Notes under the pieces: generated by a model
The model's input: the letters and a program-made list of their open reading frames with translations, nothing else
Told to the model about the DNA's origin: nothing
Database searches by the model: none
Source of the DNA: Asticcacaulis tiandongensis
GTDB taxonomy: Bacteria > Pseudomonadota > Alphaproteobacteria > Caulobacterales > Caulobacteraceae
Direction: 5' to 3'
Assembly: GCF_006475605.1 (NCBI RefSeq)
Contig: NZ_SSBC01000010.1
Coordinates: forward strand, 434,001-498,000
DNA length: 64,000 nucleotides
Part shown: positions 1 to 64,000 of the stretch, piece by piece
Numbering within the stretch: position 1 is the stretch's first letter
Layout of the letters: each line of letters starts with the position of its first letter
Program-made: the position numbers and the translations under genes

Positions 1-20
1 CGTTGGGCCAAAATGGCTTT

Positions 21-36
21 GCGGTAAAATTGCCGC
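21..36. promoter_or_regulatory. 16-bp imperfect dyad upstream of flagellin 1 (candidate FlbD/ftr-type site)
   Basis: The sequence GCGGTAAAATTGCCGC is an imperfect palindrome (GCGG.AA..TT.CCGC) about 35 bases before the first flagellin start. Its half-site CGGTAA recurs at 977-982 and, inverted, at 1002-1007 ahead of the second flagellin. Class III/IV flagellar genes of Caulobacter are activated by FlbD bound to enhancer dyads near sigma-54 promoters, so this is a plausible FlbD site. That assignment is inference. I could not place a proper -24/-12 promoter in the 70 bases available before the gene. Confidence 0.35.
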
Positions 37-70
37 TTAAAATCCCCGACCAGAATGGAAAGGATAACCG

Positions 71-901
71 ATGGCAACTGTATCGGTAAACACGAACGTG
101 GGCGCAATGGTTGCGCTCCAGAACTTAAATAAAACGAATAAGGCACTAAATGAGAGTCAAACGCGTATTAATACAGGCCTGAAGGTAGCCAGCGCTAAGG
201 ACAATGGGGCAATCTATGCGATTGCCCAGAGCCAGCGTAGCGATGTTAAGGCCCTTAATGCGGTCACTGAATCCCTGAATCGTGCTGTATCTATAGTGGA
301 TGTGGCATTAGCGGCGGGTGAAGGTATCTCAGATATCCTTATTCAGATGAAGGAGATAACCTTAGCCGCGCAGGATACGGGGCTTGATGATACGGCACGG
401 GCAACCCTTGCAGAAGACTTTGAGGCTTTGCGAAATCAGATCAGACAGGTTTCGCAGGGGGCGACTTTCAATGGTGTAAACATTATTGACGGAAGCCAGA
501 CATCTGTTTCACCCTTGTCCTCCACTAAGGGGGATAAGATGAGAGTAGAGGCTAAAAACCTGGATGTGGGTGGCACTATTGTGACCCTGTCCTCAGCAGC
601 TACTTTCGCAAGTGTTACGGCGGCAGCGGCACAATTTGCTGCGGTTGAGCTGTCCCTTAAGAACGTGTCGGGGGCTTTGTCGTCGCTTGGTACGGCATCC
701 AAGCAGATATCAAGCCACATTACATTCGTATCCAAACTGTCGGATTCCATGGAGGCGGGTATCGGCAATCTTGTCGATGCAGATCTGGCAAAAGAGAGTG
801 CCAAGCTTCAATCGTTGCAGACCAAGCAGCAATTGGGCATTCAGGCGCTTAGTATTGCTAATCAGGCACCGCAAATGGTGCTTAGCCTGTTTGGGCAATG
901 A
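71..901 (+). CDS. Flagellin (short Caulobacter-type), copy 1
   Basis: Subunit of the flagellar filament, exported through the flagellar type III apparatus. It has 276 residues, the short form usual in Caulobacterales, with conserved D0/D1 ends and almost no D2/D3. The N-terminus carries VNTNVGAMVALQNLNKTN and the C-terminus carries the KQQLGIQALSIANQAPQ signature and ends in LSLFGQ. Start ATG has AAAGGA 7 bases upstream. It is the first of three flagellin paralogues here and is followed by a strong terminator, so it is probably monocistronic. Codon use is more AT-rich than in copy 2 (many TTA and AAT codons, e.g. near 121-160), suggesting lower expression or a different history. Which of Caulobacter fljJ/K/L/M/N/O it corresponds to cannot be decided by eye. 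Confidence 0.96.
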   Translation: MATVSVNTNVGAMVALQNLNKTNKALNESQTRINTGLKVASAKDNGAIYAIAQSQRSDVKALNAVTESLNRAVSIVDVALAAGEGISDILIQMKEITLAAQDTGLDDTARATLAEDFEALRNQIRQVSQGATFNGVNIIDGSQTSVSPLSSTKGDKMRVEAKNLDVGGTIVTLSSAATFASVTAAAAQFAAVELSLKNVSGALSSLGTASKQISSHITFVSKLSDSMEAGIGNLVDADLAKESAKLQSLQTKQQLGIQALSIANQAPQMVLSLFGQ

Positions 902-908
902 CAACAAA

Positions 909-938
909 GGCGGGGGCAAAAGCTCCCGCCATTTTTTT
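909..938 (+). terminator. Rho-independent terminator of flagellin 1
   Basis: A 9-bp GC-rich stem (GGCGGGGGC at 909-917 pairing with GCTCCCGCC at 922-930, one G:U) with an AAAA loop is followed by seven T residues at 932-938. It lies 8 bases after the flagellin stop codon. Confidence 0.9.
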
Positions 939-959
939 ATGAGGAAAATTTTTCCTCAT
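939..959. repeat. Perfect inverted repeat ATGAGGAAAA/TTTTCCTCAT
   Basis: The 10-bp arms at 939-948 and 950-959 are perfect complements separated by one base, directly abutting the T-run of the flagellin 1 terminator. It could be a second hairpin or a protein-binding dyad. Function unknown. Confidence 0.5.
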
Positions 960-974
960 GGTCGGCAGAATCTT

Positions 975-1009
975 CCCGGTAATTGTGCGTTGAGGCAAAA
1001 ATTACCGGG
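975..1009. promoter_or_regulatory. Inverted repeat CCCGGTAATT..AATTACCGGG upstream of flagellin 2 (candidate enhancer)
   Basis: Perfect 10-bp arms at 975-984 and 1000-1009 are separated by 15 bases. They lie roughly 100 bp upstream of the sigma-54 promoter at 1085-1100, the normal distance for an enhancer-binding protein. Both arms contain the CGGTAA half-site also seen in the dyad at 21-36. Assignment as FlbD (ftr) sites is inference from position and flagellar context. Confidence 0.45.
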
Positions 1010-1084
1010 GTGTTTCGGTTGAATATTTAAAAAAAATTCAATTAAATCAAATTTTTATAAATTATTTTAGTTGAGAGTTGCGAG

Positions 1085-1100
1085 TGGAACGTTCTTTGCA
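1085..1100 (+). promoter_or_regulatory. Sigma-54 (-24/-12) promoter of flagellin 2
   Basis: TGGAACGTTCTTTGCA matches the RpoN consensus TGGCACG-N4-TTGCW at 15 of 16 positions counting N as free, with GG and GC at exactly the required spacing. It predicts transcription from about 1112, giving a leader of about 60 bases before the flagellin start at 1173. Sigma-54 control of flagellins is established in Caulobacter. Confidence 0.85.
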
Positions 1101-1111
1101 ATCTTTCCATC

Positions 1112-1143
1112 AGGCAAAATGCCTACCGACAGACAAAATGTCG
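1112..1143 (+). promoter_or_regulatory. Two-hairpin 5' leader of flagellin 2 mRNA (candidate FlbT target)
   Basis: Two small stem-loops sit in the predicted leader: AGGCA(AAA)TGCCT at 1112-1124 and CGACA(7 nt)TGTCG at 1127-1143. In Caulobacter the fljK leader is structured and is bound by FlbT to couple flagellin translation and mRNA stability to hook completion. A similar role is inferred here. FlbT itself is not in this window. Confidence 0.5.
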
Positions 1144-1172
1144 TCGGTTCATCCAGAATAAGGAATGACCTC

Positions 1173-2108
1173 ATGGCGCTCAATAGCGTTAATACGAACT
1201 TCGGCGCGGCCGTAGCTCTGCAAAACCTCAATAAAACCAACTCACAACTTACGACGACCCAGAACCGCATCAATACCGGTCTGGCGGTTTCGTCTGCCAA
1301 GGACAATGGCGCTATCTATGCCATCGCCCAATCGCAGCGTGCCGACGTGACGGCTCTGAATGCGGTGTCTCAATCTCTGAACCGTGGTCAATCTGTCGTT
1401 GATGTAGCCCTGGCGGCCGGTGAATCTATCTCTGATCTTTTGGGTCAGTTGAAAGAAGTAACCGTTTCGCTTGCTGACTCCGGTGTTAAGGATGAGGCGC
1501 GTGAGGCTCTGGTTGAGAGCTATACGTCGATCATCTCGCAAATCAACGATGCAGCAAACGGCGCCACCTTTAATGGTGTGAACCTGCTGACCGGTGATAA
1601 GGCTGATGCAACCAAAAACCTGAATGTTATTTCAGGGCTTAGCCCAACAGCAGGATCCGCTGCTGGCGCGACCGGGCCTTCCGGTACGGCTGGTGCGGCT
1701 GCAGTATCGGCTAAGGACATGATCTCACTGAAGTCATTTAACTTCACATCGACGTCCAGTGCCGGTGACGGTGTGAACATGGCCAGCATTGCCGCTTTCT
1801 CTGCTGCTACGGATGCCAGTTCTGCTGCTTTGGCAGCTACCCGTCTGGCGGAAATTGACACCGTAATCAACAATGTCTCTTCGGCACTGTCCACACTGGG
1901 CACGGGTTCCAAGCAGCTTGAAAATCAGGCAAGCTTCATTTCGAAGCTGTCGGATTCAATGCAGGCCGGTATCGGTAACCTGGTCGATGCCGATCTGGCG
2001 AAGGAAAGCTCGAAACTGCAAGCGCTGCAAACCAAGCAACAACTTGGTATCCAGGCGCTTTCGATCGCGAACCAGTCTACTTCGACGGTTCTGAGCCTGT
2101 TCCGCTAA
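1173..2108 (+). CDS. Flagellin, copy 2 (probable main filament subunit)
   Basis: Flagellar filament protein of 311 residues from the ATG at 1173. The open frame runs upstream to 1071, but that part overlaps the sigma-54 promoter and leader, and AAGGA lies just ahead of 1173. The N-terminus NSVNTNFGAAVALQNLNKTN and the C-terminus KQQLGIQALSIANQ..STVLSLFR are conserved. The middle (about residues 155-200) is a low-complexity Gly/Ala/Ser insertion not found in copy 1. Codon use is strongly biased to C/G-ending codons. Together with its own sigma-54 promoter this suggests high expression, comparable to Caulobacter FljK. Confidence 0.96.
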   Translation: MALNSVNTNFGAAVALQNLNKTNSQLTTTQNRINTGLAVSSAKDNGAIYAIAQSQRADVTALNAVSQSLNRGQSVVDVALAAGESISDLLGQLKEVTVSLADSGVKDEAREALVESYTSIISQINDAANGATFNGVNLLTGDKADATKNLNVISGLSPTAGSAAGATGPSGTAGAAAVSAKDMISLKSFNFTSTSSAGDGVNMASIAAFSAATDASSAALAATRLAEIDTVINNVSSALSTLGTGSKQLENQASFISKLSDSMQAGIGNLVDADLAKESSKLQALQTKQQLGIQALSIANQSTSTVLSLFR

Positions 2109-2221
2109 GCGTAAAAACCAGCGGCGCCGGCTCCCTGAAAAGGAAGCTGGCGCTGTCTGCTTTAGGCCCATATGTAAACAGAGGGCGTTTGGTTGCAGCC
2201 CAGGCTTCAACGGACGTAATT

Positions 2222-2569
2222 ATGGAGATGATCAACAACATAGTCAGTGTACCTGCTGTATCGCCTGAGGTGTCTCAGGTACGGGCGTCACCGGAACTGG
2301 TGAAGCAGGTGAACGGTGTCGCGACTGTAGAGGCGGCAAAAAAATCTGATAAGCGCAGTGATTTATCTGAAAGATCGCACGCGCATCCTCAGCCTAATTA
2401 CATGCTTAAACTGACGGTAGATAAGGACCCTGATACGGGAGAGTTTATCTATAAGGCGATAGATCGTCATACCGGTGAAGTGGTGCGTCAGCTTCCGCAG
2501 AAAGAACTGGTCAGTATGCGTCATTCAGCAGCCTATCAGCCAGGATCGGTAATTACGACCGATATCTGA
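2222..2569 (+). CDS. flaG: FlaG family protein
   Basis: Small flagellar protein of about 115 residues. The C-terminal half has the FlaG family pattern: hydrophobic strand MLKLTVDKDPDTGEF, then YKAIDRHTGEVVRQLPQKE, where D-x-x-T-G-E-V-V-R-Q-L-P is diagnostic. The N-terminal third is low-complexity and probably disordered. FlaG proteins influence filament length or assembly, and the gene lies between two flagellins. The start is uncertain: an in-frame TTG at 2189 has a GAGGG just upstream (3-base gap), whereas ATG codons at 2222 and 2228 have only weak ribosome-binding sequence. Confidence 0.8.
   Translation: MEMINNIVSVPAVSPEVSQVRASPELVKQVNGVATVEAAKKSDKRSDLSERSHAHPQPNYMLKLTVDKDPDTGEFIYKAIDRHTGEVVRQLPQKELVSMRHSAAYQPGSVITTDI
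2545..2563. promoter_or_regulatory. Dyad ATCGGT-N7-ACCGAT containing CGGTAATT, at the flaG 3' end
   Basis: Arms at 2545-2550 and 2558-2563 flank AATTACG, and the left side reads CGGTAATT as in the arms upstream of flagellin 2. It lies about 180 bases before the third flagellin. Because it is inside coding sequence it may be coincidental. Confidence 0.25.
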
Positions 2570-2600
2570 CCATCGGTTTGTGGTTAAGGTTTGTTATCCA

Positions 2601-2622
2601 CCGTACGCTTAACTGCGTGCGG
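2601..2622 (+). repeat. Hairpin between flaG and flagellin 3
   Basis: CCGTACGC (2601-2608) can pair with GCGTGCGG (2615-2622) with one G:U pair and a 6-base loop. There is no T-run, so it is a weak terminator or a leader structure for flagellin 3. I found no sigma-54 promoter with correct spacing in this gap. Confidence 0.35.
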
Positions 2623-2745
2623 ATATTGCTGTTTGCGTGCATTAACTATTTGGTTACCATAATTCTTAAGACTGTGAGTCGCGTTTATAGTTATGGCCGT
2701 TAAACGAATCGGTCTCCGGAACGCAGAATTATGGAGGGCTTGCAC

Positions 2746-3675
2746 ATGACGGCCAGTGTACACACAAACAAGTCTGCAATGATTGCGTTGCAGAATCTGA
2801 ACGCGTCAACGACGCGGCTTGAGTCAACGCAAAATAAGATCAGCACAGGCCTCAATATCAGTGGCGCCCGGGACAATGCGTCCGTCTATTCCATTGCGCA
2901 GGGGCAACGTGCTGACCTCAGTTCGCTTTCAGCGGTGACCACCAGCCTGAACCGCGCCACTTCCATTGCAGATGTAGCTATGGCGGCGGGGGAAAGCATC
3001 TCTGATCTGTTGAATGAGATGCGTGAGAACGTTGTTGCGGCAATGGACCCCTCTATCGATGAGCAATCACGCATTGCCTATAACGATCAGTTTCAGGCTC
3101 TGTTGCGTCAAATTGCACAGATGAGCGAGAGCGCCAAGTTTGATGGCGCGAATATTCTCAATGGTGTGCTTCCCGCCGGCATTGATTTCATTGCTGACGC
3201 GGACGCAGGCCAGACCATTAATCTTGGCTCGCAGAACTTCAAGGTCTATGCAACATCTTCTGCTGCGGGGGCGGCATCGGCGGCTTCGGTCGCTACGACG
3301 GCATCACCTGCAACCACCAGTATCCCGCATATCCGCCTGTTCTCGGATGATTCATTGTACGTTGCCGGAAGCAAAAGCGCGTCGGTTTCCGCAGCGACGG
3401 AAATACTGGGTCGGCTGGACACGACAATTAAAAATGTCAATTCGGCCTTGGGCGCACTTGGAGCGCAGGCCAAGCAGATTGAGGGGCACCTGACCTTCGT
3501 TAGCAAACTAACAGACTCTCTGACGGCTGGTATTGGTAATCTGGTGGATGCGGATCTGGCAAAGGAAAGTGCGCGACTACAGGCACTACAGGTACAGCAG
3601 CAACTGGGTACGCAAGCGCTTTCAATTGCCAATCAGGCGCCACAGGTCATATTGAGTCTTTTCCGGGGCGGTTAA
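2746..3675 (+). CDS. Flagellin, copy 3
   Basis: Filament subunit of 309 residues. The frame also has an ATG at 2731, but GGAGGG at 2733-2738 is an ideal ribosome-binding site for the ATG at 2746. The N-terminus SVHTNKSAMIALQNLN and the C-terminus LQVQQQLGTQALSIANQAPQ..LSLFRGG are conserved with substitutions relative to copies 1 and 2 (VQQQLGTQ instead of TKQQLGIQ). The central region (about residues 145-205) is Ala/Ser/Thr-rich and unrelated in sequence to copy 2. It may be a minor subunit located near the hook, as FljJ is in Caulobacter, but this is inference. Confidence 0.95.
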   Translation: MTASVHTNKSAMIALQNLNASTTRLESTQNKISTGLNISGARDNASVYSIAQGQRADLSSLSAVTTSLNRATSIADVAMAAGESISDLLNEMRENVVAAMDPSIDEQSRIAYNDQFQALLRQIAQMSESAKFDGANILNGVLPAGIDFIADADAGQTINLGSQNFKVYATSSAAGAASAASVATTASPATTSIPHIRLFSDDSLYVAGSKSASVSAATEILGRLDTTIKNVNSALGALGAQAKQIEGHLTFVSKLTDSLTAGIGNLVDADLAKESARLQALQVQQQLGTQALSIANQAPQVILSLFRGG

Positions 3676-3802
3676 TAGAGATATAGCGCTTTGGCTTGTT
3701 TTCAAAGCCTTTGCGCAAGTGGTTCTGTCGTTTATTAACGCATTTTAAGGACTGTATCGGCATACTCGGTCAGAACCATTTTGCACCTGAGGCCTATCTG
3801 TT

Positions 3803-6682
3803 TTGATCACCTTCGATGCCAGCTTTTTGACAAGTTATTACGCTGCCAAAAACGGTACTGGCTCGGCGATGAATATCCCTGTCAAAAACGCATCACCTAC
3901 CGGTACCACCAAGGCACCGACGGCGCCCTGGGATGCCAAATCCAATGCAGACGGGTCGTCTGATCTGGCTAAAAAAGCCCTTTTGGGGGCCAAATTTATC
4001 AGGGAATCCAACATTTCCCTTGATTTGCCCGGCGCGTCTCAGGATTACAAAAAGTTGTTCACCCTGTATCAGGCGCTAAATACCCTTCAGGGCATTGTTG
4101 AGCGGGCGCAGGAAAAAAATGTTTCGGCAACCTCTATGCGGACGCTGGAACGTGTCTTTGCCAAGGGTATGAACGAGATACAGGGCTATCTGGATAAGAC
4201 CACACTGGAACATGTGGGGCTGGTTCAGGGGCAATTGACTGAACGCCTCAAAAGCACGACCGGTGTGCCGCGCGCCAACCCGACCTATGTGGGCAAGCCG
4301 GTGCATCAGGGAACGGCGACCGATTCGGTTAAGGCATTTGAAGGCGATGTTAAATTTACCATCCGCATTGATCCGCCCAAGGCGGGTATCTACGAGCCCA
4401 AGGTTATCGAAGTTAATCTGGCGGATATGGAGCCCGGCCTTACCCGCAGCATGGGAAATGTCACGGCCTTCATCAATGAAAAGCTTGGCGCAGAGGGCGT
4501 GTCCACACGCTTTTCCGTTGAACGCACACCGGCGGTGCCCAAAAAGGCGATGGTCAATGGCAAGGAAGTGATCATTGATAAGGGTAAGGACAGTTTTGCC
4601 CTTAAGGTAAATGGGTCGACAACTGAAATCCTCAGCTTTTCAGCGGAAAAAATGTCTGATTCCGTCTATGTCGTGCAAACAAGCGGTGACACAGATAATG
4701 ACAATAAAAACAAGCCTGAGACCCTTAACGACCTGAGCCGGCAGATACTGAAGTTTCAGGCTGATATTTCCGATACTCAAGCCTCGGTCACGCGATCTGG
4801 CGTGGGCGATAGCTATTGGGTAGAGGGCCGGTCTACGCAATCCTCACTTGAGGACTCCATAAAGGCGGTGCATCAGACCGTTTCAGGGCCGGATGGCTCG
4901 GTTTATGTGCTGGCGAATGTCGATGGTGAAATTGACGGGCAGGGCATTAAGGGGGCGCAGGACGTCGCCCTTATTAAATACGATTCAGCGGGTAATGTCG
5001 TTTATACGCGTACGCTTGGAGCGGTCGATACGGCTTCGGGCTACGCTATGGCCATTAGTGATGATGGGCGCGTCGCTATTACCGGTTCGGTCAAAGGGCA
5101 GTTAACAACGGAAACGACATACTCTTTTACTACGGATAGCGGGGCGGTCTACAGTCAGAATAGTTACAACTATTCAAAAGGATACGATAAATCCATTACC
5201 GATAGCTTCGTGACGGTCTTTGACGCCAGTGGTGTCGAAGAGTGGACGCAACGGCGTGGCTCAATCGGACAGGATGAGGGTCTTTCGGTTGCCTTTGGTG
5301 AGGACGGTTCTGTCTATGTTGGCGGGCGGGCACAAGGTGTGATGACCGGTGCAACCGATGGCACAGACGCGCCTGCCGCCGTTGGTTCACAGGGCGGTTG
5401 GGATGCCTATGTCATGTCCTATGGGGCTGATGGTACCTATCAGGCCACCACACAATTCGGCACGACCGGTACGGACGCCGTCAGTGCCATGACCGTTGAA
5501 GGGAGCAATCTTTATGTGGCCTCTAATGAAAACGGTCAGGCGGTTCTGCATCGTTATGACCTGAGTTCAGGCCAGCCGGTTCTGACTGACAGCCGTAATC
5601 TCGGGCATCTGGGAGGGGGCAGCATCAGTTCGATCTCTATCCATGACAATAAGGTTTATCTGGGCGGGAGTGCGGATATTACGTCTACGGGCGGTCAGCC
5701 CGCACTGATGAGTGGTGCTGCCGTATCCAGTGCCCATAAGGGTGGCTTCGACGCTTTTGCCTTGTCTGTCAGTACGGATTTTGCCCAGACGGCTCATGAT
5801 ACGGTGGCTTATTACGGCTCGGATAAGTCCGAGCGCGATGCGAAGGTCACTTTCTCGGAAGGTCAGGCCTGGATTGCTTTCCAGACGACGGGCGAGGTTG
5901 CGGGAACGACAAAGCTGGGTGAAAAGGATGCGGTTCTGGCGCGTATGGATGTTGCCACCGGTCAGGTGGGCTGGCAAACCCGTTATACAGGTAAGGATGG
6001 CGAGGTTAATCCCAATGCCATAGCGGTTTCCAAAAATTCGACCAGTGTGCTGGATCAACTGGGTCTGCCCGGGGGCACCTTGCTATATAAGGATTCAACC
6101 ACAGTTACCTCGGGTACTTCGGCCCGTGCCGGCGATGAATTTTTCATCCGTGATCCTAAAACCGGTGTGAAAAAGAAAATCACCATCGACGGTAAGGACA
6201 CGCTCGAAAGTTTGGCGACCAAAATTACCCGCGCCACCGGTCACAAGATGTCCGTTAAGGTTACACGATCAGGCGGTGAATCGGTTCTGACCATTACCCC
6301 AAAATACAAGAACGCTGAAATCGAGATTGTGCGCGGTGCGGATGGTCGTGATGCGTTGGATAGTCTGGGCTTAAGCGAGGGGCTGGTGACGAATAAAGCC
6401 TCTCCGGCGACCAAGTTGGGTAAGAATGATATGAAATTGTTTGGTCTGTCGCTCGATTCCGGACTGAGTATTGGCAATATCGATACCCTGGCTGATACCA
6501 AGGATTTGATTGCGGCGGCCATGCGCAATGTCCGTAGTGCCTATCGTCATGTACGCTATGGTGACCAGTCAGAGGACGGCGCAAATACCCCCGGCAAAAC
6601 CGGCGGTCAGGTTCCGGCCTATCTGACGAGCCAGCTTTCCAATTATCAGGCCGCGCTGTCGCGCTTGACAGGCGGCGGATAA
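3803..6682 (+). CDS. flaEY: FlaEY-like flagellar regulatory protein with beta-propeller repeats
   Basis: A 959-residue protein directly after the flagellins. The N-terminal part (to about residue 330) is rich in short helices and starts TFDASFLTSYYAAKNG. The middle (about 365-740) contains several propeller-type repeats of the SBBP kind, e.g. VALIKYDSAGNVVYTR followed by GYAMAISDDGRVAITGSV, and DAYVMSYGADGTYQATTQFG. A Thr/Lys-rich C-terminal domain follows. No signal peptide is evident. The start is TTG at 3803: the stop codon TGA at 3788-3790 lies four codons upstream in frame with no other start between, and GAGG is at 3789-3792. Caulobacter FlaEY is a trans-acting locus affecting flagellin expression beside its flagellin genes. 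The match is by context, size and repeat type, not by alignment. Confidence 0.7.
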   Translation: MITFDASFLTSYYAAKNGTGSAMNIPVKNASPTGTTKAPTAPWDAKSNADGSSDLAKKALLGAKFIRESNISLDLPGASQDYKKLFTLYQALNTLQGIVERAQEKNVSATSMRTLERVFAKGMNEIQGYLDKTTLEHVGLVQGQLTERLKSTTGVPRANPTYVGKPVHQGTATDSVKAFEGDVKFTIRIDPPKAGIYEPKVIEVNLADMEPGLTRSMGNVTAFINEKLGAEGVSTRFSVERTPAVPKKAMVNGKEVIIDKGKDSFALKVNGSTTEILSFSAEKMSDSVYVVQTSGDTDNDNKNKPETLNDLSRQILKFQADISDTQASVTRSGVGDSYWVEGRSTQSSLEDSIKAVHQTVSGPDGSVYVLANVDGEIDGQGIKGAQDVALIKYDSAGNVVYTRTLGAVDTASGYAMAISDDGRVAITGSVKGQLTTETTYSFTTDSGAVYSQNSYNYSKGYDKSITDSFVTVFDASGVEEWTQRRGSIGQDEGLSVAFGEDGSVYVGGRAQGVMTGATDGTDAPAAVGSQGGWDAYVMSYGADGTYQATTQFGTTGTDAVSAMTVEGSNLYVASNENGQAVLHRYDLSSGQPVLTDSRNLGHLGGGSISSISIHDNKVYLGGSADITSTGGQPALMSGAAVSSAHKGGFDAFALSVSTDFAQTAHDTVAYYGSDKSERDAKVTFSEGQAWIAFQTTGEVAGTTKLGEKDAVLARMDVATGQVGWQTRYTGKDGEVNPNAIAVSKNSTSVLDQLGLPGGTLLYKDSTTVTSGTSARAGDEFFIRDPKTGVKKKITIDGKDTLESLATKITRATGHKMSVKVTRSGGESVLTITPKYKNAEIEIVRGADGRDALDSLGLSEGLVTNKASPATKLGKNDMKLFGLSLDSGLSIGNIDTLADTKDLIAAAMRNVRSAYRHVRYGDQSEDGANTPGKTGGQVPAYLTSQLSNYQAALSRLTGGG

Positions 6683-6730
6683 ACAGGCCTTTAAAGGGAA
6701 ACTGGTTTTCCCAATTCAAAGGCGCATTCT

Positions 6731-7408
6731 ATGGCAGTACAGGACAGAAAGCGGTTGATATGGCTGGCAATTGGCGGCGCTGCCGCTTTAGTGCTGGCTA
6801 TTGTTCTCGCGCTCTCCCTTTCCTCAAGACATAAGGACGGCCCCCGCATGAACGAGGGGACATCACCCGGACTGGTGCTGAATATAGATGAGGCACCAAC
6901 GCTTGATGCCCAGAAAGAATTGCGTTGCTTTGTGAATGGCGAATTCGTCGGCATGCTATCGATTCCGGAATGTGCCAAGCGTAACGGCGTAGCCGCTCAG
7001 GCGCTCGATGTTGGTATTGACGAAAGCGGTGAAATGATTGCCGCGCCAACGGCGTCACTTGCCCCGCCGCCGGTACTGCCATCGCTTGATGCGACCGGTG
7101 ACGGTGCCGCGCCCGTATCAAATGAGCCTTCGGAGATCGTGCCAGAAGCTCCGAGAACCGCATCAGGGCCTGTGGCGGCATGCCTGCGTTATTCGGGTGG
7201 TCAGTGGAACCGTTTGTCCGATTCGCTCACCCTGGGTGCGTGTGTGACGCTGCTCTATGATGGGCGTTGTGAGCGTCCGGGATCTGCGTCTTACGGACGG
7301 TGGGGTGCACAAAGCCTGCGTCTGGTGCCCAAGCGGGTAGAAATTTCTGAAGACAACCGCAATTTCCGCACATTGGTCGAGCAGGGTGCCGGATGTTCGG
7401 TAAAGTAG
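6731..7408 (+). CDS. Membrane-anchored periplasmic protein of unknown function
   Basis: 225 residues. Residues about 8-30 form one transmembrane segment (LIWLAIGGAAALVLAIVLAL) after a short basic N-terminus, giving an N-in anchor with the rest in the periplasm. A Pro/Ala-rich linker (about 110-150) leads to a C-terminal domain with cysteines (ACLRYSGGQW, LGACVTLLYDGRCERPG, GAGCSVK) that may form disulfides. I do not recognise the family. It follows the FlaEY-like gene by 48 bases and is followed, with only 11 bases between, by a lipoprotein gene, so the two probably form one unit. Confidence 0.75.
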   Translation: MAVQDRKRLIWLAIGGAAALVLAIVLALSLSSRHKDGPRMNEGTSPGLVLNIDEAPTLDAQKELRCFVNGEFVGMLSIPECAKRNGVAAQALDVGIDESGEMIAAPTASLAPPPVLPSLDATGDGAAPVSNEPSEIVPEAPRTASGPVAACLRYSGGQWNRLSDSLTLGACVTLLYDGRCERPGSASYGRWGAQSLRLVPKRVEISEDNRNFRTLVEQGAGCSVK

Positions 7409-7419
7409 GAGCATATCCG

Positions 7420-7872
7420 ATGCGTGTCGTAAGCAGACTGATTATCGGGGGGCTGGCGGTTGTCTCTGTAGCGGGGCTTGCGGCCTGCGACAATAACCGG
7501 CTGATTGCCCCAAAGGATCGGGGCGTGTGTTATCATGTGGGCTTCCCCAAGGATCAGGCCCCCAAGTTCAATGTCGTTGAAAAAGACGTTGAAAGTATTG
7601 AATATTGCGCAGCGCATCTCGACAAGCTGCGGATTGATTTCCTGCGTATGGGATCACCCCGCACCAATCTGGTGGGCACCTATCAGGGCACCTTCCTTTT
7701 TGTTGATTCGCGCGGTGTCCGCACCGGTCAGACCTATGAGGGGCCGCGGTTTGTGCTTCTGGTTAAGGCACCGGATGGACGGCTGGTGATGCCGGGCACT
7801 ATTGTTCAGGAAAAGCCCGATTTTTCAGATGTCACAGCGGTGCCGGACAATCTTCCGGCGCAAAAGCGCTAA
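7420..7872 (+). CDS. Putative lipoprotein of unknown function
   Basis: 150 residues from the ATG at 7420, chosen because TAGGAG lies just upstream at the end of the preceding gene; an earlier in-frame ATG at 7393 lies inside that gene. The N-terminus MRVVSRLIIGGLAVVSVAGL ends in a lipobox LAAC followed by Asp (residues about 21-25), so it should be lipidated. Asp at +2 would favour inner membrane retention by E. coli rules. The mature part has paired cysteines (VCYHVGF, EYCAAHL). No family recognised. It is probably co-transcribed with the anchored protein upstream. Confidence 0.78.
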   Translation: MRVVSRLIIGGLAVVSVAGLAACDNNRLIAPKDRGVCYHVGFPKDQAPKFNVVEKDVESIEYCAAHLDKLRIDFLRMGSPRTNLVGTYQGTFLFVDSRGVRTGQTYEGPRFVLLVKAPDGRLVMPGTIVQEKPDFSDVTAVPDNLPAQKR

Positions 7873-8001
7873 GTGTCGATTAGGTGTGAATAAAAAGTTA
7901 ACGTCATTTGCGGGGGCTGGCGTTTCGTTTTAGTGTCCGCGCTTCACCTTCGGCTTATCTCCGCCTGAGGCATATCTATTCCAGAAAGAAGGACAACCGG
8001 C

Positions 8002-8505
8002 ATGGCGGGTTCAGTCAACAAGGTCATTATCATTGGTAATCTGGGCCGTGACCCTGAAATCCGCACACTGAATTCCGGTGATCGCGTGGCCAATCTGACG
8101 GTGGCGACCTCTGAGCAATGGCGCGACAAGATGTCGGGCGAGCGCAAGGAAAAAACTGAATGGCACCGCGTGGTTATCTTTAATGATAGTCTGGCGAAGA
8201 TTGCCGAGCAGTACCTGCGCAAGGGCTCTACGGTCTATCTCGAAGGGTCTTTGCAGACCCGCAAATGGACAGATCAGCAAGGCGTTGAAAAGTATACGAC
8301 TGAAATCGTCCTGCAACGTTTCAACGGCAACCTGACGCTTCTGGGCGGTCGTGGTGACGGCGGTGGCGCGTCCTCCGGCGGCTATGATCAGGGCGGCGGT
8401 TACGGCGACGATTCGGGCTATGGTGCGCCGTCATCGGCAGGGCCAAAGGCACAAGGTTCCGGCCCGTCGCAGAATTTCGATCTGGATGATGAAATCCCGT
8501 TCTAG
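8002..8505 (+). CDS. ssb: Single-stranded DNA-binding protein
   Basis: Binds ssDNA during replication, recombination and repair. 167 residues: an OB fold (about 1-110) beginning [20 protein letters not shown] with [19 protein letters not shown], then a Gly-rich disordered linker, and the acidic tip DLDDEIPF that recruits SSB-interacting proteins. Start ATG has GAAGGA upstream. I saw no GTTC-N7-GTTC LexA site in the 130 bases upstream. It sits ahead of gyrA. Confidence 0.97.
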
Positions 8506-8544
8506 ATTTCAGGAAAATTTGGGATTCACGCCTAAGGGTGATAG

Positions 8545-8569
8545 GGTGGCTTCTGCATAAGGAGCCACC
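8545..8569 (+). terminator. Hairpin downstream of ssb (weak terminator)
   Basis: GGTGGCT (8545-8551) pairs with AGCCACC (8563-8569) around an 11-base loop, 40 bases after the ssb stop. Only an interrupted T-rich stretch follows, so termination may be partial. Confidence 0.4.
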
Positions 8570-8614
8570 TTGTGATTCCTTTTATCCGCATGAAAATAAA
8601 CAGAAATTGACCTG

Positions 8615-11395
8615 ATGACCGATTCTGATACTTCCGGCGTTTTACCTTCTGGCATAGCTCATATTTCGATTGAGGATGAGCTTAAGCGTTCCTATCTCGA
8701 TTACGCCATGAGCGTGATCGTATCGCGAGCCTTGCCGGATGCGCGCGATGGCCTGAAGCCCGTGCATCGGCGTATTCTGTATATGATGTCGGTGTCAGGC
8801 TATACGCCTGAAAAATCGTTTGTGAAGTGCGCCCGTCCGGTCGGTGACGTCATGGGTCGCCTGCACCCGCACGGCGATTCGGCCATCTATATGGCGCTGG
8901 TGCGCATGGCCCAGTCGTTCTCGATGGGGCTGCCGTTGATCGAGGGGCAGGGGAACTTCGGTTCGGTTGATGGCGATATGCCAGCGGCCATGCGTTATAC
9001 CGAATGTCGCCTGGCCAAGGCGGCCATGCCGCTTCTGGCGGATATTGAAAAAGATACCGTCGATTTCCAGCCGAACTATGATGGCAAGGAAGAAGAGCCG
9101 ACGGTCCTGCCGTCGCGCATCCCGAACCTGCTGGTCAATGGTGCGGGCGGTATTGCGGTCGGTATGGCGACCAATATTCCGCCGCACAATCTGGGGGAAA
9201 TCATTGACGCCTGTGTGGCGCTTATGGATAACCCCCAGATTCCGCTTGAGGAACTGCTTGAGTTCGTGCCTGGGCCGGACTTCCCGACCGGTGCTGAAAT
9301 TATCGGCCGTTCCGGTGCACGTCAGGCGCTTCTGACGGGGCGCGGCTCGGTTATCATGCGCGGCAAGGCTTCGGTGGAGACCATCCGCAAGGATCGTGAA
9401 GCCATCATCATTACTGAAATTCCCTATCAGGTGAACAAGGCAACGATGATCGAGCATATTGCCGAACTGGTGCGCGACAAGCGTATCGAAGGCATTTCCG
9501 ACATTCGTGACGAATCCGACCGTCAGGGTATGCGCGTGGTTGTTGAGCTTAAGCGCGATGCTTCGGGCGATGTGATCCTCAATCAGCTTTATCGTTACAC
9601 CCAGCTTCAGACCAGTTTTGGTGTTAATATGCTGGCGCTTGATCATGGCCGTCCACAGCAGATGGGCCTGCGCAAGCTTCTGGAACTGTTCCTCGAATTC
9701 CGTGAGGACGTGGTTTACCGTCGCACGAAGTTTGAACTCAACAAGGCCCGTGACCGCGGGCACGTCTTGGTCGGTCTGGCGATTGCCGTCGCCAATATCG
9801 ACGAAGTCATCCACATCATCCGCTCGTCCGCCGATCCGACCGAAGCGCGCGAACGTCTGACGACGCGCAACTGGCCTGCCGGTGACATGTCGCCGCTGAT
9901 CGACCTGATTGCCGATCCGCGTTCCATCGTCCTTGATGGCGGTGAAGTGCGTCTGACCGAAGAGCAGGCACGTGCCATTCTGGCGCTTACCCTGTCGCGT
10001 CTGACCGGGCTTGGGCGTGATGAAATCTTTGGGGAAGCTCGCACTCTGGCCGATGCCATTGCGGGTTATCTGGCGATCCTGTCGTCGCGTGAGCGTATTC
10101 TTGGGATCGTGCGCGATGAACTGCTTGAGGTGCGTGAACTGTTCGCCGTGCCGCGCCGCACAACCATTGTGGATGGTGAGGCTGAGCTTGAGGACGAAGA
10201 CCTGATCCCGCGTGAGGACATGGTCGTCACGGTTACCCACACCGGCTATGTCAAGCGCACGGCCTTAAGCGCCTATCGTACCCAACATCGCGGCGGTAAG
10301 GGTCGTTCGGGCATGGCGATGAAGGACGAAGATGCCATCACCGGCATCTATGCGGCGTCTACGCACCAGCCAATGCTGTTTTTCTCATCGGCGGGTAAGG
10401 CCTATAAGCTTAAGGTCTGGCGTTTGCCGCTCGGGACGCCGCAATCCAAGGGTAAGGCCTTTGTCAACCTGCTGCCGCTTGAGTCAAAAGAGACCATTAC
10501 CAATATTCTGACCCTGCCCGAAGATGAGGCGGCATGGGATAATCTGGATATTATCTTCGCTACGCGTTCCGGCGATGTGCGGCGTAACAAGCTGAGCGAC
10601 TTCGTCAATGTCAACCGGGCGGGCAAGATTGCCATGAAGCTTGAGGACGATGACGCAATTGTCGGCGTCGCCCTGTGCCGTGACGATCAGGACGTGCTTT
10701 TGTCCACAGCTTCGGGGCGCTCGATCCGCTTTGCCGTTGATGAGGTTCGCGTGTTTGCGGGCCGGAGTTCGACCGGGGTGCGTGGCGTGCGTCTGGGCGA
10801 AGGCGATACGGTCATTTCGATGGCTATTCTGCGTCGGGTCAATGCAACGCCTGCGGAACGGGCGGCCTATCTGAAACATGCGGCGGCTATGCGTGCGGCG
10901 ATCAGTGGCGAGGGCGAAGATGTTGCGGTAACCGTTGAGGATGAGGGCGATGAAGCAACTGAGGATGCCGTTCTGCCGCCTGAGCGTATAGCTGAACTGG
11001 GTGCCGCCGAAGAATTTATCCTGACCATTGCCGATACCGGTTTTGGCAAGCGGACCTCCAGCTATGATTACCGCCGCACCGGTCGGGGCGGGCAGGGGAT
11101 TGTCGCTATCGATCTTAGCAAGCGTGGTGGCAAGCTAGTGGCTTCCTTCCCTATCGACGACAGCGATCAGCTCTTGCTGGTGACCGACGGTGGCCAGCTT
11201 ATCCGCACGCCGGTCGGGCAGGTACGCATCGCCGGACGCAATACGCAGGGCGTGACGATCTTCCGCACCTCTGGCGATAAGGTGGTGTCGGTTGAGCGTC
11301 TGGCCGAAAGTGCTGAGGATGCAGCCGGTAATGAGACTGGCGAAGATAGCGACGGCAATAATACACCCGATGTGGATAACGCGCCTGAAGCCTGA
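8615..11395 (+). CDS. gyrA: DNA gyrase subunit A
   Basis: Breakage-reunion subunit of gyrase (A2B2), which introduces negative supercoils. 926 residues. The catalytic tyrosine is Tyr128 in [10 protein letters not shown]. The C-terminal pinwheel carries the GyrA box as QHRGGKG (canonical QRRGGKG). An acidic Glu/Asp-rich insertion of about 35 residues lies between blades near residues 755-795 ([20 protein letters not shown]), making the protein longer than the E. coli form (875). In the quinolone pocket, [17 protein letters not shown] has Ser89 (E. coli Ser83) but Met93 where E. coli has Asp87. The tail is acidic (about residues 895-926). Confidence 0.98.
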
Positions 11396-11430
11396 TAAGG
11401 CTTTGGGGTAAAGTAAGGGGATAGCCGTTC

Positions 11431-11913
11431 ATGCGCATTGGGCTTTATCCGGGGACATTCGACCCCATCACCAATGGCCATAGCGACATTATCGGTCGTG
11501 CGGTCAAGCTGGTTGACCGTCTGGTTATCGGCGTGGCGCGAAACACGGGCAAGGCACCGGTTTTCAGCCTTGAGGAACGGGTTGAACTGATCCGTGAAAC
11601 CTGTGGCGCGCATGCCGATCGGATTGATGTTCTGCCGTTTGACAGCTTGCTAATGCACTTTGCGCAGGAGGTTGAGGCCAATGTCATTATCCGTGGCTTG
11701 CGTGCGGTGGCGGATTTCGAGTACGAGTTCCAGATGACGGCGATGAACCAGCAACTCAACCGTGAGATTGAAACGGTTTTTCTGATGGCTGATCCGCGTC
11801 ATCAGGCGATTGCGTCGCGTCTGGTCAAAGAAATAGCCCAATTGGGCGGCAATATCTCGCCATTCGTGTCACCACTGGTGGCAGAGCGGCTTTTGCTTAA
11901 GGTTGGGAAATAA
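11431..11913 (+). CDS. coaD: Phosphopantetheine adenylyltransferase
   Basis: Penultimate step of coenzyme A synthesis: transfers AMP from ATP to 4'-phosphopantetheine. 160 residues, the standard length. The nucleotidyltransferase motif YPGTFDPITNGHSDII is at the N-terminus, followed by RGLRAVADFEYEFQMTAMN and the ISS-like motif region near HQAIASRLVKEIA. It lies 35 bases after gyrA and abuts the cyclophilin gene downstream. Confidence 0.97.
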   Translation: MRIGLYPGTFDPITNGHSDIIGRAVKLVDRLVIGVARNTGKAPVFSLEERVELIRETCGAHADRIDVLPFDSLLMHFAQEVEANVIIRGLRAVADFEYEFQMTAMNQQLNREIETVFLMADPRHQAIASRLVKEIAQLGGNISPFVSPLVAERLLLKVGK

Positions 11914-11917
11914 CTGT

Positions 11918-12766
11918 ATGGCTTTCACTATGGGGATGAAGCGCACGATTTCGCGTGTGATGGTATTGGGGGCTGCCGCAGTGATGACGGCGGGTAGCGC
12001 ATTAGCCGCGGCACCCGGTTATCGGGATGCGGATGCGGAAAATACGCTGGTGATTGATACCACCAAGGGGCGCGTCATTGTTGAGATGTACCCTGAACTG
12101 GCACCGCAGCATGTGGAGCGAATGAAAACTCTGACACGTCAGGGCTTTTATGACGGCCAGATTTTTCACCGCGTCATCGAAGGCTTCATGGCCCAGACCG
12201 GAGATCCGCAAGGCACAGGTGAAGGCGGTTCCAACTTGCCTAACCTGTCGGCAGAATTCACCGTTCGTCGCGACACCAGCTTTCCGATGACGGTTGCCGC
12301 TTCGCCGCGCGGTTCGGTCGTGGGCTACCTTAAGGCCATGCCCGTTCAGACCCAGTCTGATGACCTGATGGCCATTACCAAGGATGGTAAGGTGCATGCC
12401 TGGGGCTTATATTGCCCCGGTGTTTTGGGTATGGCGCGGGCTGGTGATGTTAATTCTGCTAATAGCCAGTTTTTCCTGATGCGTAACTATAACAATGTGC
12501 TGGAACGCAAATATACGGCTTTTGGGGTGACGTTGGTGGGCCTTGATGTCGTGCGTAAGCTGAAACTCGGTGAACCGCCGGTTGATCCCGACAAGATGAC
12601 TAAGGTGCAGATTCTGGCGGATATTCCTGAAGCCGAACGCCCGAAGGTCGAGGTCATGGATACTTCGGGTACGGCGTTTAAGGCGCTGATCGATCAGAAG
12701 CGTAAAGAGAGCAGCGCGGATTTCTCCGGTTGCGATCTGTCGGTTCCGGCAAGGGTTGTCGAATAA
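11918..12766 (+). CDS. Periplasmic peptidyl-prolyl cis-trans isomerase (cyclophilin type)
   Basis: Accelerates proline isomerisation in exported proteins. 282 residues from ATG 11918. In-frame ATGs at 11930 and 11936 are alternatives, and the signal peptide reads well from MKRTISRVMVLGAAAVMTAG to ALAAAPG. The cyclophilin core has FYDGQIFHRVIEGFMAQTGDPQGTGEG and the variant active-site region NSANSQFFLMRNY. It carries an extra loop (about 140-160) compared with E. coli PpiA. It starts 4 bases after coaD and ends at a strong terminator. Confidence 0.9.
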   Translation: MAFTMGMKRTISRVMVLGAAAVMTAGSALAAAPGYRDADAENTLVIDTTKGRVIVEMYPELAPQHVERMKTLTRQGFYDGQIFHRVIEGFMAQTGDPQGTGEGGSNLPNLSAEFTVRRDTSFPMTVAASPRGSVVGYLKAMPVQTQSDDLMAITKDGKVHAWGLYCPGVLGMARAGDVNSANSQFFLMRNYNNVLERKYTAFGVTLVGLDVVRKLKLGEPPVDPDKMTKVQILADIPEAERPKVEVMDTSGTAFKALIDQKRKESSADFSGCDLSVPARVVE

Positions 12767-12770
12767 AGTA

Positions 12771-12802
12771 AAAGCCCCGTCTATCGGACGGGGCTTTTTT
12801 TT
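12771..12802. terminator. Bidirectional terminator between cyclophilin and DsbA-like genes
   Basis: AAAGCCCCGTC (12771-12781) pairs perfectly with GACGGGGCTTT (12787-12797) around a 5-base loop, with T-rich sequence on the plus strand and A-rich sequence on the other side. The minus-strand stop codon of the next gene lies at its edge (12801-12803). Confidence 0.93.
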
Positions 12803-13577
12803 ATCCTTTGGCCTTGGAGCGTTGCGTGGCCACTAGGGTTTCAATCTGCTTCATATCGGCCCCCCCCACCAGAACGCCATCGATAATAAAAGCCGGTGTG
12901 CCCGTAAGGCCCAGACTGTTACCCATTTTCAGGGTCTCGTCGATATGGCCCTGAACCTCGGCGGATTGTGATTTGGCGATGATCTCTGCCGGATTAAGTC
13001 CCACTGAGGACAGCAGGGCATTAACGTCCTCATCGGATTTCAGATCAACCGCATAGATGGCGTTATGAACCGCCTCATATTTTCCGCTGTCACGTGTCGC
13101 CAGAGCCAAGGCCGCCAGCAGGCGTGAGTTTTGGGTAATGACCGGATATTCCTTCACGACAATGCGCACATCCGGATTTTCTTTCAGAAAAGTCGCCAAT
13201 TGTGGCGCGATGCGTCGGCAGTAGCCGCACAGGTAATCCTGAAATTCGACGATGGTGATCGGTGCGTTCGGATTACCAAGAATCGGGTCTTCGGGGTGAA
13301 TCAGGACGCTTTCATTGGCCTTGTAGGCGGTCTCAAAGGCTTTGGCGGCTTCGGCTTCGTTGTGAGCCTGCAAGGCCTCGTAGCCGTCTTCAAGAACTTT
13401 TGGGCCGGACAGCACGCCACCGCGCACAATCAGGCTCTGAACCTGTGGTACGACATAAGGGGCTGCCGCCAGCACAAAGGCACTAGCAGCTAATGCCAGA
13501 GCAATATTGGTTTTGCTGAAAAAATTAGCGGTGGGCTTAGCCGATGAGATTACCGGTTCGGTCGGGGTGTCGGTCAC
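12801..13577 (-). CDS. DsbA/DsbG-like thiol-disulfide protein (thioredoxin fold, membrane-anchored)
   Basis: 258 residues. One N-terminal hydrophobic segment (about 23-45, IALALAASAFVLAAAPYVV) anchors a periplasmic thioredoxin-fold domain. The redox motif is C-G-Y-C in EFQDYLCGYCRRIAPQL, and the cis-Pro region is GLTGTPAFIIDG. The family (DsbA-like, with an N-terminal helical extension as in ScsC/BdbD-type proteins) forms or isomerises disulfides in exported proteins. The next gene in the same direction is an M48 protease, 14 bases upstream on this strand, so they are probably co-transcribed. Confidence 0.9.
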   Translation of the reverse strand: MTDTPTEPVISSAKPTANFFSKTNIALALAASAFVLAAAPYVVPQVQSLIVRGGVLSGPKVLEDGYEALQAHNEAEAAKAFETAYKANESVLIHPEDPILGNPNAPITIVEFQDYLCGYCRRIAPQLATFLKENPDVRIVVKEYPVITQNSRLLAALALATRDSGKYEAVHNAIYAVDLKSDEDVNALLSSVGLNPAEIIAKSQSAEVQGHIDETLKMGNSLGLTGTPAFIIDGVLVGGADMKQIETLVATQRSKAKG

Positions 13578-13591
13578 GATTAGTCCTGTGT

Positions 13592-14992
13592 TTATTTGCG
13601 ACGTGAGGGGGTTTCGCCATCAACCGGATCAATCCCCATCAGTGATGAGGTGGTCAGCACAATGTCACGTGCCCGACGATATTCCGGTGAATTGGTCTCA
13701 AGATTTTTCTGCGACCAGACGGCAAAAGTGCGGGCTTGCTGAATATTGCCGCGATGAAATTCGGCCTCAGCGGCCGCCAGACGCGCTTCGCCGCTCAGGC
13801 CCTGTCCGTCATAGGCCTGTGCCAGCAGGTTCCACGCGAAACTGTTGTCAGATTCGGCCTTGAGCGATTCTTTGAGGTGAAATACTGCCTTTTCCAGATT
13901 GGGGCGGTCACCCTTGGCTACCAGCGCCTGACCGAGATTAAGCTGAAGCAGCGGCGCACCGGGCATGAGCTCGACAGACCGCTGATGCGCCGGTATCGCC
14001 TGATCAATCTGACCGGTTTCGAAATATATCTGCCCCTTAAGTTCCCACAGATAGGGATTGTCCGGATAGTCAGCCAGCAGCAGATCAAGCTCGGAATGGG
14101 CTTTTTTCAGATCGGTCTGTTTGTACCAGGCAATGACGCGGGCATAACGGGCAGGGTAGGAGGTGTCGCTTTCGGGGTATTTCTGGAAGACATAGATCGG
14201 ATGTTCCAGAAAGCCTGATAGCTTCGCCTTCATGATATCGAACTGATAGATGGTTTCCGGCGTATCGACGGCATTGTAATGGGGCTGCGCCTCGACCAGT
14301 TTGCGCAGGACGCCAATCCGGTCACGTGACAGGGGGTGGCTGCGGAAATACTGATAGCGTTCGGCATTACTGAAGGTTTCGGCGTTACGGAAGCGCTCAA
14401 AGAAGGTCAGCATGCCCTTGCCCGACATGCCCGCGCGCTCCAGGGCCTTGATGCCAGCAATGTCAGCGGCAGATTCCTGCGTCTGCATGTAGCGCAGCGC
14501 GCCAAGCGTGCCAAAGGTCTGCGAACTGGCCAGCAGACCCGCACCGGCATCCGGTGCACCGGCCAGCAGGGCGATAATCCCTAGACCAAGTGATATGGCC
14601 ATGGGGGCCTTGGCCGCCTGATAGATTTCGTCCGAACGAACTGTGTGACCGGCACTCTGGTGACCGGCTTCGTGTGCGATAACGCCAAACAGTTCGTTCG
14701 GGGTTTCAGACTCAAGGATCAGGCCGGTATTCAGGCCGATAATCTGACGCGAGGTGGCAAAGGCGTTAAGCTGATTGTCGGCAATAAGCAGGAACAGCAC
14801 CTGATCAGGATTGAGGCCGGAGGCGTCGAGAATAACCTTTGTTTCGGTTTTCAGAAACAATTCGATTTCGGTGTCACGGATGATCGATTGCGCGTCAGCC
14901 TTGGGCGAAAAACTGATCAGGCCAAGCGCCATCATTGAGGCCGCCGCCAGCGGTTTAAACCTGTTTCTGATCAGATCGCCAAACGCCATCAT
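13592..14992 (-). CDS. BepA-like M48 metalloprotease with TPR repeats
   Basis: Periplasmic zinc protease that in the BepA/YfgC family degrades or assists outer membrane proteins such as LptD. 466 residues from the ATG at 14992. The longer frame to 15061 was rejected because the signal peptide (RNRFKPLAAASMMALGLISF...ADAQ) starts well from here. The zinc motif is HEAGH in FGVIAHEAGHQSAGHTV, with a third ligand likely in ESAADIAGIKALE. The C-terminal half has several TPR units (about 290-460). Neighbour of the DsbA-like gene, consistent with disulfide-dependent outer membrane protein quality control. Confidence 0.9.
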   Translation of the reverse strand: MMAFGDLIRNRFKPLAAASMMALGLISFSPKADAQSIIRDTEIELFLKTETKVILDASGLNPDQVLFLLIADNQLNAFATSRQIIGLNTGLILESETPNELFGVIAHEAGHQSAGHTVRSDEIYQAAKAPMAISLGLGIIALLAGAPDAGAGLLASSQTFGTLGALRYMQTQESAADIAGIKALERAGMSGKGMLTFFERFRNAETFSNAERYQYFRSHPLSRDRIGVLRKLVEAQPHYNAVDTPETIYQFDIMKAKLSGFLEHPIYVFQKYPESDTSYPARYARVIAWYKQTDLKKAHSELDLLLADYPDNPYLWELKGQIYFETGQIDQAIPAHQRSVELMPGAPLLQLNLGQALVAKGDRPNLEKAVFHLKESLKAESDNSFAWNLLAQAYDGQGLSGEARLAAAEAEFHRGNIQQARTFAVWSQKNLETNSPEYRRARDIVLTTSSLMGIDPVDGETPSRRK

Positions 14993-15080
14993 ATACGCCC
15001 TATGAATCCCCAATCCGCAATATATAGCGGCAACAGTGACAAATCTAAGGCCCTGAGGCAAGTCCGCTGCGCTTAATGAA

Positions 15081-15108
15081 AAAGCCTCCGGTAAAAACCG
15101 GAGGCTTT
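15081..15108 (-). terminator. Terminator of rne
   Basis: A perfect 12-bp stem, AAAGCCTCCGGT at 15081-15092 with ACCGGAGGCTTT at 15097-15108 and a 4-base loop. On the minus strand it is followed by five T residues, just after the rne stop codon. Confidence 0.88.
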
Positions 15109-15116
15109 GCAGTGGG

Positions 15117-17804
15117 TTAGCGTCGCCACCAGCCGCGCTTGGGTTTTTCCGGCGGGGTGGATATTTCGGATGGATCAGCTACAGGCGTGTCCACCGGTTC
15201 GCTCACGGTTGGTGCATAGGAGGTCACCAAAGGCTCTGCGGATACTGGTGCAGACGCTTCGATGGGCGCTTCGGCTACGGCGGCTGGTTCTGAAACCGTT
15301 TCCGCTACGGGCTCTGGGGGCTGTTCGGGCGCAACTGTTTCAGCCACAGCCACAGGTGCTTCAGCTTCTGTGTTTTCAGATGTTTCCGTCACGTCGGTTT
15401 TCTTGCGGCGCGTGCGTGTCCGGCGGGCAGGTTTGGAAATTTCTGCCTCCGTAGGTTCCGCACTTTCCGTTTTGACTTCGGGCAGCGGGGCCTCAAGTTC
15501 AACGGCTAGAGTTGCCTGTTCGGTGACGGTTTCAGCGACTGCTTCCTCAGCACCGGAACCCCTGCGACCGCGACGTGGTGGGCGTTTGCCCTTACGTGCC
15601 GGTTGATTTTGCAGACCTTCAGGCACCAGAGAGGTCGGTGACTGCGTGGCTTCACCCAGAACGGAGGCCTCAGAGGTGGTCGTGTCCGTCACCTGCGGCT
15701 TGTCTTCACCCTGAGGGGTTTCAAAACGCTTCTGGTGCTCCTCATGCGGATCGATCCACACATAGGGGTCTTCGAGCGACGGCGTGCGGGCGCGTACCCA
15801 GCCATAGGTTTCGCGCGGACGGCTGTCGAAGCCCCCACGACGACCTCCGCGACGGCCACGGCGACGTTTGCGGCCACGCGGGTCTTCGCCTTCGCTGCCG
15901 TTTTCGCCATCGTCATTGTCTGCGTCAGAGGCTTCATCGGAGGCCGTTTCGTCGGTCTTGCGCTCTTCGCGGTCGCCCCTGTCGCCGCGACGTCTGCGGC
16001 GGCGATTGCGGCGGCCATTGCGATCGCCATTGCCATTTTCAGATGACGCCTCGCTGTCGTCGCCGTCACGTTCAGAGACGGCTTCGTCTTCAACTTCCTC
16101 GTCGTCGATTTCGTCTTCTTCGATATCGGGGCCGAGATCTATAATCGGCTCAGGGCGTACCGGCGGTGTGAAATCGACCTCATCGGCATGAACCGTGCGG
16201 GTGATTTCAAATTCGGCATGGCTGAGATCCGGATCGATCTCGACATTGACCTTCAGGCCCCATTCGAGCCTGAGTTTGGCCAGATGCACCTGCTTTTCGT
16301 TCAGCACATAAAGCGCCACAGGCTGCGGCAGCTTGATGGTGATGGCGCCGGCGCCATGGGTCATGGCCTCAAGATCGATGGCACGCATGGCCGTCAAGGC
16401 AGAAGAATCGACCGAACGTACACGCCCCTGACCTTCGCAGTGCGGACAGACAACGGTTGTACCTTCAAGGAAACCGGTGCGGCGTCTCTGACGGCTGATT
16501 TCCATCAGGCCGAAGCCGGAAATCTTGCCCATCTGGATGCGGGCACGATCTTCGGACAGCGCGTCTTTCAGTTTCTTTTCGACGGCGCGGTTGTTTTTCG
16601 CCTCATCCATGTCGATGAAGTCGATGACCACCAGACCGGCCAGATCGCGCAGACGCATCTGACGGGCGGCTTCTTCGGCGGCCTCAAGGTTGGTTTTCAA
16701 AGCCGTGGCTTCGATATTTCGTTCCTTGGTCGATTTGCCGGAGTTGACGTCGATGGCCACCAGGGCTTCGGTCTGGTTGATAACCAGATAGCCGCCCGAT
16801 CTCAGGGGTACGACCGGCGAATAGATACGGTTCAGTATATCTTCGACGCCATAACGGGCAAACAGTGGCGAATTGGCCTTATAGAGCTGAATCTTCTTGG
16901 CCTGGGACGGCATGATCATGCGCATGAATTCTTTGGCCGACCGGTAACCGTCCTCGCCTTCGACCAGAACCGAATCAAAGTCCTTGTCGAACAGGTCGCG
17001 GATAGCCCGTTTGACCAGATCTTCTTCTTCGTAGATCAGCGCCGGTGCATTGGATTGCAGAGTCGTTTCGCGGATGTTTTCCCAGACGCGCAACAGATAG
17101 TCATAGTCGCGCTTGATTTCCTGCTTGGTGCGCTTGGCCCCAGCGGTACGGATAATCAGCCCCATACCCTGCGGCACCTCAAGCGACGCCGCAACGGTCT
17201 TAAGGCGCTTACGGTCACTGGAATTGGTGATCTTGCGCGAGATGCCGCCGCCACGAGCCGTATTGGGCATCAGCACGCAGTAACGACCGGCCAGCGACAT
17301 GTAGGTGGTCAGGGCCGCGCCCTTGTTGCCACGCTCTTCCTTGACGACCTGCACCAGAAGAATCTGGCGGCGCTTGATGACTTCCTGAATTTTGTAGCGC
17401 TTGATCAGGTGGGCGCGCAGGCGGCGCTCTTCGTCAGGAAGGTCGTCATGATCATCATGATCCTCTTCCTCGCCATTTTCATCGCCGTTATCCCTGGCGC
17501 TCTGATTGGCGGCAGCTTCACGGGCCAGCTCAGCCATAAGGGCTTCGCGGTCAGCGACCGGAATCTGGTAATAGTCCGGATGAATTTCATTAAAAGCGAG
17601 AAAACCGTGACGGTTTCCGCCATATTCAACAAAGGCCGCCTGAAGCGAGGGCTCCACGCGCGTTACCTTGGCCAGATATATATTGCCACGCAGTTGTTTG
17701 CGTGCGTGGCTTTCGAAATCAAATTCCTCGACGCGGGATCCGTTCAACACGATGACGCGGGTTTCTTCCGCGTGCGTCGCATCTATTAACATGGTTTTGG
17801 ACAT
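15117..17804 (-). CDS. rne: Ribonuclease E (degradosome scaffold)
   Basis: Essential endoribonuclease for mRNA decay and rRNA/tRNA processing. 895 residues. The S1 RNA-binding domain (about 35-180) is interrupted by an acidic insert (about residues 95-130, DENGEEEDHDDHDDLPDEE), an alphaproteobacterial trait. The 5' sensor and DNase-I-like domain follow, with VAIDVNSGKST and VVIDFIDMDEAKN carrying the catalytic aspartates. The zinc-link is CPHCEGQGRV. The C-terminal half is disordered with an Arg-rich RNA-binding block (NRRRRRRGDRGDREE) and acidic stretches, and ends EKPKRGWWRR, like the Caulobacter tail that binds PNPase. GAGGAGC precedes the ATG. Confidence 0.97.
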   Translation of the reverse strand: MSKTMLIDATHAEETRVIVLNGSRVEEFDFESHARKQLRGNIYLAKVTRVEPSLQAAFVEYGGNRHGFLAFNEIHPDYYQIPVADREALMAELAREAAANQSARDNGDENGEEEDHDDHDDLPDEERRLRAHLIKRYKIQEVIKRRQILLVQVVKEERGNKGAALTTYMSLAGRYCVLMPNTARGGGISRKITNSSDRKRLKTVAASLEVPQGMGLIIRTAGAKRTKQEIKRDYDYLLRVWENIRETTLQSNAPALIYEEEDLVKRAIRDLFDKDFDSVLVEGEDGYRSAKEFMRMIMPSQAKKIQLYKANSPLFARYGVEDILNRIYSPVVPLRSGGYLVINQTEALVAIDVNSGKSTKERNIEATALKTNLEAAEEAARQMRLRDLAGLVVIDFIDMDEAKNNRAVEKKLKDALSEDRARIQMGKISGFGLMEISRQRRRTGFLEGTTVVCPHCEGQGRVRSVDSSALTAMRAIDLEAMTHGAGAITIKLPQPVALYVLNEKQVHLAKLRLEWGLKVNVEIDPDLSHAEFEITRTVHADEVDFTPPVRPEPIIDLGPDIEEDEIDDEEVEDEAVSERDGDDSEASSENGNGDRNGRRNRRRRRRGDRGDREERKTDETASDEASDADNDDGENGSEGEDPRGRKRRRGRRGGRRGGFDSRPRETYGWVRARTPSLEDPYVWIDPHEEHQKRFETPQGEDKPQVTDTTTSEASVLGEATQSPTSLVPEGLQNQPARKGKRPPRRGRRGSGAEEAVAETVTEQATLAVELEAPLPEVKTESAEPTEAEISKPARRTRTRRKKTDVTETSENTEAEAPVAVAETVAPEQPPEPVAETVSEPAAVAEAPIEASAPVSAEPLVTSYAPTVSEPVDTPVADPSEISTPPEKPKRGWWRR

Positions 17805-18426
17805 AGAGTGCTCCTCGGCACCGTGTCAGTCGCGCGCACAGAAGCCCGGGCGAACCCTTGGGGACTGGGGACGATAATGAACGGTGACGAATTTGGGTTG
17901 AGAGGCGTGCGCATCTGGCCGATCCGGCGCGCGTGGCGCATCGGGTCACTGAGGACAACGGCAATATAATAGCAGCACAGCCCATAGGGGAGGTTGATAC
18001 CTTAAAAACTGGACGCGTCGGCCCTTAAAGGGGCGTGGCGTTAAATCTATTCAGGGTGACGCTTATATCCTGAGGGGAAAACCAACCGGATATCTTCGTC
18101 TGTGCAAAGCCTGATCTTGAGCGCGAGTGCGTCGCCGTCAGGGCTTTGAATTCTTCATTTCGTTTCACAAATACCAGTCGGACATATAAGGCGCTGAACT
18201 AAGCGAACCGGCCCGGAGTCTGCCCCGAAATCTGCAACATGTCACCTTGATCATACGGCCGGGGAGAAATAAACCCCGCCTTTGGTCTCAAAGAGGACAT
18301 GTTACTATGCAACATGCACCTCAAAAAGAAAAGTCGTCAATTATTTTCTGCGTTAACGGGATAGCTACGGGTGTGGCGTAAGAGTTTACACACAAACATA
18401 AAATACGTGATGCGTGGAGCAATTAT
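17805..18426. other. 622-base divergent intergenic region between rne and the amidase gene
   Basis: No convincing gene. The left part is the minus-strand leader and promoter region of rne; RNase E transcripts usually have long autoregulatory leaders, which would fit. On the plus strand a perfect TATAAT (17962-17967) has no good -35. A small hairpin CGGGG-N9-CCCCG lies near 18260. Two short ATG frames (18299, 18307) of 21-24 codons are not well supported. Confidence 0.6.
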
Positions 18427-19665
18427 ATGATCCGGCAATTTTGCCGCTTTGTAGGAATAGGCCGCTTTAAGGCAGCCGGTAAGGTCTGGGCTGGCGCGCT
18501 CATGGCCGCCACCATAAGTGTGGCCGTGGCTGAGGTGCCCACCGTAGCCGCCGCAGACAAGGCAGATACGTTAAAGGTCAGACTGGGGGGGACGCAATCT
18601 CAGACCCGTCTGGTCATCGATCTGGACACCAGTGTGCGTGGTGAACTTTTAAGTCGTGACACAGACTATTCACAGGCGGTGCTCGGTCTTTCGGGGGGCG
18701 GTATCCCTAAGGGGCAGTCCGGTGAGGGCCGCGGGCTTATCCGTTCGTGGAAGCTTGAGAGCATGGCCGGTATCACGCGTCTGAAAATTGAATTTAATGG
18801 CGAAGCCAGAATTTCACGCCGGTTTTTATTGCCGCCAGGTGATGGCGTTGGTCATTACCGGTACGTGATTGATGTTGTGCCGAAAAATGGCGTTACCCCT
18901 CAGGTGGTTCAGGCTGCTGTAGCCCCCACGCCCAAGCCGCGTGCCGCTGCGGTGCCGGTCGTCGATAAGCGTAACGCAAAGAAGATCATTGTTATCGATG
19001 CCGGACACGGCGGCAAGGACCCCGGGGCCAGAGGCAGTTTTTCGTGGGAAAAAGATGTCAATCTGGCGGCAGCCAAGACTCTGAAAAAGAAGCTTGAGGC
19101 CACCGGTCGTTACAGGGTCATCATGACGCGCGAGACAGACGCCTATGTGGATAAGGTGGCACGGGTGCGTATTGCGCGCAACGCCAATGCTGATCTGTTT
19201 ATATCACTGCATTCCGACGCCAGCGCCAGTCCGGGTACGCGCGGTGCCAGCGTCTATACCCTGTCTGACTCAGGTACAGAACGGGCAGCGCGCAACGCCA
19301 TGAATGCCGGTGACTGGTCCTTGCCCAAGGCGTCTGATGACAAGATGGTCAATCGTATTCTGGTCGATTTGACGCAGCGGGCGACCAAGAACCGCTCGGC
19401 GACGTTTGCGGAACTGATGCTGGGTAAACTTGAGGGCACCACGCCGTTAGTGAAATCGAGCCACAGGCAGGCCGGTTTTGTGGTTCTGCTGGCGGCCGAT
19501 GTTCCGGCCATCCTGTTTGAAATGGGCTTTATGTCCAATGTCGAGGATGAAAAACTGCTCAATGATTCGGGCTATCAGTCGCGGATGATGGGGCAGGTGA
19601 CCAAGGCCATTGATCAGTATTTCGCTAATGATGTGGCCTATGCCTCCTTTGCGCTGATCCCTTAA
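18427..19665 (+). CDS. amiC: N-acetylmuramoyl-L-alanine amidase (AmiC-type)
   Basis: Cleaves the amide bond between MurNAc and the stem peptide to separate daughter cells. 412 residues: export signal (about 15-45), AMIN domain (about 47-160) that targets the division site, a linker, and an Amidase_3 domain (about 190-405). The zinc ligands and catalytic Glu are recognisable in VIDAGHGGKDPG, SWEKDVNLA, FISLHSDASAS and ILFEMGFMSN. GGAG lies upstream of the ATG. Caulobacter has a single essential-for-separation AmiC; the adjacent PBP1A gene supports a cell-wall role. Confidence 0.94.
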   Translation: MIRQFCRFVGIGRFKAAGKVWAGALMAATISVAVAEVPTVAAADKADTLKVRLGGTQSQTRLVIDLDTSVRGELLSRDTDYSQAVLGLSGGGIPKGQSGEGRGLIRSWKLESMAGITRLKIEFNGEARISRRFLLPPGDGVGHYRYVIDVVPKNGVTPQVVQAAVAPTPKPRAAAVPVVDKRNAKKIIVIDAGHGGKDPGARGSFSWEKDVNLAAAKTLKKKLEATGRYRVIMTRETDAYVDKVARVRIARNANADLFISLHSDASASPGTRGASVYTLSDSGTERAARNAMNAGDWSLPKASDDKMVNRILVDLTQRATKNRSATFAELMLGKLEGTTPLVKSSHRQAGFVVLLAADVPAILFEMGFMSNVEDEKLLNDSGYQSRMMGQVTKAIDQYFANDVAYASFALIP

Positions 19666-19694
19666 AAAGCCAAAAAGCTATAGTCTTCCGGATC

Positions 19695-19722
19695 AACCTC
19701 GTCCTTTGTGGCGAGGTTTTTT
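19695..19722 (+). terminator. Terminator of the amidase gene
   Basis: AACCTCG (19695-19701) pairs with CGAGGTT (19712-19718), followed by a T-run to 19722, about 30 bases after the stop codon. Confidence 0.8.
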
Positions 19723-19851
19723 CATGATCGGTATGCCGAAAAAAAGCCGCAACAGGGTGAAATTTCAGACAATGGCTATGCCTGCTGCGTACGGTTTGGT
19801 ACATACGGCGCAGAACTATGATTAAGCCTCACCCGAGGCTACGGAGGTCGT

Positions 19852-22290
19852 TTGCCACAACCCTCAGAACACCGGTCAGCGTCACACCTGCTGTCACAAC
19901 GCTGGTTTGCCGTAGCGGGCGTGATCATGATGGTCACCGTCGCTGTGGCCGGATTTGCCATGGCTATATATGCAGCCTGGCTGTTTCACGATCTGCCGGA
20001 TGGTAATGAAATCGCTGACTACCGGCCACCGACCTCCACCCGCGTATTTGCCTGGGATGGCACGCTTATTGGCGAATATGCGCAGGAGCGGCGGATATTT
20101 GTGCCCTATAACCGTCTGCCTGAGCGGCTGACTCAGGCGTTTCTGGCGGCGGAAGACCGTAATTTCTTCACGCATTCGGGTGTGGATATTGGCGGCCTGA
20201 GTCGCGCCATGATGAAAAACGTCTCACATGCCGCGCAGGGGCGCAGGCTTGAGGGGGGATCAACCATCACCCAGCAGGTGGCTAAAAACGTCCTTCTGAC
20301 CAATGAGCGGACGCTGGGGCGTAAGCTGAAAGAAGTGATTCTGGCGCGCAGGCTTGAGACCTCCCTCAGTAAAGAGCAGATTCTTGAGCTTTATCTGAAT
20401 GATATCTATCTCGGCTATCGTTCCAATGGTGTGGCGACCGCCGCCTTTAACTATTTTGGCAAATCGGTTGATCAACTGACTCTGTCTGAGATGGCCTATC
20501 TGGCGGCCCTGCCCAAGGGGCCGTCCAACTATCATCCGTCACGCCGTAAGGCGCAGGCCATTGCCCGCCGAAACTGGATTCTGGGGGAAATGGCACAGGT
20601 CGGCTGGATCACGCAGGTCGAAGCGCAGGCCGCGCAAAAAGAAGACCTTGTGGTGCAGGCTGCCCCCCAGCGGGCCAAGTACCGCGATGCCGATTTCTTT
20701 GTTGCCGAAGTTGAGCGCCGCGCGAAAAATCTGTTTGGTGAAGATATCTATTCTTCGGGCTATTACGTTAAAACAACCCTTGACCCCAGGTTGCAGACAG
20801 CGGCGCGTATCGCGCTGATGGATGGACTTGAGGTCTATGACCGCCGCCATGGCTGGCGCGGGGCGTGGGGTAATGTCGAGCTTTCCGAAGGCTGGCAGGA
20901 TCTGGCCGGTAAGGCGGAAACGGCGCTGGCTGAGAACCGTCAGGCCCCGTTTGAGCGGCCTGAATGGCAGGCGGCTCAGGTCGATCGTCCCGGCGCGGGC
21001 GGCATCCGTCTGGTGTCCAATGGCGACAGTGGCACCTTGCGCGGTGAAGACCTGAGCTGGGCACGGGGCGGGGCGGGCCTTAAGGCTGGTGATCTGGTGT
21101 TTGTCTCACCGACGGGCAGCAATGGCGTCTATCGGCTGCATCAGGTACCTGCGGTCAATGGTGCGCTGGTGGCGGTTGATCCGTGGACGGGCCGCGTCAT
21201 GGCTATGGTCGGCGGCTACAGCTATTCTCTGTCGAAATTCAATCGGGCGACGCAGGCCCGCAGACAACCCGGTTCGGCCATCAAGCCGTTCATCTATGCC
21301 ACGGCGCTTGAGGGGGATTTCACACCGGCTTCTATCGTGGTCGATGGCCCGATCAGCTTCCGTGGTGCGGGCGGTTCGGTTTGGGCGCCGCGCAATTATT
21401 CGCGCACCTATTACGGGCCGCAGACCCTGCGTAAGGGGCTTGAGCTGTCGCGTAACGCCATGACAGTGCGTCTGGCCGATAAGGTGGGCATGAAGAATGT
21501 CGCGCAAAAGGTCATATCCTATGGCGCGGTCGACAAGATGGAGCCCTATCTGCCCAACGCGCTGGGGGCAGCCGAAACGACACCCTTTATGCTGACTTCG
21601 GCCTATTCGTTATTTGTCAACGGTGGGCGTCGGGTGACACCGCACCTGATTGAGACGGTCTCTGATCATGAAGGCAAGATGATCTATAAGGCCGAACGCC
21701 GTAACTGTCCGTCGGGTTGTCGCAGGGCGTTTGATGGTACGGAATCGCCGCGCCTTGTTCCCGATGGTCAGCAGGTGATGGATCCGATTGTTGCCTATCA
21801 GGTCAATTCCTTCATGCAGGGCGTGGTTCAACGCGGCACAGCGACGCGTGCGCGGGTACTTGAGCGCCCGATTGGCGGCAAGACCGGTACAACCAACGAA
21901 TATCGCAGCGCCTGGTTCGTCGGTTTTTCACCCGATCTGGTGGTGGGCGTGTTTATCGGTTTCGATGATAACCGGCCGCTGGGCTCGTCTGAAACTGGTG
22001 GGCAGACGGCCTTGCCGATTTTTGTCGACTTTATGAAAACGGCAAACAAAGGCAAACCGGTTAAAGAGTTCCACAAACCGAAAGACGCGGTCTACGTTTC
22101 AGTTCGCGGTCACGAAGAGGCCTTCCGTCCCGGCACAGAACCAAAACCGGTCGAAGCGCCTGTGGTCGAGCAGGGGCCACGTCCCTACACGGAAGTATGG
22201 CGTGATGGTCTGACCGAAACCGCGCCTGATCTGGTGCCGTTTGATCCGTCACGTGCGACACCACCGCCGCGCTATGTGGATGAGGATTAG
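19852..22290 (+). CDS. mrcA: Penicillin-binding protein 1A (bifunctional class A PBP)
   Basis: Polymerises and cross-links peptidoglycan. 812 residues. It begins at TTG 19852, because ACGGAGG (19841-19847) sits 4 bases upstream and no ATG lies before the membrane anchor (about 20-43). The glycosyltransferase GT51 domain (about 65-240) has [14 protein letters not shown] with the catalytic Glu and [12 protein letters not shown]. The transpeptidase has SxxK in GSAIKPF, SxN in SRNAMTV and KTG in GGKTGTTNE. An OB-like insertion (about 320-430) is typical of PBP1A. It ends 70 bases before prfB. Confidence 0.95.
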
Positions 22291-22360
22291 GAAAGCCTTG
22301 CCAAGCTGAACGCGGGTGCGTATCCCGACCAATTGAATATTCAGGACTTAAGGAATTAAC

Positions 22361-23483
22361 ATGCGACTGGATGTGGAGGCTTCTGCCACCGACATCGAGC
22401 AATCCATCGGATTGCTCAGGAGGCGTCTTTGACTGGGATGTGGCGCTCAGAAAACTCGACGAACTGAATGCGCGGGTCGAGGACCCGACCCTGTGGGACA
22501 AGCCGGACGACGCTCAGGCCGTCATGCGGGAACGCACGCGTCTGGCCAGTGCCATGGATGCGGTTCATGCTCTGTCCAAAGACCTGAAAGACGCGCTCGA
22601 ATACGCCGAACTGGCGGATATGGAAGGCGACGAGGATTTGCTTGAGGAAGCCCGTGCGATGCTTAAAGGCATCAAGGAGCGGGCGGCGCGTGCCGAGCTT
22701 GAGGCCCTCCTGTCCGGTGAGGCCGATGGTAATGACGCCTATGTCGAAATCAATTCCGGTGCCGGTGGCACGGAGTCTTGTGACTGGGCAGGTATATTGT
22801 TGCGTATGTATACGCGCTGGGCGACCCAGCATGGTATGAGCGTCTCAATCGAAGAAGAAACACCGGGCGAACAGGCGGGCATCAAGTCCGTAACATTGAC
22901 TATCAAGGGGCCGAACGCCTATGGCTGGTTGAAGACCGAAGCCGGTGTGCACCGGCTGGTGCGGATTTCACCCTTCGATTCCAACGCGCGCCGCCACACT
23001 TCGTTTGCCTCGGTCTGGGTTTATCCTGTGGTCGATGACACAATCGAAATCGATATCAATCCGGCGGATGTGCGCACCGACACCTATCGCGCCTCAGGCG
23101 CAGGCGGTCAGCACATCAACAAGACCGACTCGGCGGTGCGCCTGACGCACATTCCGACCGGTATCGCCGTCGCCTGTCAGGCCGGTCGTTCGCAACATGC
23201 GAACCGTGACGAAGCCTGGAAGATGTTGCGCGCGCGGCTCTATGAGGTGGAACTGCAAAAGCGCGAAGCTGCCCAGCAGGCGCTTGAGGACCAGAAGACA
23301 GACATTGGCTGGGGACACCAGATACGATCCTACGTTCTGCAACCCTATCAGATGGTCAAGGATCTGCGCACGGACGTGGAAACCTCTGACAGTCAGGGGG
23401 TTCTGGATGGTGACCTTGATGCCTTTATGGGGGCGGCTCTGGCGCAGCGCGTCGGGGCAACGCGCGACGGGGCAGAATCGTAA
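22361..23483 (+). CDS. prfB: Peptide chain release factor 2, expressed by programmed +1 frameshift
   Basis: Terminates translation at UGA and UAA. The reading frame from ATG 22361 (AAGGA upstream) meets an in-frame TGA as codon 24 at 22430-22432. The rest of the protein is in the +1 frame starting GAC at 22431. Skipping one base after CTT gives [20 protein letters not shown]..., then [13 protein letters not shown], 373 residues, the normal RF2 length. The anticodon-like tripeptide SPF is in [12 protein letters not shown], and the GGQ loop that hydrolyses peptidyl-tRNA is in [14 protein letters not shown]. It is not a pseudogene: the shift site is canonical. Confidence 0.96.
22417..22433 (+). 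other. Programmed +1 ribosomal frameshift site in prfB
   Basis: The bases read AGG AGG CGT CTT TGA C. An internal Shine-Dalgarno-like AGGAGG lies 3 bases before the slippery CTT codon, and TGA followed by C is the weak stop. This is the classic autoregulatory design: low RF2 lets ribosomes slip into the +1 frame. E. coli uses AGG GGG TAT CTT TGA C. Confidence 0.96.
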
Positions 23484-23499
23484 AAACAGGGCCTTCTAT

Positions 23500-23520
23500 G
23501 GGGCGGGGTCTCAGACCCTG
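23500..23520. terminator. Hairpin in the convergent prfB/TonB-receptor gap
   Basis: GGCGGGGTC (23500-23508) pairs with GACCCTGCC (23512-23520), 9 bp with one G:U and a 3-base loop. No T-run on either strand, so termination strength is doubtful. Confidence 0.4.
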
Positions 23521-23533
23521 CCTTAGGCGCTGG

Positions 23534-25522
23534 TTAAAGTTCGTTGCGGATGCGCAGGTAGAGGCGGGGCTCGGAATCGCGCACTGAGCTTTCGTGATAA
23601 GCGACTTCGCTGATGCCGCGCAGGCCCTCATAGCGGGTGGCCTCATAGGTCGAGGTGCGCGAGCCAAGGTTTTGCAACTCGCCACGAATAGCCAGTTTAT
23701 GGTTTGGGCGGTATTCGGCATAGAGGCTGACCCACGGTGATCCCAGCGAACGGCTGACCTGATTATAGCGCCATGTGGTGTTGTCCCAGCCCTTATCGAC
23801 CGACCAGCCCCACGAATAGAGCGGCTTGTCCTGAGAGAAGTTCAGGGAGAGGGTGACAGGCGTCTGACCAGAGATGCGGCGCTTTTCACCGGTGACCGGA
23901 TCGGTGACTTCGGATTCGTTCCAGGTGGCATTGAAATGCACCATGCCGCCTTCGTCCGTCAGCAGGCCATCGGTTGGCAGGCTCAGGCGTGTGCTCAGGC
24001 GCTGGTTTTCACCATCGCCGATATTGCCAACGGCGTCATGAACCGCGTTTTCGGTATAAACGGGGACACGTTCAATGGCGTCTTCGATCTGATACTGCTG
24101 ATAGTTGATGACCAGTTGCCCCTTATCGGCAAAGCGGTAATCGAGGCTGATCTGGTCGGCCCACTGACGGTAGGGCACAAGATTGACAGGGGCCAGAAGC
24201 TGTTCGGGCTTTTCATATTGCCATTGCGCGACAGATACAAAATCCCAGTAGCCCAGACCGCCGACTTCGCGTTCGCGGCTGATGCGCACCTGAAGGCGGT
24301 CATCGGGACGCCAGTTCACCGACAGGCGCGGCCTGGAATAGCTGTAGGTCTCGCGCGCGCTATAGGTGCCACGATGATAGATATCGGCCGTTTCAACCAT
24401 CAGACCACCATCGATGGTTATATTGTCTGCAGGCCGCCAGTTGGAACTGATATAGACCTTGCCACGGTTTTCCTCACCGTGAACCACACCGGGGGTGACA
24501 ATATCGTCAGGCGTCATCCATGATCCGGTCGAGAGGCTTTCGCTGTCGAAGACATTGTAACGGTGTTCGGCACCGGCCTGAAGGGTCAGGGCAGAATTCT
24601 TACGCCATGTGGCCTGACCGCTGAGATTACCTTCGGCGGTGATTTTTTCCTCAACATAATCCGACGTATAGGTCGGCCTCAGGTAGTTGCGCTCATAGGT
24701 GTTGCGGTTTTCACGCGCCCACATATCGAGCCTGAGGTTGACGTTATTCACGACGTCGCGGTTATAGCTGCCGGAAAATTCAGTGTTCAGGTTTTCGGTC
24801 TTACGGGCTTCGCTTTCCAGCGTGTCGCCGGTGTAGTCGGCATCGAAACCCGACACCTGAGGGCGCACCTTGCCTTCGAGAGACATATAGCCGCCATAGG
24901 CCGAACCGGCCCATTTCACCCGCGCCTCAAGGCCTTCGCTGTTGCCGCGTGACTGAGTGATGTGGTGTTTCTCAGTGCCGTCGGCATAGGTGGTGTATTT
25001 GTCACCGCGCCCTGTGCCGTCGTCATTGTTCTGGAAATAGTTGAGACCGGCTTCAAGGGTTTTGCCCGCACGTTTTTTCAGCCATGTCAGGCCGAACTGC
25101 GGTTTGACGCGTCCGCCGGTATAGATATTGCCGCCGTAGTTGAGGGTCACGACGGGCTTATCGGTCGGCTTGCGCACGATGTTTATAAGTTCGTTGTGGC
25201 CCTGAAAATCATGACTGCCGGTGCCTGCGGGGATGCGTTCAATACGCTCAACCATAGAGGCGGGGACACGGCGCAGGGCCTCAGACAGGCCTTCGCCCGG
25301 ACGCTGGCCATCAATCAGTACATTTCCGTTTCCATTTGAGCCCGAAAGCACAAAGTTCGGTATATGGCGCACCATGTCTTCAGCGGAATGTACAGATTTG
25401 CCGGTAAAGTCAGAAAGGGTATAGCTTACCTGTGCGGCCGCGGCGGACGGCCCCATAAGCCCCCCTGCGAAACCAAGGCAAAGCGCCAGAACCGATGCGG
25501 ATGTCATGGCCTTCAGGCGCAT
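23534..25522 (-). CDS. TonB-dependent receptor-like outer membrane protein
   Basis: 662 residues, with a signal peptide (about 1-31, ending SAAAAQ). The plug domain (about 38-140) has SAEDMVRHIPNFVLSGSNG and NVLIDGQRPGEGLSEALRRV, matching the plug pattern for TonB-dependent transporters. The rest is a beta-barrel rich in alternating aromatic strands. It is at the short end for the family and ends RLYLRIRNEL, not in the usual terminal Phe/Trp. Substrate unknown; no transporter or regulator gene lies beside it. It is convergent with prfB. Confidence 0.85.
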   Translation of the reverse strand: MRLKAMTSASVLALCLGFAGGLMGPSAAAAQVSYTLSDFTGKSVHSAEDMVRHIPNFVLSGSNGNGNVLIDGQRPGEGLSEALRRVPASMVERIERIPAGTGSHDFQGHNELINIVRKPTDKPVVTLNYGGNIYTGGRVKPQFGLTWLKKRAGKTLEAGLNYFQNNDDGTGRGDKYTTYADGTEKHHITQSRGNSEGLEARVKWAGSAYGGYMSLEGKVRPQVSGFDADYTGDTLESEARKTENLNTEFSGSYNRDVVNNVNLRLDMWARENRNTYERNYLRPTYTSDYVEEKITAEGNLSGQATWRKNSALTLQAGAEHRYNVFDSESLSTGSWMTPDDIVTPGVVHGEENRGKVYISSNWRPADNITIDGGLMVETADIYHRGTYSARETYSYSRPRLSVNWRPDDRLQVRISREREVGGLGYWDFVSVAQWQYEKPEQLLAPVNLVPYRQWADQISLDYRFADKGQLVINYQQYQIEDAIERVPVYTENAVHDAVGNIGDGENQRLSTRLSLPTDGLLTDEGGMVHFNATWNESEVTDPVTGEKRRISGQTPVTLSLNFSQDKPLYSWGWSVDKGWDNTTWRYNQVSRSLGSPWVSLYAEYRPNHKLAIRGELQNLGSRTSTYEATRYEGLRGISEVAYHESSVRDSEPRLYLRIRNEL

Positions 25523-25688
25523 TAAACCAGATACCCTTGAATATGGTTTTACGAAAAATACCGATGCGGCAATAGGTTACATTATGTAACAACGGATACA
25601 GTTTCACAAGCCCATAAAGCCTCAATGCGGCATATGTGCGGCTAAATACGATTAAACACAAAAGGTTAATTTATATTATAATTGAGAT

Positions 25689-27122
25689 TTATTGGGTGCC
25701 GCCCACCGTAATGCCGCGAATTTTCAACGAGGGCTGACCGATTCCGACCGGCACACTCTGACCAGCCTTGCCGCACGTGCCGACACCGGGGTCAAAGGCA
25801 AAGTCATTGCCGATCATCTCGATCTGGCGCATGACGGCGGGGCCGTCACCGATCAGCGAGGCACCTTTGACGGGCGTGGTGACCTTACCGTCTTCGATCA
25901 GATAAGCCTCGGTGCACTGAAAGACGAACTTGCCGTTGGTGATGTCCACCTGACCGCCGCCAAAATTAACCGCATAGAGACCGCGTTTGGTTGAGGCGAT
26001 CATGTCGGCGCGCGTATCGCTGCCGCCGGTCATGAAGGTGTTGGTCATGCGCGGCAGGGGCTGGTGGGCATAGGACTGACGGCGACCATTGCCGGTGACG
26101 TTCACGTTCATCTTACGTGCGGACAGACGGTCGTGCATATAGCCCACCAGTACGCCGTCTTCGATGAGCGTTGTGGCCTGTGTGGGCGTGCCTTCATCGT
26201 CAATATTCAATGAGCCGCGGGCATCGGTAATCGTGCCGTCATCAACGACCGTGACGCCTTTGGCGGCAACCTGCTGTCCCATCTTGCCTGAAAAAGCCGA
26301 GGTGCCTTTACGGTTGAAGTCACCCTCAAGGCCGTGACCGACCGCTTCGTGCAGCAGTACGCCCGGCCAGCCATTGCCGAGGACAATGTCCATTTCACCG
26401 GTGGGGGCGGGAATGGCCTCAAGATTGACCAGAGCCTGTCTTAAGGCCTCATCGACCTGAGCCTGCCAGTTGTTCGGATCAACCAGTTCGGTCAGGCCAA
26501 TGCGTCCACCGCCGCCGGTAGAGGCGGTTTCGCGACATCCGTTCTTTTCGACAGACACACCAATCGAGATGCGCACCAGAGGGCGGTAATCATGATAGAT
26601 TTCGCCGCCTGCACGCAGAATGGCTATGTGGCGCTGATCGCTGGCAATGGAGGCTGATACCTGTACGACGCCGGAATGCTTGTCGCGGGCATAGGCGTTG
26701 ATGGATTCGAGCAGGGCAATCTTGGCGGCAAAATCCATGTCGCTGATGGGATCGTGCGCGCCGTAATAGCGCTGGTTGCTGCGCGGCGGATTAGACGTGG
26801 ACAGGCTTAAGGAGAGGGCCTTGCCCTGTTTGGCCTGCGCAGCGGCATCGGCAGCCCGACGGATGGCCTCAAGACTCAGTTCGGCGGCATTGGCAAAACC
26901 TATGGTCTCATCGGAGACGATTCTCAGACCAAATCCCTGATCGGCCCCATAGTTGGCTCCCTTCAGGCGACCATCATCGAAAACAAGTGATTCTGTCTCA
27001 CGTGATTCGAAGAAGATTTCCCCGTCATCCGCACCGGTCATGGCCTCGTCAAAAAGACGCTGGCAGGCCTGAATGTCCAGATCCTTGAAGGCAGCGGGTG
27101 AGGTGGCGTGGTCTAAGGGCAT
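25689..27122 (-). CDS. tldD: Metalloprotease TldD
   Basis: 477 residues. TldD with its partner TldE/PmbA forms a zinc-dependent protease acting on unfolded peptides and, in some species, modified peptides such as microcins. The zinc motif HExxxH is seen in VLLHEAVGHGLEGD, with the conserved GTCGKAGQSVPVGIGQPSLKI and ITVGGTQ at the C-terminus. The partner gene is not in the window. It stands alone, 166 bases upstream (on this strand) of the TonB receptor gene. Confidence 0.95.
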   Translation of the reverse strand: MPLDHATSPAAFKDLDIQACQRLFDEAMTGADDGEIFFESRETESLVFDDGRLKGANYGADQGFGLRIVSDETIGFANAAELSLEAIRRAADAAAQAKQGKALSLSLSTSNPPRSNQRYYGAHDPISDMDFAAKIALLESINAYARDKHSGVVQVSASIASDQRHIAILRAGGEIYHDYRPLVRISIGVSVEKNGCRETASTGGGGRIGLTELVDPNNWQAQVDEALRQALVNLEAIPAPTGEMDIVLGNGWPGVLLHEAVGHGLEGDFNRKGTSAFSGKMGQQVAAKGVTVVDDGTITDARGSLNIDDEGTPTQATTLIEDGVLVGYMHDRLSARKMNVNVTGNGRRQSYAHQPLPRMTNTFMTGGSDTRADMIASTKRGLYAVNFGGGQVDITNGKFVFQCTEAYLIEDGKVTTPVKGASLIGDGPAVMRQIEMIGNDFAFDPGVGTCGKAGQSVPVGIGQPSLKIRGITVGGTQ

Positions 27123-27584
27123 TGAAACTCACTTCTGTACAACGGGTAACGGCGACCGTTTCGCCTGAATATCAAAACCGGTCATTATTCCTGAAACTGT
27201 TCTTTATTTAGGTGCGAAATCGGTCAAAGGCTATGGGGCGTACGAATTTATTGTCAGATGAGCCGTCAGATGGGGAGGCGGGCGCACATGCGCTCAAAGC
27301 CGCGACAAAAGATCGCACCTGTCAGGGTGATGCAGGGGATTTGAAATAATTCTCCCTGTTCATATCAGGGAATCCGCGTTTTAGCCCTTTGCAATTTGCT
27401 CATATGGCATTATGGGAACCGTACGCAAAGGTGAGACATATTGTCATAAGTCGTCACCTTCGCTGTCACCCTGACCGGTTTCATAAGGGCAGGGACGGCG
27501 ACCGAGGATTAACTGGCTTTGCACCTGCCGCACCTTGATTGAAAGGCGGCAGGCAAAAGGCCGTCATTATTGAGGATAGTGGGA
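27123..27584. other. 462-base divergent intergenic region between tldD and ctaC
   Basis: No gene seen. It must contain the divergent promoters of tldD and the cytochrome oxidase operon. A perfect stem CCTGCCGC (27524-27531) with GCGGCAGG (27546-27553) lies about 30 bases before the ctaC start and may be a leader structure. CCCTG-N7-CAGGG near 27356 is another small dyad. No clear -35/-10 pair stood out. Confidence 0.55.
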
Positions 27585-28631
27585 ATGGGCATCCGAAGGC
27601 TGACCATGGCTGGCGTCCGGGCCGGTAAGGCTGGGATCGGCGCTATACTAGCGTCTTTGAGCGCGTGGTTTGTGGGGGCCGGTATGGCCTTCGCCGAAGA
27701 GGTGGCAGGGCTGCCGACTGATAAGGCCATCCATCTGCAAAAGTCTGTGTCGGAGCTTAAGGACGACGCTATTTTCTTCCATGACTGGATTTTGCTGCCC
27801 ATCATTACGGCGATTGTCGTTCTGGTGCTGGGCCTGCTGATCTGGATCGTGTTGCGTTACAACAAGCGCACCAATCCAACCCCGGCGCGCTTCTCACACA
27901 ATACGACCATTGAGATTCTGTGGACGGTCGTTCCGGTTCTGATCCTTGTCTATATTGCGTTCTTTTCGTTCTCGCTGATGCGTAAATACGAGAATATGCC
28001 TGATCCTGACGTGGTGGTTAAGGCGACCGGCTATCAATGGTACTGGGCCTATGATTTCCCTGAATTGGGTGTCGAAGGTATCGAATCGCGGCTGCTGCCC
28101 GAAGCCCGTGAACTGGAGAGCGCGCGTGCCGCCAATGTGCCGTTCCTGCTGGGTGTCGACAATGAGTTGATCGTGCCGGTAAACAGTGTTGTTCAGGTTC
28201 AGGTTACCGCCTATGACGTTATCCACGCTTTTGCCCTTCCGGCCTTTGGTGTGAAAATTGACGCGGTTCCGGGGCGCCTGAACAATCTGTGGTTCAAGGC
28301 CCGTGAAACCGGCATCTTCTATGGCCAGTGTTCGGAACTGTGCGGTATCGACCATGCCTATATGCCGATCGCTATCCGCGTTGTGACCCAAAAAGAATTT
28401 GACGACTATATCATCGCTGCCGGTGGCAAGACCCGCGCCCAGATCGCTCAGGAAGCGGCTGCGGCCAAGCTTGCTGAACAACAGGCGGCTGCAGAAGCCG
28501 CTGCCGCGGCGGACACGGCTGAAGCGGCTGGTGCTTCGGCGGTTGCCACCGACGCGGCCACAGCTGCCTCCGACGCGCCCGCCGCTGCCACCGATGGTGG
28601 ATCAGCTTCTGCCGCCGCTGCGGCCCAATAA
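27585..28631 (+). CDS. ctaC: Cytochrome c oxidase subunit II
   Basis: Carries the CuA centre that accepts electrons from cytochrome c in the aa3-type oxidase. 348 residues from ATG 27585 (GAGG 9 bases upstream; a TTG at 27570 is less likely). There is a signal sequence, then two transmembrane helices (about 70-90 and 110-130). The CuA site is in the periplasmic cupredoxin domain: IHAFALPAFGVKIDAVPG and YGQCSELCGIDHAYMP with the C-x3-C pair. The final 60 residues are an Ala-rich low-complexity tail (from about residue 290) not required by the family. Confidence 0.96.
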   Translation: MGIRRLTMAGVRAGKAGIGAILASLSAWFVGAGMAFAEEVAGLPTDKAIHLQKSVSELKDDAIFFHDWILLPIITAIVVLVLGLLIWIVLRYNKRTNPTPARFSHNTTIEILWTVVPVLILVYIAFFSFSLMRKYENMPDPDVVVKATGYQWYWAYDFPELGVEGIESRLLPEARELESARAANVPFLLGVDNELIVPVNSVVQVQVTAYDVIHAFALPAFGVKIDAVPGRLNNLWFKARETGIFYGQCSELCGIDHAYMPIAIRVVTQKEFDDYIIAAGGKTRAQIAQEAAAAKLAEQQAAAEAAAAADTAEAAGASAVATDAATAASDAPAAATDGGSASAAAAAQ

Positions 28632-28653
28632 TTAGTAAAGAGAGACGAACGCA

Positions 28654-30330
28654 ATGGCTACGAACGCTTCAGTCGCTCATGATCATCACGACGATCACGA
28701 CAACCATACGCCGCCTTTCTTTAAGCGCTGGTTCTATTCGACCAACCACAAAGATATCGGGCTTCTGTACATCTTCTTCTCGATCTTTGCCGCCATCATC
28801 GGTGGTGGCCTGTCGGGTCTGATCCGCTGGGAGCTTTATGAGCCGGGTCTTCAGCTTTTTGTTGAAGGCAGCATGCTCGACTCACTGGGTATTTTCCAAG
28901 GCAAGCACGGCTATAATGCTGTGGTTACCGCCCACGCCCTGATCATGGTGTTCTTTGTGGTCATGCCGGCAACGGTTGGTGGTTTCGGCAACTATTTCGT
29001 ACCGCTCATGATCGGTGCGCCGGACATGGCCTTCCCCCGCCTGAACAATATCTCGTTCTGGCTTCTGGTGGCGGGTTTTGTTCTGCTGGTTATCTCGCTG
29101 TTCGTTCCGGGCGGTGTCGGTGCTTCTGATAAGGGCTTCGGGGGCGGCTGGACCGTCTATCCGCCTCTGTCGAACGCCCAATACCATCCGGGGCCGTCGC
29201 TTGATCTGGCGATCTTTGCCCTGCACGTAGCCGGTGCTTCGTCGATCCTCGGTGCGATCAACTTCATCACCACGATCTTTAACATGCGTGCACCTGGCAT
29301 GACGCTTCACCGCATGCCGCTATTTGCGTGGGCTTTGCTGGTCACCGCCTTCCTGCTGCTGATCTCGCTGCCGGTTCTGGCGGGTGCGATCACCATGCTG
29401 CTGACCGACCGTAACTTCGGCACCAGCTTCTTCATTCCGGCTGGCGGCGGCGATCCGGTCATGTACCAGCACCTGTTCTGGTTCTTCGGTCACCCCGAAG
29501 TGTACATCATGATCCTGCCGGGCTTCGGCATCGTCAGCCATATCGTCTCGACCTTCTCGAAAAAGCCGGTCTTCGGTTATCTGGCCATGGCCTATGCTAT
29601 GGTGGCCATCGGTGTTGTCGGTTTCGTCGTGTGGGCGCACCACATGTACACCGTCGGTATGGGCTTCAACCTGCGTGCCTACTTCGTTATGGCGACCATG
29701 ATCATCGCTGTGCCTACCGGGGTTAAGATCTTCTCGTGGATCGCGACCATGTGGGGCGGGTCGATTGACTTCAAGGTGCCTATGCTGTGGGCCATCGGCT
29801 TCATCTTCCTGTTCACCGTTGGCGGTGTGACGGGTGTGGTTCTGGCCAACAACGCTATCGATACCTCACTGCATGACACCTATTATGTCGTGGCACACTT
29901 CCACTACGTGTTGTCGCTTGGGGCTGTGTTCTCGATCTTTGCGGCCTTCTTCTACTGGTTCGAGAAGATGTTCGGCGTGAAGTTCAATGAACTTCTGGGA
30001 CAAATCCAGTTCTGGATCATGTTCATTGGCGTGAACGTTATCTTCTTCCCGCAGCACTTCCTCGGTCTGCAAGGTATGCCACGTCGTTACATCGACTATC
30101 CGGAAGGCTTCGCCTACTGGAACAAGGTGTCGACCATTGGTTACCTGATCACCATCGTCGGTGTGGGCGTCTTCTTTATCCTTCTGATTGAAGCCGCAAT
30201 CCGTCGCCGCAAGGCAGAGGCCAATCCTTGGGGTGAAGGGGCTACGACCCTTGAGTGGACACTGTCCTCACCGCCGCCTTATCACCAGTTCTCGCAACTG
30301 CCTGTGATCAAGGATGACGGTCACCACTAA
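28654..30330 (+). CDS. ctaD: Cytochrome c oxidase subunit I
   Basis: Catalytic subunit with haem a and the haem a3-CuB centre; pumps protons. 558 residues with twelve hydrophobic helices. Recognisable landmarks are [23 protein letters not shown] (haem a ligand His and D-channel region), [17 protein letters not shown] (CuB His and cross-linked Tyr) and [16 protein letters not shown] (haem ligands). The N-terminus is His/Asp-rich ([10 protein letters not shown]), preceding the first helix. It follows ctaC by 22 bases in the same operon. Confidence 0.98.
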
Positions 30331-30357
30331 TTCCCTGAACTTTTAGGGAAAACTATC

Positions 30358-30389
30358 GGGGGATGGGGCGCATTGGCACCTCATCCCCC
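30358..30389 (+). other. Intercistronic hairpins between ctaD and ctaB
   Basis: GGGGGATG (30358-30365) pairs with CATCCCCC (30382-30389), with two further inner G:C pairs. Just upstream, TTCCCT (30331-30336) pairs with AGGGAA (30345-30350) directly after the ctaD stop. There is no T-run. Such hairpins often set the 3' end of the abundant oxidase mRNA and reduce expression of the assembly genes that follow. Confidence 0.55.
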
Positions 30390-30424
30390 AATCGTATCTA
30401 AACGGCTATATACTGTTGAGCGCC

Positions 30425-31423
30425 ATGATCCCAAACACCGCCCTGACTGAAGACAGACCCGAAGAAGCCGCATCCGGCGCTGAGGCCGTCTATGCGCAAA
30501 AGGCGCTGCGGGCCTCTCCGGCGGATTATTTCCAGCTTCTGAAACCGCGCGTCATGTCACTGGTGGTTTTCACCGGTCTGACGGGACTGGTGGTGGCACC
30601 TGTGGACATGCATCCGTTGCTGGCCTTTGTGGCGGTGCTGTGTATTGCGCTTGGGGCGGGTTCGGCCGGGGCGCTGAATATGGCGCTTGAAGGGACGACC
30701 GATGCCCTGATGCGCCGGACACGTGGTCGGCCTGTGGCGGCAGGGCGCGTCACCAAGCAGGACGCCATGGCCTTTGGCGGGGTACTGGCGTTTTTGTCCG
30801 TGTCGATGATGTGGCTGTCGGTTAATGATCTGGCGGCGGGACTTCTGGCGCTGACCATTGTCTATTATGTCGTGCTTTACACCATGATTCTTAAGCGCCG
30901 CACGCCGCAGAACATCGTCATTGGCGGGGCGGCAGGGGCGTTTCCACCGGTTATCGGCTGGGCAGCGGCAACCGGTGTTGCGCCGCTTGAGGCCTGGGTC
31001 TTGTTTGCTATCATCTTTTTGTGGACGCCACCCCATAGCTGGGCGCTGGCGCTTTATACGACCGAAGACTATGCCAATGCCGGTATTCCAATGATGCCCG
31101 TGGCCAAAGGCGCGAAATCAACGCGCCTGCAAATTCTGCTGTACAGCCTTGTCATGGCGCCGGTGGCCTGCGTGCCGATCCTGTTTGGTATGGGCGGCAT
31201 TTCCTATGCGGTTGTATCGGTTCTTGGCGGTCTGTTCTTTGTGTTTCTGGCCATGCGGGTGTTTTTGTCGAAGGCCGGTGACCATCCGGAGGGTGGGGAA
31301 AATTCGCTTTATGATGTGAAAAAGGAAGCGGTCGCCGCGCGTAACCTGTTTGCCTATTCCATTCTGTATCTGACGGCATTGTTTGCCGCTCTGTTGCTGC
31401 ACCACGCCTTTACGGGAGTATAG
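30425..31423 (+). CDS. ctaB: Protoheme IX farnesyltransferase (haem O synthase)
   Basis: UbiA-family membrane enzyme that farnesylates haem B to haem O, the precursor of haem A for the oxidase. About 332 residues, with seven to nine hydrophobic helices starting near YFQLLKPRVMSLVVFTGLTG. The polyprenyl diphosphate site is GTTDALMRRTRGRPV, with the second motif IFLWTPPHSWALAL. The start is uncertain: TTG 30416 or ATG 30425 are both in frame and neither has a clear Shine-Dalgarno. It lies in the ctaCDB-G-E order typical of alphaproteobacteria. Confidence 0.95.
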   Translation: MIPNTALTEDRPEEAASGAEAVYAQKALRASPADYFQLLKPRVMSLVVFTGLTGLVVAPVDMHPLLAFVAVLCIALGAGSAGALNMALEGTTDALMRRTRGRPVAAGRVTKQDAMAFGGVLAFLSVSMMWLSVNDLAAGLLALTIVYYVVLYTMILKRRTPQNIVIGGAAGAFPPVIGWAAATGVAPLEAWVLFAIIFLWTPPHSWALALYTTEDYANAGIPMMPVAKGAKSTRLQILLYSLVMAPVACVPILFGMGGISYAVVSVLGGLFFVFLAMRVFLSKAGDHPEGGENSLYDVKKEAVAARNLFAYSILYLTALFAALLLHHAFTGV

Positions 31424-31425
31424 CC

Positions 31426-31587
31426 ATGACTGATAAACCTGTTGTTCCGGTTACGGATGCCGACAAAAAGGCCTATCTGGCGGCTCAGAAACGCCGCAAC
31501 ATTGCCATTGGGCTGGCCCTGACCGCCTTTATTGTGCTGGTGTTTGTTGTGACGGTTGTGCGCATCCGGCAAGGGCTGGGATATTAA
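31426..31587 (+). CDS. Small CoxF-like membrane protein in the oxidase operon
   Basis: A 53-residue protein fitted exactly between ctaB (2 bases before) and ctaG (5 bases after). GGGAG precedes the ATG at an acceptable distance. It starts TDKPVVPVTDADKKAYLAAQ, then basic KRRN, then one transmembrane helix (about 26-44, IAIGLALTAFIVLVFVVTVV), ending RIRQGLGY. Alphaproteobacteria often have a tiny CoxF-type gene at this spot, presumed to help oxidase assembly or to be an accessory subunit. Its position and clean frame make it real; the function is inferred from position. Confidence 0.85.
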   Translation: MTDKPVVPVTDADKKAYLAAQKRRNIAIGLALTAFIVLVFVVTVVRIRQGLGY

Positions 31588-31592
31588 ATGCA

Positions 31593-32141
31593 ATGAAGAA
31601 ACTGTCGCGTAATCAGAAGTTTCTTATCGGGTTTCTCATTGTTCCGGCCTTCATGGTTGGTCTGGCCTATGCCTCAGTGCCGCTTTATCGCCTGTTTTGT
31701 CAGGTGACGGGTTTTGGTGGCACGACTATGAAGGCCGAATCAGCGCCGACGCTGGTGACGGACAAGCCGGTGAAGGTCCTGTTCGATACCAATGTGAACG
31801 GGCTGGACTGGACGTTTAAATTTGAGCAGCCGTCGCAACTGACCACGGTCGGGGCGACAAACATGCTCTATTTTACCGTAAAGAATAACTCCGATAAGCC
31901 GCAGACGGGGCGGGCGACCTATAATGTCGTGCCGGATGTCATGGGGCCTTATTTCATGAAGCTGGAATGCTTCTGTTTTACCGATCAGACGCTGCAACCG
32001 GGTGAGGAACGCACCTTTCCCGTAGTCTATTTCCTCGATCCGGAGATGCTGAAGAATAGCGACACCAAGGGGACAACCAATGTCACCATGTCCTATACCT
32101 TCTTTGAATCGCAAAATGTGGCTGCGGTGGCCGGGAAATAG
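31593..32141 (+). CDS. ctaG: Cytochrome c oxidase assembly protein CtaG (Cox11)
   Basis: Copper chaperone that inserts CuB into subunit I. 182 residues: one N-terminal transmembrane helix (about 10-30) and a periplasmic Ig-like domain. The copper-binding CFCF motif is present in KLECFCFTDQTLQPGE, and the conserved VPLYRLFCQVTGFGGT follows the helix. Start ATG 31593 lies 5 bases after the small CoxF-like gene. Confidence 0.97.
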   Translation: MKKLSRNQKFLIGFLIVPAFMVGLAYASVPLYRLFCQVTGFGGTTMKAESAPTLVTDKPVKVLFDTNVNGLDWTFKFEQPSQLTTVGATNMLYFTVKNNSDKPQTGRATYNVVPDVMGPYFMKLECFCFTDQTLQPGEERTFPVVYFLDPEMLKNSDTKGTTNVTMSYTFFESQNVAAVAGK

Positions 32142-32318
32142 ACGCAGCTGCGACCTTATGGCGCAGGGTGTGGCAAAAAGTAACAGATACGCCCCGCGAA
32201 CCGATTGTGTTTAAAAACGATCTGGATTAAGACCGGACATTCAGGGTTTTAGTCCCGATAGACAATAACCGTTCGCGCAAGGTTTTCGCGCGACACACCA
32301 GAGATGAGTTGAGCGAAC

Positions 32319-33179
32319 ATGGCCCAGCACGGCGTGAACCACGATTATCACATCATCAACCCCAGCCCGTGGCCCTTGCTTGCCTCGATTGCAACGGTCG
32401 TTCTGTTCCTTGGGGCAGTGATCTGGATGAAGGGGCTTTTTGGACAGGAAGGGCCTTTGGTTTTTATCCTTGGTCTGGCAGGCGTCCTGGCGGTTATGTA
32501 TTTCTGGTGGAGTGATGTGATCCGCGAATCGAAAGCGGGCGACCATACGCCGGTTGTGCAGCTTGGTCTGCGTTATGGTTCGATCATGTTCATTGCCTCG
32601 GAAGTGATGTTCTTCGTGGCCTGGTTCTGGATTTTCTTTGAAGGCGCATTGTTCTGGGAACACCGTGCGGGCGCGGCTTCGGCGATCGAAGAAGTCCGTC
32701 TGGCCTGGTCGGCATGGCCTCCTGCAGGTATTGAGACCGTCAGTGCCTGGCAATTGCCGCTGGTCAATACCCTGCTTCTGCTTCTGTCAGGTACAACGGT
32801 TACCTGGGCGCACCATGCGATTTTGAAAAACGATCGCAGTGGGGCCAAGCTGGCTCTGGCGATTACACTGGTTCTGGCGGTCAGCTTCACGGCGGTGCAG
32901 GCCTATGAATATCACCACATTTTCCACCACCATTACTTCTTCAACGAAGCAGCAGCCAATTCCGGCCTCTATGCCTCGGCCTTCCTTCTGGCCACCGGCT
33001 TCCACGGCTTCCACGTTATTGTCGGAACCATCTTCCTTGCGGTTTGCCTGATCCGTCTGTTCAATGGCGATTTCACCCCGCAGAAGCATTTTGGTTTTGA
33101 ATCGGCGGCCTGGTACTGGCACTTCGTTGACGTGGTGTGGCTGTTCCTCTTTGCCTTCATCTATGTGGTGTTTGTGTAG
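32319..33179 (+). CDS. ctaE: Cytochrome c oxidase subunit III
   Basis: Structural subunit that stabilises the oxidase and supports proton uptake. 286 residues, seven transmembrane helices. Family landmarks are HDYHIINPSPWPLLAS at the N-terminus, SEVMFFVAWFWIFFEGALF, and FHGFHVIVGTIFLAVCLIR with YWHFVDVVWLFLFAFIYVV at the end. It lies 177 bases after ctaG, a gap in which I see no gene. Confidence 0.97.
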   Translation: MAQHGVNHDYHIINPSPWPLLASIATVVLFLGAVIWMKGLFGQEGPLVFILGLAGVLAVMYFWWSDVIRESKAGDHTPVVQLGLRYGSIMFIASEVMFFVAWFWIFFEGALFWEHRAGAASAIEEVRLAWSAWPPAGIETVSAWQLPLVNTLLLLLSGTTVTWAHHAILKNDRSGAKLALAITLVLAVSFTAVQAYEYHHIFHHHYFFNEAAANSGLYASAFLLATGFHGFHVIVGTIFLAVCLIRLFNGDFTPQKHFGFESAAWYWHFVDVVWLFLFAFIYVVFV

Positions 33180-33226
33180 ATCAAACATTTATGGCCGACC
33201 GGTCCATACTGAGATAATGATTACAG

Positions 33227-33254
33227 GACGACCGGAACTGTTCCGGTCGTCTTT
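33227..33254 (+). terminator. Strong hairpin after ctaE
   Basis: GACGACCGGAA (33227-33237) pairs perfectly with TTCCGGTCGTC (33241-33251) around CTG, followed by TTTGTG. The 11-bp stem is strong but the T-run is short, so it may be a terminator or an attenuator ahead of the SURF1 gene. Confidence 0.65.
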
Positions 33255-33314
33255 GTGATTCTGATAGGCTATAAGGGCCGCGAACTTTTATACGGAGAAC
33301 GGGCAGGGTGACGC

Positions 33315-34031
33315 ATGTCGGACGGGCTTAAATCGGGTGCATCCGGACGTTTTCCGGTCGGTCTGACCATTGCCACCGTTGTCGCTTTGGTCATCTTAGT
33401 GGGGCTGGGGACCTGGCAATTGCAGCGTCTCGGCTGGAAGCAGGCCCTGCTTGCGGATTATGCGCGCACCGAGGTCGTGCCGCCGGTAGCCATCGAGGCC
33501 CTGCTTAATCGCCCGGAAAATGTAGCCTGGCGGCAGGCGGTGTTGCGGGACTGTGAAATTTCACCTGAACGGATAGTCTATCTGCATGGCGTCGCCGATG
33601 CCGAGGCAGGGTATCATCTGCTGACCCCTTGTCCGGTGGCGGATGGATATATTCTCACTGATATCGGTTTCTTGCGTGAAAAGTCATCTGAGACTGCGCC
33701 TGTGACTGTTTCTGGTGTCTTGGGCCGCCTGCGGCCCTTTGAGACTCCCAACAGTTTCATGCCGCCAAATAATCCGGCTGCCGATGACTGGTATCAGCGG
33801 CGGGTTGAGGATTTATCGGCCCGCTGGGGTGTGACTTTACGCGATGACTACTATCTGGCCCTGTCCGAAGGTAATGTGCTGGGGGCGAAGCCGGTCGATC
33901 TGACGCGTAACCTGACCAACCGGCATCTGGAATATGCCCTGACCTGGTATGCGCTGGGGCTGACGCTTGTGGCCATCTATGTCGCTGTTATTCGCCGCCG
34001 TTTACGGGCAGCACCTAAGGAAAAAGTTTGA
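33315..34031 (+). CDS. SURF1 family oxidase assembly protein
   Basis: 238 residues with two transmembrane helices (about 15-35 and 210-230) flanking a periplasmic domain, the SURF1/Shy1 layout. Conserved features are LGTWQLQRLGWKQALLADY after helix 1 and NRHLEYALTWYALGLTLVAIYV at the end. SURF1 proteins help haem A insertion into subunit I. It overlaps the start region of the M16 peptidase gene. Confidence 0.94.
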   Translation: MSDGLKSGASGRFPVGLTIATVVALVILVGLGTWQLQRLGWKQALLADYARTEVVPPVAIEALLNRPENVAWRQAVLRDCEISPERIVYLHGVADAEAGYHLLTPCPVADGYILTDIGFLREKSSETAPVTVSGVLGRLRPFETPNSFMPPNNPAADDWYQRRVEDLSARWGVTLRDDYYLALSEGNVLGAKPVDLTRNLTNRHLEYALTWYALGLTLVAIYVAVIRRRLRAAPKEKV

Positions 34032-34033
34032 CC

Positions 34034-35302
34034 ATGTTATCAAGTTCTTCGGCAGCGGGCGGTGTATTTTCCCTCACATTGCCGAATGGGCTACGCCTTG
34101 TTTGCGACCCTATGCCGATCAAGACCTTTGCGCTTACGGCCATTATTCATGGCGGGGCGCGGTTTGAAACGCCGGCGCAATCCGGTTGGGCGCACTTAAG
34201 CGAGCACATGGTCTTCAAGGGCGCAGGCAGTCGCAATGCGCGGGAACTGGCCGAAGCCATTGAGCATCGGGGTGGTACGATCAATGCGTCAACCGGCTAT
34301 GAGCATACGCGGTTTGAAGTGCGGGGCATGCGTGAATTGCTGCCGCTGGCGGTTGAGGTGGTCAGTGACCTGATGTTCCGCCCGGTGCTTGATGCGGCTG
34401 AGCTTGAGCGCGAAAAGAAGGTCATCGAGCAGGAAATATCCGAAGCCTTTGATGCGCCTGACGATCATGTGTTCGACCTGTTGCAGGCGGCGGTCTTTGG
34501 CGATCACAGCCTGGGGCGACCTATATTGGGAACGTCTGACAGTCTGGCACCGGCACGGTCGGAAAGTCTCAGGGCCTATATTGAAGGGCTTTATAATCCA
34601 TCGGAAACGGTTGTCTGCGTGTCCGGCAGTATCGGGCCGGAGGACCTTGAGGCCATTGGGCGTCATTTCAGTGAGGTCGAAGGTCGCGGCGGGCGTGAGG
34701 CCACGCAGATGCCGGTATTTATGGCCGGACATGAGCGTCAGAAACGCAAAATCGAGCAAACCCATATGGCTTTGGCGTTTCCGGGGCTTAACCGGTATGA
34801 TGACGATCTCTATGCCCTTAAGCTCTATGGCGAGATACTGGGGGGTGGAATGGCGTCACGGCTTTTTCAGGAGGCGCGTGAAAATCGCGGACTGGCCTAT
34901 AGTATCGATGCCTTTACCACTGCCTTCAGGGATACGGGGCTTTTGGGGGTCTATGCCGGTTGTGCGCCTCAGGATGCCGCCGGACTTTGTCAGCTGATTT
35001 GCTCGGTTATGCACGATCTGGCGGACGCGCCGCTTGAGGCAGAGCTTGAGCGGGCGCGGGCGCAGTATAAGACCGGTCTTTATCTGAATGACGAGAATGC
35101 GGCGCATCGCGCGGGCACCTTATCCGGTCAGATGCTGACCTATGGGCAGGTGTACAGCCTCACCACGCAGTCTGAGCGGCTGGATGCGGTTTCGGTTGAT
35201 GATCTGAAACGGGTAGGGGCGCGGGTACTGTCTGGTGGAATAGCTTCGGCCATTGTAGGGCCGGCCATGAAAAAAGATCCGGCAGACTTTCTGAGGGGCT
35301 GA
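34034..35302 (+). CDS. M16 family zinc peptidase (pitrilysin/processing-peptidase type)
   Basis: 422 residues from ATG 34034. The inverted zinc motif HxxEH is in WAHLSEHMVFKGAGSRN, with the downstream Glu ligand in EREKKVIEQEISEAFD. The second half (about 200-420) is the inactive paired M16 domain with GEILGGGMASRLFQEARENRGLAYSI. Bacterial M16 proteins resemble mitochondrial processing peptidase beta subunits. It starts 2 bases after the SURF1 stop, so it is translationally linked to the oxidase locus, though its substrate is unknown. Confidence 0.94.
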   Translation: MLSSSSAAGGVFSLTLPNGLRLVCDPMPIKTFALTAIIHGGARFETPAQSGWAHLSEHMVFKGAGSRNARELAEAIEHRGGTINASTGYEHTRFEVRGMRELLPLAVEVVSDLMFRPVLDAAELEREKKVIEQEISEAFDAPDDHVFDLLQAAVFGDHSLGRPILGTSDSLAPARSESLRAYIEGLYNPSETVVCVSGSIGPEDLEAIGRHFSEVEGRGGREATQMPVFMAGHERQKRKIEQTHMALAFPGLNRYDDDLYALKLYGEILGGGMASRLFQEARENRGLAYSIDAFTTAFRDTGLLGVYAGCAPQDAAGLCQLICSVMHDLADAPLEAELERARAQYKTGLYLNDENAAHRAGTLSGQMLTYGQVYSLTTQSERLDAVSVDDLKRVGARVLSGGIASAIVGPAMKKDPADFLRG

Positions 35303-35415
35303 GAAAACCGAGGGGAATTTCTTATTATTTTTATTCAATAAACTTTGATTTTATCTGAAAATAAATAAATGGCCGCTATAACCGCCTTTAGTTTTATTTT
35401 CTGCCGAGTTGAGTA

Positions 35416-37170
35416 ATGTCAGGCGTTAGTCTTTTTGGGTTCAGCCGTCGGGGGACGGAGAGCCGTGCGGCAGGTGTGCAGATGAAGTCGGCTTCCAAAT
35501 CGGATACCAAATCCGGCGTGCTTGCACACAACGCAGGGGCGGCGCAACTAGCGGGTGATGTCGAAGCCGCAGGGTTCGTGGCCTGGACCTATGACCTGAT
35601 CCGCGCTCAGTTTGATTTTCAGGGTAAACTTGAGGGCTCAGACCTCAGTGATCTGAATGCGCTTTTTGCAGCGGATGCCTTAAGTAGCCTGACTTCGGGT
35701 ATGCAGCAGGGGAAAGCGGTACGTTGCTTTCTTACGACAGAGGCGAACAGGGTTCTCTATTTCAAAGGCAATAAGCGCCATGATCAGCCGTTGATCAGTG
35801 GCCTTGTTACGGATGTGACGGATGACCTTCCGGCACATATGCATGCGATGCAGGGGCTTAAGGTGCCGAGTGAGCATATCGATCCGCTGACAGGCCTTTA
35901 TAACCGCTACGGATTTCTTAAAGCCGCGCAAACCATTTTGCAGCAGTCGGGTGAATTTGATCTTGTGGTTGGTGATCTTAACCGGTTTCGCCGTCTGAAC
36001 GAAGCGCTGGGGCATGAGCGCGCCGATCTGGTTCTGGGGCTTTTGGCTAGGCGGCTCAGGGAGGTTTTCGACGATAAGGCACTTCTGGCGCGGCTTGGCG
36101 AAGACGAATTTGCCGTTCTCACCCTGCGCGGTTTTCCGCGTGTGTCCGAGCGTATGCGCACAGCGCTTGAGCGTTCTATTACGGTGGCCGGTTTTGATAT
36201 TCACCCGACCTTTTCCATGGGCGCGGTGTCCGTTGATGGGGGCGAGCACGCCCTTGAGGCCGGTGAATTGTTGCGACGTGCCGAGATGGCCGTTGAAGTG
36301 GCTCAGGCCAAGGGCGTCGGCAGTGTGGCGTCATACAAGCACGATCTTGAGACGGACGGCCTGACGCAACTGGCGCTGGAGGCCGAGTTGCGAAAGGCCT
36401 TTGTCAGCGGTGAGATTATCGCCCACTATCAGCCGATTATCGACCTCGGTTCGGGACGTATCGCCGGTTTTGAGGCGCTGGCCCGCTGGGCGCACCCCAA
36501 GCGGGGCCTGATACGCCCTGATCATTTTCTCGGGCTGACGCGGGATATGGGATTGCTGTGCGATCTGACCAATATCATCCTCAGTCATTCCGTAAAAAAT
36601 CTGGCGAAATGGCGGGCCGCCTATGATTTGCCGGACTCTTTTTTCATCAGCGTCAACCTGTCGGCGGCGGATATTGAGCGGGCGCATCTGGTGGAGGATA
36701 TTTCCCGCCTGATCCGCAGCCATGCATTGCCGGTAAAGGCGCTCAAGCTGGAAGTGACCGAAAGCGATGTCATGCGTGACCCGCATGCCGCCGCGCGGGT
36801 GCTGGGGTCGCTGAGGGAGGCGGGGGCAGGGATCGCTCTGGATGATTTCGGTACGGGTTTTTCCTCCTTAAGCTATCTGGCGCGCCTGCCGCTCGATACG
36901 CTGAAAATCGATCGGTCGTTCGTCAGCACCATGATCACCGAACGGGCGTCTGAGAAGATTGTGCGCTCGGTTCTGACGCTTGGGCGTGACTTCGGACTTG
37001 AGGTCGTGGCCGAAGGGGTCGAGGATATGGTTCTTGCCGAGAATCTGGCGCAGCTTGGGTGCCATTTCGGGCAGGGTTGGGGCTTTGCCAAGGCCCTTAA
37101 GGAAGGTGAGGCCGAAAGCTATATGCTTGGGTCATTGAAGCAAACGCCTGATGGTGCGCTTTCGGTCTGA
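35416..37170 (+). CDS. pdeA: c-di-GMP phosphodiesterase, PdeA-type (degenerate GGDEF + EAL)
   Basis: Hydrolyses cyclic di-GMP. 584 residues: an N-terminal PAS-like region (about 45-155), a GGDEF domain (about 160-320) with the altered site GEDEF at 228-232, and an EAL domain (about 335-575). Catalytic EAL residues are all present: EAL at 353-355, VNLS, LEVTES, DDFGTGFSS at 476-484, Lys497 in LKIDRSF and Glu533 in AEGVED. Caulobacter PdeA (CC3396) also has GEDEF, where the domain binds GTP to stimulate the EAL domain instead of making c-di-GMP. The position after the oxidase and M16 genes supports orthology. An AT-rich promoter region lies at 35303-35415. Confidence 0.88.
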   Translation: MSGVSLFGFSRRGTESRAAGVQMKSASKSDTKSGVLAHNAGAAQLAGDVEAAGFVAWTYDLIRAQFDFQGKLEGSDLSDLNALFAADALSSLTSGMQQGKAVRCFLTTEANRVLYFKGNKRHDQPLISGLVTDVTDDLPAHMHAMQGLKVPSEHIDPLTGLYNRYGFLKAAQTILQQSGEFDLVVGDLNRFRRLNEALGHERADLVLGLLARRLREVFDDKALLARLGEDEFAVLTLRGFPRVSERMRTALERSITVAGFDIHPTFSMGAVSVDGGEHALEAGELLRRAEMAVEVAQAKGVGSVASYKHDLETDGLTQLALEAELRKAFVSGEIIAHYQPIIDLGSGRIAGFEALARWAHPKRGLIRPDHFLGLTRDMGLLCDLTNIILSHSVKNLAKWRAAYDLPDSFFISVNLSAADIERAHLVEDISRLIRSHALPVKALKLEVTESDVMRDPHAAARVLGSLREAGAGIALDDFGTGFSSLSYLARLPLDTLKIDRSFVSTMITERASEKIVRSVLTLGRDFGLEVVAEGVEDMVLAENLAQLGCHFGQGWGFAKALKEGEAESYMLGSLKQTPDGALSV

Positions 37171-37186
37171 GGTTCGGGCTTTGAGG

Positions 37187-38602
37187 TTACGCCCTGAAAC
37201 GATCCCAAGGCCCGGTGATGGCTACGGTCCAGCCATTGGCCTGAAGGTTGGCGAACAGGGTCGAGCCATCGGGTGAGAAGCAGGCACCGGCCCATTCGGA
37301 ATTCTTCACATCCGTATTGCGGGCGAAGGTGGCTACCTTACCGTCGCGGGTCAGGATGCGGATGTGGTTTTTCAGCGTGTCGGAATAGCGATCCTCACAG
37401 GCATAGATATGTCCCCACGGCGCGACCGTGACATTATCGATGTAATCGAACAGCAGGTCGTTATTCGGTTCGGCGAACAGCTGAAGCTTGCCGCTGAGGG
37501 TAGCGTCGTGCTCGGTGCCTTCATAGGGGCCGGGGACATAGCGCATTAACTGACCGTTCTGATGCACGCCGCCGGAGGTGCAGGCGAAATAAAGCTCACC
37601 CTCTCCGAACCAGATGCCTTCGCCACGGGCAAATTGCGCCGCCCCTTTGGCATGGGCGCGGTGACGCAGGTCGTTATTGGGACTGTCAACCTCATCGAGG
37701 TCGATCCAGTCAACATTGAAGGCTTGTCCGGCCTGCCAGATCAGGCCGCCGGTGCGGTTGTCGGTCAGGGCGTGCGGATGGTCACGAATGACCAGAGCCT
37801 GAAGCCTGCCGCCCTTATGCAGACGGCGGCGGTCATTGGGGATGAACCGGTAAAAGGCGCTGTCGCCGGTATCTTCGGTCATATAGGCAATGCCGGTTTT
37901 CGGGTCGATCGCCACGGCTTCATGATCGAAGCGTCCCATGGCCTTGAGCGGGCGCGGTTTGACAGGGCGTCTGGATTTTGACGGCACTTCAAAGACATAG
38001 CCGTGGTTTTTGTCAGAGATTTCGCCCGCACGGTCGGAGGTTTCTTCGCAACTGAGCCATGAGCCCCACGGGGTTGGCCCGCCAGCACAGTTGGTTGAGG
38101 TGCCGGTCAGGGACAGGTGATGCCTGACCAGTTCGCGCTTTTGGATATCATAGATCAGGGTCGTTGTGCCGCCGTGCAGGGGCGTGCCGTCGGGCGCTGA
38201 GGCATAGGCAAGGCCTGATTTAAGGCGGTCAGCGCGCTCATTGTTCGGGCCAAAGGGGCCGATGCCGGTTCTGGCGGGCTTTATCTCGTGGTTGCGCACC
38301 AGAGCGACCTTATTCTTCGCATAGGGAAAGCACGCCATGCCGTCATGCATGCCGGGCACCAGAAAGCCGTCGTTCATCTCTTCGCCCTGTCGGGAAAAGA
38401 TGTGATAGCTGAAACCTTCAGGCAGATCGATCAGTCCGGCGGGGTCTTTGACAAGGGGGCCATAGCCCGCAATCTCGTTGACATAGGTGTCCGCGGCCCC
38501 TTCGGTGATGCGATGGGCGTGGGCCAGTTGGGTTATGCCTGAAAAGCCGGTGGAAACGGCCAGTGCAGAGCTTAGGAGGCGACGACGGGAGAGGGCGGAC
38601 AT
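37187..38602 (-). CDS. phoX: PhoX-like phosphatase (DUF839), Tat-exported
   Basis: 471 residues from the ATG at 38602. GAGG is 8 bases upstream, and the earlier ATG at 38620 gives an unsuitable leader. The N-terminus has a twin-arginine signal, SRRRLLSSALAVSTGFSG, ending AHAHR. The mature part has PhoX-family stretches: GPLVKDPAGLIDLPEGFSY, NCAGGPTPWGSWLSCEE (with the conserved Cys and Glu), FDHEAVAIDPKTGIAYMTED and NVTVAPWGHIYACED. PhoX enzymes are calcium/iron alkaline phosphatases releasing phosphate from organic esters. The gene is convergent with pdeA, with 16 bases between. Confidence 0.88.
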   Translation of the reverse strand: MSALSRRRLLSSALAVSTGFSGITQLAHAHRITEGAADTYVNEIAGYGPLVKDPAGLIDLPEGFSYHIFSRQGEEMNDGFLVPGMHDGMACFPYAKNKVALVRNHEIKPARTGIGPFGPNNERADRLKSGLAYASAPDGTPLHGGTTTLIYDIQKRELVRHHLSLTGTSTNCAGGPTPWGSWLSCEETSDRAGEISDKNHGYVFEVPSKSRRPVKPRPLKAMGRFDHEAVAIDPKTGIAYMTEDTGDSAFYRFIPNDRRRLHKGGRLQALVIRDHPHALTDNRTGGLIWQAGQAFNVDWIDLDEVDSPNNDLRHRAHAKGAAQFARGEGIWFGEGELYFACTSGGVHQNGQLMRYVPGPYEGTEHDATLSGKLQLFAEPNNDLLFDYIDNVTVAPWGHIYACEDRYSDTLKNHIRILTRDGKVATFARNTDVKNSEWAGACFSPDGSTLFANLQANGWTVAITGPWDRFRA

Positions 38603-38761
38603 AGGATGACCTCGGAACATTTATCTTCAGTTTGTCTATGGGCGGTGTCTGACTTTATAAACAGTCAAGTTTTTATGACAATATATTGCGGTAATTTAAT
38701 ACCATTGGCGAAAATATCAATAAATTCAGTGGCATCTATAAGGTTTATGTGAAAATAGTGG

Positions 38762-38788
38762 TTGACGATGCGTTTGGGGTCGTCTATA
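38762..38788 (+). promoter_or_regulatory. Probable housekeeping promoter of rplM-rpsI
   Basis: TTGACG (38762-38767) matches the Caulobacter -35 element, and a TCTATA -10-like sequence lies at 38783-38788, 15 bases later. It is about 80 bases upstream of the rplM start, leaving room for a leader with a small TTTCC/GGAAG hairpin near 38802-38815. Confidence 0.6.
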
Positions 38789-38869
38789 GGCGCACAACTC
38801 TTTCCGGACGGAAGGTGTGTGGCGGTCTCCGTGGCCATGTTTCGTCCCCTGATCTTTAAGGAAGTTACC

Positions 38870-39349
38870 ATGGCCCTGTCATCGAACACGGCGGCGCTTA
38901 AGCCCGCCGAAGTCGAGAAGAAATGGATCGTGATTGACGCACAGGACGCCGTTGTCGGCCGTCTGGCAGCGTTCATCGCTAACCGTCTTCGCGGCAAACA
39001 CAAGCCCGACTACACACCGCACGTCGATTCTGGCGATTATGTCATCGTCATCAATGCCGACAAGGTGCATTTCACCGGCAACAAGCTGGCTGACAAGATT
39101 TTCTACTGGCACACCGGTCACCCCGGCGGCGTTAAGCAACGCACCATGGGGCAAATCCTCAACAGCAAGTACCCTGAGCGCGTCCTGACCAAGGCCGTTG
39201 AGCGTATGCTGCCGAAGGAAAGCCCACTGGCCCGTACGCAAATGACGCACCTGCGTATCTATGCCGGTTCAGAGCATCCTCACGAAGCGCAACAGCCGGA
39301 AGTCATCGACTTCAAGGCGTTGAACCGTAAAAACATCCGGAGCGTCTGA
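38870..39349 (+). CDS. rplM: 50S ribosomal protein L13
   Basis: Early-assembling large-subunit protein. 159 residues from ATG 38870, with AAGGAAG just upstream; the frame is open further up to 38762 but that segment covers the promoter. Family signature: [29 protein letters not shown], then [19 protein letters not shown] and [18 protein letters not shown] near the end. It forms the usual operon with rpsI, 2 bases downstream. Confidence 0.98.
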
Positions 39350-39351
39350 TT

Positions 39352-39837
39352 ATGACCGAAGCCACTACATCCCAAGGTCTGGAGTCGTTGCAGGCTCTGT
39401 CTTCCGAAGCCGCTGCCGCACCGGCACCGCGCGTTCAGCAACTGGACAAGTACGGCCGCGCCTATGCTACCGGCAAGCGTAAGAACGCTATTGCCCGCGT
39501 ATGGATCAAGCCAGGTTCCGGCAAGTGGATCATCAATGGTCGCGAGCAGGAAGTGTATTTCGCACGTCCCGTTCTGCGCATGATGATTGCCCAGCCGCTC
39601 AACCTGACCGAACGCGCCACGCAGTTTGACGTATTCGTCACGGTTCAGGGTTCGGGTCTTTCCGGTCAGGCCGGTGCGATCCGTCACGGCCTGTCGAAGG
39701 CGCTGACCTATTTTGAGCCTGACCTGCGTCCGGCCCTGAAGGCCGCTGGCTTCCTGACCCGCGATTCGCGTGTTGTTGAACGTAAGAAGTACGGTCGCGC
39801 CAAGGCACGTCGTTCCTTCCAGTTCTCGAAGCGCTAG
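39352..39837 (+). CDS. rpsI: 30S ribosomal protein S9
   Basis: 161 residues. The N-terminal extension (about 1-35) is Ala/Glu-rich, as in other alphaproteobacteria. The core has [24 protein letters not shown] and the C-terminal tail [17 protein letters not shown], whose last Arg contacts the P-site tRNA. Starts 2 bases after rplM. Confidence 0.98.
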
Positions 39838-39936
39838 CAGGGGCTTGGCCCCTGCACCCGAAACCGGGTGTCTGGGGCGGCTGTTTGCGCCAAACGGACT
39901 ATCCGGTGCGGAGTCGAAAGGCTCCGCACTTTTTTA
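39838..39936 (+). terminator. Multi-hairpin 3' end and terminator of rplM-rpsI
   Basis: Immediately after the rpsI stop come CAGGGGC(TTG)GCCCCTG at 39838-39854 and CACCCG(AAAC)CGGGTG at 39855-39870, then a final stem GTGCGGAG/CTCCGCAC at 39906-39929 followed by T6. The last is a clear Rho-independent terminator. The two tight upstream stems may protect the mRNA 3' end. Confidence 0.88.
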
Positions 39937-40075
39937 TTGCGCTACCGCTTCGCTGTTTGAGCGCGGTTTTCTATTGCGCAAAACGCTGATGAACTTTAGC
40001 TGGTGCCATAATTTCTTCTCCTGCCTGTGCGAAGTCATGGGAGGGATAAAAAGGCCCAGCGGTCAGGATAAAAAT

Positions 40076-41026
40076 ATGTCTCATACGGTTTTCATTGATG
40101 GTGATGTCGGTACAACGGGATTGCAGATCCGTCAGCGGCTGGAAGGCCGGACGGATATTGAGCTGATCCGCCTGCCGGAAGACAAGCGTAAGGACGTTGA
40201 GGCTCGGCGTGAGGCATTGAATTCAGCCGACGCGGTGATCCTGTGTTTGCCGGATGATGCGGCGCGGGAAGCTGTGTCCCTGATAAGCAGTCCTGAGGTT
40301 AAGGTCATCGATGCCTCAACAGCGCACCGGACGCATCCTGACTGGGTTTACGGGTTTGCCGAAATGACAGCAGATCAGCGTGACCTGATTGCGGCGTCAA
40401 AGCGCATTTCCAATCCCGGTTGCTATGCGACGGGATTTATCGCCTTGGCGCGGCCATTGGCGGAGGCGGGGATTCTGCCGCCGTTCTGGCCACTGACCTG
40501 TAATGCGGTGTCCGGCTATTCCGGTGGCGGCAAGTCGATGATCGCCGAGTTTGAAAAATCAGCGGCTCAAGGTGGCACGGATGATGCCTATCGCATCTAT
40601 GCCACGGGGCTTAATCACAAGCACCTGCCGGAAATGACGCAGTATTCAGGCCTCGAGTCTCCGCCGGTCTTTACGCCTGCCGTGGGACGCTATGCGCAGG
40701 GTATGATTGTTGAAATCCCGTTGCAGCTCTGGGCCTTACCCGATGAGCCGGAACTGGGGCGTCTGTTTGAAGTCTATGACGACTATTATGCCGGTGAAAC
40801 CTTTGTCACGGTGGCAGATTTTGAGGAAACGCAAGCCCTGAAAGGCCTGCAGCCTGAAATCCTGAATGACACTAATCACCTGCGCATCCATGTATTCGGC
40901 GATGAGGCGGGCCAGCAGGCGCGTCTGGTGGCGCTTCTCGATAACCTCGGCAAGGGGGCATCAGGGGCGGCGGTGCAGAACCTGAATATTGTGCTGGGGC
41001 TGGATGAAACCCTGAGCCTGATCTGA
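40076..41026 (+). CDS. argC: N-acetyl-gamma-glutamyl-phosphate reductase (type 2 ArgC)
   Basis: Third step of arginine synthesis: NADPH-dependent reduction of N-acetylglutamyl phosphate. 316 residues from ATG 40076 (AGGA 7 bases upstream); the open frame upstream overlaps rpsI and its terminator. It is the short type 2 form: nucleotide fold HTVFIDGDVGTTGLQI, catalytic Cys in NPGCYATGFIALARPL, and His in NHKHLPEMTQYSGL. It lies downstream of rpsI, as commonly found in alphaproteobacteria. Confidence 0.96.
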   Translation: MSHTVFIDGDVGTTGLQIRQRLEGRTDIELIRLPEDKRKDVEARREALNSADAVILCLPDDAAREAVSLISSPEVKVIDASTAHRTHPDWVYGFAEMTADQRDLIAASKRISNPGCYATGFIALARPLAEAGILPPFWPLTCNAVSGYSGGGKSMIAEFEKSAAQGGTDDAYRIYATGLNHKHLPEMTQYSGLESPPVFTPAVGRYAQGMIVEIPLQLWALPDEPELGRLFEVYDDYYAGETFVTVADFEETQALKGLQPEILNDTNHLRIHVFGDEAGQQARLVALLDNLGKGASGAAVQNLNIVLGLDETLSLI

Positions 41027-41039
41027 AAAGGACGCTGAC

Positions 41040-41303
41040 ATGGGGCCGTTTACGTTTTTTGCCATCTATTTCATCATCTGGTGGGTCTGCTTCTTCATGG
41101 TGCTGCCGATTGGCAATATCAGCCATCACGAAGCCGGTCTTGAGGTCACAGATGGTGGTGATCCCGGCGCGCCCGTTGTACATAATCTCAAGAAAAAGGC
41201 GATCATTACCACGGTTGCGGCCACCGTGGTGTTTACCGTGGTGATGGTCATTATTCACTTCAACCTCATTCCGTTGCCGGTATTTCCATCGGCAGCGGGC
41301 TAA
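41040..41303 (+). CDS. DUF1467 family membrane protein
   Basis: 87 residues with two transmembrane helices (about 5-23 and 58-78). Features match the DUF1467 family common in alphaproteobacteria: FFAIYFIIWWVCFFMVLPIG followed by a short loop with Glu and Pro, then a second helix and a short tail. Function unknown. It is 13 bases after argC and 83 before proS. Confidence 0.88.
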   Translation: MGPFTFFAIYFIIWWVCFFMVLPIGNISHHEAGLEVTDGGDPGAPVVHNLKKKAIITTVAATVVFTVVMVIIHFNLIPLPVFPSAAG

Positions 41304-41386
41304 GGGCCTGCTTTTCTCATTGATTAAACCGGCCAAAGCGCTTTAGCTTTCGCCCAACTCAAACCTGCTGTTACCGGAATATCTCC

Positions 41387-42703
41387 ATGCGCCTGTCGCG
41401 CTTTTTGCTGCCCCTGCTCAAAGAAAACCCTTCTGAAGCCCAGATTGTCTCGCATCGCCTGATGTTGCGTACCGGCATGATCCGTCAGGAAGCCGCCGGT
41501 ATCTATGCCTGGTTGCCGCTGGGGCTTAAGGTGCTGCGCAAGATCGAAAAGATCGTGCATGAGGAAATGGCAAAGGCAGGGGCTATCGAGCTTTTGATGC
41601 CAACCTTGCAACTTGCGGATCTGTGGCGTGAGTCCGGTCGTTATGACGACTACGGTCAGGAAATGCTGCGTATCAAGGATCGCCATGAGCGCGATCTGCT
41701 ATACGGGCCGACCAACGAGGAAATGATCACCGAGATTTTCCGCGGCACGGTGAAATCCTATAAGGACCTGCCGCTTAATCTCTATCACATCCAGTGGAAG
41801 TTCCGTGACGAGCAGCGTCCGCGTTTCGGCGTGATGCGCGGGCGTGAATTCCTGATGAAGGATGCCTATAGCTTCGATATCGATGAAGCGGCGGCACGAC
41901 GTGCCTATAACCGCATGTTTATCGCCTATCTGAACACCTTTAACCGTCTGGGCCTCAAGGCCGTACCGATGCGTGCCGATACCGGCCCTATTGGCGGAGA
42001 CCTGAGTCACGAGTTCATCATTCTGGCCGATACGGGCGAAAGTGCCGTCTTCTGCCATAAGGATCTGGTGGACATGGCCGCACCCGGTCATGATGTGGAC
42101 TGGGATGACCTGCAAGCGCTTGTCGATGAGCGTACGGCACTCTATGCGGCGACCGAAGAAATGCATGACGAAAGCGCGTTTAATGCGGTGCCTGCCGATA
42201 AGCAGCTTTCGGCACGCGGTATCGAAGTGGGTCACATCTTCTATTTCGGCGAGAAATATTCTGCGCCTATGGGGGCAAAAGTCAGTGCGCCCGACGGCAC
42301 TCAGGTCAATGTCCATATGGGTTCTTATGGTATCGGGGTCTCGCGTCTGGTGGGCGGTATCATTGAGGCCAGCCATGACGAGAACGGCATCATCTGGCCC
42401 GACAGCGTGGCCCCCTTTGATGTCGCCGTGGTCAATCTGCGTGTCGGCGATGCAGCCTGTGATGAGGCCTGTGAAAAAGCCTATAAGGCGCTGACGGCAG
42501 CCGGTAAGGATGTTCTGTATAACGACACTGACGAACGGCCCGGTGCCAAGTTTGCCTCTATGGACCTGATCGGCGTACCCAAGCAGCTGATCATTGGCCC
42601 AAAGGGTATTGCCGAAGGTCAGGCAGAGCTTAAGGTTCGTGCCACCGGTGAGCGCGTAACCGAAAATTATGAAGCGCTTCTGGCGCGTCTGATTGCGGAA
42701 TAA
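41387..42703 (+). CDS. proS: Prolyl-tRNA synthetase
   Basis: Class II synthetase charging tRNA-Pro. 438 residues, the short alphaproteobacterial form lacking the INS editing domain of the E. coli enzyme. Motif 1 region is [20 protein letters not shown], motif 2 is [20 protein letters not shown] with [10 protein letters not shown], and motif 3 is [17 protein letters not shown]. The C-terminal anticodon-binding domain (about 340-438) follows. The next gene starts 3 bases later. Confidence 0.97.
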
Positions 42704-42706
42704 CCC

Positions 42707-44017
42707 ATGGCAAAAGCAGGGGCCAAGGCAGGGTCGTTTGATCTGAAGTCGTTGTTTTCAATTTCCGCGTGGGAATTCGATCTGGCCCTGCGTTACCTGC
42801 GCACCAAGCGTAAGGATGGTGGCATTGCCCTAATCGCTATAATCAGCTTTGTCGGTATCATGCTGGCGGTGGCGGTGCTGATTATCGTCATGTCCGTTAT
42901 GGGCGGCTTTCGCGACGAACTGGTGTCGCGACTGGTGGCATTCAACGGTCACGCCTATGTCTATGGTGCGCCTTTGACTGACTGGGAAAATCGTGACGAA
43001 ACCCTGAAACGGCTTGAGGCCATACCGGGTGTCAACAAGGCGTCGCCCTATATTGAATCCCCCGGACTGGCGCAGGGGCCGCATTCTCAGGCCGGCTTGG
43101 CCTATATGCGTGGCGTTGATGCCGAAGCGCTTAAAAATACCGACATCATTCGCGATAATATCAAGCAGGGTTCGTTTGAGGGCTTTGGTGAAGGTGATTT
43201 CGGCGGCGACCTGATCCTGATTGGTGAGGGGCTGGCGCGCAGCATGAGCGTTAATGCAGGGGATGAATTAACACTTCTATCACCTTCAGGATCAACAGCT
43301 TTTGGTGCCATGCCGCGCCGCAAGGCCTATACGATCGGCGGCGTGTTCAAAAGTGGCGTCAGTGAACTGGATGCCGCCTTTGTTTTTATGCCGATCGAGC
43401 AGGCACAGCTGTTCTTTGACCGTGAAGGCGAATGGGACGTCATCGAAATCAAGGTCGATGATCCCTATCATATCGCCAACTATCATCAGCCCTTGATGGA
43501 AGCGGCAGGGCAAGGGGCGCTGGTGCAGGACTGGACGCAGCGTAATGCAGCCATGTGGAATGCGCTTCAGGTTGAGCGCAATGTGATGCGTCTGATCCTT
43601 ATGCTGATTATCATGATTGCGGCGATGAACATTATTTCCGGCATAGTCATGCTGGTTAAAAACAAGACGCGTGACATTGCCATTCTAAGGACCTTCGGGG
43701 CTGACAGGGCGTCAATTACCCGGGTCTTTTTTCTGTCCGGTTCGATAATCGGGGCAGGGGGGACGCTGACCGGTCTGGTGGTCGGGACGCTGTTCTGCAT
43801 CTTCATTCAGCCTATTCAGAAGGCGGTTGAATACGTGTTTAACGTCAAGGTGTTCAACGAAGAAGTCTATTATCTTGCCTATATTCCGGCCAAGGTCGAG
43901 GTCAGCGAAGTCGCGATCATTGTTGTTTTTGCCATGTTATCCACCTGTGTGGCGACCCTGTTCCCCGCCCTGTGGGCCTCGAAACTGGAGCCGGTGGAGG
44001 CCTTGCGTAATGAGTAA
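42707..44017 (+). CDS. lolC: Lipoprotein-releasing ABC transporter permease (LolC/LolE)
   Basis: Membrane part of the LolCDE machine that releases lipoproteins from the inner membrane to LolA. 436 residues: an N-terminal helix (about 40-66), a large periplasmic domain (about 67-285), and three C-terminal helices (FtsX fold). The start FDLALRYLRTKRKDGGIALIA and the end [19 protein letters not shown] are typical. Alphaproteobacteria usually have one such permease gene (LolC/E or LolF-like) instead of two. It overlaps the ATPase gene by 8 bases. Confidence 0.93.
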   Translation: MAKAGAKAGSFDLKSLFSISAWEFDLALRYLRTKRKDGGIALIAIISFVGIMLAVAVLIIVMSVMGGFRDELVSRLVAFNGHAYVYGAPLTDWENRDETLKRLEAIPGVNKASPYIESPGLAQGPHSQAGLAYMRGVDAEALKNTDIIRDNIKQGSFEGFGEGDFGGDLILIGEGLARSMSVNAGDELTLLSPSGSTAFGAMPRRKAYTIGGVFKSGVSELDAAFVFMPIEQAQLFFDREGEWDVIEIKVDDPYHIANYHQPLMEAAGQGALVQDWTQRNAAMWNALQVERNVMRLILMLIIMIAAMNIISGIVMLVKNKTRDIAILRTFGADRASITRVFFLSGSIIGAGGTLTGLVVGTLFCIFIQPIQKAVEYVFNVKVFNEEVYYLAYIPAKVEVSEVAIIVVFAMLSTCVATLFPALWASKLEPVEALRNE

Positions 44018-44708
44018 TGTCATTCTCAGCCTGACGGGCCTGACCCATGCCTATGCCCTGGGGGACGGTCGACAACTTCAGGTGCTCAAAGGGGTTGATC
44101 TGGAACTGCGCGCCGGTGAAGTGGTTGGGCTGATCGGGCCTTCGGGGTCGGGCAAGTCTTCGCTGCTGCATTGTGTTGGCCTGCTTGAAGCGTCTGAAGA
44201 GGCGCGGCTGATCATTGATGATGAAGATTTCACGCGGGCTTCCGATGCGGCGCGGACACGCGCCCGTCTGCATAAGATCGGCTTTGTCTATCAGTTCCAT
44301 CATCTCTTGCCGGAATTTACGGCTCTGGGGAATGTGGCCTTACCGCAAAGGGTTCTGGGGCGTTCACAGAAAGAGGCCGAGGCACGGGCGCAGGCACTGC
44401 TTGAGCAAATGGGGCTGGGCGCGCGTCTGGAGCACCAACCCAATCAGATGTCAGGTGGCGAACAGCAGCGGGTAGCGATTGCACGGGCGCTGGCGAACCA
44501 ACCGAAGCTGCTGCTGGCCGATGAGCCAACCGGAAATCTGGATCCTGAGACATCACAGAACGTCTTTGATGCGCTTCGGAACATTGTTCATGAACAAAAG
44601 GTTGCGGCTTTGATTGCGACCCATAATCTGGGTCTGGCGCGGCATATGGATCGGGTAGTCAGTCTACAGGACGGCAAACTGGTCGAAATGATGCCGGAAG
44701 AGTTTTAA
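44010..44708 (+). CDS. lolD: Lipoprotein-releasing ABC transporter ATPase LolD
   Basis: ATPase of the Lol exporter. 232 residues from ATG 44010 (GGTGGAGG 9 bases upstream); the longer frame from 43827 lies inside the permease gene. Walker A is GPSGSGKSS, the Q-loop lies in [16 protein letters not shown], the signature is [15 protein letters not shown], Walker B is [14 protein letters not shown], and the switch His is in [12 protein letters not shown]. The PEF segment after the Q-loop matches LolD/MacB-type ATPases. Confidence 0.96.
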
Positions 44709-44762
44709 ATAATTTCATTATAAAACAACGGTGTACATTTTTTGTTCACGGTGTGGATGGTT

Positions 44763-44791
44763 TTGACTTGCGTGTGGAACAAATGGAGAAT
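44763..44791 (+). promoter_or_regulatory. Promoter of the sidA-like gene
   Basis: TTGACT (44763-44768) and GAGAAT (44786-44791) are separated by 17 bases, a reasonable -35/-10 pair. The LexA-like operator at 44777-44798 covers the spacer and -10, as expected for a repressed SOS promoter. Confidence 0.5.
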
Positions 44792-44798
44792 ATAGAAC
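44777..44798. promoter_or_regulatory. LexA-like operator (SOS box) upstream of the sidA-like gene
   Basis: GAAC (44777-44780), 7 bases, GAAT (44788-44791), 3 bases, GAAC (44795-44798). The alphaproteobacterial LexA site is the direct repeat GTTC-N7-GTTC, equivalent to GAAC-N7-GAAC on the other strand. Here one base differs in the second half-site. It lies about 40 bases before the small gene and overlaps the predicted promoter. Confidence 0.55.
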
Positions 44799-44839
44799 AA
44801 ATCATGAATTAATCTTCGGATCAAAAGGTGGATAATCCC

Positions 44840-44926
44840 ATGGCTGTTCTGCATAACCTGTTGTCATTCGCTTCCGTAACCGCTTTTGTAGTCGTGATGT
44901 GTCAGGTGGCTTCTCTGGTGGCGTGA
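44840..44926 (+). CDS. sidA: 28-residue membrane peptide, probable SidA (SOS-induced division inhibitor)
   Basis: ATG 44840 opens a 28-codon frame ending TGA 44924-44926, with AAGGTGG at 44825-44831. The peptide begins MAVLHNLLSFASVTAFVV and is one hydrophobic helix to the end, ending QVASLVA. In Caulobacter crescentus SidA is a 29-residue inner-membrane peptide encoded next to dnaE, induced by DNA damage through LexA, which blocks division by acting on FtsW/FtsN. Size, topology, location directly before dnaE and a LexA-like box in the promoter all agree. Not confirmed by alignment. An alternative is an uncharacterised small membrane peptide of another kind. Confidence 0.7.
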   Translation: MAVLHNLLSFASVTAFVVVMCQVASLVA

Positions 44927-44971
44927 ATCACCGGACATTGCGCCTGATTGATGAAGAAGGGCAGTTGAAAC

Positions 44972-47900
44972 ATGAGCGACGGATTTGTGCATTTACGTGT
45001 GCGCTCAGCCTATTCACTGCTTGAGGGGGCCATCAAGGCCTCCGAATTGGGCAAGCTTGCGCAAAAGGCGGGGCAACCGGCCGTCGCCATATGTGACCGT
45101 AGTAATCTGTTCGGTGCCCTCGAGTTCTCGCAGCTTTGCAAGGATACTGGCGTTCAGCCCATTATTGCCTGCGCCATACCCGTAAAAGGTATAGGCGGGA
45201 CGTCAGCGGAACGCTGGGCCAAGATCCCGACTATTGTCCTAATTGTACAAAATCAGCAGGGCTATCTCAATCTGACGGAACTGTCTTCCAAAGCCTATGT
45301 GGATATAGAGGCGACGGATGAGCCCCACGTTCTTTGGGAAGAGGTCGCGAAGCGTAGTGAGGGTCTTATATTGCTGTCAGGCGGACCCGATGGCCCGATT
45401 GATCCGCTGTACACGCAAAACCGGCCGGATGAAGCCGCCAGCGCCCTTAAGGCAATGCATGAGGTTTTTGGCGACCGGTTTTATATTGAGTTGCAACGCC
45501 ATGACGGAAGCCCGCATGGAGGCGTAAAAAATAGTCCTGCCGAAGTGGGGCTGGTGCGCTTTGCCTATGGGCATGATGTCCCGCTGGTGGCGACCAATGA
45601 TGTTTATTTTGCCGAAGCCGGTATGTTTAAGGCGCATGAAAGCCTTTTGTGCATTTCTGACAGTACCTTTTTAGGTGTTGCTGACCGGCGCAAGGTGACT
45701 CCGGATCACTGGTTTAAGCCTGCGGCTCTGATGCGGGAAAGTTTCTCTGATCTGCCGGAAGCTTGTGATAATACGTTGGAAATTGCCAAACGTTGTGCGT
45801 TTCTGGTGCCTAAACATGATCCGATCCTGCCGCGATTTGATACGGGGGCAGGGCGCGATGAAAACGAAGAACTGGCGTTTCAGGCGCGAGAAGGGCTAAA
45901 AAAACGCCTTACTGAGGTAACACCTGCGTTTCCTGAGCAGGATTACTGGGATCGGCTTGAGCGTGAAATCGGTGTTATCCAGAGAATGGGGTTTCCCGGT
46001 TACTTTCTGATCGTTTCGGATTTTATCAAATGGGCCAAAAGCCATGATATACCAGTCGGGCCGGGGCGGGGTTCGGGGGCCGGTTCACTTGTGGCCTGGG
46101 CGCTTTTGATTACTGATCTTGATCCCCTGCGGTTTGGCCTGCTGTTTGAACGCTTCCTGAATCCTGAACGGGTATCCATGCCCGACTTTGATATCGATTT
46201 CTGTCAGGAACGCCGCGAAGAAGTCATCTCCTATGTTCAGGAGAAGTATGGTCGTAAGCGCGTGGCGCAGATCATTACCTTTGGTACGCTTCAGGCGCGG
46301 GCCGTTTTACGGGACACGGGGCGCGTTATGCAACTGCCGTTGGGGCAGGTGGATCGTCTGTGTAAGATGGTGCCCAACAATCCGGCCAATCCGACGACAC
46401 TGGCTCAGGCGGTGGAAATTGAACCGCGTCTGCGTGAGGCCCGCGACGAGGAAGAGGCTGTAGCCAAGCTTCTTGATACAGCCCTAAAACTGGAGGGGCT
46501 TTATCGTAACGCCTCCACGCACGCCGCAGGGATTGTGATTGGTGATCGTGATCTGACGCAACTGGTGCCGCTGTATCGCGATCCGCGCTCGGATATTCCG
46601 GCGACCCAGTTTAATATGAAGTGGGTTGAAAGCGCGGGATTGGTAAAGTTCGACTTTCTGGGCCTGAAAACCCTGACGGTACTGAATCGCGCCTGGCATT
46701 ATCTGAAAAAACGTGGCGTTGAGGTGAATTACTCCACCTTGCCGCTGGACGATAAAGCGACTTATGAATTGCTGGCCTCGGGGCAATCGATTGGGGTGTT
46801 CCAGCTTGAAAGTCAGGGTATGCGTGACACCCTGCGCAAGATGCGCTGTGGGTCGATTGAGGAAATTACCGCCCTGATTTCGCTCTATCGTCCCGGGCCA
46901 ATGGACAATATCGATACCTATGTCGACCGTAAGTTTGGTCGCGCTGATATTGATATGCTTCACCCGTCTCTGGAGCCTGTGCTCAAGGAAACCTATGGGG
47001 TGATTATCTATCAGGAACAGGTGATGCAGATCGCGCAGATACTTTCCGGATACAGCCTTGGCGAAGCTGACCTTTTGCGGAGGGCCATGGGTAAGAAAAA
47101 TAAAGACGAAATGGACCGGCAAAAGGCAAGGTTCATTTCGGGTGCCAAGGAAAAGAACGTACCGGAAAAAAAATCTGACAGTATTTTTGAACTGGTCAAC
47201 AAGTTCGCCGGCTATGGTTTCAACAAATCACACGCCGCTGCCTATGCGTTCATTTCGTATCAGACTGGCTGGTTGAAAGCGAACCATCCGGTTGAATTTT
47301 TTGCCGCCAACATGAGTCTTGATATCGCCAACACAGACAAACTGGCGGTATTTTATCAGGATGCGCGGCAATTTGGCGTGACCATTCGCCCGCCGGATAT
47401 TAATCGTTCCATGGCCGATTTTGATGTGGAAAATGGTGAAGTGCTTTATGCGCTTGGGGCTATACGCAATGTTGGCCTTGAGGCTATGCAGACCGTGGTT
47501 GCGGTGCGCGAAGAGGGGGGCAAGTTTAAGGATTTGTTTGACTTCCTTGAACGTATCGACCCGAAATCGGTAAACAAGCGGGCAATCGAAAATCTGGCGC
47601 GGGCCGGTGCATTTGACTCGATCCATCCCAACCGCACGCAAATTGTGCAATCGGCGGATATATTGGTGGCCTATGCGCAATCGGTTGCGGCGGAGCGCGC
47701 CGCCGCGCAGGTCAGTTTATTTGGTGGCAGCGCTGCATCGCGCCCGCGCCTGCCGAATGTGGCTAAGGCGGCATCTTCCGACAGTCTGGATGAAGAGCTG
47801 TCGGCGGTCGGATTTTATCTGTCCGGCCATCCGTTGCAGGACATGCTTGATGTATTTAAGCGCCGTAATGTGACCTTGTTTGCTGAGGCGATGGCATTGG

Positions 47901-48406
47901 CACAGGAAGGGCGCGAGGCCTTCCGTATGGCCGGTGTCGTGCGCAGACGTCAGGAGCGGGCTTCGGCACGAACCGGAGAAAAGTTCGCCTTTGTGACCTT
48001 GTCTGACCCCAGCGGTGAATATGAAGTGCTGTTCCAACCGGAAGCCTTGCGCAAATATCGGGAAAACCTCGAGCCGGGGCAATCGATTATTGTCAGGGTG
48101 CGGTGTAAGGGCAGTGACGGTGAGGTGCGCTTCTTTGGTGAGGCGGCGGAACCGATGAGCGGCAGTCTGAAGACTGACGATATGGGCTTACGGGTGCATG
48201 TCAGTGCCCGTCATTTCGATCTGGCGGCCTTTAAGGCCAGTCTGGACGCGGCACGTAGTCGCGAAGGTGGAGAAATCACCGTATTTGGTGATATTGATAA
48301 CCAGCGTGAGGTCGAACTTAAGTTGCCGGATCGGTACAGACTGGACGGCACCTTAAGAGGGGCTTTAAATGTCATGACAGGCGTGGTTTATTGTGAAGAT
48401 GTCTGA
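44972..48406 (+). CDS. dnaE: DNA polymerase III alpha subunit
   Basis: Replicative polymerase. 1144 residues: PHP domain at the N-terminus ([18 protein letters not shown]), where the metal-binding His-x-His pattern of active PHP domains reads His-Leu-Arg, so intrinsic proofreading is unlikely. The palm has catalytic aspartates in [13 protein letters not shown], then the fingers with [16 protein letters not shown], the HhH region (about 850-900) and an OB domain (about 985-1060). This is the main DnaE, not the DnaE2/ImuC mutasome version. It follows the sidA-like gene by 45 bases. Confidence 0.97.
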
Positions 48407-48454
48407 AATCAGTGCGATGTAGCGCTGAAAATTTGTGTTTTTCCTGAAAATCGC

Positions 48455-48480
48455 TTGATTTTTTCAATGATTGTGCCTAG
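48455..48480 (+). promoter_or_regulatory. Possible promoter of rpsB
   Basis: TTGATT (48455-48460) and GCCTAG (48475-48480) resemble the Caulobacter housekeeping pattern TTGACG-N10-14-GCTANAWC with one or two deviations in each element. It would give a leader of about 130 bases before rpsB. Confidence 0.4.
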
Positions 48481-48499
48481 GTGCGCGGCATCTCTCACG

Positions 48500-48540
48500 C
48501 GGATATGCGGTTGAGCGGGTTTTCCCAATGGGAATATCCG
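48500..48540 (+). promoter_or_regulatory. Structured rpsB leader (candidate S2 autoregulatory element)
   Basis: An outer stem CGGATAT (48500-48506) with ATATCCG (48534-48540) encloses a hairpin TTCCC-AAT-GGGAA (48522-48534), and a further GAGG-TT-CCTC hairpin lies near 48556-48565. Ribosomal protein S2 represses its own operon through leader RNA in other bacteria. That this is such a site is inference. Confidence 0.4.
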
Positions 48541-48615
48541 GTTCGTCCGTTCCGAGGTTCCTCAGGGGCTTTTCAATCTGCGGCGGATTATCGGAATAAA
48601 CAAGGAATTATGATT

Positions 48616-49404
48616 ATGGCATTGCCTGAACTGTCTATGCGTGCGCTGCTCGAAGCCGGTACGCACTTTGGCCACCAGACCCACCGCTGGAACCCAAAAA
48701 TGGAGCGTTACCTGTTCGGTTCGCGTTCCAATATCCACATCATCGACCTGTCGCAGACCCTGCCGCTGTTCCATCAGGCGCTCCTGAAGGTGCGCGAAGT
48801 CGCAGCTAATGGCGGTCGCGTACTGTTCGTGGGTACCAAGCGTCAGGCCGCTGGCCCGGTGGCTGCCGCTGCTAAGCGTTCGGCGCAGTATTATGTCAAT
48901 CACCGCTGGCTCGGTGGCACCCTGACCAACTGGCGCACCATTTCCGGTTCGATCCAGCGTCTGCGTGAACTGGAACAGGTTCTGGACCACAATCCGGCTG
49001 GCCGTTCCAAGAAGGAACTTCTGACCCTGACGCGCGAACGCGATAAGCTTGAGCTGTCGCTGGGCGGTATCAAGGACATGGGCGGTATCCCCGACCTGAT
49101 GTTTGTCATCGACACCAACAAGGAATCCATCGCCATTCAGGAAGCGCGCAAGCTGAATATTCCTGTCATCGGTATTCTGGACTCCAACTCTGATCCTGAC
49201 GGCATCACCTACCCGGTTCCGGGTAACGATGACGCCGCCCGCGCTATTCAGCTTTACTGCGACCTGATCGCTGACACGGTACTTGATGGTCTGGCGACCG
49301 GTCAGGCGGCGTCGGGTATCGATCTTGGTGCCTCTGAAGCACCGATTGAGCCGGTTTTGGCTCAGGCCGCAGCGGAAGCTGGCTCTGAAGCCGGCGAAGC
49401 CTAA
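48616..49404 (+). CDS. rpsB: 30S ribosomal protein S2
   Basis: 262 residues from ATG 48616. AAGGA is 9 bases before it, whereas the in-frame ATG at 48610 is too close and the longer frame from 48481 covers the leader. Family start [27 protein letters not shown], plus [28 protein letters not shown] and [12 protein letters not shown]. The tail is Ala/Glu-rich. It heads the large operon to lpxB, followed by tsf. Confidence 0.98.
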
Positions 49405-49424
49405 TATTTACGTACGTGCCATGT

Positions 49425-49453
49425 AACGGAGCCTGATTGTTTCGGGCTCCGTT
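49425..49453 (+). terminator. Hairpin between rpsB and tsf (attenuator)
   Basis: AACGGAGCC (49425-49433) pairs perfectly with GGCTCCGTT (49445-49453) around an 11-base loop. Only a few T residues follow. Partial termination between rpsB and tsf is known in other bacteria. Confidence 0.55.
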
Positions 49454-49539
49454 GTCATTGGTCTTTTGTCATTGGTTTGACACACCCTTGGGTCAGATAT
49501 CCGTCTGAGGGTTCAGCTTTAAGATTTATGGAGGATTCC

Positions 49540-50442
49540 ATGGCGGAAATTACAGCCTCTCTGGTGAAGGAACTGCGCGAAAAGACGAGCGCAGGTATGA
49601 TGGACTGCAAAAAAGCGCTCACCGAAAACAATGGTGACATTGAAGCGGCGGCGGATTGGCTGCGCACCAAGGGCCTGTCCAAGGCAGCCAAGAAGTCGGA
49701 TCGCGTTGCGGCCGAAGGTCTGGTGGCTGTGGCCAGCAATGGCACGACGGCTGTAGCGGTTGAAGTCAATGCGGAAACCGATTTCGTTGCGCGTAATGAT
49801 CTGTTCCAGGCTTTGGCCCGCAATGCGGCTCAGGCCGGTCTGAACAACGACTCTATCGAAGGTGTGCAGGCAGCGATTTCGGATGAAATCACCAACCTGA
49901 TCGCCAATATCGGTGAAAACATGGTGGCGCGCCGCTTCGCTCGTCATACGGTGTCTCAGGGTGTTGTGGCCTCTTATGTTCATAACGCGATTGCTCCGGG
50001 CCTCGGTCGTATCGCTGTTCTGGTGGCCGTTGAATCAGCTGGTGATGCCGATGCGCTGAACGAAATGGGTCGCAAGATCGCTATGCATGTTGCGGCAACG
50101 CAGCCTCTGTCGCTTTCGACCGAAGACCTTGATCCGGAAGCCGTTGAGCGTGAACGCGCCATTCTGACGGAAAAAGCCCGCGAAGAAGGCAAGCCTGAAG
50201 CTATGCTGGCCAAGATCGTTGAAGGTCAGGTTGCCAAGTTCCAGCGTGAAGTTGTTCTTCTGAAGCAGCCTTTCGTTATGAACCCTGATCAGACGGTTGA
50301 GCAACTGATTGAAGAAACGGCCAAGACGCTTGGTACACCGGTTAAGGTTACGGCCTTTACCCGTCTCGCCCTCGGCGAAGGCGTGGAAAAGAAGGTTGAC
50401 GATTTCGCGGCTGAAGTCGCTTCGATGATGGGACAGGGCTGA
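49540..50442 (+). CDS. tsf: Elongation factor Ts
   Basis: Nucleotide exchange factor for EF-Tu. 300 residues from ATG 49540 with GGAGG at 49530-49534; the upstream in-frame ATG at 49477 lacks support. The N-terminal UBA-like domain has [20 protein letters not shown], and the TDFV motif that contacts EF-Tu is in [11 protein letters not shown]. Second gene of the rpsB operon. Confidence 0.98.
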
Positions 50443-50484
50443 TACAGGCCTGTTTCGGCTTGAAGTTTAGCCGGCTATAAGTTT

Positions 50485-50521
50485 AAAGGGCGCAGTCCGC
50501 ATGTCGGAACCTGCGCCCTTT
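50485..50521 (+). terminator. Hairpin between tsf and pyrH
   Basis: AAAGGGCGCAG (50485-50495) pairs perfectly with CTGCGCCCTTT (50511-50521), with an inner TCCG/CGGA extension. The stem is strong but the T-run is short, so it is a probable terminator or attenuator before pyrH. Confidence 0.65.
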
Positions 50522-50640
50522 GACTGTTCAAAGCCGTGAATCTCGGCTAGAGCGGGATATATTTTGAAGAATCAAGATGCCCGCACTGTGGTCTGCTGCC
50601 GGACGTTTCCGCAGCGGATATTTAGATGAAAGACCCTGCT

Positions 50641-51372
50641 ATGACCGCACCCGCCGAACTTGCCTATAAACGCATCCTGCTGAAGGTTTCAGGTGAGGTG
50701 CTGATGGGGGATCAGGGGTTCGGTATCGACATGAACACCGTCAAGGCGGTGGCCGAAGAAGTGGCCGAAGTGGCGCGTACCGGCGTTGAGTTATGTCTGG
50801 TCATCGGTGGCGGCAATATTTTCAGAGGCCTTTCGAAGGCTGCGGTCGGGATGGAGCGTTCCAGCGCCGATTATATGGGCATGCTGGCGACGGTCATGAA
50901 TGCCCTGGCTATGCAAAATGCGCTTGAAAAGCTTGGGGTGGATACCCGCGTGCAGTCGGCCATTCAGATGGATGCCGTCTGTGAACCCTTTATTCGCCGT
51001 CGCGCCCTGCGTCATCTTGAGAAGGGGCGCGTCGTTATTTTTGCGGCGGGCACGGGCGCGCCTTATTTTACGACGGATACAGCGGCAGCGCTTCGGGCGG
51101 CGGAAATGAACTGTGATGCCCTGTTTAAGGGGACGTCCGTTGACGGCGTCTATACAGCCGATCCGAAGAAGGTGCCTGACGCTACGCGCTATGAGCACCT
51201 GAGCTATCATGAGGTGCTCTCTAAGGACCTGAAGGTCATGGATGCGTCGGCGGTGTCGTTGATGCGTGAAAACGGTATTCCGATCGTTGTGTTCTCCATT
51301 CGTCAGGCGGGTGCCCTGAAACAGGTGGTAAATGGCGACGGTATCTATACGGTGATCGCCGAGAAGAATTAG
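50641..51372 (+). CDS. pyrH: UMP kinase
   Basis: Phosphorylates UMP to UDP; hexameric amino acid kinase fold. 243 residues from ATG 50641. An in-frame ATG at 50626 adds five residues and neither has a strong Shine-Dalgarno. Signatures: [51 protein letters not shown], and [16 protein letters not shown]. Downstream frr follows after 77 bases. Confidence 0.97.
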
Positions 51373-51449
51373 AGGCTATTTTCGGTGCCGAAACGGCCAC
51401 CGGAAACATGGCGTGACAACAGAAACTTAAAACCAAAGGGGTGGTAAGC

Positions 51450-52007
51450 ATGAGCAAACCCGAACTGACCAAATATAAAGACCGCATGGATAAGTCGGTC
51501 GCCGCGCTGAAAGATGACTTTGGTGGTCTGCGCACCGGACGCGCTTCGTCCGGTCTTCTGGAAACCATTACGGTCGATGCCTACGGCTCCAGCATGCCGA
51601 TTACGTCCTGTGCAGCGATTTCCGTGCCTGAGCCGCGTCTGATCAGCGTCAATGTCTGGGACAAGGCCTTGGTTATTGCGGTCGAAAAGGCGATCCGTAA
51701 CTCAGGCCTGGGGCTTAATCCGGTGACGGATGGTACGGTTCTGCGCGTGCCTATTCCGCCGCTGACCGAAGAGCGTCGTCGTGAACTGGTAAAGATCGCT
51801 GGCAAATATGCCGAAGAAAAGCGTGTAGCTGTGCGCAATATTCGCCGCGAGGCCAATGATGACCTGAAAAAAGCCGAAAAAGACTCGGTTATCTCAGAAG
51901 ACGAACAAAAGAAGCTGACGACGCAGGTTCAGGAACTTACCGACGCAGCCATCAAGCGTATAGATGAGGCGCTGAAGGTCAAGGAAGCGGAGATCATGCA
52001 GGTCTAA
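51450..52007 (+). CDS. frr: Ribosome recycling factor
   Basis: Splits post-termination ribosomes with EF-G. 185 residues, the standard length, from ATG 51450 (AGGGG upstream). Features: [26 protein letters not shown], the hinge to domain II with YGSSMPI, and the helical [25 protein letters not shown]. Confidence 0.98.
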
Positions 52008-52070
52008 GCACCTGTTTGCTATCCGTGGCGGTTCGGTGATATCAGGGCCTAAGTGCAGGGGATTAAATCT

Positions 52071-52856
52071 ATGGCTTTAAGCGGCCCCGATACCTTATCT
52101 GAAGCCGTAGCAGATGCTGACGGACGGACGGGGCTGTCTGACGGATTGCATGTGGCCATTATCATGGATGGTAATGGCCGCTGGGCCAAGGCACGGCACC
52201 AGTTGCGCGGTTTTGGCCATCGTGCGGGCGTCAATGCCCTGAAACGGACCATAAGTGCCGCGGCTGAAATGGGTGTGTCTCATCTGACGGTCTTTGCCTT
52301 TTCTACGGAAAACTGGCGGCGACCGGAAAGCGAGGTCTCTGACCTTATGGGCCTGATTAAGGCCTTTATCCGTTCTGACCTTGAACGTTTGAGGCGCGAA
52401 GGGGTCTGTGTACGCATTATTGGTCAGACCGATAATCTGCCTGCCGATGTGGTGCAGGATATTCATGAGGCGCATGAACAGACCAGACACAATTCGCGCT
52501 TTTATTTGCAGGTAGCGCTGAATTACGGGGCTCAGGCCGATATTGTGGCGTCGGCACAAAATTTTGCCCGTGCCGTACAGCGAGGTGAGGCCGCACCTGA
52601 AGACCTGACGATCGAACGGTTTACGGGTCTGTTGTCGACCAGTGGTTTGCCGCCGCTTGATCTTGTTATCCGCACCTCAGGTGAGCACAGGTTGTCGAAC
52701 TTCCTTTTGTGGGAGGCCGCCTATGCCGAATTTATCTTTCAGGACATTCTCTGGCCGGATTACGGACCTGAGGCATTGAAAGAGGCGCTGGATATATTCC
52801 GGCGGCGTGAGCGCCGATTCGGCGCGGTTGGAGCCGGTCATGTCGTCTCAGCCTGA
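52071..52856 (+). CDS. uppS: Undecaprenyl diphosphate synthase
   Basis: cis-Prenyltransferase making the C55 lipid carrier for peptidoglycan. 261 residues from ATG 52071 (AGGGGA 9 bases upstream; a GTG at 52053 is the alternative). The catalytic Asp is in VAIIMDGNGRWAKARH, followed by FGHRAGVNALKRTI, LTVFAFSTENWRRP, and the C-terminal DLVIRTSGEHRLSNFLLWEAAYAEF. Overlaps cdsA by 17 bases. Confidence 0.97.
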   Translation: MALSGPDTLSEAVADADGRTGLSDGLHVAIIMDGNGRWAKARHQLRGFGHRAGVNALKRTISAAAEMGVSHLTVFAFSTENWRRPESEVSDLMGLIKAFIRSDLERLRREGVCVRIIGQTDNLPADVVQDIHEAHEQTRHNSRFYLQVALNYGAQADIVASAQNFARAVQRGEAAPEDLTIERFTGLLSTSGLPPLDLVIRTSGEHRLSNFLLWEAAYAEFIFQDILWPDYGPEALKEALDIFRRRERRFGAVGAGHVVSA

Positions 52857-53700
52857 TAAAGGGTCTGTGACGCCAGCAACGGCTACGTCCAGACGCAAGA
52901 AAAGCTATAGTGAATTGCCCATTCGGGTGGCCTCGGCTCTGGTGCTGATACCGGTGGTTTTGTGGATCATTGTCATCGGGCAGTGGGCTTTTCTTGGGCT
53001 TTTGTGTGTCGGTGTTGCGCTTCTGAGTTATGAATGGGGGGTAATGGCGGCCCCGAAACTGGCGCGTCAGATGGCGGCGGCCATATGTATCGCTATTATT
53101 GCCGCAACCCTTACGGTCTATATCGGGAACATGTTCCTGGGGCTGGTGGTCCTGGGGATTGGGACCCTTTGTGCGGGTGTTTATATCCGTCTGCTGAAAG
53201 GCCCTTATCTCGATGCGGCCTATGGCGTGTTTTATATAGGCTGGCCAGCGCTGGTGCTGATCTGGCTAAGAGGGACGGATAACGGCACCTACTGGGTGTT
53301 TTTCGCCTTTCTGATTGCCTGGGCGGCAGACAGTGCGGCCTATCTGGTAGGTAAACTGGTCGGCGGGCCTAAGCTGTGGCGCAAATACTCGCCCAACAAG
53401 ACATGGTCGGGCTTTGCCGGGGGCATGATCGCGGGCATGCTGACGGCGGGGACATTATCGGATCTGACCAATCTGTTTAAATCCAACACCGCCGCGCTTC
53501 TGGTCGGCTTGATTACGGCACTGGCGACCATGGGCGGGGATTTATGGGAATCGATGCTCAAGCGCCGGTATGGCGTCAAGGATTCCGGCACCTTGATACC
53601 TGGCCATGGCGGACTGCTTGATCGGGTCGATGGGCTGATGTTTGCGATTGTCGCCATTGGCGGCATCAGGGTTCTGGTCATGCTCGGGACGGTGATATGA
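52840..53700 (+). CDS. cdsA: Phosphatidate cytidylyltransferase
   Basis: Makes CDP-diacylglycerol for all phospholipids. 286 residues from ATG 52840 with GGAG at 52830-52833. Multiple transmembrane helices from about residue 30 onward, and the family signature near the C-terminus: KDSGTLIPGHGGLLDRVDGL. Its stop overlaps the dxr start (ATGA). Confidence 0.96.
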   Translation: MSSQPDKGSVTPATATSRRKKSYSELPIRVASALVLIPVVLWIIVIGQWAFLGLLCVGVALLSYEWGVMAAPKLARQMAAAICIAIIAATLTVYIGNMFLGLVVLGIGTLCAGVYIRLLKGPYLDAAYGVFYIGWPALVLIWLRGTDNGTYWVFFAFLIAWAADSAAYLVGKLVGGPKLWRKYSPNKTWSGFAGGMIAGMLTAGTLSDLTNLFKSNTAALLVGLITALATMGGDLWESMLKRRYGVKDSGTLIPGHGGLLDRVDGLMFAIVAIGGIRVLVMLGTVI

Positions 53701-54896
53701 GACGTATTTCCATTCTGGGTTCTACCGGCTCGATCGGTATTTCAACCCTCAATCTGATTGAGGAAACACTCCGGCCCGGTGAGGACTATGTCCTTGAGGC
53801 CCTGTGTGCCGGACGTAATGCCACGCTTCTGGCCGAACAGGCGCGTAAATTCAGACCGGCGATTACGGTACTGGCGGATGAAAGCCAGTGGCCGCTGTTC
53901 AAAGAACTGATGCAGGGCTCCGCTCTTGAGATTGCCTGTGGCGCTGAGGCGGTAACGGCGGCAGCGGGACGTAAGGCCGATTGGGTCATGGCGGCGATTG
54001 TCGGCATTGCGGGTCTTGGACCGGTCTGGGCGGCGGCAGGGACGGGGGCTGTGGTGGCGCTGGCCAACAAGGAAAGCCTTGTTTGCTGCGGACGATCATT
54101 ATTGGCGCGGGCCGAGGCGCATGGCGGCCGTATTCTGCCGGTCGATTCCGAACATAATGCCATTTTTCAGGTCTTTGAAGAGTCCGAACGGGCGCGTATC
54201 AACCGGCTGATCCTGACCGCTTCGGGTGGGCCGTTCAGAGGCTATAGCCGCGACCAGTTGCGTTTTGTGACGCGTGAACAGGCACTGAAGCATCCGAACT
54301 GGGCCATGGGCGCGAAGATTACGATCGATAGCGCGACACTGGCCAATAAGGGGCTTGAGTTTATCGAGGCAGCTTATCTGTTTGATATGCCGCCGGAAAA
54401 GATTGACGTGCTGATCCATCCGCAATCCGTCGTGCATAGTCTGGTGGAATATGCCGATGGCTCGACACTGGCGCAGATGGGGCCTGCGGATATGCGCGTG
54501 CCAATTTCCCATGCACTGGGGTGGCCCAACCGGCTGAAATGGCAGGCACCGACGCTTGACCTCAAAACCATTGGCACCTTAAGCTTTGATGCGCCGGATG
54601 AAGCGGCGTTTCCGATGCTGAGGCTGGCGCGTGAGGCCCTACAGGCGGGCGGGCTGATGCCTGTGGTTTATAACGCCGCCAATGAGGTCATGGTGCAGGC
54701 GTTTCTCGACGGAAAAGCCTCGTTTATGGCCATTGCTGAATCGGTGGAAATGGCCATGATGAAGGCGCAATCGCCAACTATGGCTTTAAGTCAGGCAACA
54801 AGCCATGATATGCACACGATACTTGAAACGGATCGGCTGACGCGGCAGGTGGTTTCAGAAACTTTGGGCGCGGCGGAGACACGAAAAGCTATATGA
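53697..54896 (+). CDS. dxr: 1-deoxy-D-xylulose 5-phosphate reductoisomerase
   Basis: Second step of the MEP isoprenoid pathway, which supplies UppS. 399 residues. NADPH-binding ISILGSTGSIGISTLNLIEE is at the N-terminus, the metal and substrate site includes ILPVDSEHNAIFQ and TASGGPFRGYSRDQL, and NHPNWAMG-type motif appears as KHPNWAMGAKITIDSATL. Four-base overlap with cdsA upstream and rseP downstream indicates translational coupling. Confidence 0.98.
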   Translation: MRRISILGSTGSIGISTLNLIEETLRPGEDYVLEALCAGRNATLLAEQARKFRPAITVLADESQWPLFKELMQGSALEIACGAEAVTAAAGRKADWVMAAIVGIAGLGPVWAAAGTGAVVALANKESLVCCGRSLLARAEAHGGRILPVDSEHNAIFQVFEESERARINRLILTASGGPFRGYSRDQLRFVTREQALKHPNWAMGAKITIDSATLANKGLEFIEAAYLFDMPPEKIDVLIHPQSVVHSLVEYADGSTLAQMGPADMRVPISHALGWPNRLKWQAPTLDLKTIGTLSFDAPDEAAFPMLRLAREALQAGGLMPVVYNAANEVMVQAFLDGKASFMAIAESVEMAMMKAQSPTMALSQATSHDMHTILETDRLTRQVVSETLGAAETRKAI

Positions 54897-56089
54897 ACTT
54901 CCTGATTGGTATTGTCCCGTTTCTGTTGCTGATTTCACTGATCGTGACCATTCACGAGCTGGGGCATTTCAGTGTTGCGCGTCTGTTTAAAACCAAGGTT
55001 GACCGGTTCTCTGTTGGGTTTGGCCCTGTGTTGTGGTCGCGTCGGGATAAGAATGGTGTGCTGTGGTGCATCAGCGCCCTGCCTTTGGGGGGCTACGTCA
55101 AATTTTCAGGCGATGAGCATGTGTCCTCGATGTCGCCAACGGCTGAGGATTTGCAATTGGCACGCGAAGCCATTGCGGCCCGTGAGGGCTATGGGGCGGA
55201 AAAGGCCTATTTTCATTTCAAACCCGTCTGGCAGCGCTTCCTGATCGTTGCCGCAGGGCCAATGGCCAATTTTGTACTGGCGATTATCCTGTTTGCCGTC
55301 GTTTTCGGCATTACGGGCAAAGGCATGGCGCCCGGCACAATTTCTCAGGTAATGCCTGACAGTGTGGCTGAAGCGGCGGGTTTCAAGGTTGGCGACCGTA
55401 TCCTAAGGGTTGACGGGCGCAAGATCGAACGGTCTCAGGATGTAGTGATGCTTATTCATCTGAGGGCTGATACGCCTGTGCGGATGGATGTCCTGCGTGA
55501 TGGGTCACCCCTGACGATTACGGCGACCCCGGCGCGTAAGCTGATGTCCGGCCCGGACGAACATGTGCCTGTCTATGGCGGACAACTGGGGATCGGTGTC
55601 GGCGACGGGCCGCGTCGCATGTTATGGCCGCATGAGGCGCTGTGGAGCGGCGTCCAGATGACCGGCAATATTCTGGACACCACCGTGACCTATATCGGGC
55701 GCATTTTCACCGGTAAGGAAAGTGGTGACCAGTTGAGTGGCGTGCTGGGCATGACAAAGGTCGCCGGAGACATGACCGCTCAGGTAGCGGCGGATGATGT
55801 GCCGAACGGTCATAAGGCGATCAACTGGATTTTTACCATGATCCAGATGGCTGCCATTATTTCGGTCGGAATCGGGTTTATCAATCTGCTGCCCATACCA
55901 GTTCTTGATGGCGGGCATCTGGTTTTTTATACCTTTGAGGCCTTGTTCCGTAAGCCTTTGAGCGCCGCTGTACAGGGTATAGGCTACAGATTTGGGTTAA
56001 TGGCCTTGTTAGGCTTAATGTTGTTCGCTACATGGAATGACCTGAACCGCATGGGGCTGGTCAAATTCTTCGGGGGGCTTTTTTCGTGA
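54893..56089 (+). CDS. rseP: RseP/MmpA family site-2 protease
   Basis: Inner-membrane zinc metalloprotease that cuts membrane segments of regulators. 398 residues. The zinc motif HELGH is in VTIHELGHFSVARLF, the third ligand is in LLPIPVLDGGHLVFY, and one PDZ domain (about 140-215, GTISQVMPDSVAEAAGFKVGDRILRVDG) sits between helices. The Caulobacter orthologue MmpA cleaves the polarity factor PodJ. Family members with one PDZ domain are usual in alphaproteobacteria, versus two in E. coli. Confidence 0.95.
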   Translation: MNFLIGIVPFLLLISLIVTIHELGHFSVARLFKTKVDRFSVGFGPVLWSRRDKNGVLWCISALPLGGYVKFSGDEHVSSMSPTAEDLQLAREAIAAREGYGAEKAYFHFKPVWQRFLIVAAGPMANFVLAIILFAVVFGITGKGMAPGTISQVMPDSVAEAAGFKVGDRILRVDGRKIERSQDVVMLIHLRADTPVRMDVLRDGSPLTITATPARKLMSGPDEHVPVYGGQLGIGVGDGPRRMLWPHEALWSGVQMTGNILDTTVTYIGRIFTGKESGDQLSGVLGMTKVAGDMTAQVAADDVPNGHKAINWIFTMIQMAAIISVGIGFINLLPIPVLDGGHLVFYTFEALFRKPLSAAVQGIGYRFGLMALLGLMLFATWNDLNRMGLVKFFGGLFS

Positions 56090-56160
56090 GCGGATCAAAT
56101 TATAAGAATGCCTGCCGGAGCTTTTTCGGCAGGACGAACAGATCACAGATGACAGGCCAT

Positions 56161-58581
56161 ATGAAACGCGATTCATCTATTTATTCAGGCGTAAGCCTTC
56201 CGGCACTCATGCTGGCCGTTATGGCCACGGCATTTTCGGCTCCTGCCGCTCTGGCGCAGGGTGCGCCGACGGATCCGTTGCAGACGGCTCCCGCTGATCC
56301 GGTGGCGACACGCGCACCGGCGTCTCCGACCATCACCATCAGCCGTATTCGTGTTGAGGGCAATGAACGTATCGATGCCGCCAGCGTCACATCTTATCTG
56401 CCGGTGCAGGTCGGTCAGACGGTCAATGACGTGCTGATTGATGAATCGGTAAAGACCCTGTTCCGCACGGAACTGTTTTCGGACGTGCAGATCGTACTTG
56501 AAGGACAGGAAATGGTCGTCAGCGTTGTCGAAGCGCCGATCATCAATCAGGTGGTCTTTGAGGGCAACAGCGCCCTGTCGAAAGACAAACTGCGTGATGA
56601 GGTCACCATTCGCCCGCGCGGCATCTTTACGCGCGCCCGTGTTCAGGCCGATGTTCAGCGTATTATCGAGCTTTATCGCCGTTCGGGCCGTATCTCGGCG
56701 ACTGTATCGCCTAAGATCGTTGAACTGCCGCAAAAGCGCGTCGATCTTATTTTTGAGATCAATGAAGGCGTCAAGACCGGCGTTTCCAATGTCAACTTTG
56801 TCGGCAACCGCGCTTATTCGGATAATGAACTGGCGGGTGTGATCGTTACCCGTAAATCATCCTGGTGGAAGTTCTTCTCGTCGAACGACAACTACGACCC
56901 TGACCGGATTGACTATGACCGCGAGCAATTGCGGAAATTCTATACTAATCGCGGCTATTATGATTTCCGCGTAGTCTCGGCGGTGGCAGAACTGACGCCT
57001 GACCGCAAGGACTTCGCCATCACCTATACGATTGACGAAGGCGAGAAATATAATTTCGGCCGCGTAACGGTAAAGACGGAAAACGACCGTCTGAGCGCCG
57101 AAAACCTTGAGCGCATGTTGCCGGTTCAGTCGGGTCAGCTTTATGAATCCGACCTGATCGAAAAGGCCGTCGAAGGCCTGACCTATGCCGCTGGACAGGC
57201 CGGTTTCGCCTTTGTGGACGTGCGTCCGCAGGATACCGGAAACCCTGAAACCCGCACGGTTGATGTCACTTTCAATGTACGTGAAGGTGCGCGCGTCTAT
57301 ATCGACAAGATCAATGTTGTCGGCAATGCCCGTACGCTCGACCGCGTTATTCGCCGTGAAATGCTGGTGTCCGAAGGCGATGCCTACAACAAGGCGCTGA
57401 TTGAGCGTTCGCGTATGTTCGTGGGCTCGCTGGGCTTCTTCAAGGATGTTGAGATCACCGATAAACCGACGGGCCAGCCGGATCGCACCAATATTGAAGT
57501 GGCGATCACCGAGCAGCCAACGGGCGAACTGAGCTTCGGGGCGGGCTTCTCGTCCTATGAAAAATTCATTCTCGATGTCGGTATTACCGAGCGTAACTTC
57601 CGAGGTCGCGGTCAGAACGTGCGGGCGCGGGTGTCCTGGGGGTCAATCCAGAAAAACATCGACTTCAGCTTTACTGAGCCGCGCTTTATGGGCCGTGATG
57701 TCTCCGCCGGTTTTGACCTGTTCCACAGCCAGCTCGATTATGCGCGCTATTCCGGCTATCAGTCCGAAAGCACCGGTGCGGCCGTACGTGTCGGTTATAA
57801 CCTGAATGGTTTCAGTGTACTGCGTCTGCGTTATAACCTGCGTCAGGACAAGCTGAACTATGGCACCAGCTTCAACTGTGATGACCTGCTCTATAGCTGC
57901 GGTAACGGCCTGACCTCATCGGTCGGCTATACGCTGTCGTTCGACCGCCGTAACGACTATATGCTGCCGACGCGTGGCTGGGTTGTGAATCTGCGTCAGG
58001 ACTTCGCCGGTCTTGGGGGCGATGTCTCCTATATCCGTTCCGAACTGGAAGGCAGCTGGTATCATGGCTTCCGCAAGGACATGATCCTCAGTGTAAATGG
58101 TCAGGTCGGAAATATTGCTGCCTGGCAAGGTGACTCGATCCGCATCAACGACCGCTTTTTTAAGGGCGGCACGACCTTCCGTGGCTTTGAAAGCGCCGGT
58201 ATCGGCCCGCGGGACAACTCAACGACCTATGCGCTTGGCGGGGAAACCTATGCCATCGGGACGGTGGAGTTGGGGATTCCTAACGGCTTGCCTGAACAAT
58301 ATGGCCTGAAAACCGCCTTGTTCATGGATGTCGGGACACTGGGTGGCGTAGATGATCGCCTTAAATACTGCACCTCTACGCAGGCACTGGCTGGACAGTG
58401 TGCGGCCGGACAACGCAATGCAAACATTGTCGATGATCTGTCCCTGCGCGTTGTGGCCGGTGTCACCATTCGCTGGAAGTCGCCCATGGGCCCGATCCAG
58501 TTCGATATCAGCCAGATTATCCGCAAGGAAGACTACGACAAGACGGAAACCTTCCGCTTCTCGCAATCGACACAATTCTAA
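56161..58581 (+). CDS. bamA: Outer membrane protein assembly factor BamA
   Basis: Central component of the beta-barrel assembly machine. 806 residues from ATG 56161; a GTG at 56086 would overlap rseP but gives a poor leader. Signal peptide KRDSSIYSGVSLPALMLAVM...AALAQG, then five POTRA domains (about 60-440) and the 16-strand barrel. The conserved lid-loop motif is TTFRGFESAGIGPRD, and the last residue is Phe as required for BAM recognition. Confidence 0.96.
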   Translation: MKRDSSIYSGVSLPALMLAVMATAFSAPAALAQGAPTDPLQTAPADPVATRAPASPTITISRIRVEGNERIDAASVTSYLPVQVGQTVNDVLIDESVKTLFRTELFSDVQIVLEGQEMVVSVVEAPIINQVVFEGNSALSKDKLRDEVTIRPRGIFTRARVQADVQRIIELYRRSGRISATVSPKIVELPQKRVDLIFEINEGVKTGVSNVNFVGNRAYSDNELAGVIVTRKSSWWKFFSSNDNYDPDRIDYDREQLRKFYTNRGYYDFRVVSAVAELTPDRKDFAITYTIDEGEKYNFGRVTVKTENDRLSAENLERMLPVQSGQLYESDLIEKAVEGLTYAAGQAGFAFVDVRPQDTGNPETRTVDVTFNVREGARVYIDKINVVGNARTLDRVIRREMLVSEGDAYNKALIERSRMFVGSLGFFKDVEITDKPTGQPDRTNIEVAITEQPTGELSFGAGFSSYEKFILDVGITERNFRGRGQNVRARVSWGSIQKNIDFSFTEPRFMGRDVSAGFDLFHSQLDYARYSGYQSESTGAAVRVGYNLNGFSVLRLRYNLRQDKLNYGTSFNCDDLLYSCGNGLTSSVGYTLSFDRRNDYMLPTRGWVVNLRQDFAGLGGDVSYIRSELEGSWYHGFRKDMILSVNGQVGNIAAWQGDSIRINDRFFKGGTTFRGFESAGIGPRDNSTTYALGGETYAIGTVELGIPNGLPEQYGLKTALFMDVGTLGGVDDRLKYCTSTQALAGQCAAGQRNANIVDDLSLRVVAGVTIRWKSPMGPIQFDISQIIRKEDYDKTETFRFSQSTQF

Positions 58582-58631
58582 GTCAAATTCAAGTTAACGC
58601 CTTATCTCATAGGTCTACAGAGTAAACGAAC

Positions 58632-59279
58632 ATGAAAACATATCTTCTTCCGCTCAGCCTGATGCTTGTGGCCTCTGTGGCTCAGGCACAAACCCCCGCA
58701 GCGCCTGCCGCGCCGGCACCTGTAACCAACCCCGGACCGGTCATTCCGGGCGTCTGCGTCTATTCCAACGAAGCCGTTATGCGTAACGCTAACGTTTCCA
58801 AGGCGGCCATGACGCGCCTTGAGCAGCTTTCGACCGCTGCCGAAGCCGAACTGGCCCCTGATCTCAAGGTGCTTGAGACGGAACGTGAGGCTATTGTGAA
58901 ACAACAGCAGGCCGGTGCAACCCAGCAAACCCTTCAGCCGCTGGTTCAGGCCCTGAGCACCAAGGCGCAGACCTTCTCTGACAAGGCGTTCATCGTCAAT
59001 CAGGAGCTGTCGCGCACCGAACAGCAGGCCAATGCCCAACTGGCTCAGGTCATCGGCCCTGTGCTGAATACGACCTATGAAAGCCGTAAGTGCGGTATGC
59101 TGGTTGATCGCGCGGCTGTTTTGTTCGCCAATCCGGCTATGGATATCACCAGCGAAGTGATTGACAAGCTCAATGCTTCGAACGTAACGGTAGACATCAA
59201 GCGCGTGGTCATCAATGAGGCCGACCGTCAGCGTTTGCTGCAACTCAAGGCCCAGCAAGAGGCGCAGCAAGGCGGTTAA
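58632..59279 (+). CDS. Skp/OmpH family periplasmic chaperone
   Basis: 215 residues with a signal peptide (about 1-20, LLPLSLMLVASVAQAQ), a Pro/Ala linker, and a long helical region rich in Gln/Glu/Leu (about 65-160). Skp-type chaperones carry unfolded outer membrane proteins to BamA; the position directly after bamA supports this. It is longer than E. coli Skp (161). Ends in a Gln-rich tail (QLKAQQEAQQGG). Confidence 0.85.
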   Translation: MKTYLLPLSLMLVASVAQAQTPAAPAAPAPVTNPGPVIPGVCVYSNEAVMRNANVSKAAMTRLEQLSTAAEAELAPDLKVLETEREAIVKQQQAGATQQTLQPLVQALSTKAQTFSDKAFIVNQELSRTEQQANAQLAQVIGPVLNTTYESRKCGMLVDRAAVLFANPAMDITSEVIDKLNASNVTVDIKRVVINEADRQRLLQLKAQQEAQQGG

Positions 59280-59314
59280 TAAGGCGGTTAATACCGGGAA
59301 AGTACGTCGCACAC

Positions 59315-60331
59315 ATGCCGGATCTGCGGTTTTTTGATGTCGGGTCGCGGATTGAACTCGATCAGATATTGGAACTCTCGGGTGCCGTTGTGGCTGATGA
59401 AGCACAACGGGGATGTGGCTATGTGACCGGTTGCGCACCTCTGTCTGAAGCGGGCAGGGGTGAGGCAACCTATTTCAGTGACCGGCGTTATCTATCCAGT
59501 CTTAAACAAACCAGAGCCGAATACGTCTTTGTGCATCGCAAGGATGTCGCTCTGGTGCCTGAGGGCAGTGTGGCCCTGATCAGCGGTTCGCCGCAGGCCT
59601 CGTGGGCGCGGCTATCGGCGCGCCTTTATAGTCCCAAGTTTCATCAGGGCGCGCAGGCAATTCATCCCGATGCGCGTATCGAGCCTGATGTTACGCTGGG
59701 GGTAGGGGTGGTTATCGGTCAGGGCGCGGAAATCGGCAGCGGGACGCGTATCGATGCCTATACGGTCATCGGGCCAGGCTGTGCGATTGGCCGCAATTGC
59801 CGTATAGGCGCACAGGCGACTATCTATTGTGCTTTGGTCGGTGATCGGGTGCAACTGTCTGCGGGGGTAAGAATTGGTGAGGCCGGTTTTGGCGTGTCAC
59901 ATGATTCCCGGGGTCTGGTGGATGTGCCGCAGCTGGGCCGCGTTATCATTCAGGATGATGTCAGTATAGGGGCCGGTACCTGCGTTGATCGTGGGGCCTA
60001 TGACGACACCGTAATCGGCGAAGCGTCCAAGATCGACAATATGGTGCAAATCGCGCATAACGTCAGGCTGGGGCGAAATGTGATTGTGGCGGCCCACTCA
60101 GGGCTTTCGGGGTCGGTTAAGGTGGCTGACGGCGCCAAGTTTGGCGGACGGGCGGGCATTATCGACCATATTGATATTGGTGAAGGCGCTATCGTTGCGG
60201 CGGGCGCTATCGTGTTTAAGGATGTACCGGCAGGGCAGATGTGGTCGGGTTTTCCGGCCAAGCCGTCGCGCCAGTTTCTGCGTGAAGCGGCCTGGCTGGC
60301 CAAGAGCGCGGCGTCTAAGGATAAGGGTTAA
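59315..60331 (+). CDS. lpxD: UDP-3-O-acylglucosamine N-acyltransferase
   Basis: Third step of lipid A synthesis: adds the second hydroxyacyl chain. 338 residues: an N-terminal uridine-binding domain (about 1-105, with ATYFSDRRYLSSLKQT), then a left-handed beta-helix of hexapeptide repeats (about 110-320), with the catalytic His in DNMVQIAHNVRLGRN. A C-terminal helix (about 318-338) follows. Five bases separate it from fabZ. Confidence 0.97.
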   Translation: MPDLRFFDVGSRIELDQILELSGAVVADEAQRGCGYVTGCAPLSEAGRGEATYFSDRRYLSSLKQTRAEYVFVHRKDVALVPEGSVALISGSPQASWARLSARLYSPKFHQGAQAIHPDARIEPDVTLGVGVVIGQGAEIGSGTRIDAYTVIGPGCAIGRNCRIGAQATIYCALVGDRVQLSAGVRIGEAGFGVSHDSRGLVDVPQLGRVIIQDDVSIGAGTCVDRGAYDDTVIGEASKIDNMVQIAHNVRLGRNVIVAAHSGLSGSVKVADGAKFGGRAGIIDHIDIGEGAIVAAGAIVFKDVPAGQMWSGFPAKPSRQFLREAAWLAKSAASKDKG

Positions 60332-60336
60332 CGGAT

Positions 60337-60825
60337 ATGATAATCGAAGATACGTCAGATGTGGCGGAAGCAGAAAGTGGCCTGGATGTCGGCTATCAGG
60401 AAGTCCTGAAGCGGATTCCGCACCGTTATCCGTTCCTGTTGATTGATCGCGGTGAAAGCTGGATCAAGAACAAATCAATGGTCGGCATCAAGAACGTTAC
60501 GTTCAATGAGCCGTTCTTTAATGGTCATTTTCCGGAAAATCCGGTCATGCCGGGTGTGCTGATCATCGAGGCTCTGGGGCAGACCGGTGCGGTTCTGATG
60601 TCCAAGTCTCTCGATGTGTCCGTCGAAGGCAAGACTATCTTCTTCCTTGGGGTGGATGGCGTTAAATTCCGCAGTCCTGTCCGTCCGGGCGACCAGCTTA
60701 AGCTGCATGTTGAGGTGGTGCGTCACCGGGGTGACGTCTTCAAGTTCCGTGGCGAAGCCAAGGTTAATGGTAAGGTCGTTTGCGAAGCTGAGTTTTCCGC
60801 CATGGTCGTTGAGGTGCCTAAATGA
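60337..60825 (+). CDS. fabZ: (3R)-hydroxyacyl-ACP dehydratase FabZ
   Basis: Dehydrates hydroxyacyl-ACP in fatty acid elongation, competing with LpxA/LpxD for the same substrate. 162 residues. [12 protein letters not shown] is near the N-terminus; the active-site His and Glu are in [20 protein letters not shown]. The short N-terminal extension (about 1-25) is acidic. Its stop overlaps the lpxA start by 4 bases. Confidence 0.98.
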
Positions 60826-61622
60826 GTGAGGCGACGCCCGTCATTCATCCTACGGCCATAGTTGATTCCGCGGCCAGACTGGGGCGCAATGTGCGTATCG
60901 GGCCGTGGTCGATCGTCGGGCCGCAGGTGACGCTTAAGGACGGTGTGCATCTGCAATCGCATGTCGTGGTGGATGGTCTTACCGAGGTGGGCGAAGATAC
61001 CCATGTGCATCCCTTTGCCGTTCTAGGTGGTGCGCCACAACATCTGGCGCATAAGGGCGAAGATACACGTCTGATTATTGGAGCGCGCAACCAGATACGT
61101 GAGCATGTCACCATGCATACCGGCACGGTCAGCGGTGGCGGTGAGACGCGGGTGGGGAATGACTGCCTGTTTATGGTTGGCTCGCATGTCGCTCATGATG
61201 CCGAAGTCGGCAACAATGTCGTGATGGCCAATAATGCCTCTATCGGTGGCCATGTGCATGTCGGGGACTTTGTGTTTCTCGGCGGGCTTTGCGGCGTGCA
61301 TCAATATGTGCGCATAGGTCGTTACAGCTTTGTCGGCGGCGCCGCTATGGTGACCAAGGACGTGATTCCCTATGGTTCCGTCTGGGGCAATCATGCGCGT
61401 CTTGAGGGGCTTAATCTGGTGGGGCTGAAACGGCGTGGTTTCTCGCGCGACCTGATCAATTCCATGCGAACGGCGTATCGCATGATGTTTGCCCCCGAAG
61501 GCACGTTTCAGGAGCGACTGGACGATGTGCTGGAAAACTTCTCTGATATTCCGCAAATCGTAGAGATTGTTCAGTACATCCGTGAGGACTCCAACCGTCC
61601 GATCTGTTTGCCGGATGCCTGA
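60822..61622 (+). CDS. lpxA: UDP-N-acetylglucosamine acyltransferase
   Basis: First step of lipid A synthesis. 266 residues, hexapeptide-repeat beta-helix. The N-terminus [20 protein letters not shown] is typical, the catalytic His lies in [18 protein letters not shown], and the Gly-rich [16 protein letters not shown] follows. The C-terminal helical part includes [14 protein letters not shown]. Translationally overlaps fabZ upstream and lpxI downstream. Confidence 0.98.
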
Positions 61623-62475
61623 GGTTCAGCCTAAAATCGGTCTGCCCAAGATCGGTCTGATAGCGGGCGGCGGTGCCGTGCCGGTCGAGGTGGCGCGTTA
61701 TCTGAAGCAGAGCGGACGCGCCTATTATGTGGTTCGCCTTGAAGGCATGGCGGAGGTAGAGCTATCGGATCATCCGGGGCGGGATATATCTGTCGGCCAT
61801 TTTGCCGAGATTTTTACCGCTCTGGCACAGGCGCAGGTTCGCCATATCTGCATGGTTGGCTATGTTAAGCGACCGGATTTCGGCACCATGCCGCGCGATA
61901 GCGGCGGTGTGGCGCATCTGCCGGCCATTGAGCAAGCGGGGCGCGGTGGTGATGACGGTCTGTTGCGGCAGGTCGCCCGTATGTTCGAGGCTCAGGGCTT
62001 TGTTATCGAAGGCGCGCACGAGGCCAATCCGCAGTTATTGCTGACGGAGGGCTTACTAGCGGGGCCTGAACCGTCACCGGTGGTGCGGGAAGACCTTGAA
62101 GAAGCCTTTCGCATTGCGACGGCTATAGGGGCGCTAGACATCGGGCAGGCGGCTGTGGTGGCCGGCAAGATTACGCTGGCTGTTGAGGCACAGGAAGGCA
62201 CAGATGCGATGCTTCGCCGCATTCCCGCCCTGCCTCAGCCTCTGATAGGGAATGCATATAACCGCAAAGGGGTGCTGGCCAAGGTCTGCAAGCCCATTCA
62301 GGATCGGCGACTGGACATGCCGACGATTGGTGTGGCGACGGTCGAGGCCGCCTCTGAGGCCGGTTTATGTGGTATAGTTGGTCAGGCGGGCTCTATACTG
62401 GTTGTCGATAAGGCGCGCACCTTTGCGCGTGCAGAAGAACTGGGGCTTTTCATCTATGGCCATATCGCCGGATAA
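61615..62475 (+). CDS. lpxI: UDP-2,3-diacylglucosamine pyrophosphatase LpxI
   Basis: Hydrolyses UDP-2,3-diacylglucosamine to lipid X, replacing LpxH. 286 residues from ATG 61615, overlapping the lpxA stop by 8 bases; the longer frame from 61567 runs inside lpxA. Features: [20 protein letters not shown] at the N-terminus, [29 protein letters not shown], and the conserved [18 protein letters not shown] with an acidic region near the end. The Caulobacter orthologue (CC1910) is the founding member of the family. Located between lpxA and lpxB as expected. Confidence 0.95.
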
Positions 62476-63649
62476 ATCCACGGCTGACGCCGGGGTGCCC
62501 AAAAAACTGATGATCATTGCGGCAGAGGCTTCTGGCGATGCGCTGGGGGCAGGGCTTATGCGGGCGCTGGTGGCGCAATCTGAAACGCCGCTGACCTTTT
62601 GTGGCGTAGGCGGTCATCAGATGCGCGCGCTGGGGGTCGAAAGCCCTTTCGATATTGCCCAACTGTCCATTCTGGGCATGAGCGAGGGGCTTAAGGCCTA
62701 CAAACGCGTCAAGGCGCGTGTCGCGGACACCGTGGCGCTGGCGCTGGCGGAAAAGCCCGATGCTGTGGTCCTGATCGACTCATGGGGATTCACACTGCGG
62801 GTGGCCAAGGGCATTCGTGAGGTCATGCCGGACGTTCCCCTGATCAAATATGTTGGGCCGCAGGTGTGGGCGACGCGTCCCGGCCGTGCGAAGACATTGG
62901 CGCAAAGCGTTGATTTGCTTCTGGCTTTACATAAGATGGATGCGCCCTATTTCGAGGCCGAAGGACTTGAGACGGTTGTCGTTGGCAATCCGGCGCTCAA
63001 TGTCGATTTTTCCCGTGCCGATCCTGAGGGCTTTCGCGACGCCCACGGGTTGAAGCCGGATACACCTCTGCTTCTGGTCCTGCCGGGCAGCCGTCCGGCG
63101 GAGATCAGACGCCTGATGCCGGTTTTCATCGAAACCCTGCAACATCTGTCGGCTGTCTATCCTGAACTTCGGTTTGTTATGCCGGTTGCCGATACAGTGC
63201 GTAAGCGGGTGCTTGAACAGGTTCAGGGACTTGATCTGCCCCTGATTATGACCGACACCGAAGCGGATAAACTCAGTGCCATGCAGGCAGCGGATGTGGC
63301 TCTGGCCTGTTCGGGAACCGTGAGTACGGAACTGGCGCTATCGGGTTGTCCGATGATTATCGCCTATAAGGTGGAATGGCTGACCTATTTTATTTTCAAG
63401 CGTTTTTCACCGCTTAAATATGTCACCCTGTTCAACATCGTGGCGGATAAGGACATCGCGCCGGAATTCATCCAGAAAGACTGCTCGGCCGATAATCTGG
63501 TGCAAGCTGTGAGCACAAGGCTGAATGACCCCAGTCTTAGGGCGCGTCAGACGGCGGAACAGTTTGCGGCACTTGATCTGATGGGGCGGGGACAAAAGCC
63601 GCCTGCGGAACTGGCGGCGGCGGCGGTCATAAAACACTTAAATCTATAA
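62456..63649 (+). CDS. lpxB: Lipid-A-disaccharide synthase
   Basis: GT19 glycosyltransferase condensing lipid X with UDP-diacylglucosamine. 397 residues from ATG 62456, which overlaps the lpxI end by 20 bases; the longer frame from 62378 lies inside lpxI. Motifs: LMIIAAEASGDALGAGLM, PLIKYVGPQVWATRPGRAK, LVLPGSRPAEIRRLMPV, and LACSGTVSTELALSGCPMII. Last gene of the operon, ending at a clear terminator. Confidence 0.97.
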   Translation: MAISPDKSTADAGVPKKLMIIAAEASGDALGAGLMRALVAQSETPLTFCGVGGHQMRALGVESPFDIAQLSILGMSEGLKAYKRVKARVADTVALALAEKPDAVVLIDSWGFTLRVAKGIREVMPDVPLIKYVGPQVWATRPGRAKTLAQSVDLLLALHKMDAPYFEAEGLETVVVGNPALNVDFSRADPEGFRDAHGLKPDTPLLLVLPGSRPAEIRRLMPVFIETLQHLSAVYPELRFVMPVADTVRKRVLEQVQGLDLPLIMTDTEADKLSAMQAADVALACSGTVSTELALSGCPMIIAYKVEWLTYFIFKRFSPLKYVTLFNIVADKDIAPEFIQKDCSADNLVQAVSTRLNDPSLRARQTAEQFAALDLMGRGQKPPAELAAAAVIKHLNL

Positions 63650-63683
63650 AAAAACCGCCGCAGATAACTGCAGCGGTTTTTTT
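63648..63683. terminator. Bidirectional terminator between lpxB and gltA
   Basis: CCGCCGCAG (63655-63663) pairs with CTGCAGCGG (63668-63676) apart from one C/A mismatch, flanked by A7 on the left and T7 on the right, so it can stop transcription from both convergent genes. Confidence 0.88.
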
Positions 63684-63690
63684 GTTCGAC

Positions 63691-64000
63691 TTAACCGCGT
63701 TGTGACAGCGGTACAAAGTCACGTGCCGCAGAACCGGTATAGATCTGGCGCGGACGACCGATCTTTTGCGATGGGTCTTCGATCATTTCTTTCCACTGAG
63801 CGATCCAGCCCACGGTGCGCGCCAGAGCGAATAGCACGGTGAACATGGTGGTCGGGAAGCCCATGGCCGACAGGGTGATGCCGGAATAGAAGTCGATGTT
63901 CGGGTACAGCTTGCGCGAAACGAAGAAGTCATCGTTCAGGGCGATACGTTCCAGTTCACGGGCAACCTGAAGCAGCGGGTCATTTGGATCACCCACAGCC
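63691..64000 (-). CDS. gltA: Citrate synthase, C-terminal part (cut by window end)
   Basis: The last roughly 103 residues of citrate synthase (condenses acetyl-CoA and oxaloacetate); the remainder lies beyond base 64000. The recognised C-terminal block is [20 protein letters not shown], including the active-site Asp region, then [21 protein letters not shown] and GRPRQIYTG. It ends [13 protein letters not shown], convergent with lpxB. Confidence 0.97.

What the first reader, a model, noticed from the sequence alone, without database searches (positions are those of the whole stretch)
44840..44926. Unlabelled 28-codon gene before dnaE is a probable SidA division inhibitor
Seen: a clean ATG-TGA frame with a ribosome-binding site, encoding a single hydrophobic helix, sitting alone between lolD and dnaE. 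Known: Caulobacter SidA is a 29-residue inner-membrane peptide, induced by DNA damage via LexA, that inhibits division through FtsW/FtsN, and its gene (CC1927, as I recall) neighbours dnaE. Inferred: this is its orthologue, and such short genes are routinely missed by annotation.
Basis: partly seen in the sequence, partly recalled or inferred. Interest (0 to 1): 0.82.

Follow-up and report, generated by a model that had tools for sequence, protein, structure and literature searches.

The report
SidA division inhibitor before dnaE
A 28-residue membrane peptide gene in front of the DNA polymerase gene dnaE is, by sequence, place and promoter, this bacterium's version of SidA, a known peptide that stops cell division after DNA damage; it is an ordinary family member, though too divergent to pass NCBI's own SidA score cut-off.

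Summary
Window 44840-44926 is a real gene and an orthologue of Caulobacter SidA. NCBIfam's SidA model is its only hit in that library (E 8e-5, 22.5 bits, below the cut-off of 35). The peptide is in 25 of 25 genus genomes searched, each time directly before dnaE, under purifying selection (pN/pS 0.42). Named Caulobacter vibrioides DSM 9893 has its SidA (72.4 bits) in the same place. Of 90 distinct loci, 89 have a box (the 90th is cut off) and 81 a tandem pair. The same genome has full boxes before recA and lexA. Action on FtsW/FtsN is inferred from Caulobacter papers, not tested. Added here: 0 of 25 genus genomes reach the SidA cut-off; the N-terminal charged segment of other SidAs is replaced; dnaE follows sidA by a median of 35 nt in 101 loci, so dnaE may share the SOS-controlled transcript. 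New member of a known kind.

The parts
44840..44926 (+). sidA coding sequence, 28 residues plus TGA
   Evidence: in 25 of 25 genus genomes searched, ATG kept; NF033228 E 8.1e-5, below cut-off
44825..44831 (+). Shine-Dalgarno-like AAGGTGG, 8 nt before the ATG
   Evidence: read
44777..44791 (+). LexA-type box 1, GAACAAATGGAGAAT (7 of 8 to GAAC-N7-GAAC)
   Evidence: consensus GTTCN7GTTC as quoted in PMC4211646 and PMC12700426 (passages)
44795..44809 (+). LexA-type box 2, GAACAAATCATGAAT (7 of 8), 18 nt after the start of box 1
44768..44796 (+). probable promoter: -35 TTGCGT 44768-44773, 17 nt spacer, -10 TATAGA 44791-44796, overlapped by both boxes; the consensus scan instead reported TTGACT 44763-44768 with GAGAAT 44786-44791
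   Evidence: read and the aligned promoters; scan (1 found, 0.6 expected, so weak by itself)
44972..48406 (+). dnaE, 45 nt downstream of sidA, possibly on the same transcript
   Evidence: NF004226 1420 bits; gap; 0 terminator-like sites in 44600-45100, 0.6 expected
44010..44708 (+). lolD, upstream neighbour
   Evidence: best hit TIGR02211 3.5e-73, 245.7 bits, below its cut-off of 307.75

Best explanation
This is sidA. In undamaged cells LexA sits on two tandem boxes that overlap the spacer and -10 of the promoter and keeps it off (inferred from sequence). DNA damage leads to LexA self-cleavage and the promoter fires; the 28-residue single-helix peptide is made, inserts in the inner membrane and binds the late divisome (FtsW, FtsN), holding FtsW/FtsI/FtsN in an inactive state so that septation waits for repair (inferred from published work on C. 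crescentus SidA). Shown here: the frame, its conservation, its kinship and place, the boxes. Inferred: induction, membrane location, target, effect.
For: SidA is the only NCBIfam hit up to E 1. Peptide in 25 of 25 genus genomes and, at E 0.02-0.6, in 4 of 12 other genomes of the family; 29 of the 30 hits lie before dnaE on the same strand, the 30th (G056, inside a 501-residue frame) has no dnaE and is taken as chance. NF033228 passes its cut-off in 185 of 299 Caulobacteraceae genomes. Named loci: SidA before dnaE in 36 of 38 Caulobacteraceae-type loci L073-L110 (grouped by me: 67% or more DnaE identity; the 2 misses have only 42 and 59 nt of DNA before dnaE), and no score above zero in 23 other alphaproteobacterial loci of L111-L134 (the 24th, L133, is a contig-end fragment). 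C. vibrioides DSM 9893 SidA scores 72.4 bits and shares 12 of the window peptide's 28 residues. pN/pS 0.42. At least one box in 89 of 90 distinct loci (9.9 after shuffling), a tandem pair in 81 of 90 (0.055 after shuffling). GAACAAANNNNGAAY occurs 6 times in the genome (reversed control 1); 2 of the 6 are these boxes. Full boxes stand before recA, lexA, dinB and radA in the same genome. FtsW F145 and A246, whose change suppresses SidA in C. crescentus (PMC4211646), are kept in 36 of 36 FtsWs read.
Against: The window peptide is below the NCBIfam cut-off (22.5 against 35) and matches only from residue 8, profile positions 9-29; in a whole-genome search its E is 0.003. NF033228 at loose E-values is not specific: at E 0.05 it also rings in E. 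coli and B. subtilis, and at E 10 in 9 of 14 control genomes. The N-terminus lacks the charged segment (MIRVARES in C. vibrioides) and the peptide has no charged residue. FtsW residue 31, where A31K blocks SidA but not DidA in C. crescentus, is S here and L, F or M in 17 of 18 genus FtsWs. Both boxes are 7 of 8, and the bare pattern GAACN7GAAC is barely enriched in the genome (61 against 49 for the reversed control). No expression or phenotype data were available.
Confidence: 0.92

Rival explanations
1. A family member that has lost or changed its divisome target in this genus: it still inserts in the membrane under LexA but does something else.
For: N-terminal charged segment replaced, no charged residue; FtsW position 31 changed in this genus.
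Against: V13, F16, V17 and C21 (window numbering) are invariant in the 19 sequences aligned, though not in all relatives: of the 10 other-genus peptides, L038 has L for F, and L038, L039 and L040 lack the C. FtsW F145 and A246 are kept in 36 of 36. Two boxes in 25 of 25 genus loci.
Confidence: 0.1
2. The short frame is a regulatory leader peptide for dnaE: its translation or stalling tunes dnaE, and the membrane helix is incidental.
For: dnaE starts a median of 35 nt after the stop in 101 loci, and the linkage holds in the loci examined across the family.
Against: The amino-acid sequence is under purifying selection and homologous to a protein with a reported divisome function (PMC4211646, passages). 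In C. crescentus sidA served as a positive control in an assay of motility and division defects (PMC4117421, figure-legend passage).
Confidence: 0.05
3. A chance open frame.
For: 70 frames of 20 aa or more overlap 42500-47500.
Against: Present in 25 of 25 genus genomes searched with a conserved ATG, purifying selection, 0 of 5000 shuffles reach the alignment score to C. vibrioides SidA.
Confidence: 0.01

Closest known systems
SidA of Caulobacter crescentus/vibrioides (NCBIfam NF033228)
   Same: Length (28 against 29), single hydrophobic helix, shared residues in the helix, place directly before dnaE, LexA-type boxes in the promoter
   Different: 12 of 28 residues identical; MIRVARES start replaced by MAVLHNLL, no Arg or Glu; below the NCBIfam cut-off
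DidA of C. crescentus
   Same: Small single-helix division inhibitor thought to act on FtsW/FtsI/FtsN (PMC4211646, passages)
   Different: DidA is 71 residues, SOS-independent and binds FtsN; this gene is 28 codons with LexA-type boxes
YneA, SosA and SulA, SOS-induced division inhibitors of other bacteria
   Same: Logic: a damage-induced stop of division (PMC13396833 and PMC6851548: start of abstract in the listing; SulA: PMC4211646, passages)
   Different: No sequence kinship claimed or tested

Membership tests
SidA | About 29 residues with one hydrophobic helix | tested here: met
   28 residues, best 19-residue hydropathy 2.13 against 2.08 for C. vibrioides SidA
SidA | Match to the SidA profile NF033228 | tested here: inconclusive
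   Only NCBIfam hit, E 8.1e-5, 22.5 bits over profile positions 9-29, below the cut-off of 35; 10 genomes of other genera score 28.5-65.3 bits and genus members up to 26.2
SidA | Position directly before dnaE, same strand | tested here: met
   Window; 29 of 30 peptide hits; C. vibrioides DSM 9893 and OR37
SidA | LexA operator in the promoter | tested here: met
   By sequence only: two boxes, 7 of 8 each; a box at 89 of 90 distinct loci, the 90th cut off
SidA | Damage-induced, LexA-dependent expression | not testable with these tools
   needs RNA
SidA | Inner-membrane location and binding to FtsW/FtsN | not testable with these tools
   needs experiment; the peptide is below the fold tool's 30-residue limit
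SidA | Overproduction blocks division | not testable with these tools
   needs experiment
DidA | 71 residues, SOS-independent (PMC4211646) | tested here: not met
   28 residues with LexA-type boxes

The most novel reading that the evidence does not exclude
sidA and dnaE form one LexA-governed transcript across the Caulobacteraceae: DNA damage stops division and at the same time raises the replicative polymerase, and in calm conditions the essential dnaE depends on promoter leakage, read-through from lolD or a start hidden inside sidA. In the window's genus a DnaA-type site just upstream (22 of 25 loci) may tie the same unit to replication initiation, though the window's own copy has two mismatches.
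Probability: 0.3. Interest if true: 0.6.

Novelty: new member of a known kind. Interest (0 to 1): 0.36.

Why it matters
It extends a checkpoint peptide studied in Caulobacter to a genus where NCBI's model scores it below its cut-off, with a changed N-terminus beside a changed FtsW residue 31: a natural variant set for mapping how so small a peptide stops the FtsW/FtsI/FtsN machine. The tight sidA-dnaE spacing raises a direct question that I did not find addressed in the papers searched: whether LexA also sets the level of the replicative polymerase.

Tried and rejected
Chance frame, leader peptide, changed target and DidA were considered (see rivals and membership). Pfam has no family for the peptide up to E 1. 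The hit in G056 (L030) lies inside a 501-residue frame without dnaE and was taken as chance. Weak NF033228 hits inside long frames (for example 443-residue frames about 2 kb from sidA in G002, G008 and G013) were taken as chance likeness between membrane helices; the weak hits in order-level genomes were not followed. In one search the sidA locus itself is hit in 21 of 25 genus genomes; in G006, G007, G009 and G014 it is not, and there the locus rests on the window-peptide search. In one search 34 of 299 genomes have no match at E 0.05; 19 of the 20 such genomes that are listed belong to the window's genus, 14 more are not listed.

Limits and errors. One search failed (a file not yet laid). 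One search labelled FtsW residues wrongly; superseded. One search used a faulty pattern for the DnaA count; superseded. One search used a wrong frame for lolD; repeated. One search counted DnaA-type sites against shuffles (22 of 25, 3.3 expected); one search repeats it against 200 permuted motifs (0 reach 22). These loci are related by descent, so such counts overstate independence. The pN/pS is an uncorrected Nei-Gojobori sum over all pairs of 21 sequences; pairs are not independent and pS is high. Shuffles permute two-base blocks. dnaE starts are the start codon nearest the aligned start, some GTG or TTG, so single gaps are approximate. Dropped before counts: and one search left out L026-L029, L041 and L042 (same loci as others), L030 (chance), L081 and L104 (no upstream DNA); one search then merged 11 of 101 as duplicates by the last 110 upstream bases. 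L039, L083 and L084 were kept although the matched first codon is not ATG. In one search L035 dropped out for want of the box pattern. FtsW was read in 36 genomes (8, 28), best TIGR02614 match each; many, the window's own included (333.6 against 337.5), lie just below that cut-off; G014 had no match at 1e-88. LexA-box context: I picked 17 of the 34 box loci by eye, and those loci cover only 30 of the 61 GAACN7GAAC sites, so it is no unbiased sample; 6 of the 17 (L138, L155, L157, L160, L161, L164) showed no recognised repair gene or lie inside frames. Nine proteins were scanned.

Paper searches. Papers were seen as passages (PMC4211646, PMC4117421, PMC12700426, PMC13384398, PMC1839093) or as listings only (the rest). 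The original SidA paper (reference 13 of PMC4211646) was not seen. How the public annotation of this genome labels the stretch was not checked.

Full report
What is there. It has no charged residue and a hydropathy peak like that of C. vibrioides SidA.

Is it a gene. The peptide was searched in the window's genome and 60 relatives: 30 of 61 matched at E <= 10, among them 25 of 25 of the genus and 4 of 12 other genomes of the family. 29 of the 30 lie upstream of dnaE on the same strand; the other, inside a 501-residue frame, is taken as chance. Twenty-one distinct DNA sequences of the genus give pN 0.230 and pS 0.551, ratio 0.42, with the ATG kept in 25 of 25.

Is it SidA. NCBIfam NF033228, cell division inhibitor SidA, is the only NCBIfam family that hits it up to E 1: E 8.1e-5, 22.5 bits, profile positions 9-29, cut-off 35. 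Over 61 genomes the model passes its cut-off in 7, all of other genera of the family, and in 0 of 25 of the window's genus; the window's own locus gets 20.2 bits, E 0.003. Over 299 Caulobacteraceae genomes it passes in 185 and has a match at E <= 0.05 in 265; at that loose level it also rings in E. coli and B. subtilis, so the 265 may include chance hits. One of 14 control genomes is over the cut-off; the output does not say which, but C. vibrioides is among those that ring, and a named C. vibrioides locus scores 72.4 bits.

A named scan with a Caulobacter DnaE start gave 62 loci. In 36 of the 38 Caulobacteraceae-type loci (67% or more DnaE identity, my grouping) a SidA peptide lies before dnaE, including C. 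vibrioides DSM 9893 and OR37; the two misses have 42 and 59 nt before dnaE. Of the 23 other alphaproteobacterial loci none scores above zero within 400 nt; L133, a contig-end fragment, says nothing (a profile of mine from 14 peptides). DSM 9893 SidA shares 12 of the window peptide's 28 residues, score 49 against 8.8 (SD 5.8) for shuffles, 0 of 5000 as high. In 19 sequences M1, V13, F16, V17 and C21 (window numbering) are invariant, but wider relatives depart: L038 lacks the F, and L038, L039 and L040 lack the C. So the gene is an orthologue by sequence, place and promoter, though below the curated score.

How it is controlled. Caulobacter LexA binds GTTCN7GTTC (PMC4211646 and PMC12700426, passages), GAACN7GAAC on the other strand. 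The window has GAACAAATGGAGAAT (44777-44791) and GAACAAATCATGAAT (44795-44809), each 7 of 8. Over 90 distinct upstream regions 89 have at least one such box (9.9 after shuffling; the 90th, L086, has only 24 nt before the gene) and 81 have two at a pitch of 15-19 nt (0.055 after shuffling). The aligned promoters commonly show TTGC or TTGAC some 9-11 nt before the first box and ATA or ATG between boxes, so I read -35 TTGCGT 44768-44773 and -10 TATAGA 44791-44796 with both boxes over them; the consensus scan preferred TTGACT with GAGAAT.

The same genome. GAACN7GAAC occurs 61 times against 49 for the reversed control, so the bare pattern is barely enriched. In 17 of 34 box loci that I picked by eye, boxes stand before recA, lexA (two), dinB, radA, a YifB-type ATPase and a PA0069-type radical SAM gene, all over their NCBIfam cut-offs, and at the start of an AAA ATPase with likeness to RarA that is below cut-offs; others stand before a tyrosine recombinase and an MFS transporter, and 6 of the 17 show no recognised repair gene. 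The tighter GAACAAANNNNGAAY occurs 6 times against 1 for the control, and 2 of the 6 are the sidA boxes. lexA lies about 24 kb downstream of sidA, outside the window.

How it most likely works. From C. [quoted passage not shown] SidA and DidA are proposed to promote an inactive state of FtsW/FtsI/FtsN (PMC4211646, passages). I transfer that mechanism by orthology; no step of it was tested here. Two observations qualify the transfer. The N-terminal charged segment seen in the other-genus SidAs is replaced in the 25 genus peptides. And FtsW residue 31, where A31K blocks SidA but not DidA in C. crescentus, is A, V, G, S or T in 18 of 18 FtsWs of other genera but L, F or M in 17 of 18 of this genus, S in the window's own. 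That may be a joint change of a contact, or only the shared descent of one clade. Residues 145 and 246 are unchanged in 36 of 36.

What the neighbourhood suggests. dnaE starts a median of 35 nt (11-171) after sidA in 101 loci, duplicates included. No terminator-like site was found in 44600-45100, but only 0.6 were expected. There is often little room for a separate dnaE promoter, so sidA and dnaE may well share RNA; a start inside sidA is not excluded. Whether dnaE rises with SOS is open; I found no statement on it in the papers searched (passages of PMC4211646 and PMC12700426). In the genus a DnaA-type site (recalled motif TTATNCACA, at most one mismatch) lies upstream of box 1 in 22 of 25 loci, against 0 of 30 Caulobacter-type and 0 of 9 other-genus loci; 0 of 200 permuted motifs do as well in the genus. 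The window is one of the 3 without it; its best copy has two mismatches (and reading).

Verdict. Reader supported. The organism is a Caulobacteraceae genus of which 25 genomes were searched; Asticcacaulis is my guess from recall, not from a call, and 'Caulobacter-type' for g32 rests on shared contigs with named loci. New member of a known kind, with a score gap in the standard model and one good open question about dnaE.

Noticed in passing
window 44927-44972; gaps in 101 loci: dnaE follows sidA so closely (median 35 nt) that the replicative polymerase gene may lie on an SOS-controlled transcript.
   Followed up: partly
22-27 nt (in some loci 55-75 nt) upstream of LexA box 1, genus loci L002-L025: DnaA-type site in 22 of 25 genus loci, in 0 of 30 Caulobacter-type loci; absent at one mismatch from the window, L006 and L007.
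   Followed up: partly
FtsW residue 31 (L170-L177, L180-L207): Small residue in 18 of 18 other-genus FtsWs, bulky in 17 of 18 of the window's genus, alongside the changed SidA N-terminus.
   Followed up: partly
L139, box at 1501-1515, dinB from 1567: A full LexA-type box stands before dinB in this genome, whereas earlier work is cited as finding no evidence of SOS control of dinB in C. crescentus (PMC1839093, passage).
   Followed up: no
L162, box at 1501-1515, gene from 1611: A LexA-type box precedes an MFS transporter with distant likeness to the Tet efflux family, far below cut-offs.
   Followed up: no
Brevundimonas terrae, L097: Very divergent SidA-type peptide (27.9 bits in my own profile) before dnaE, with two full boxes upstream but not as a close tandem.
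   Followed up: no
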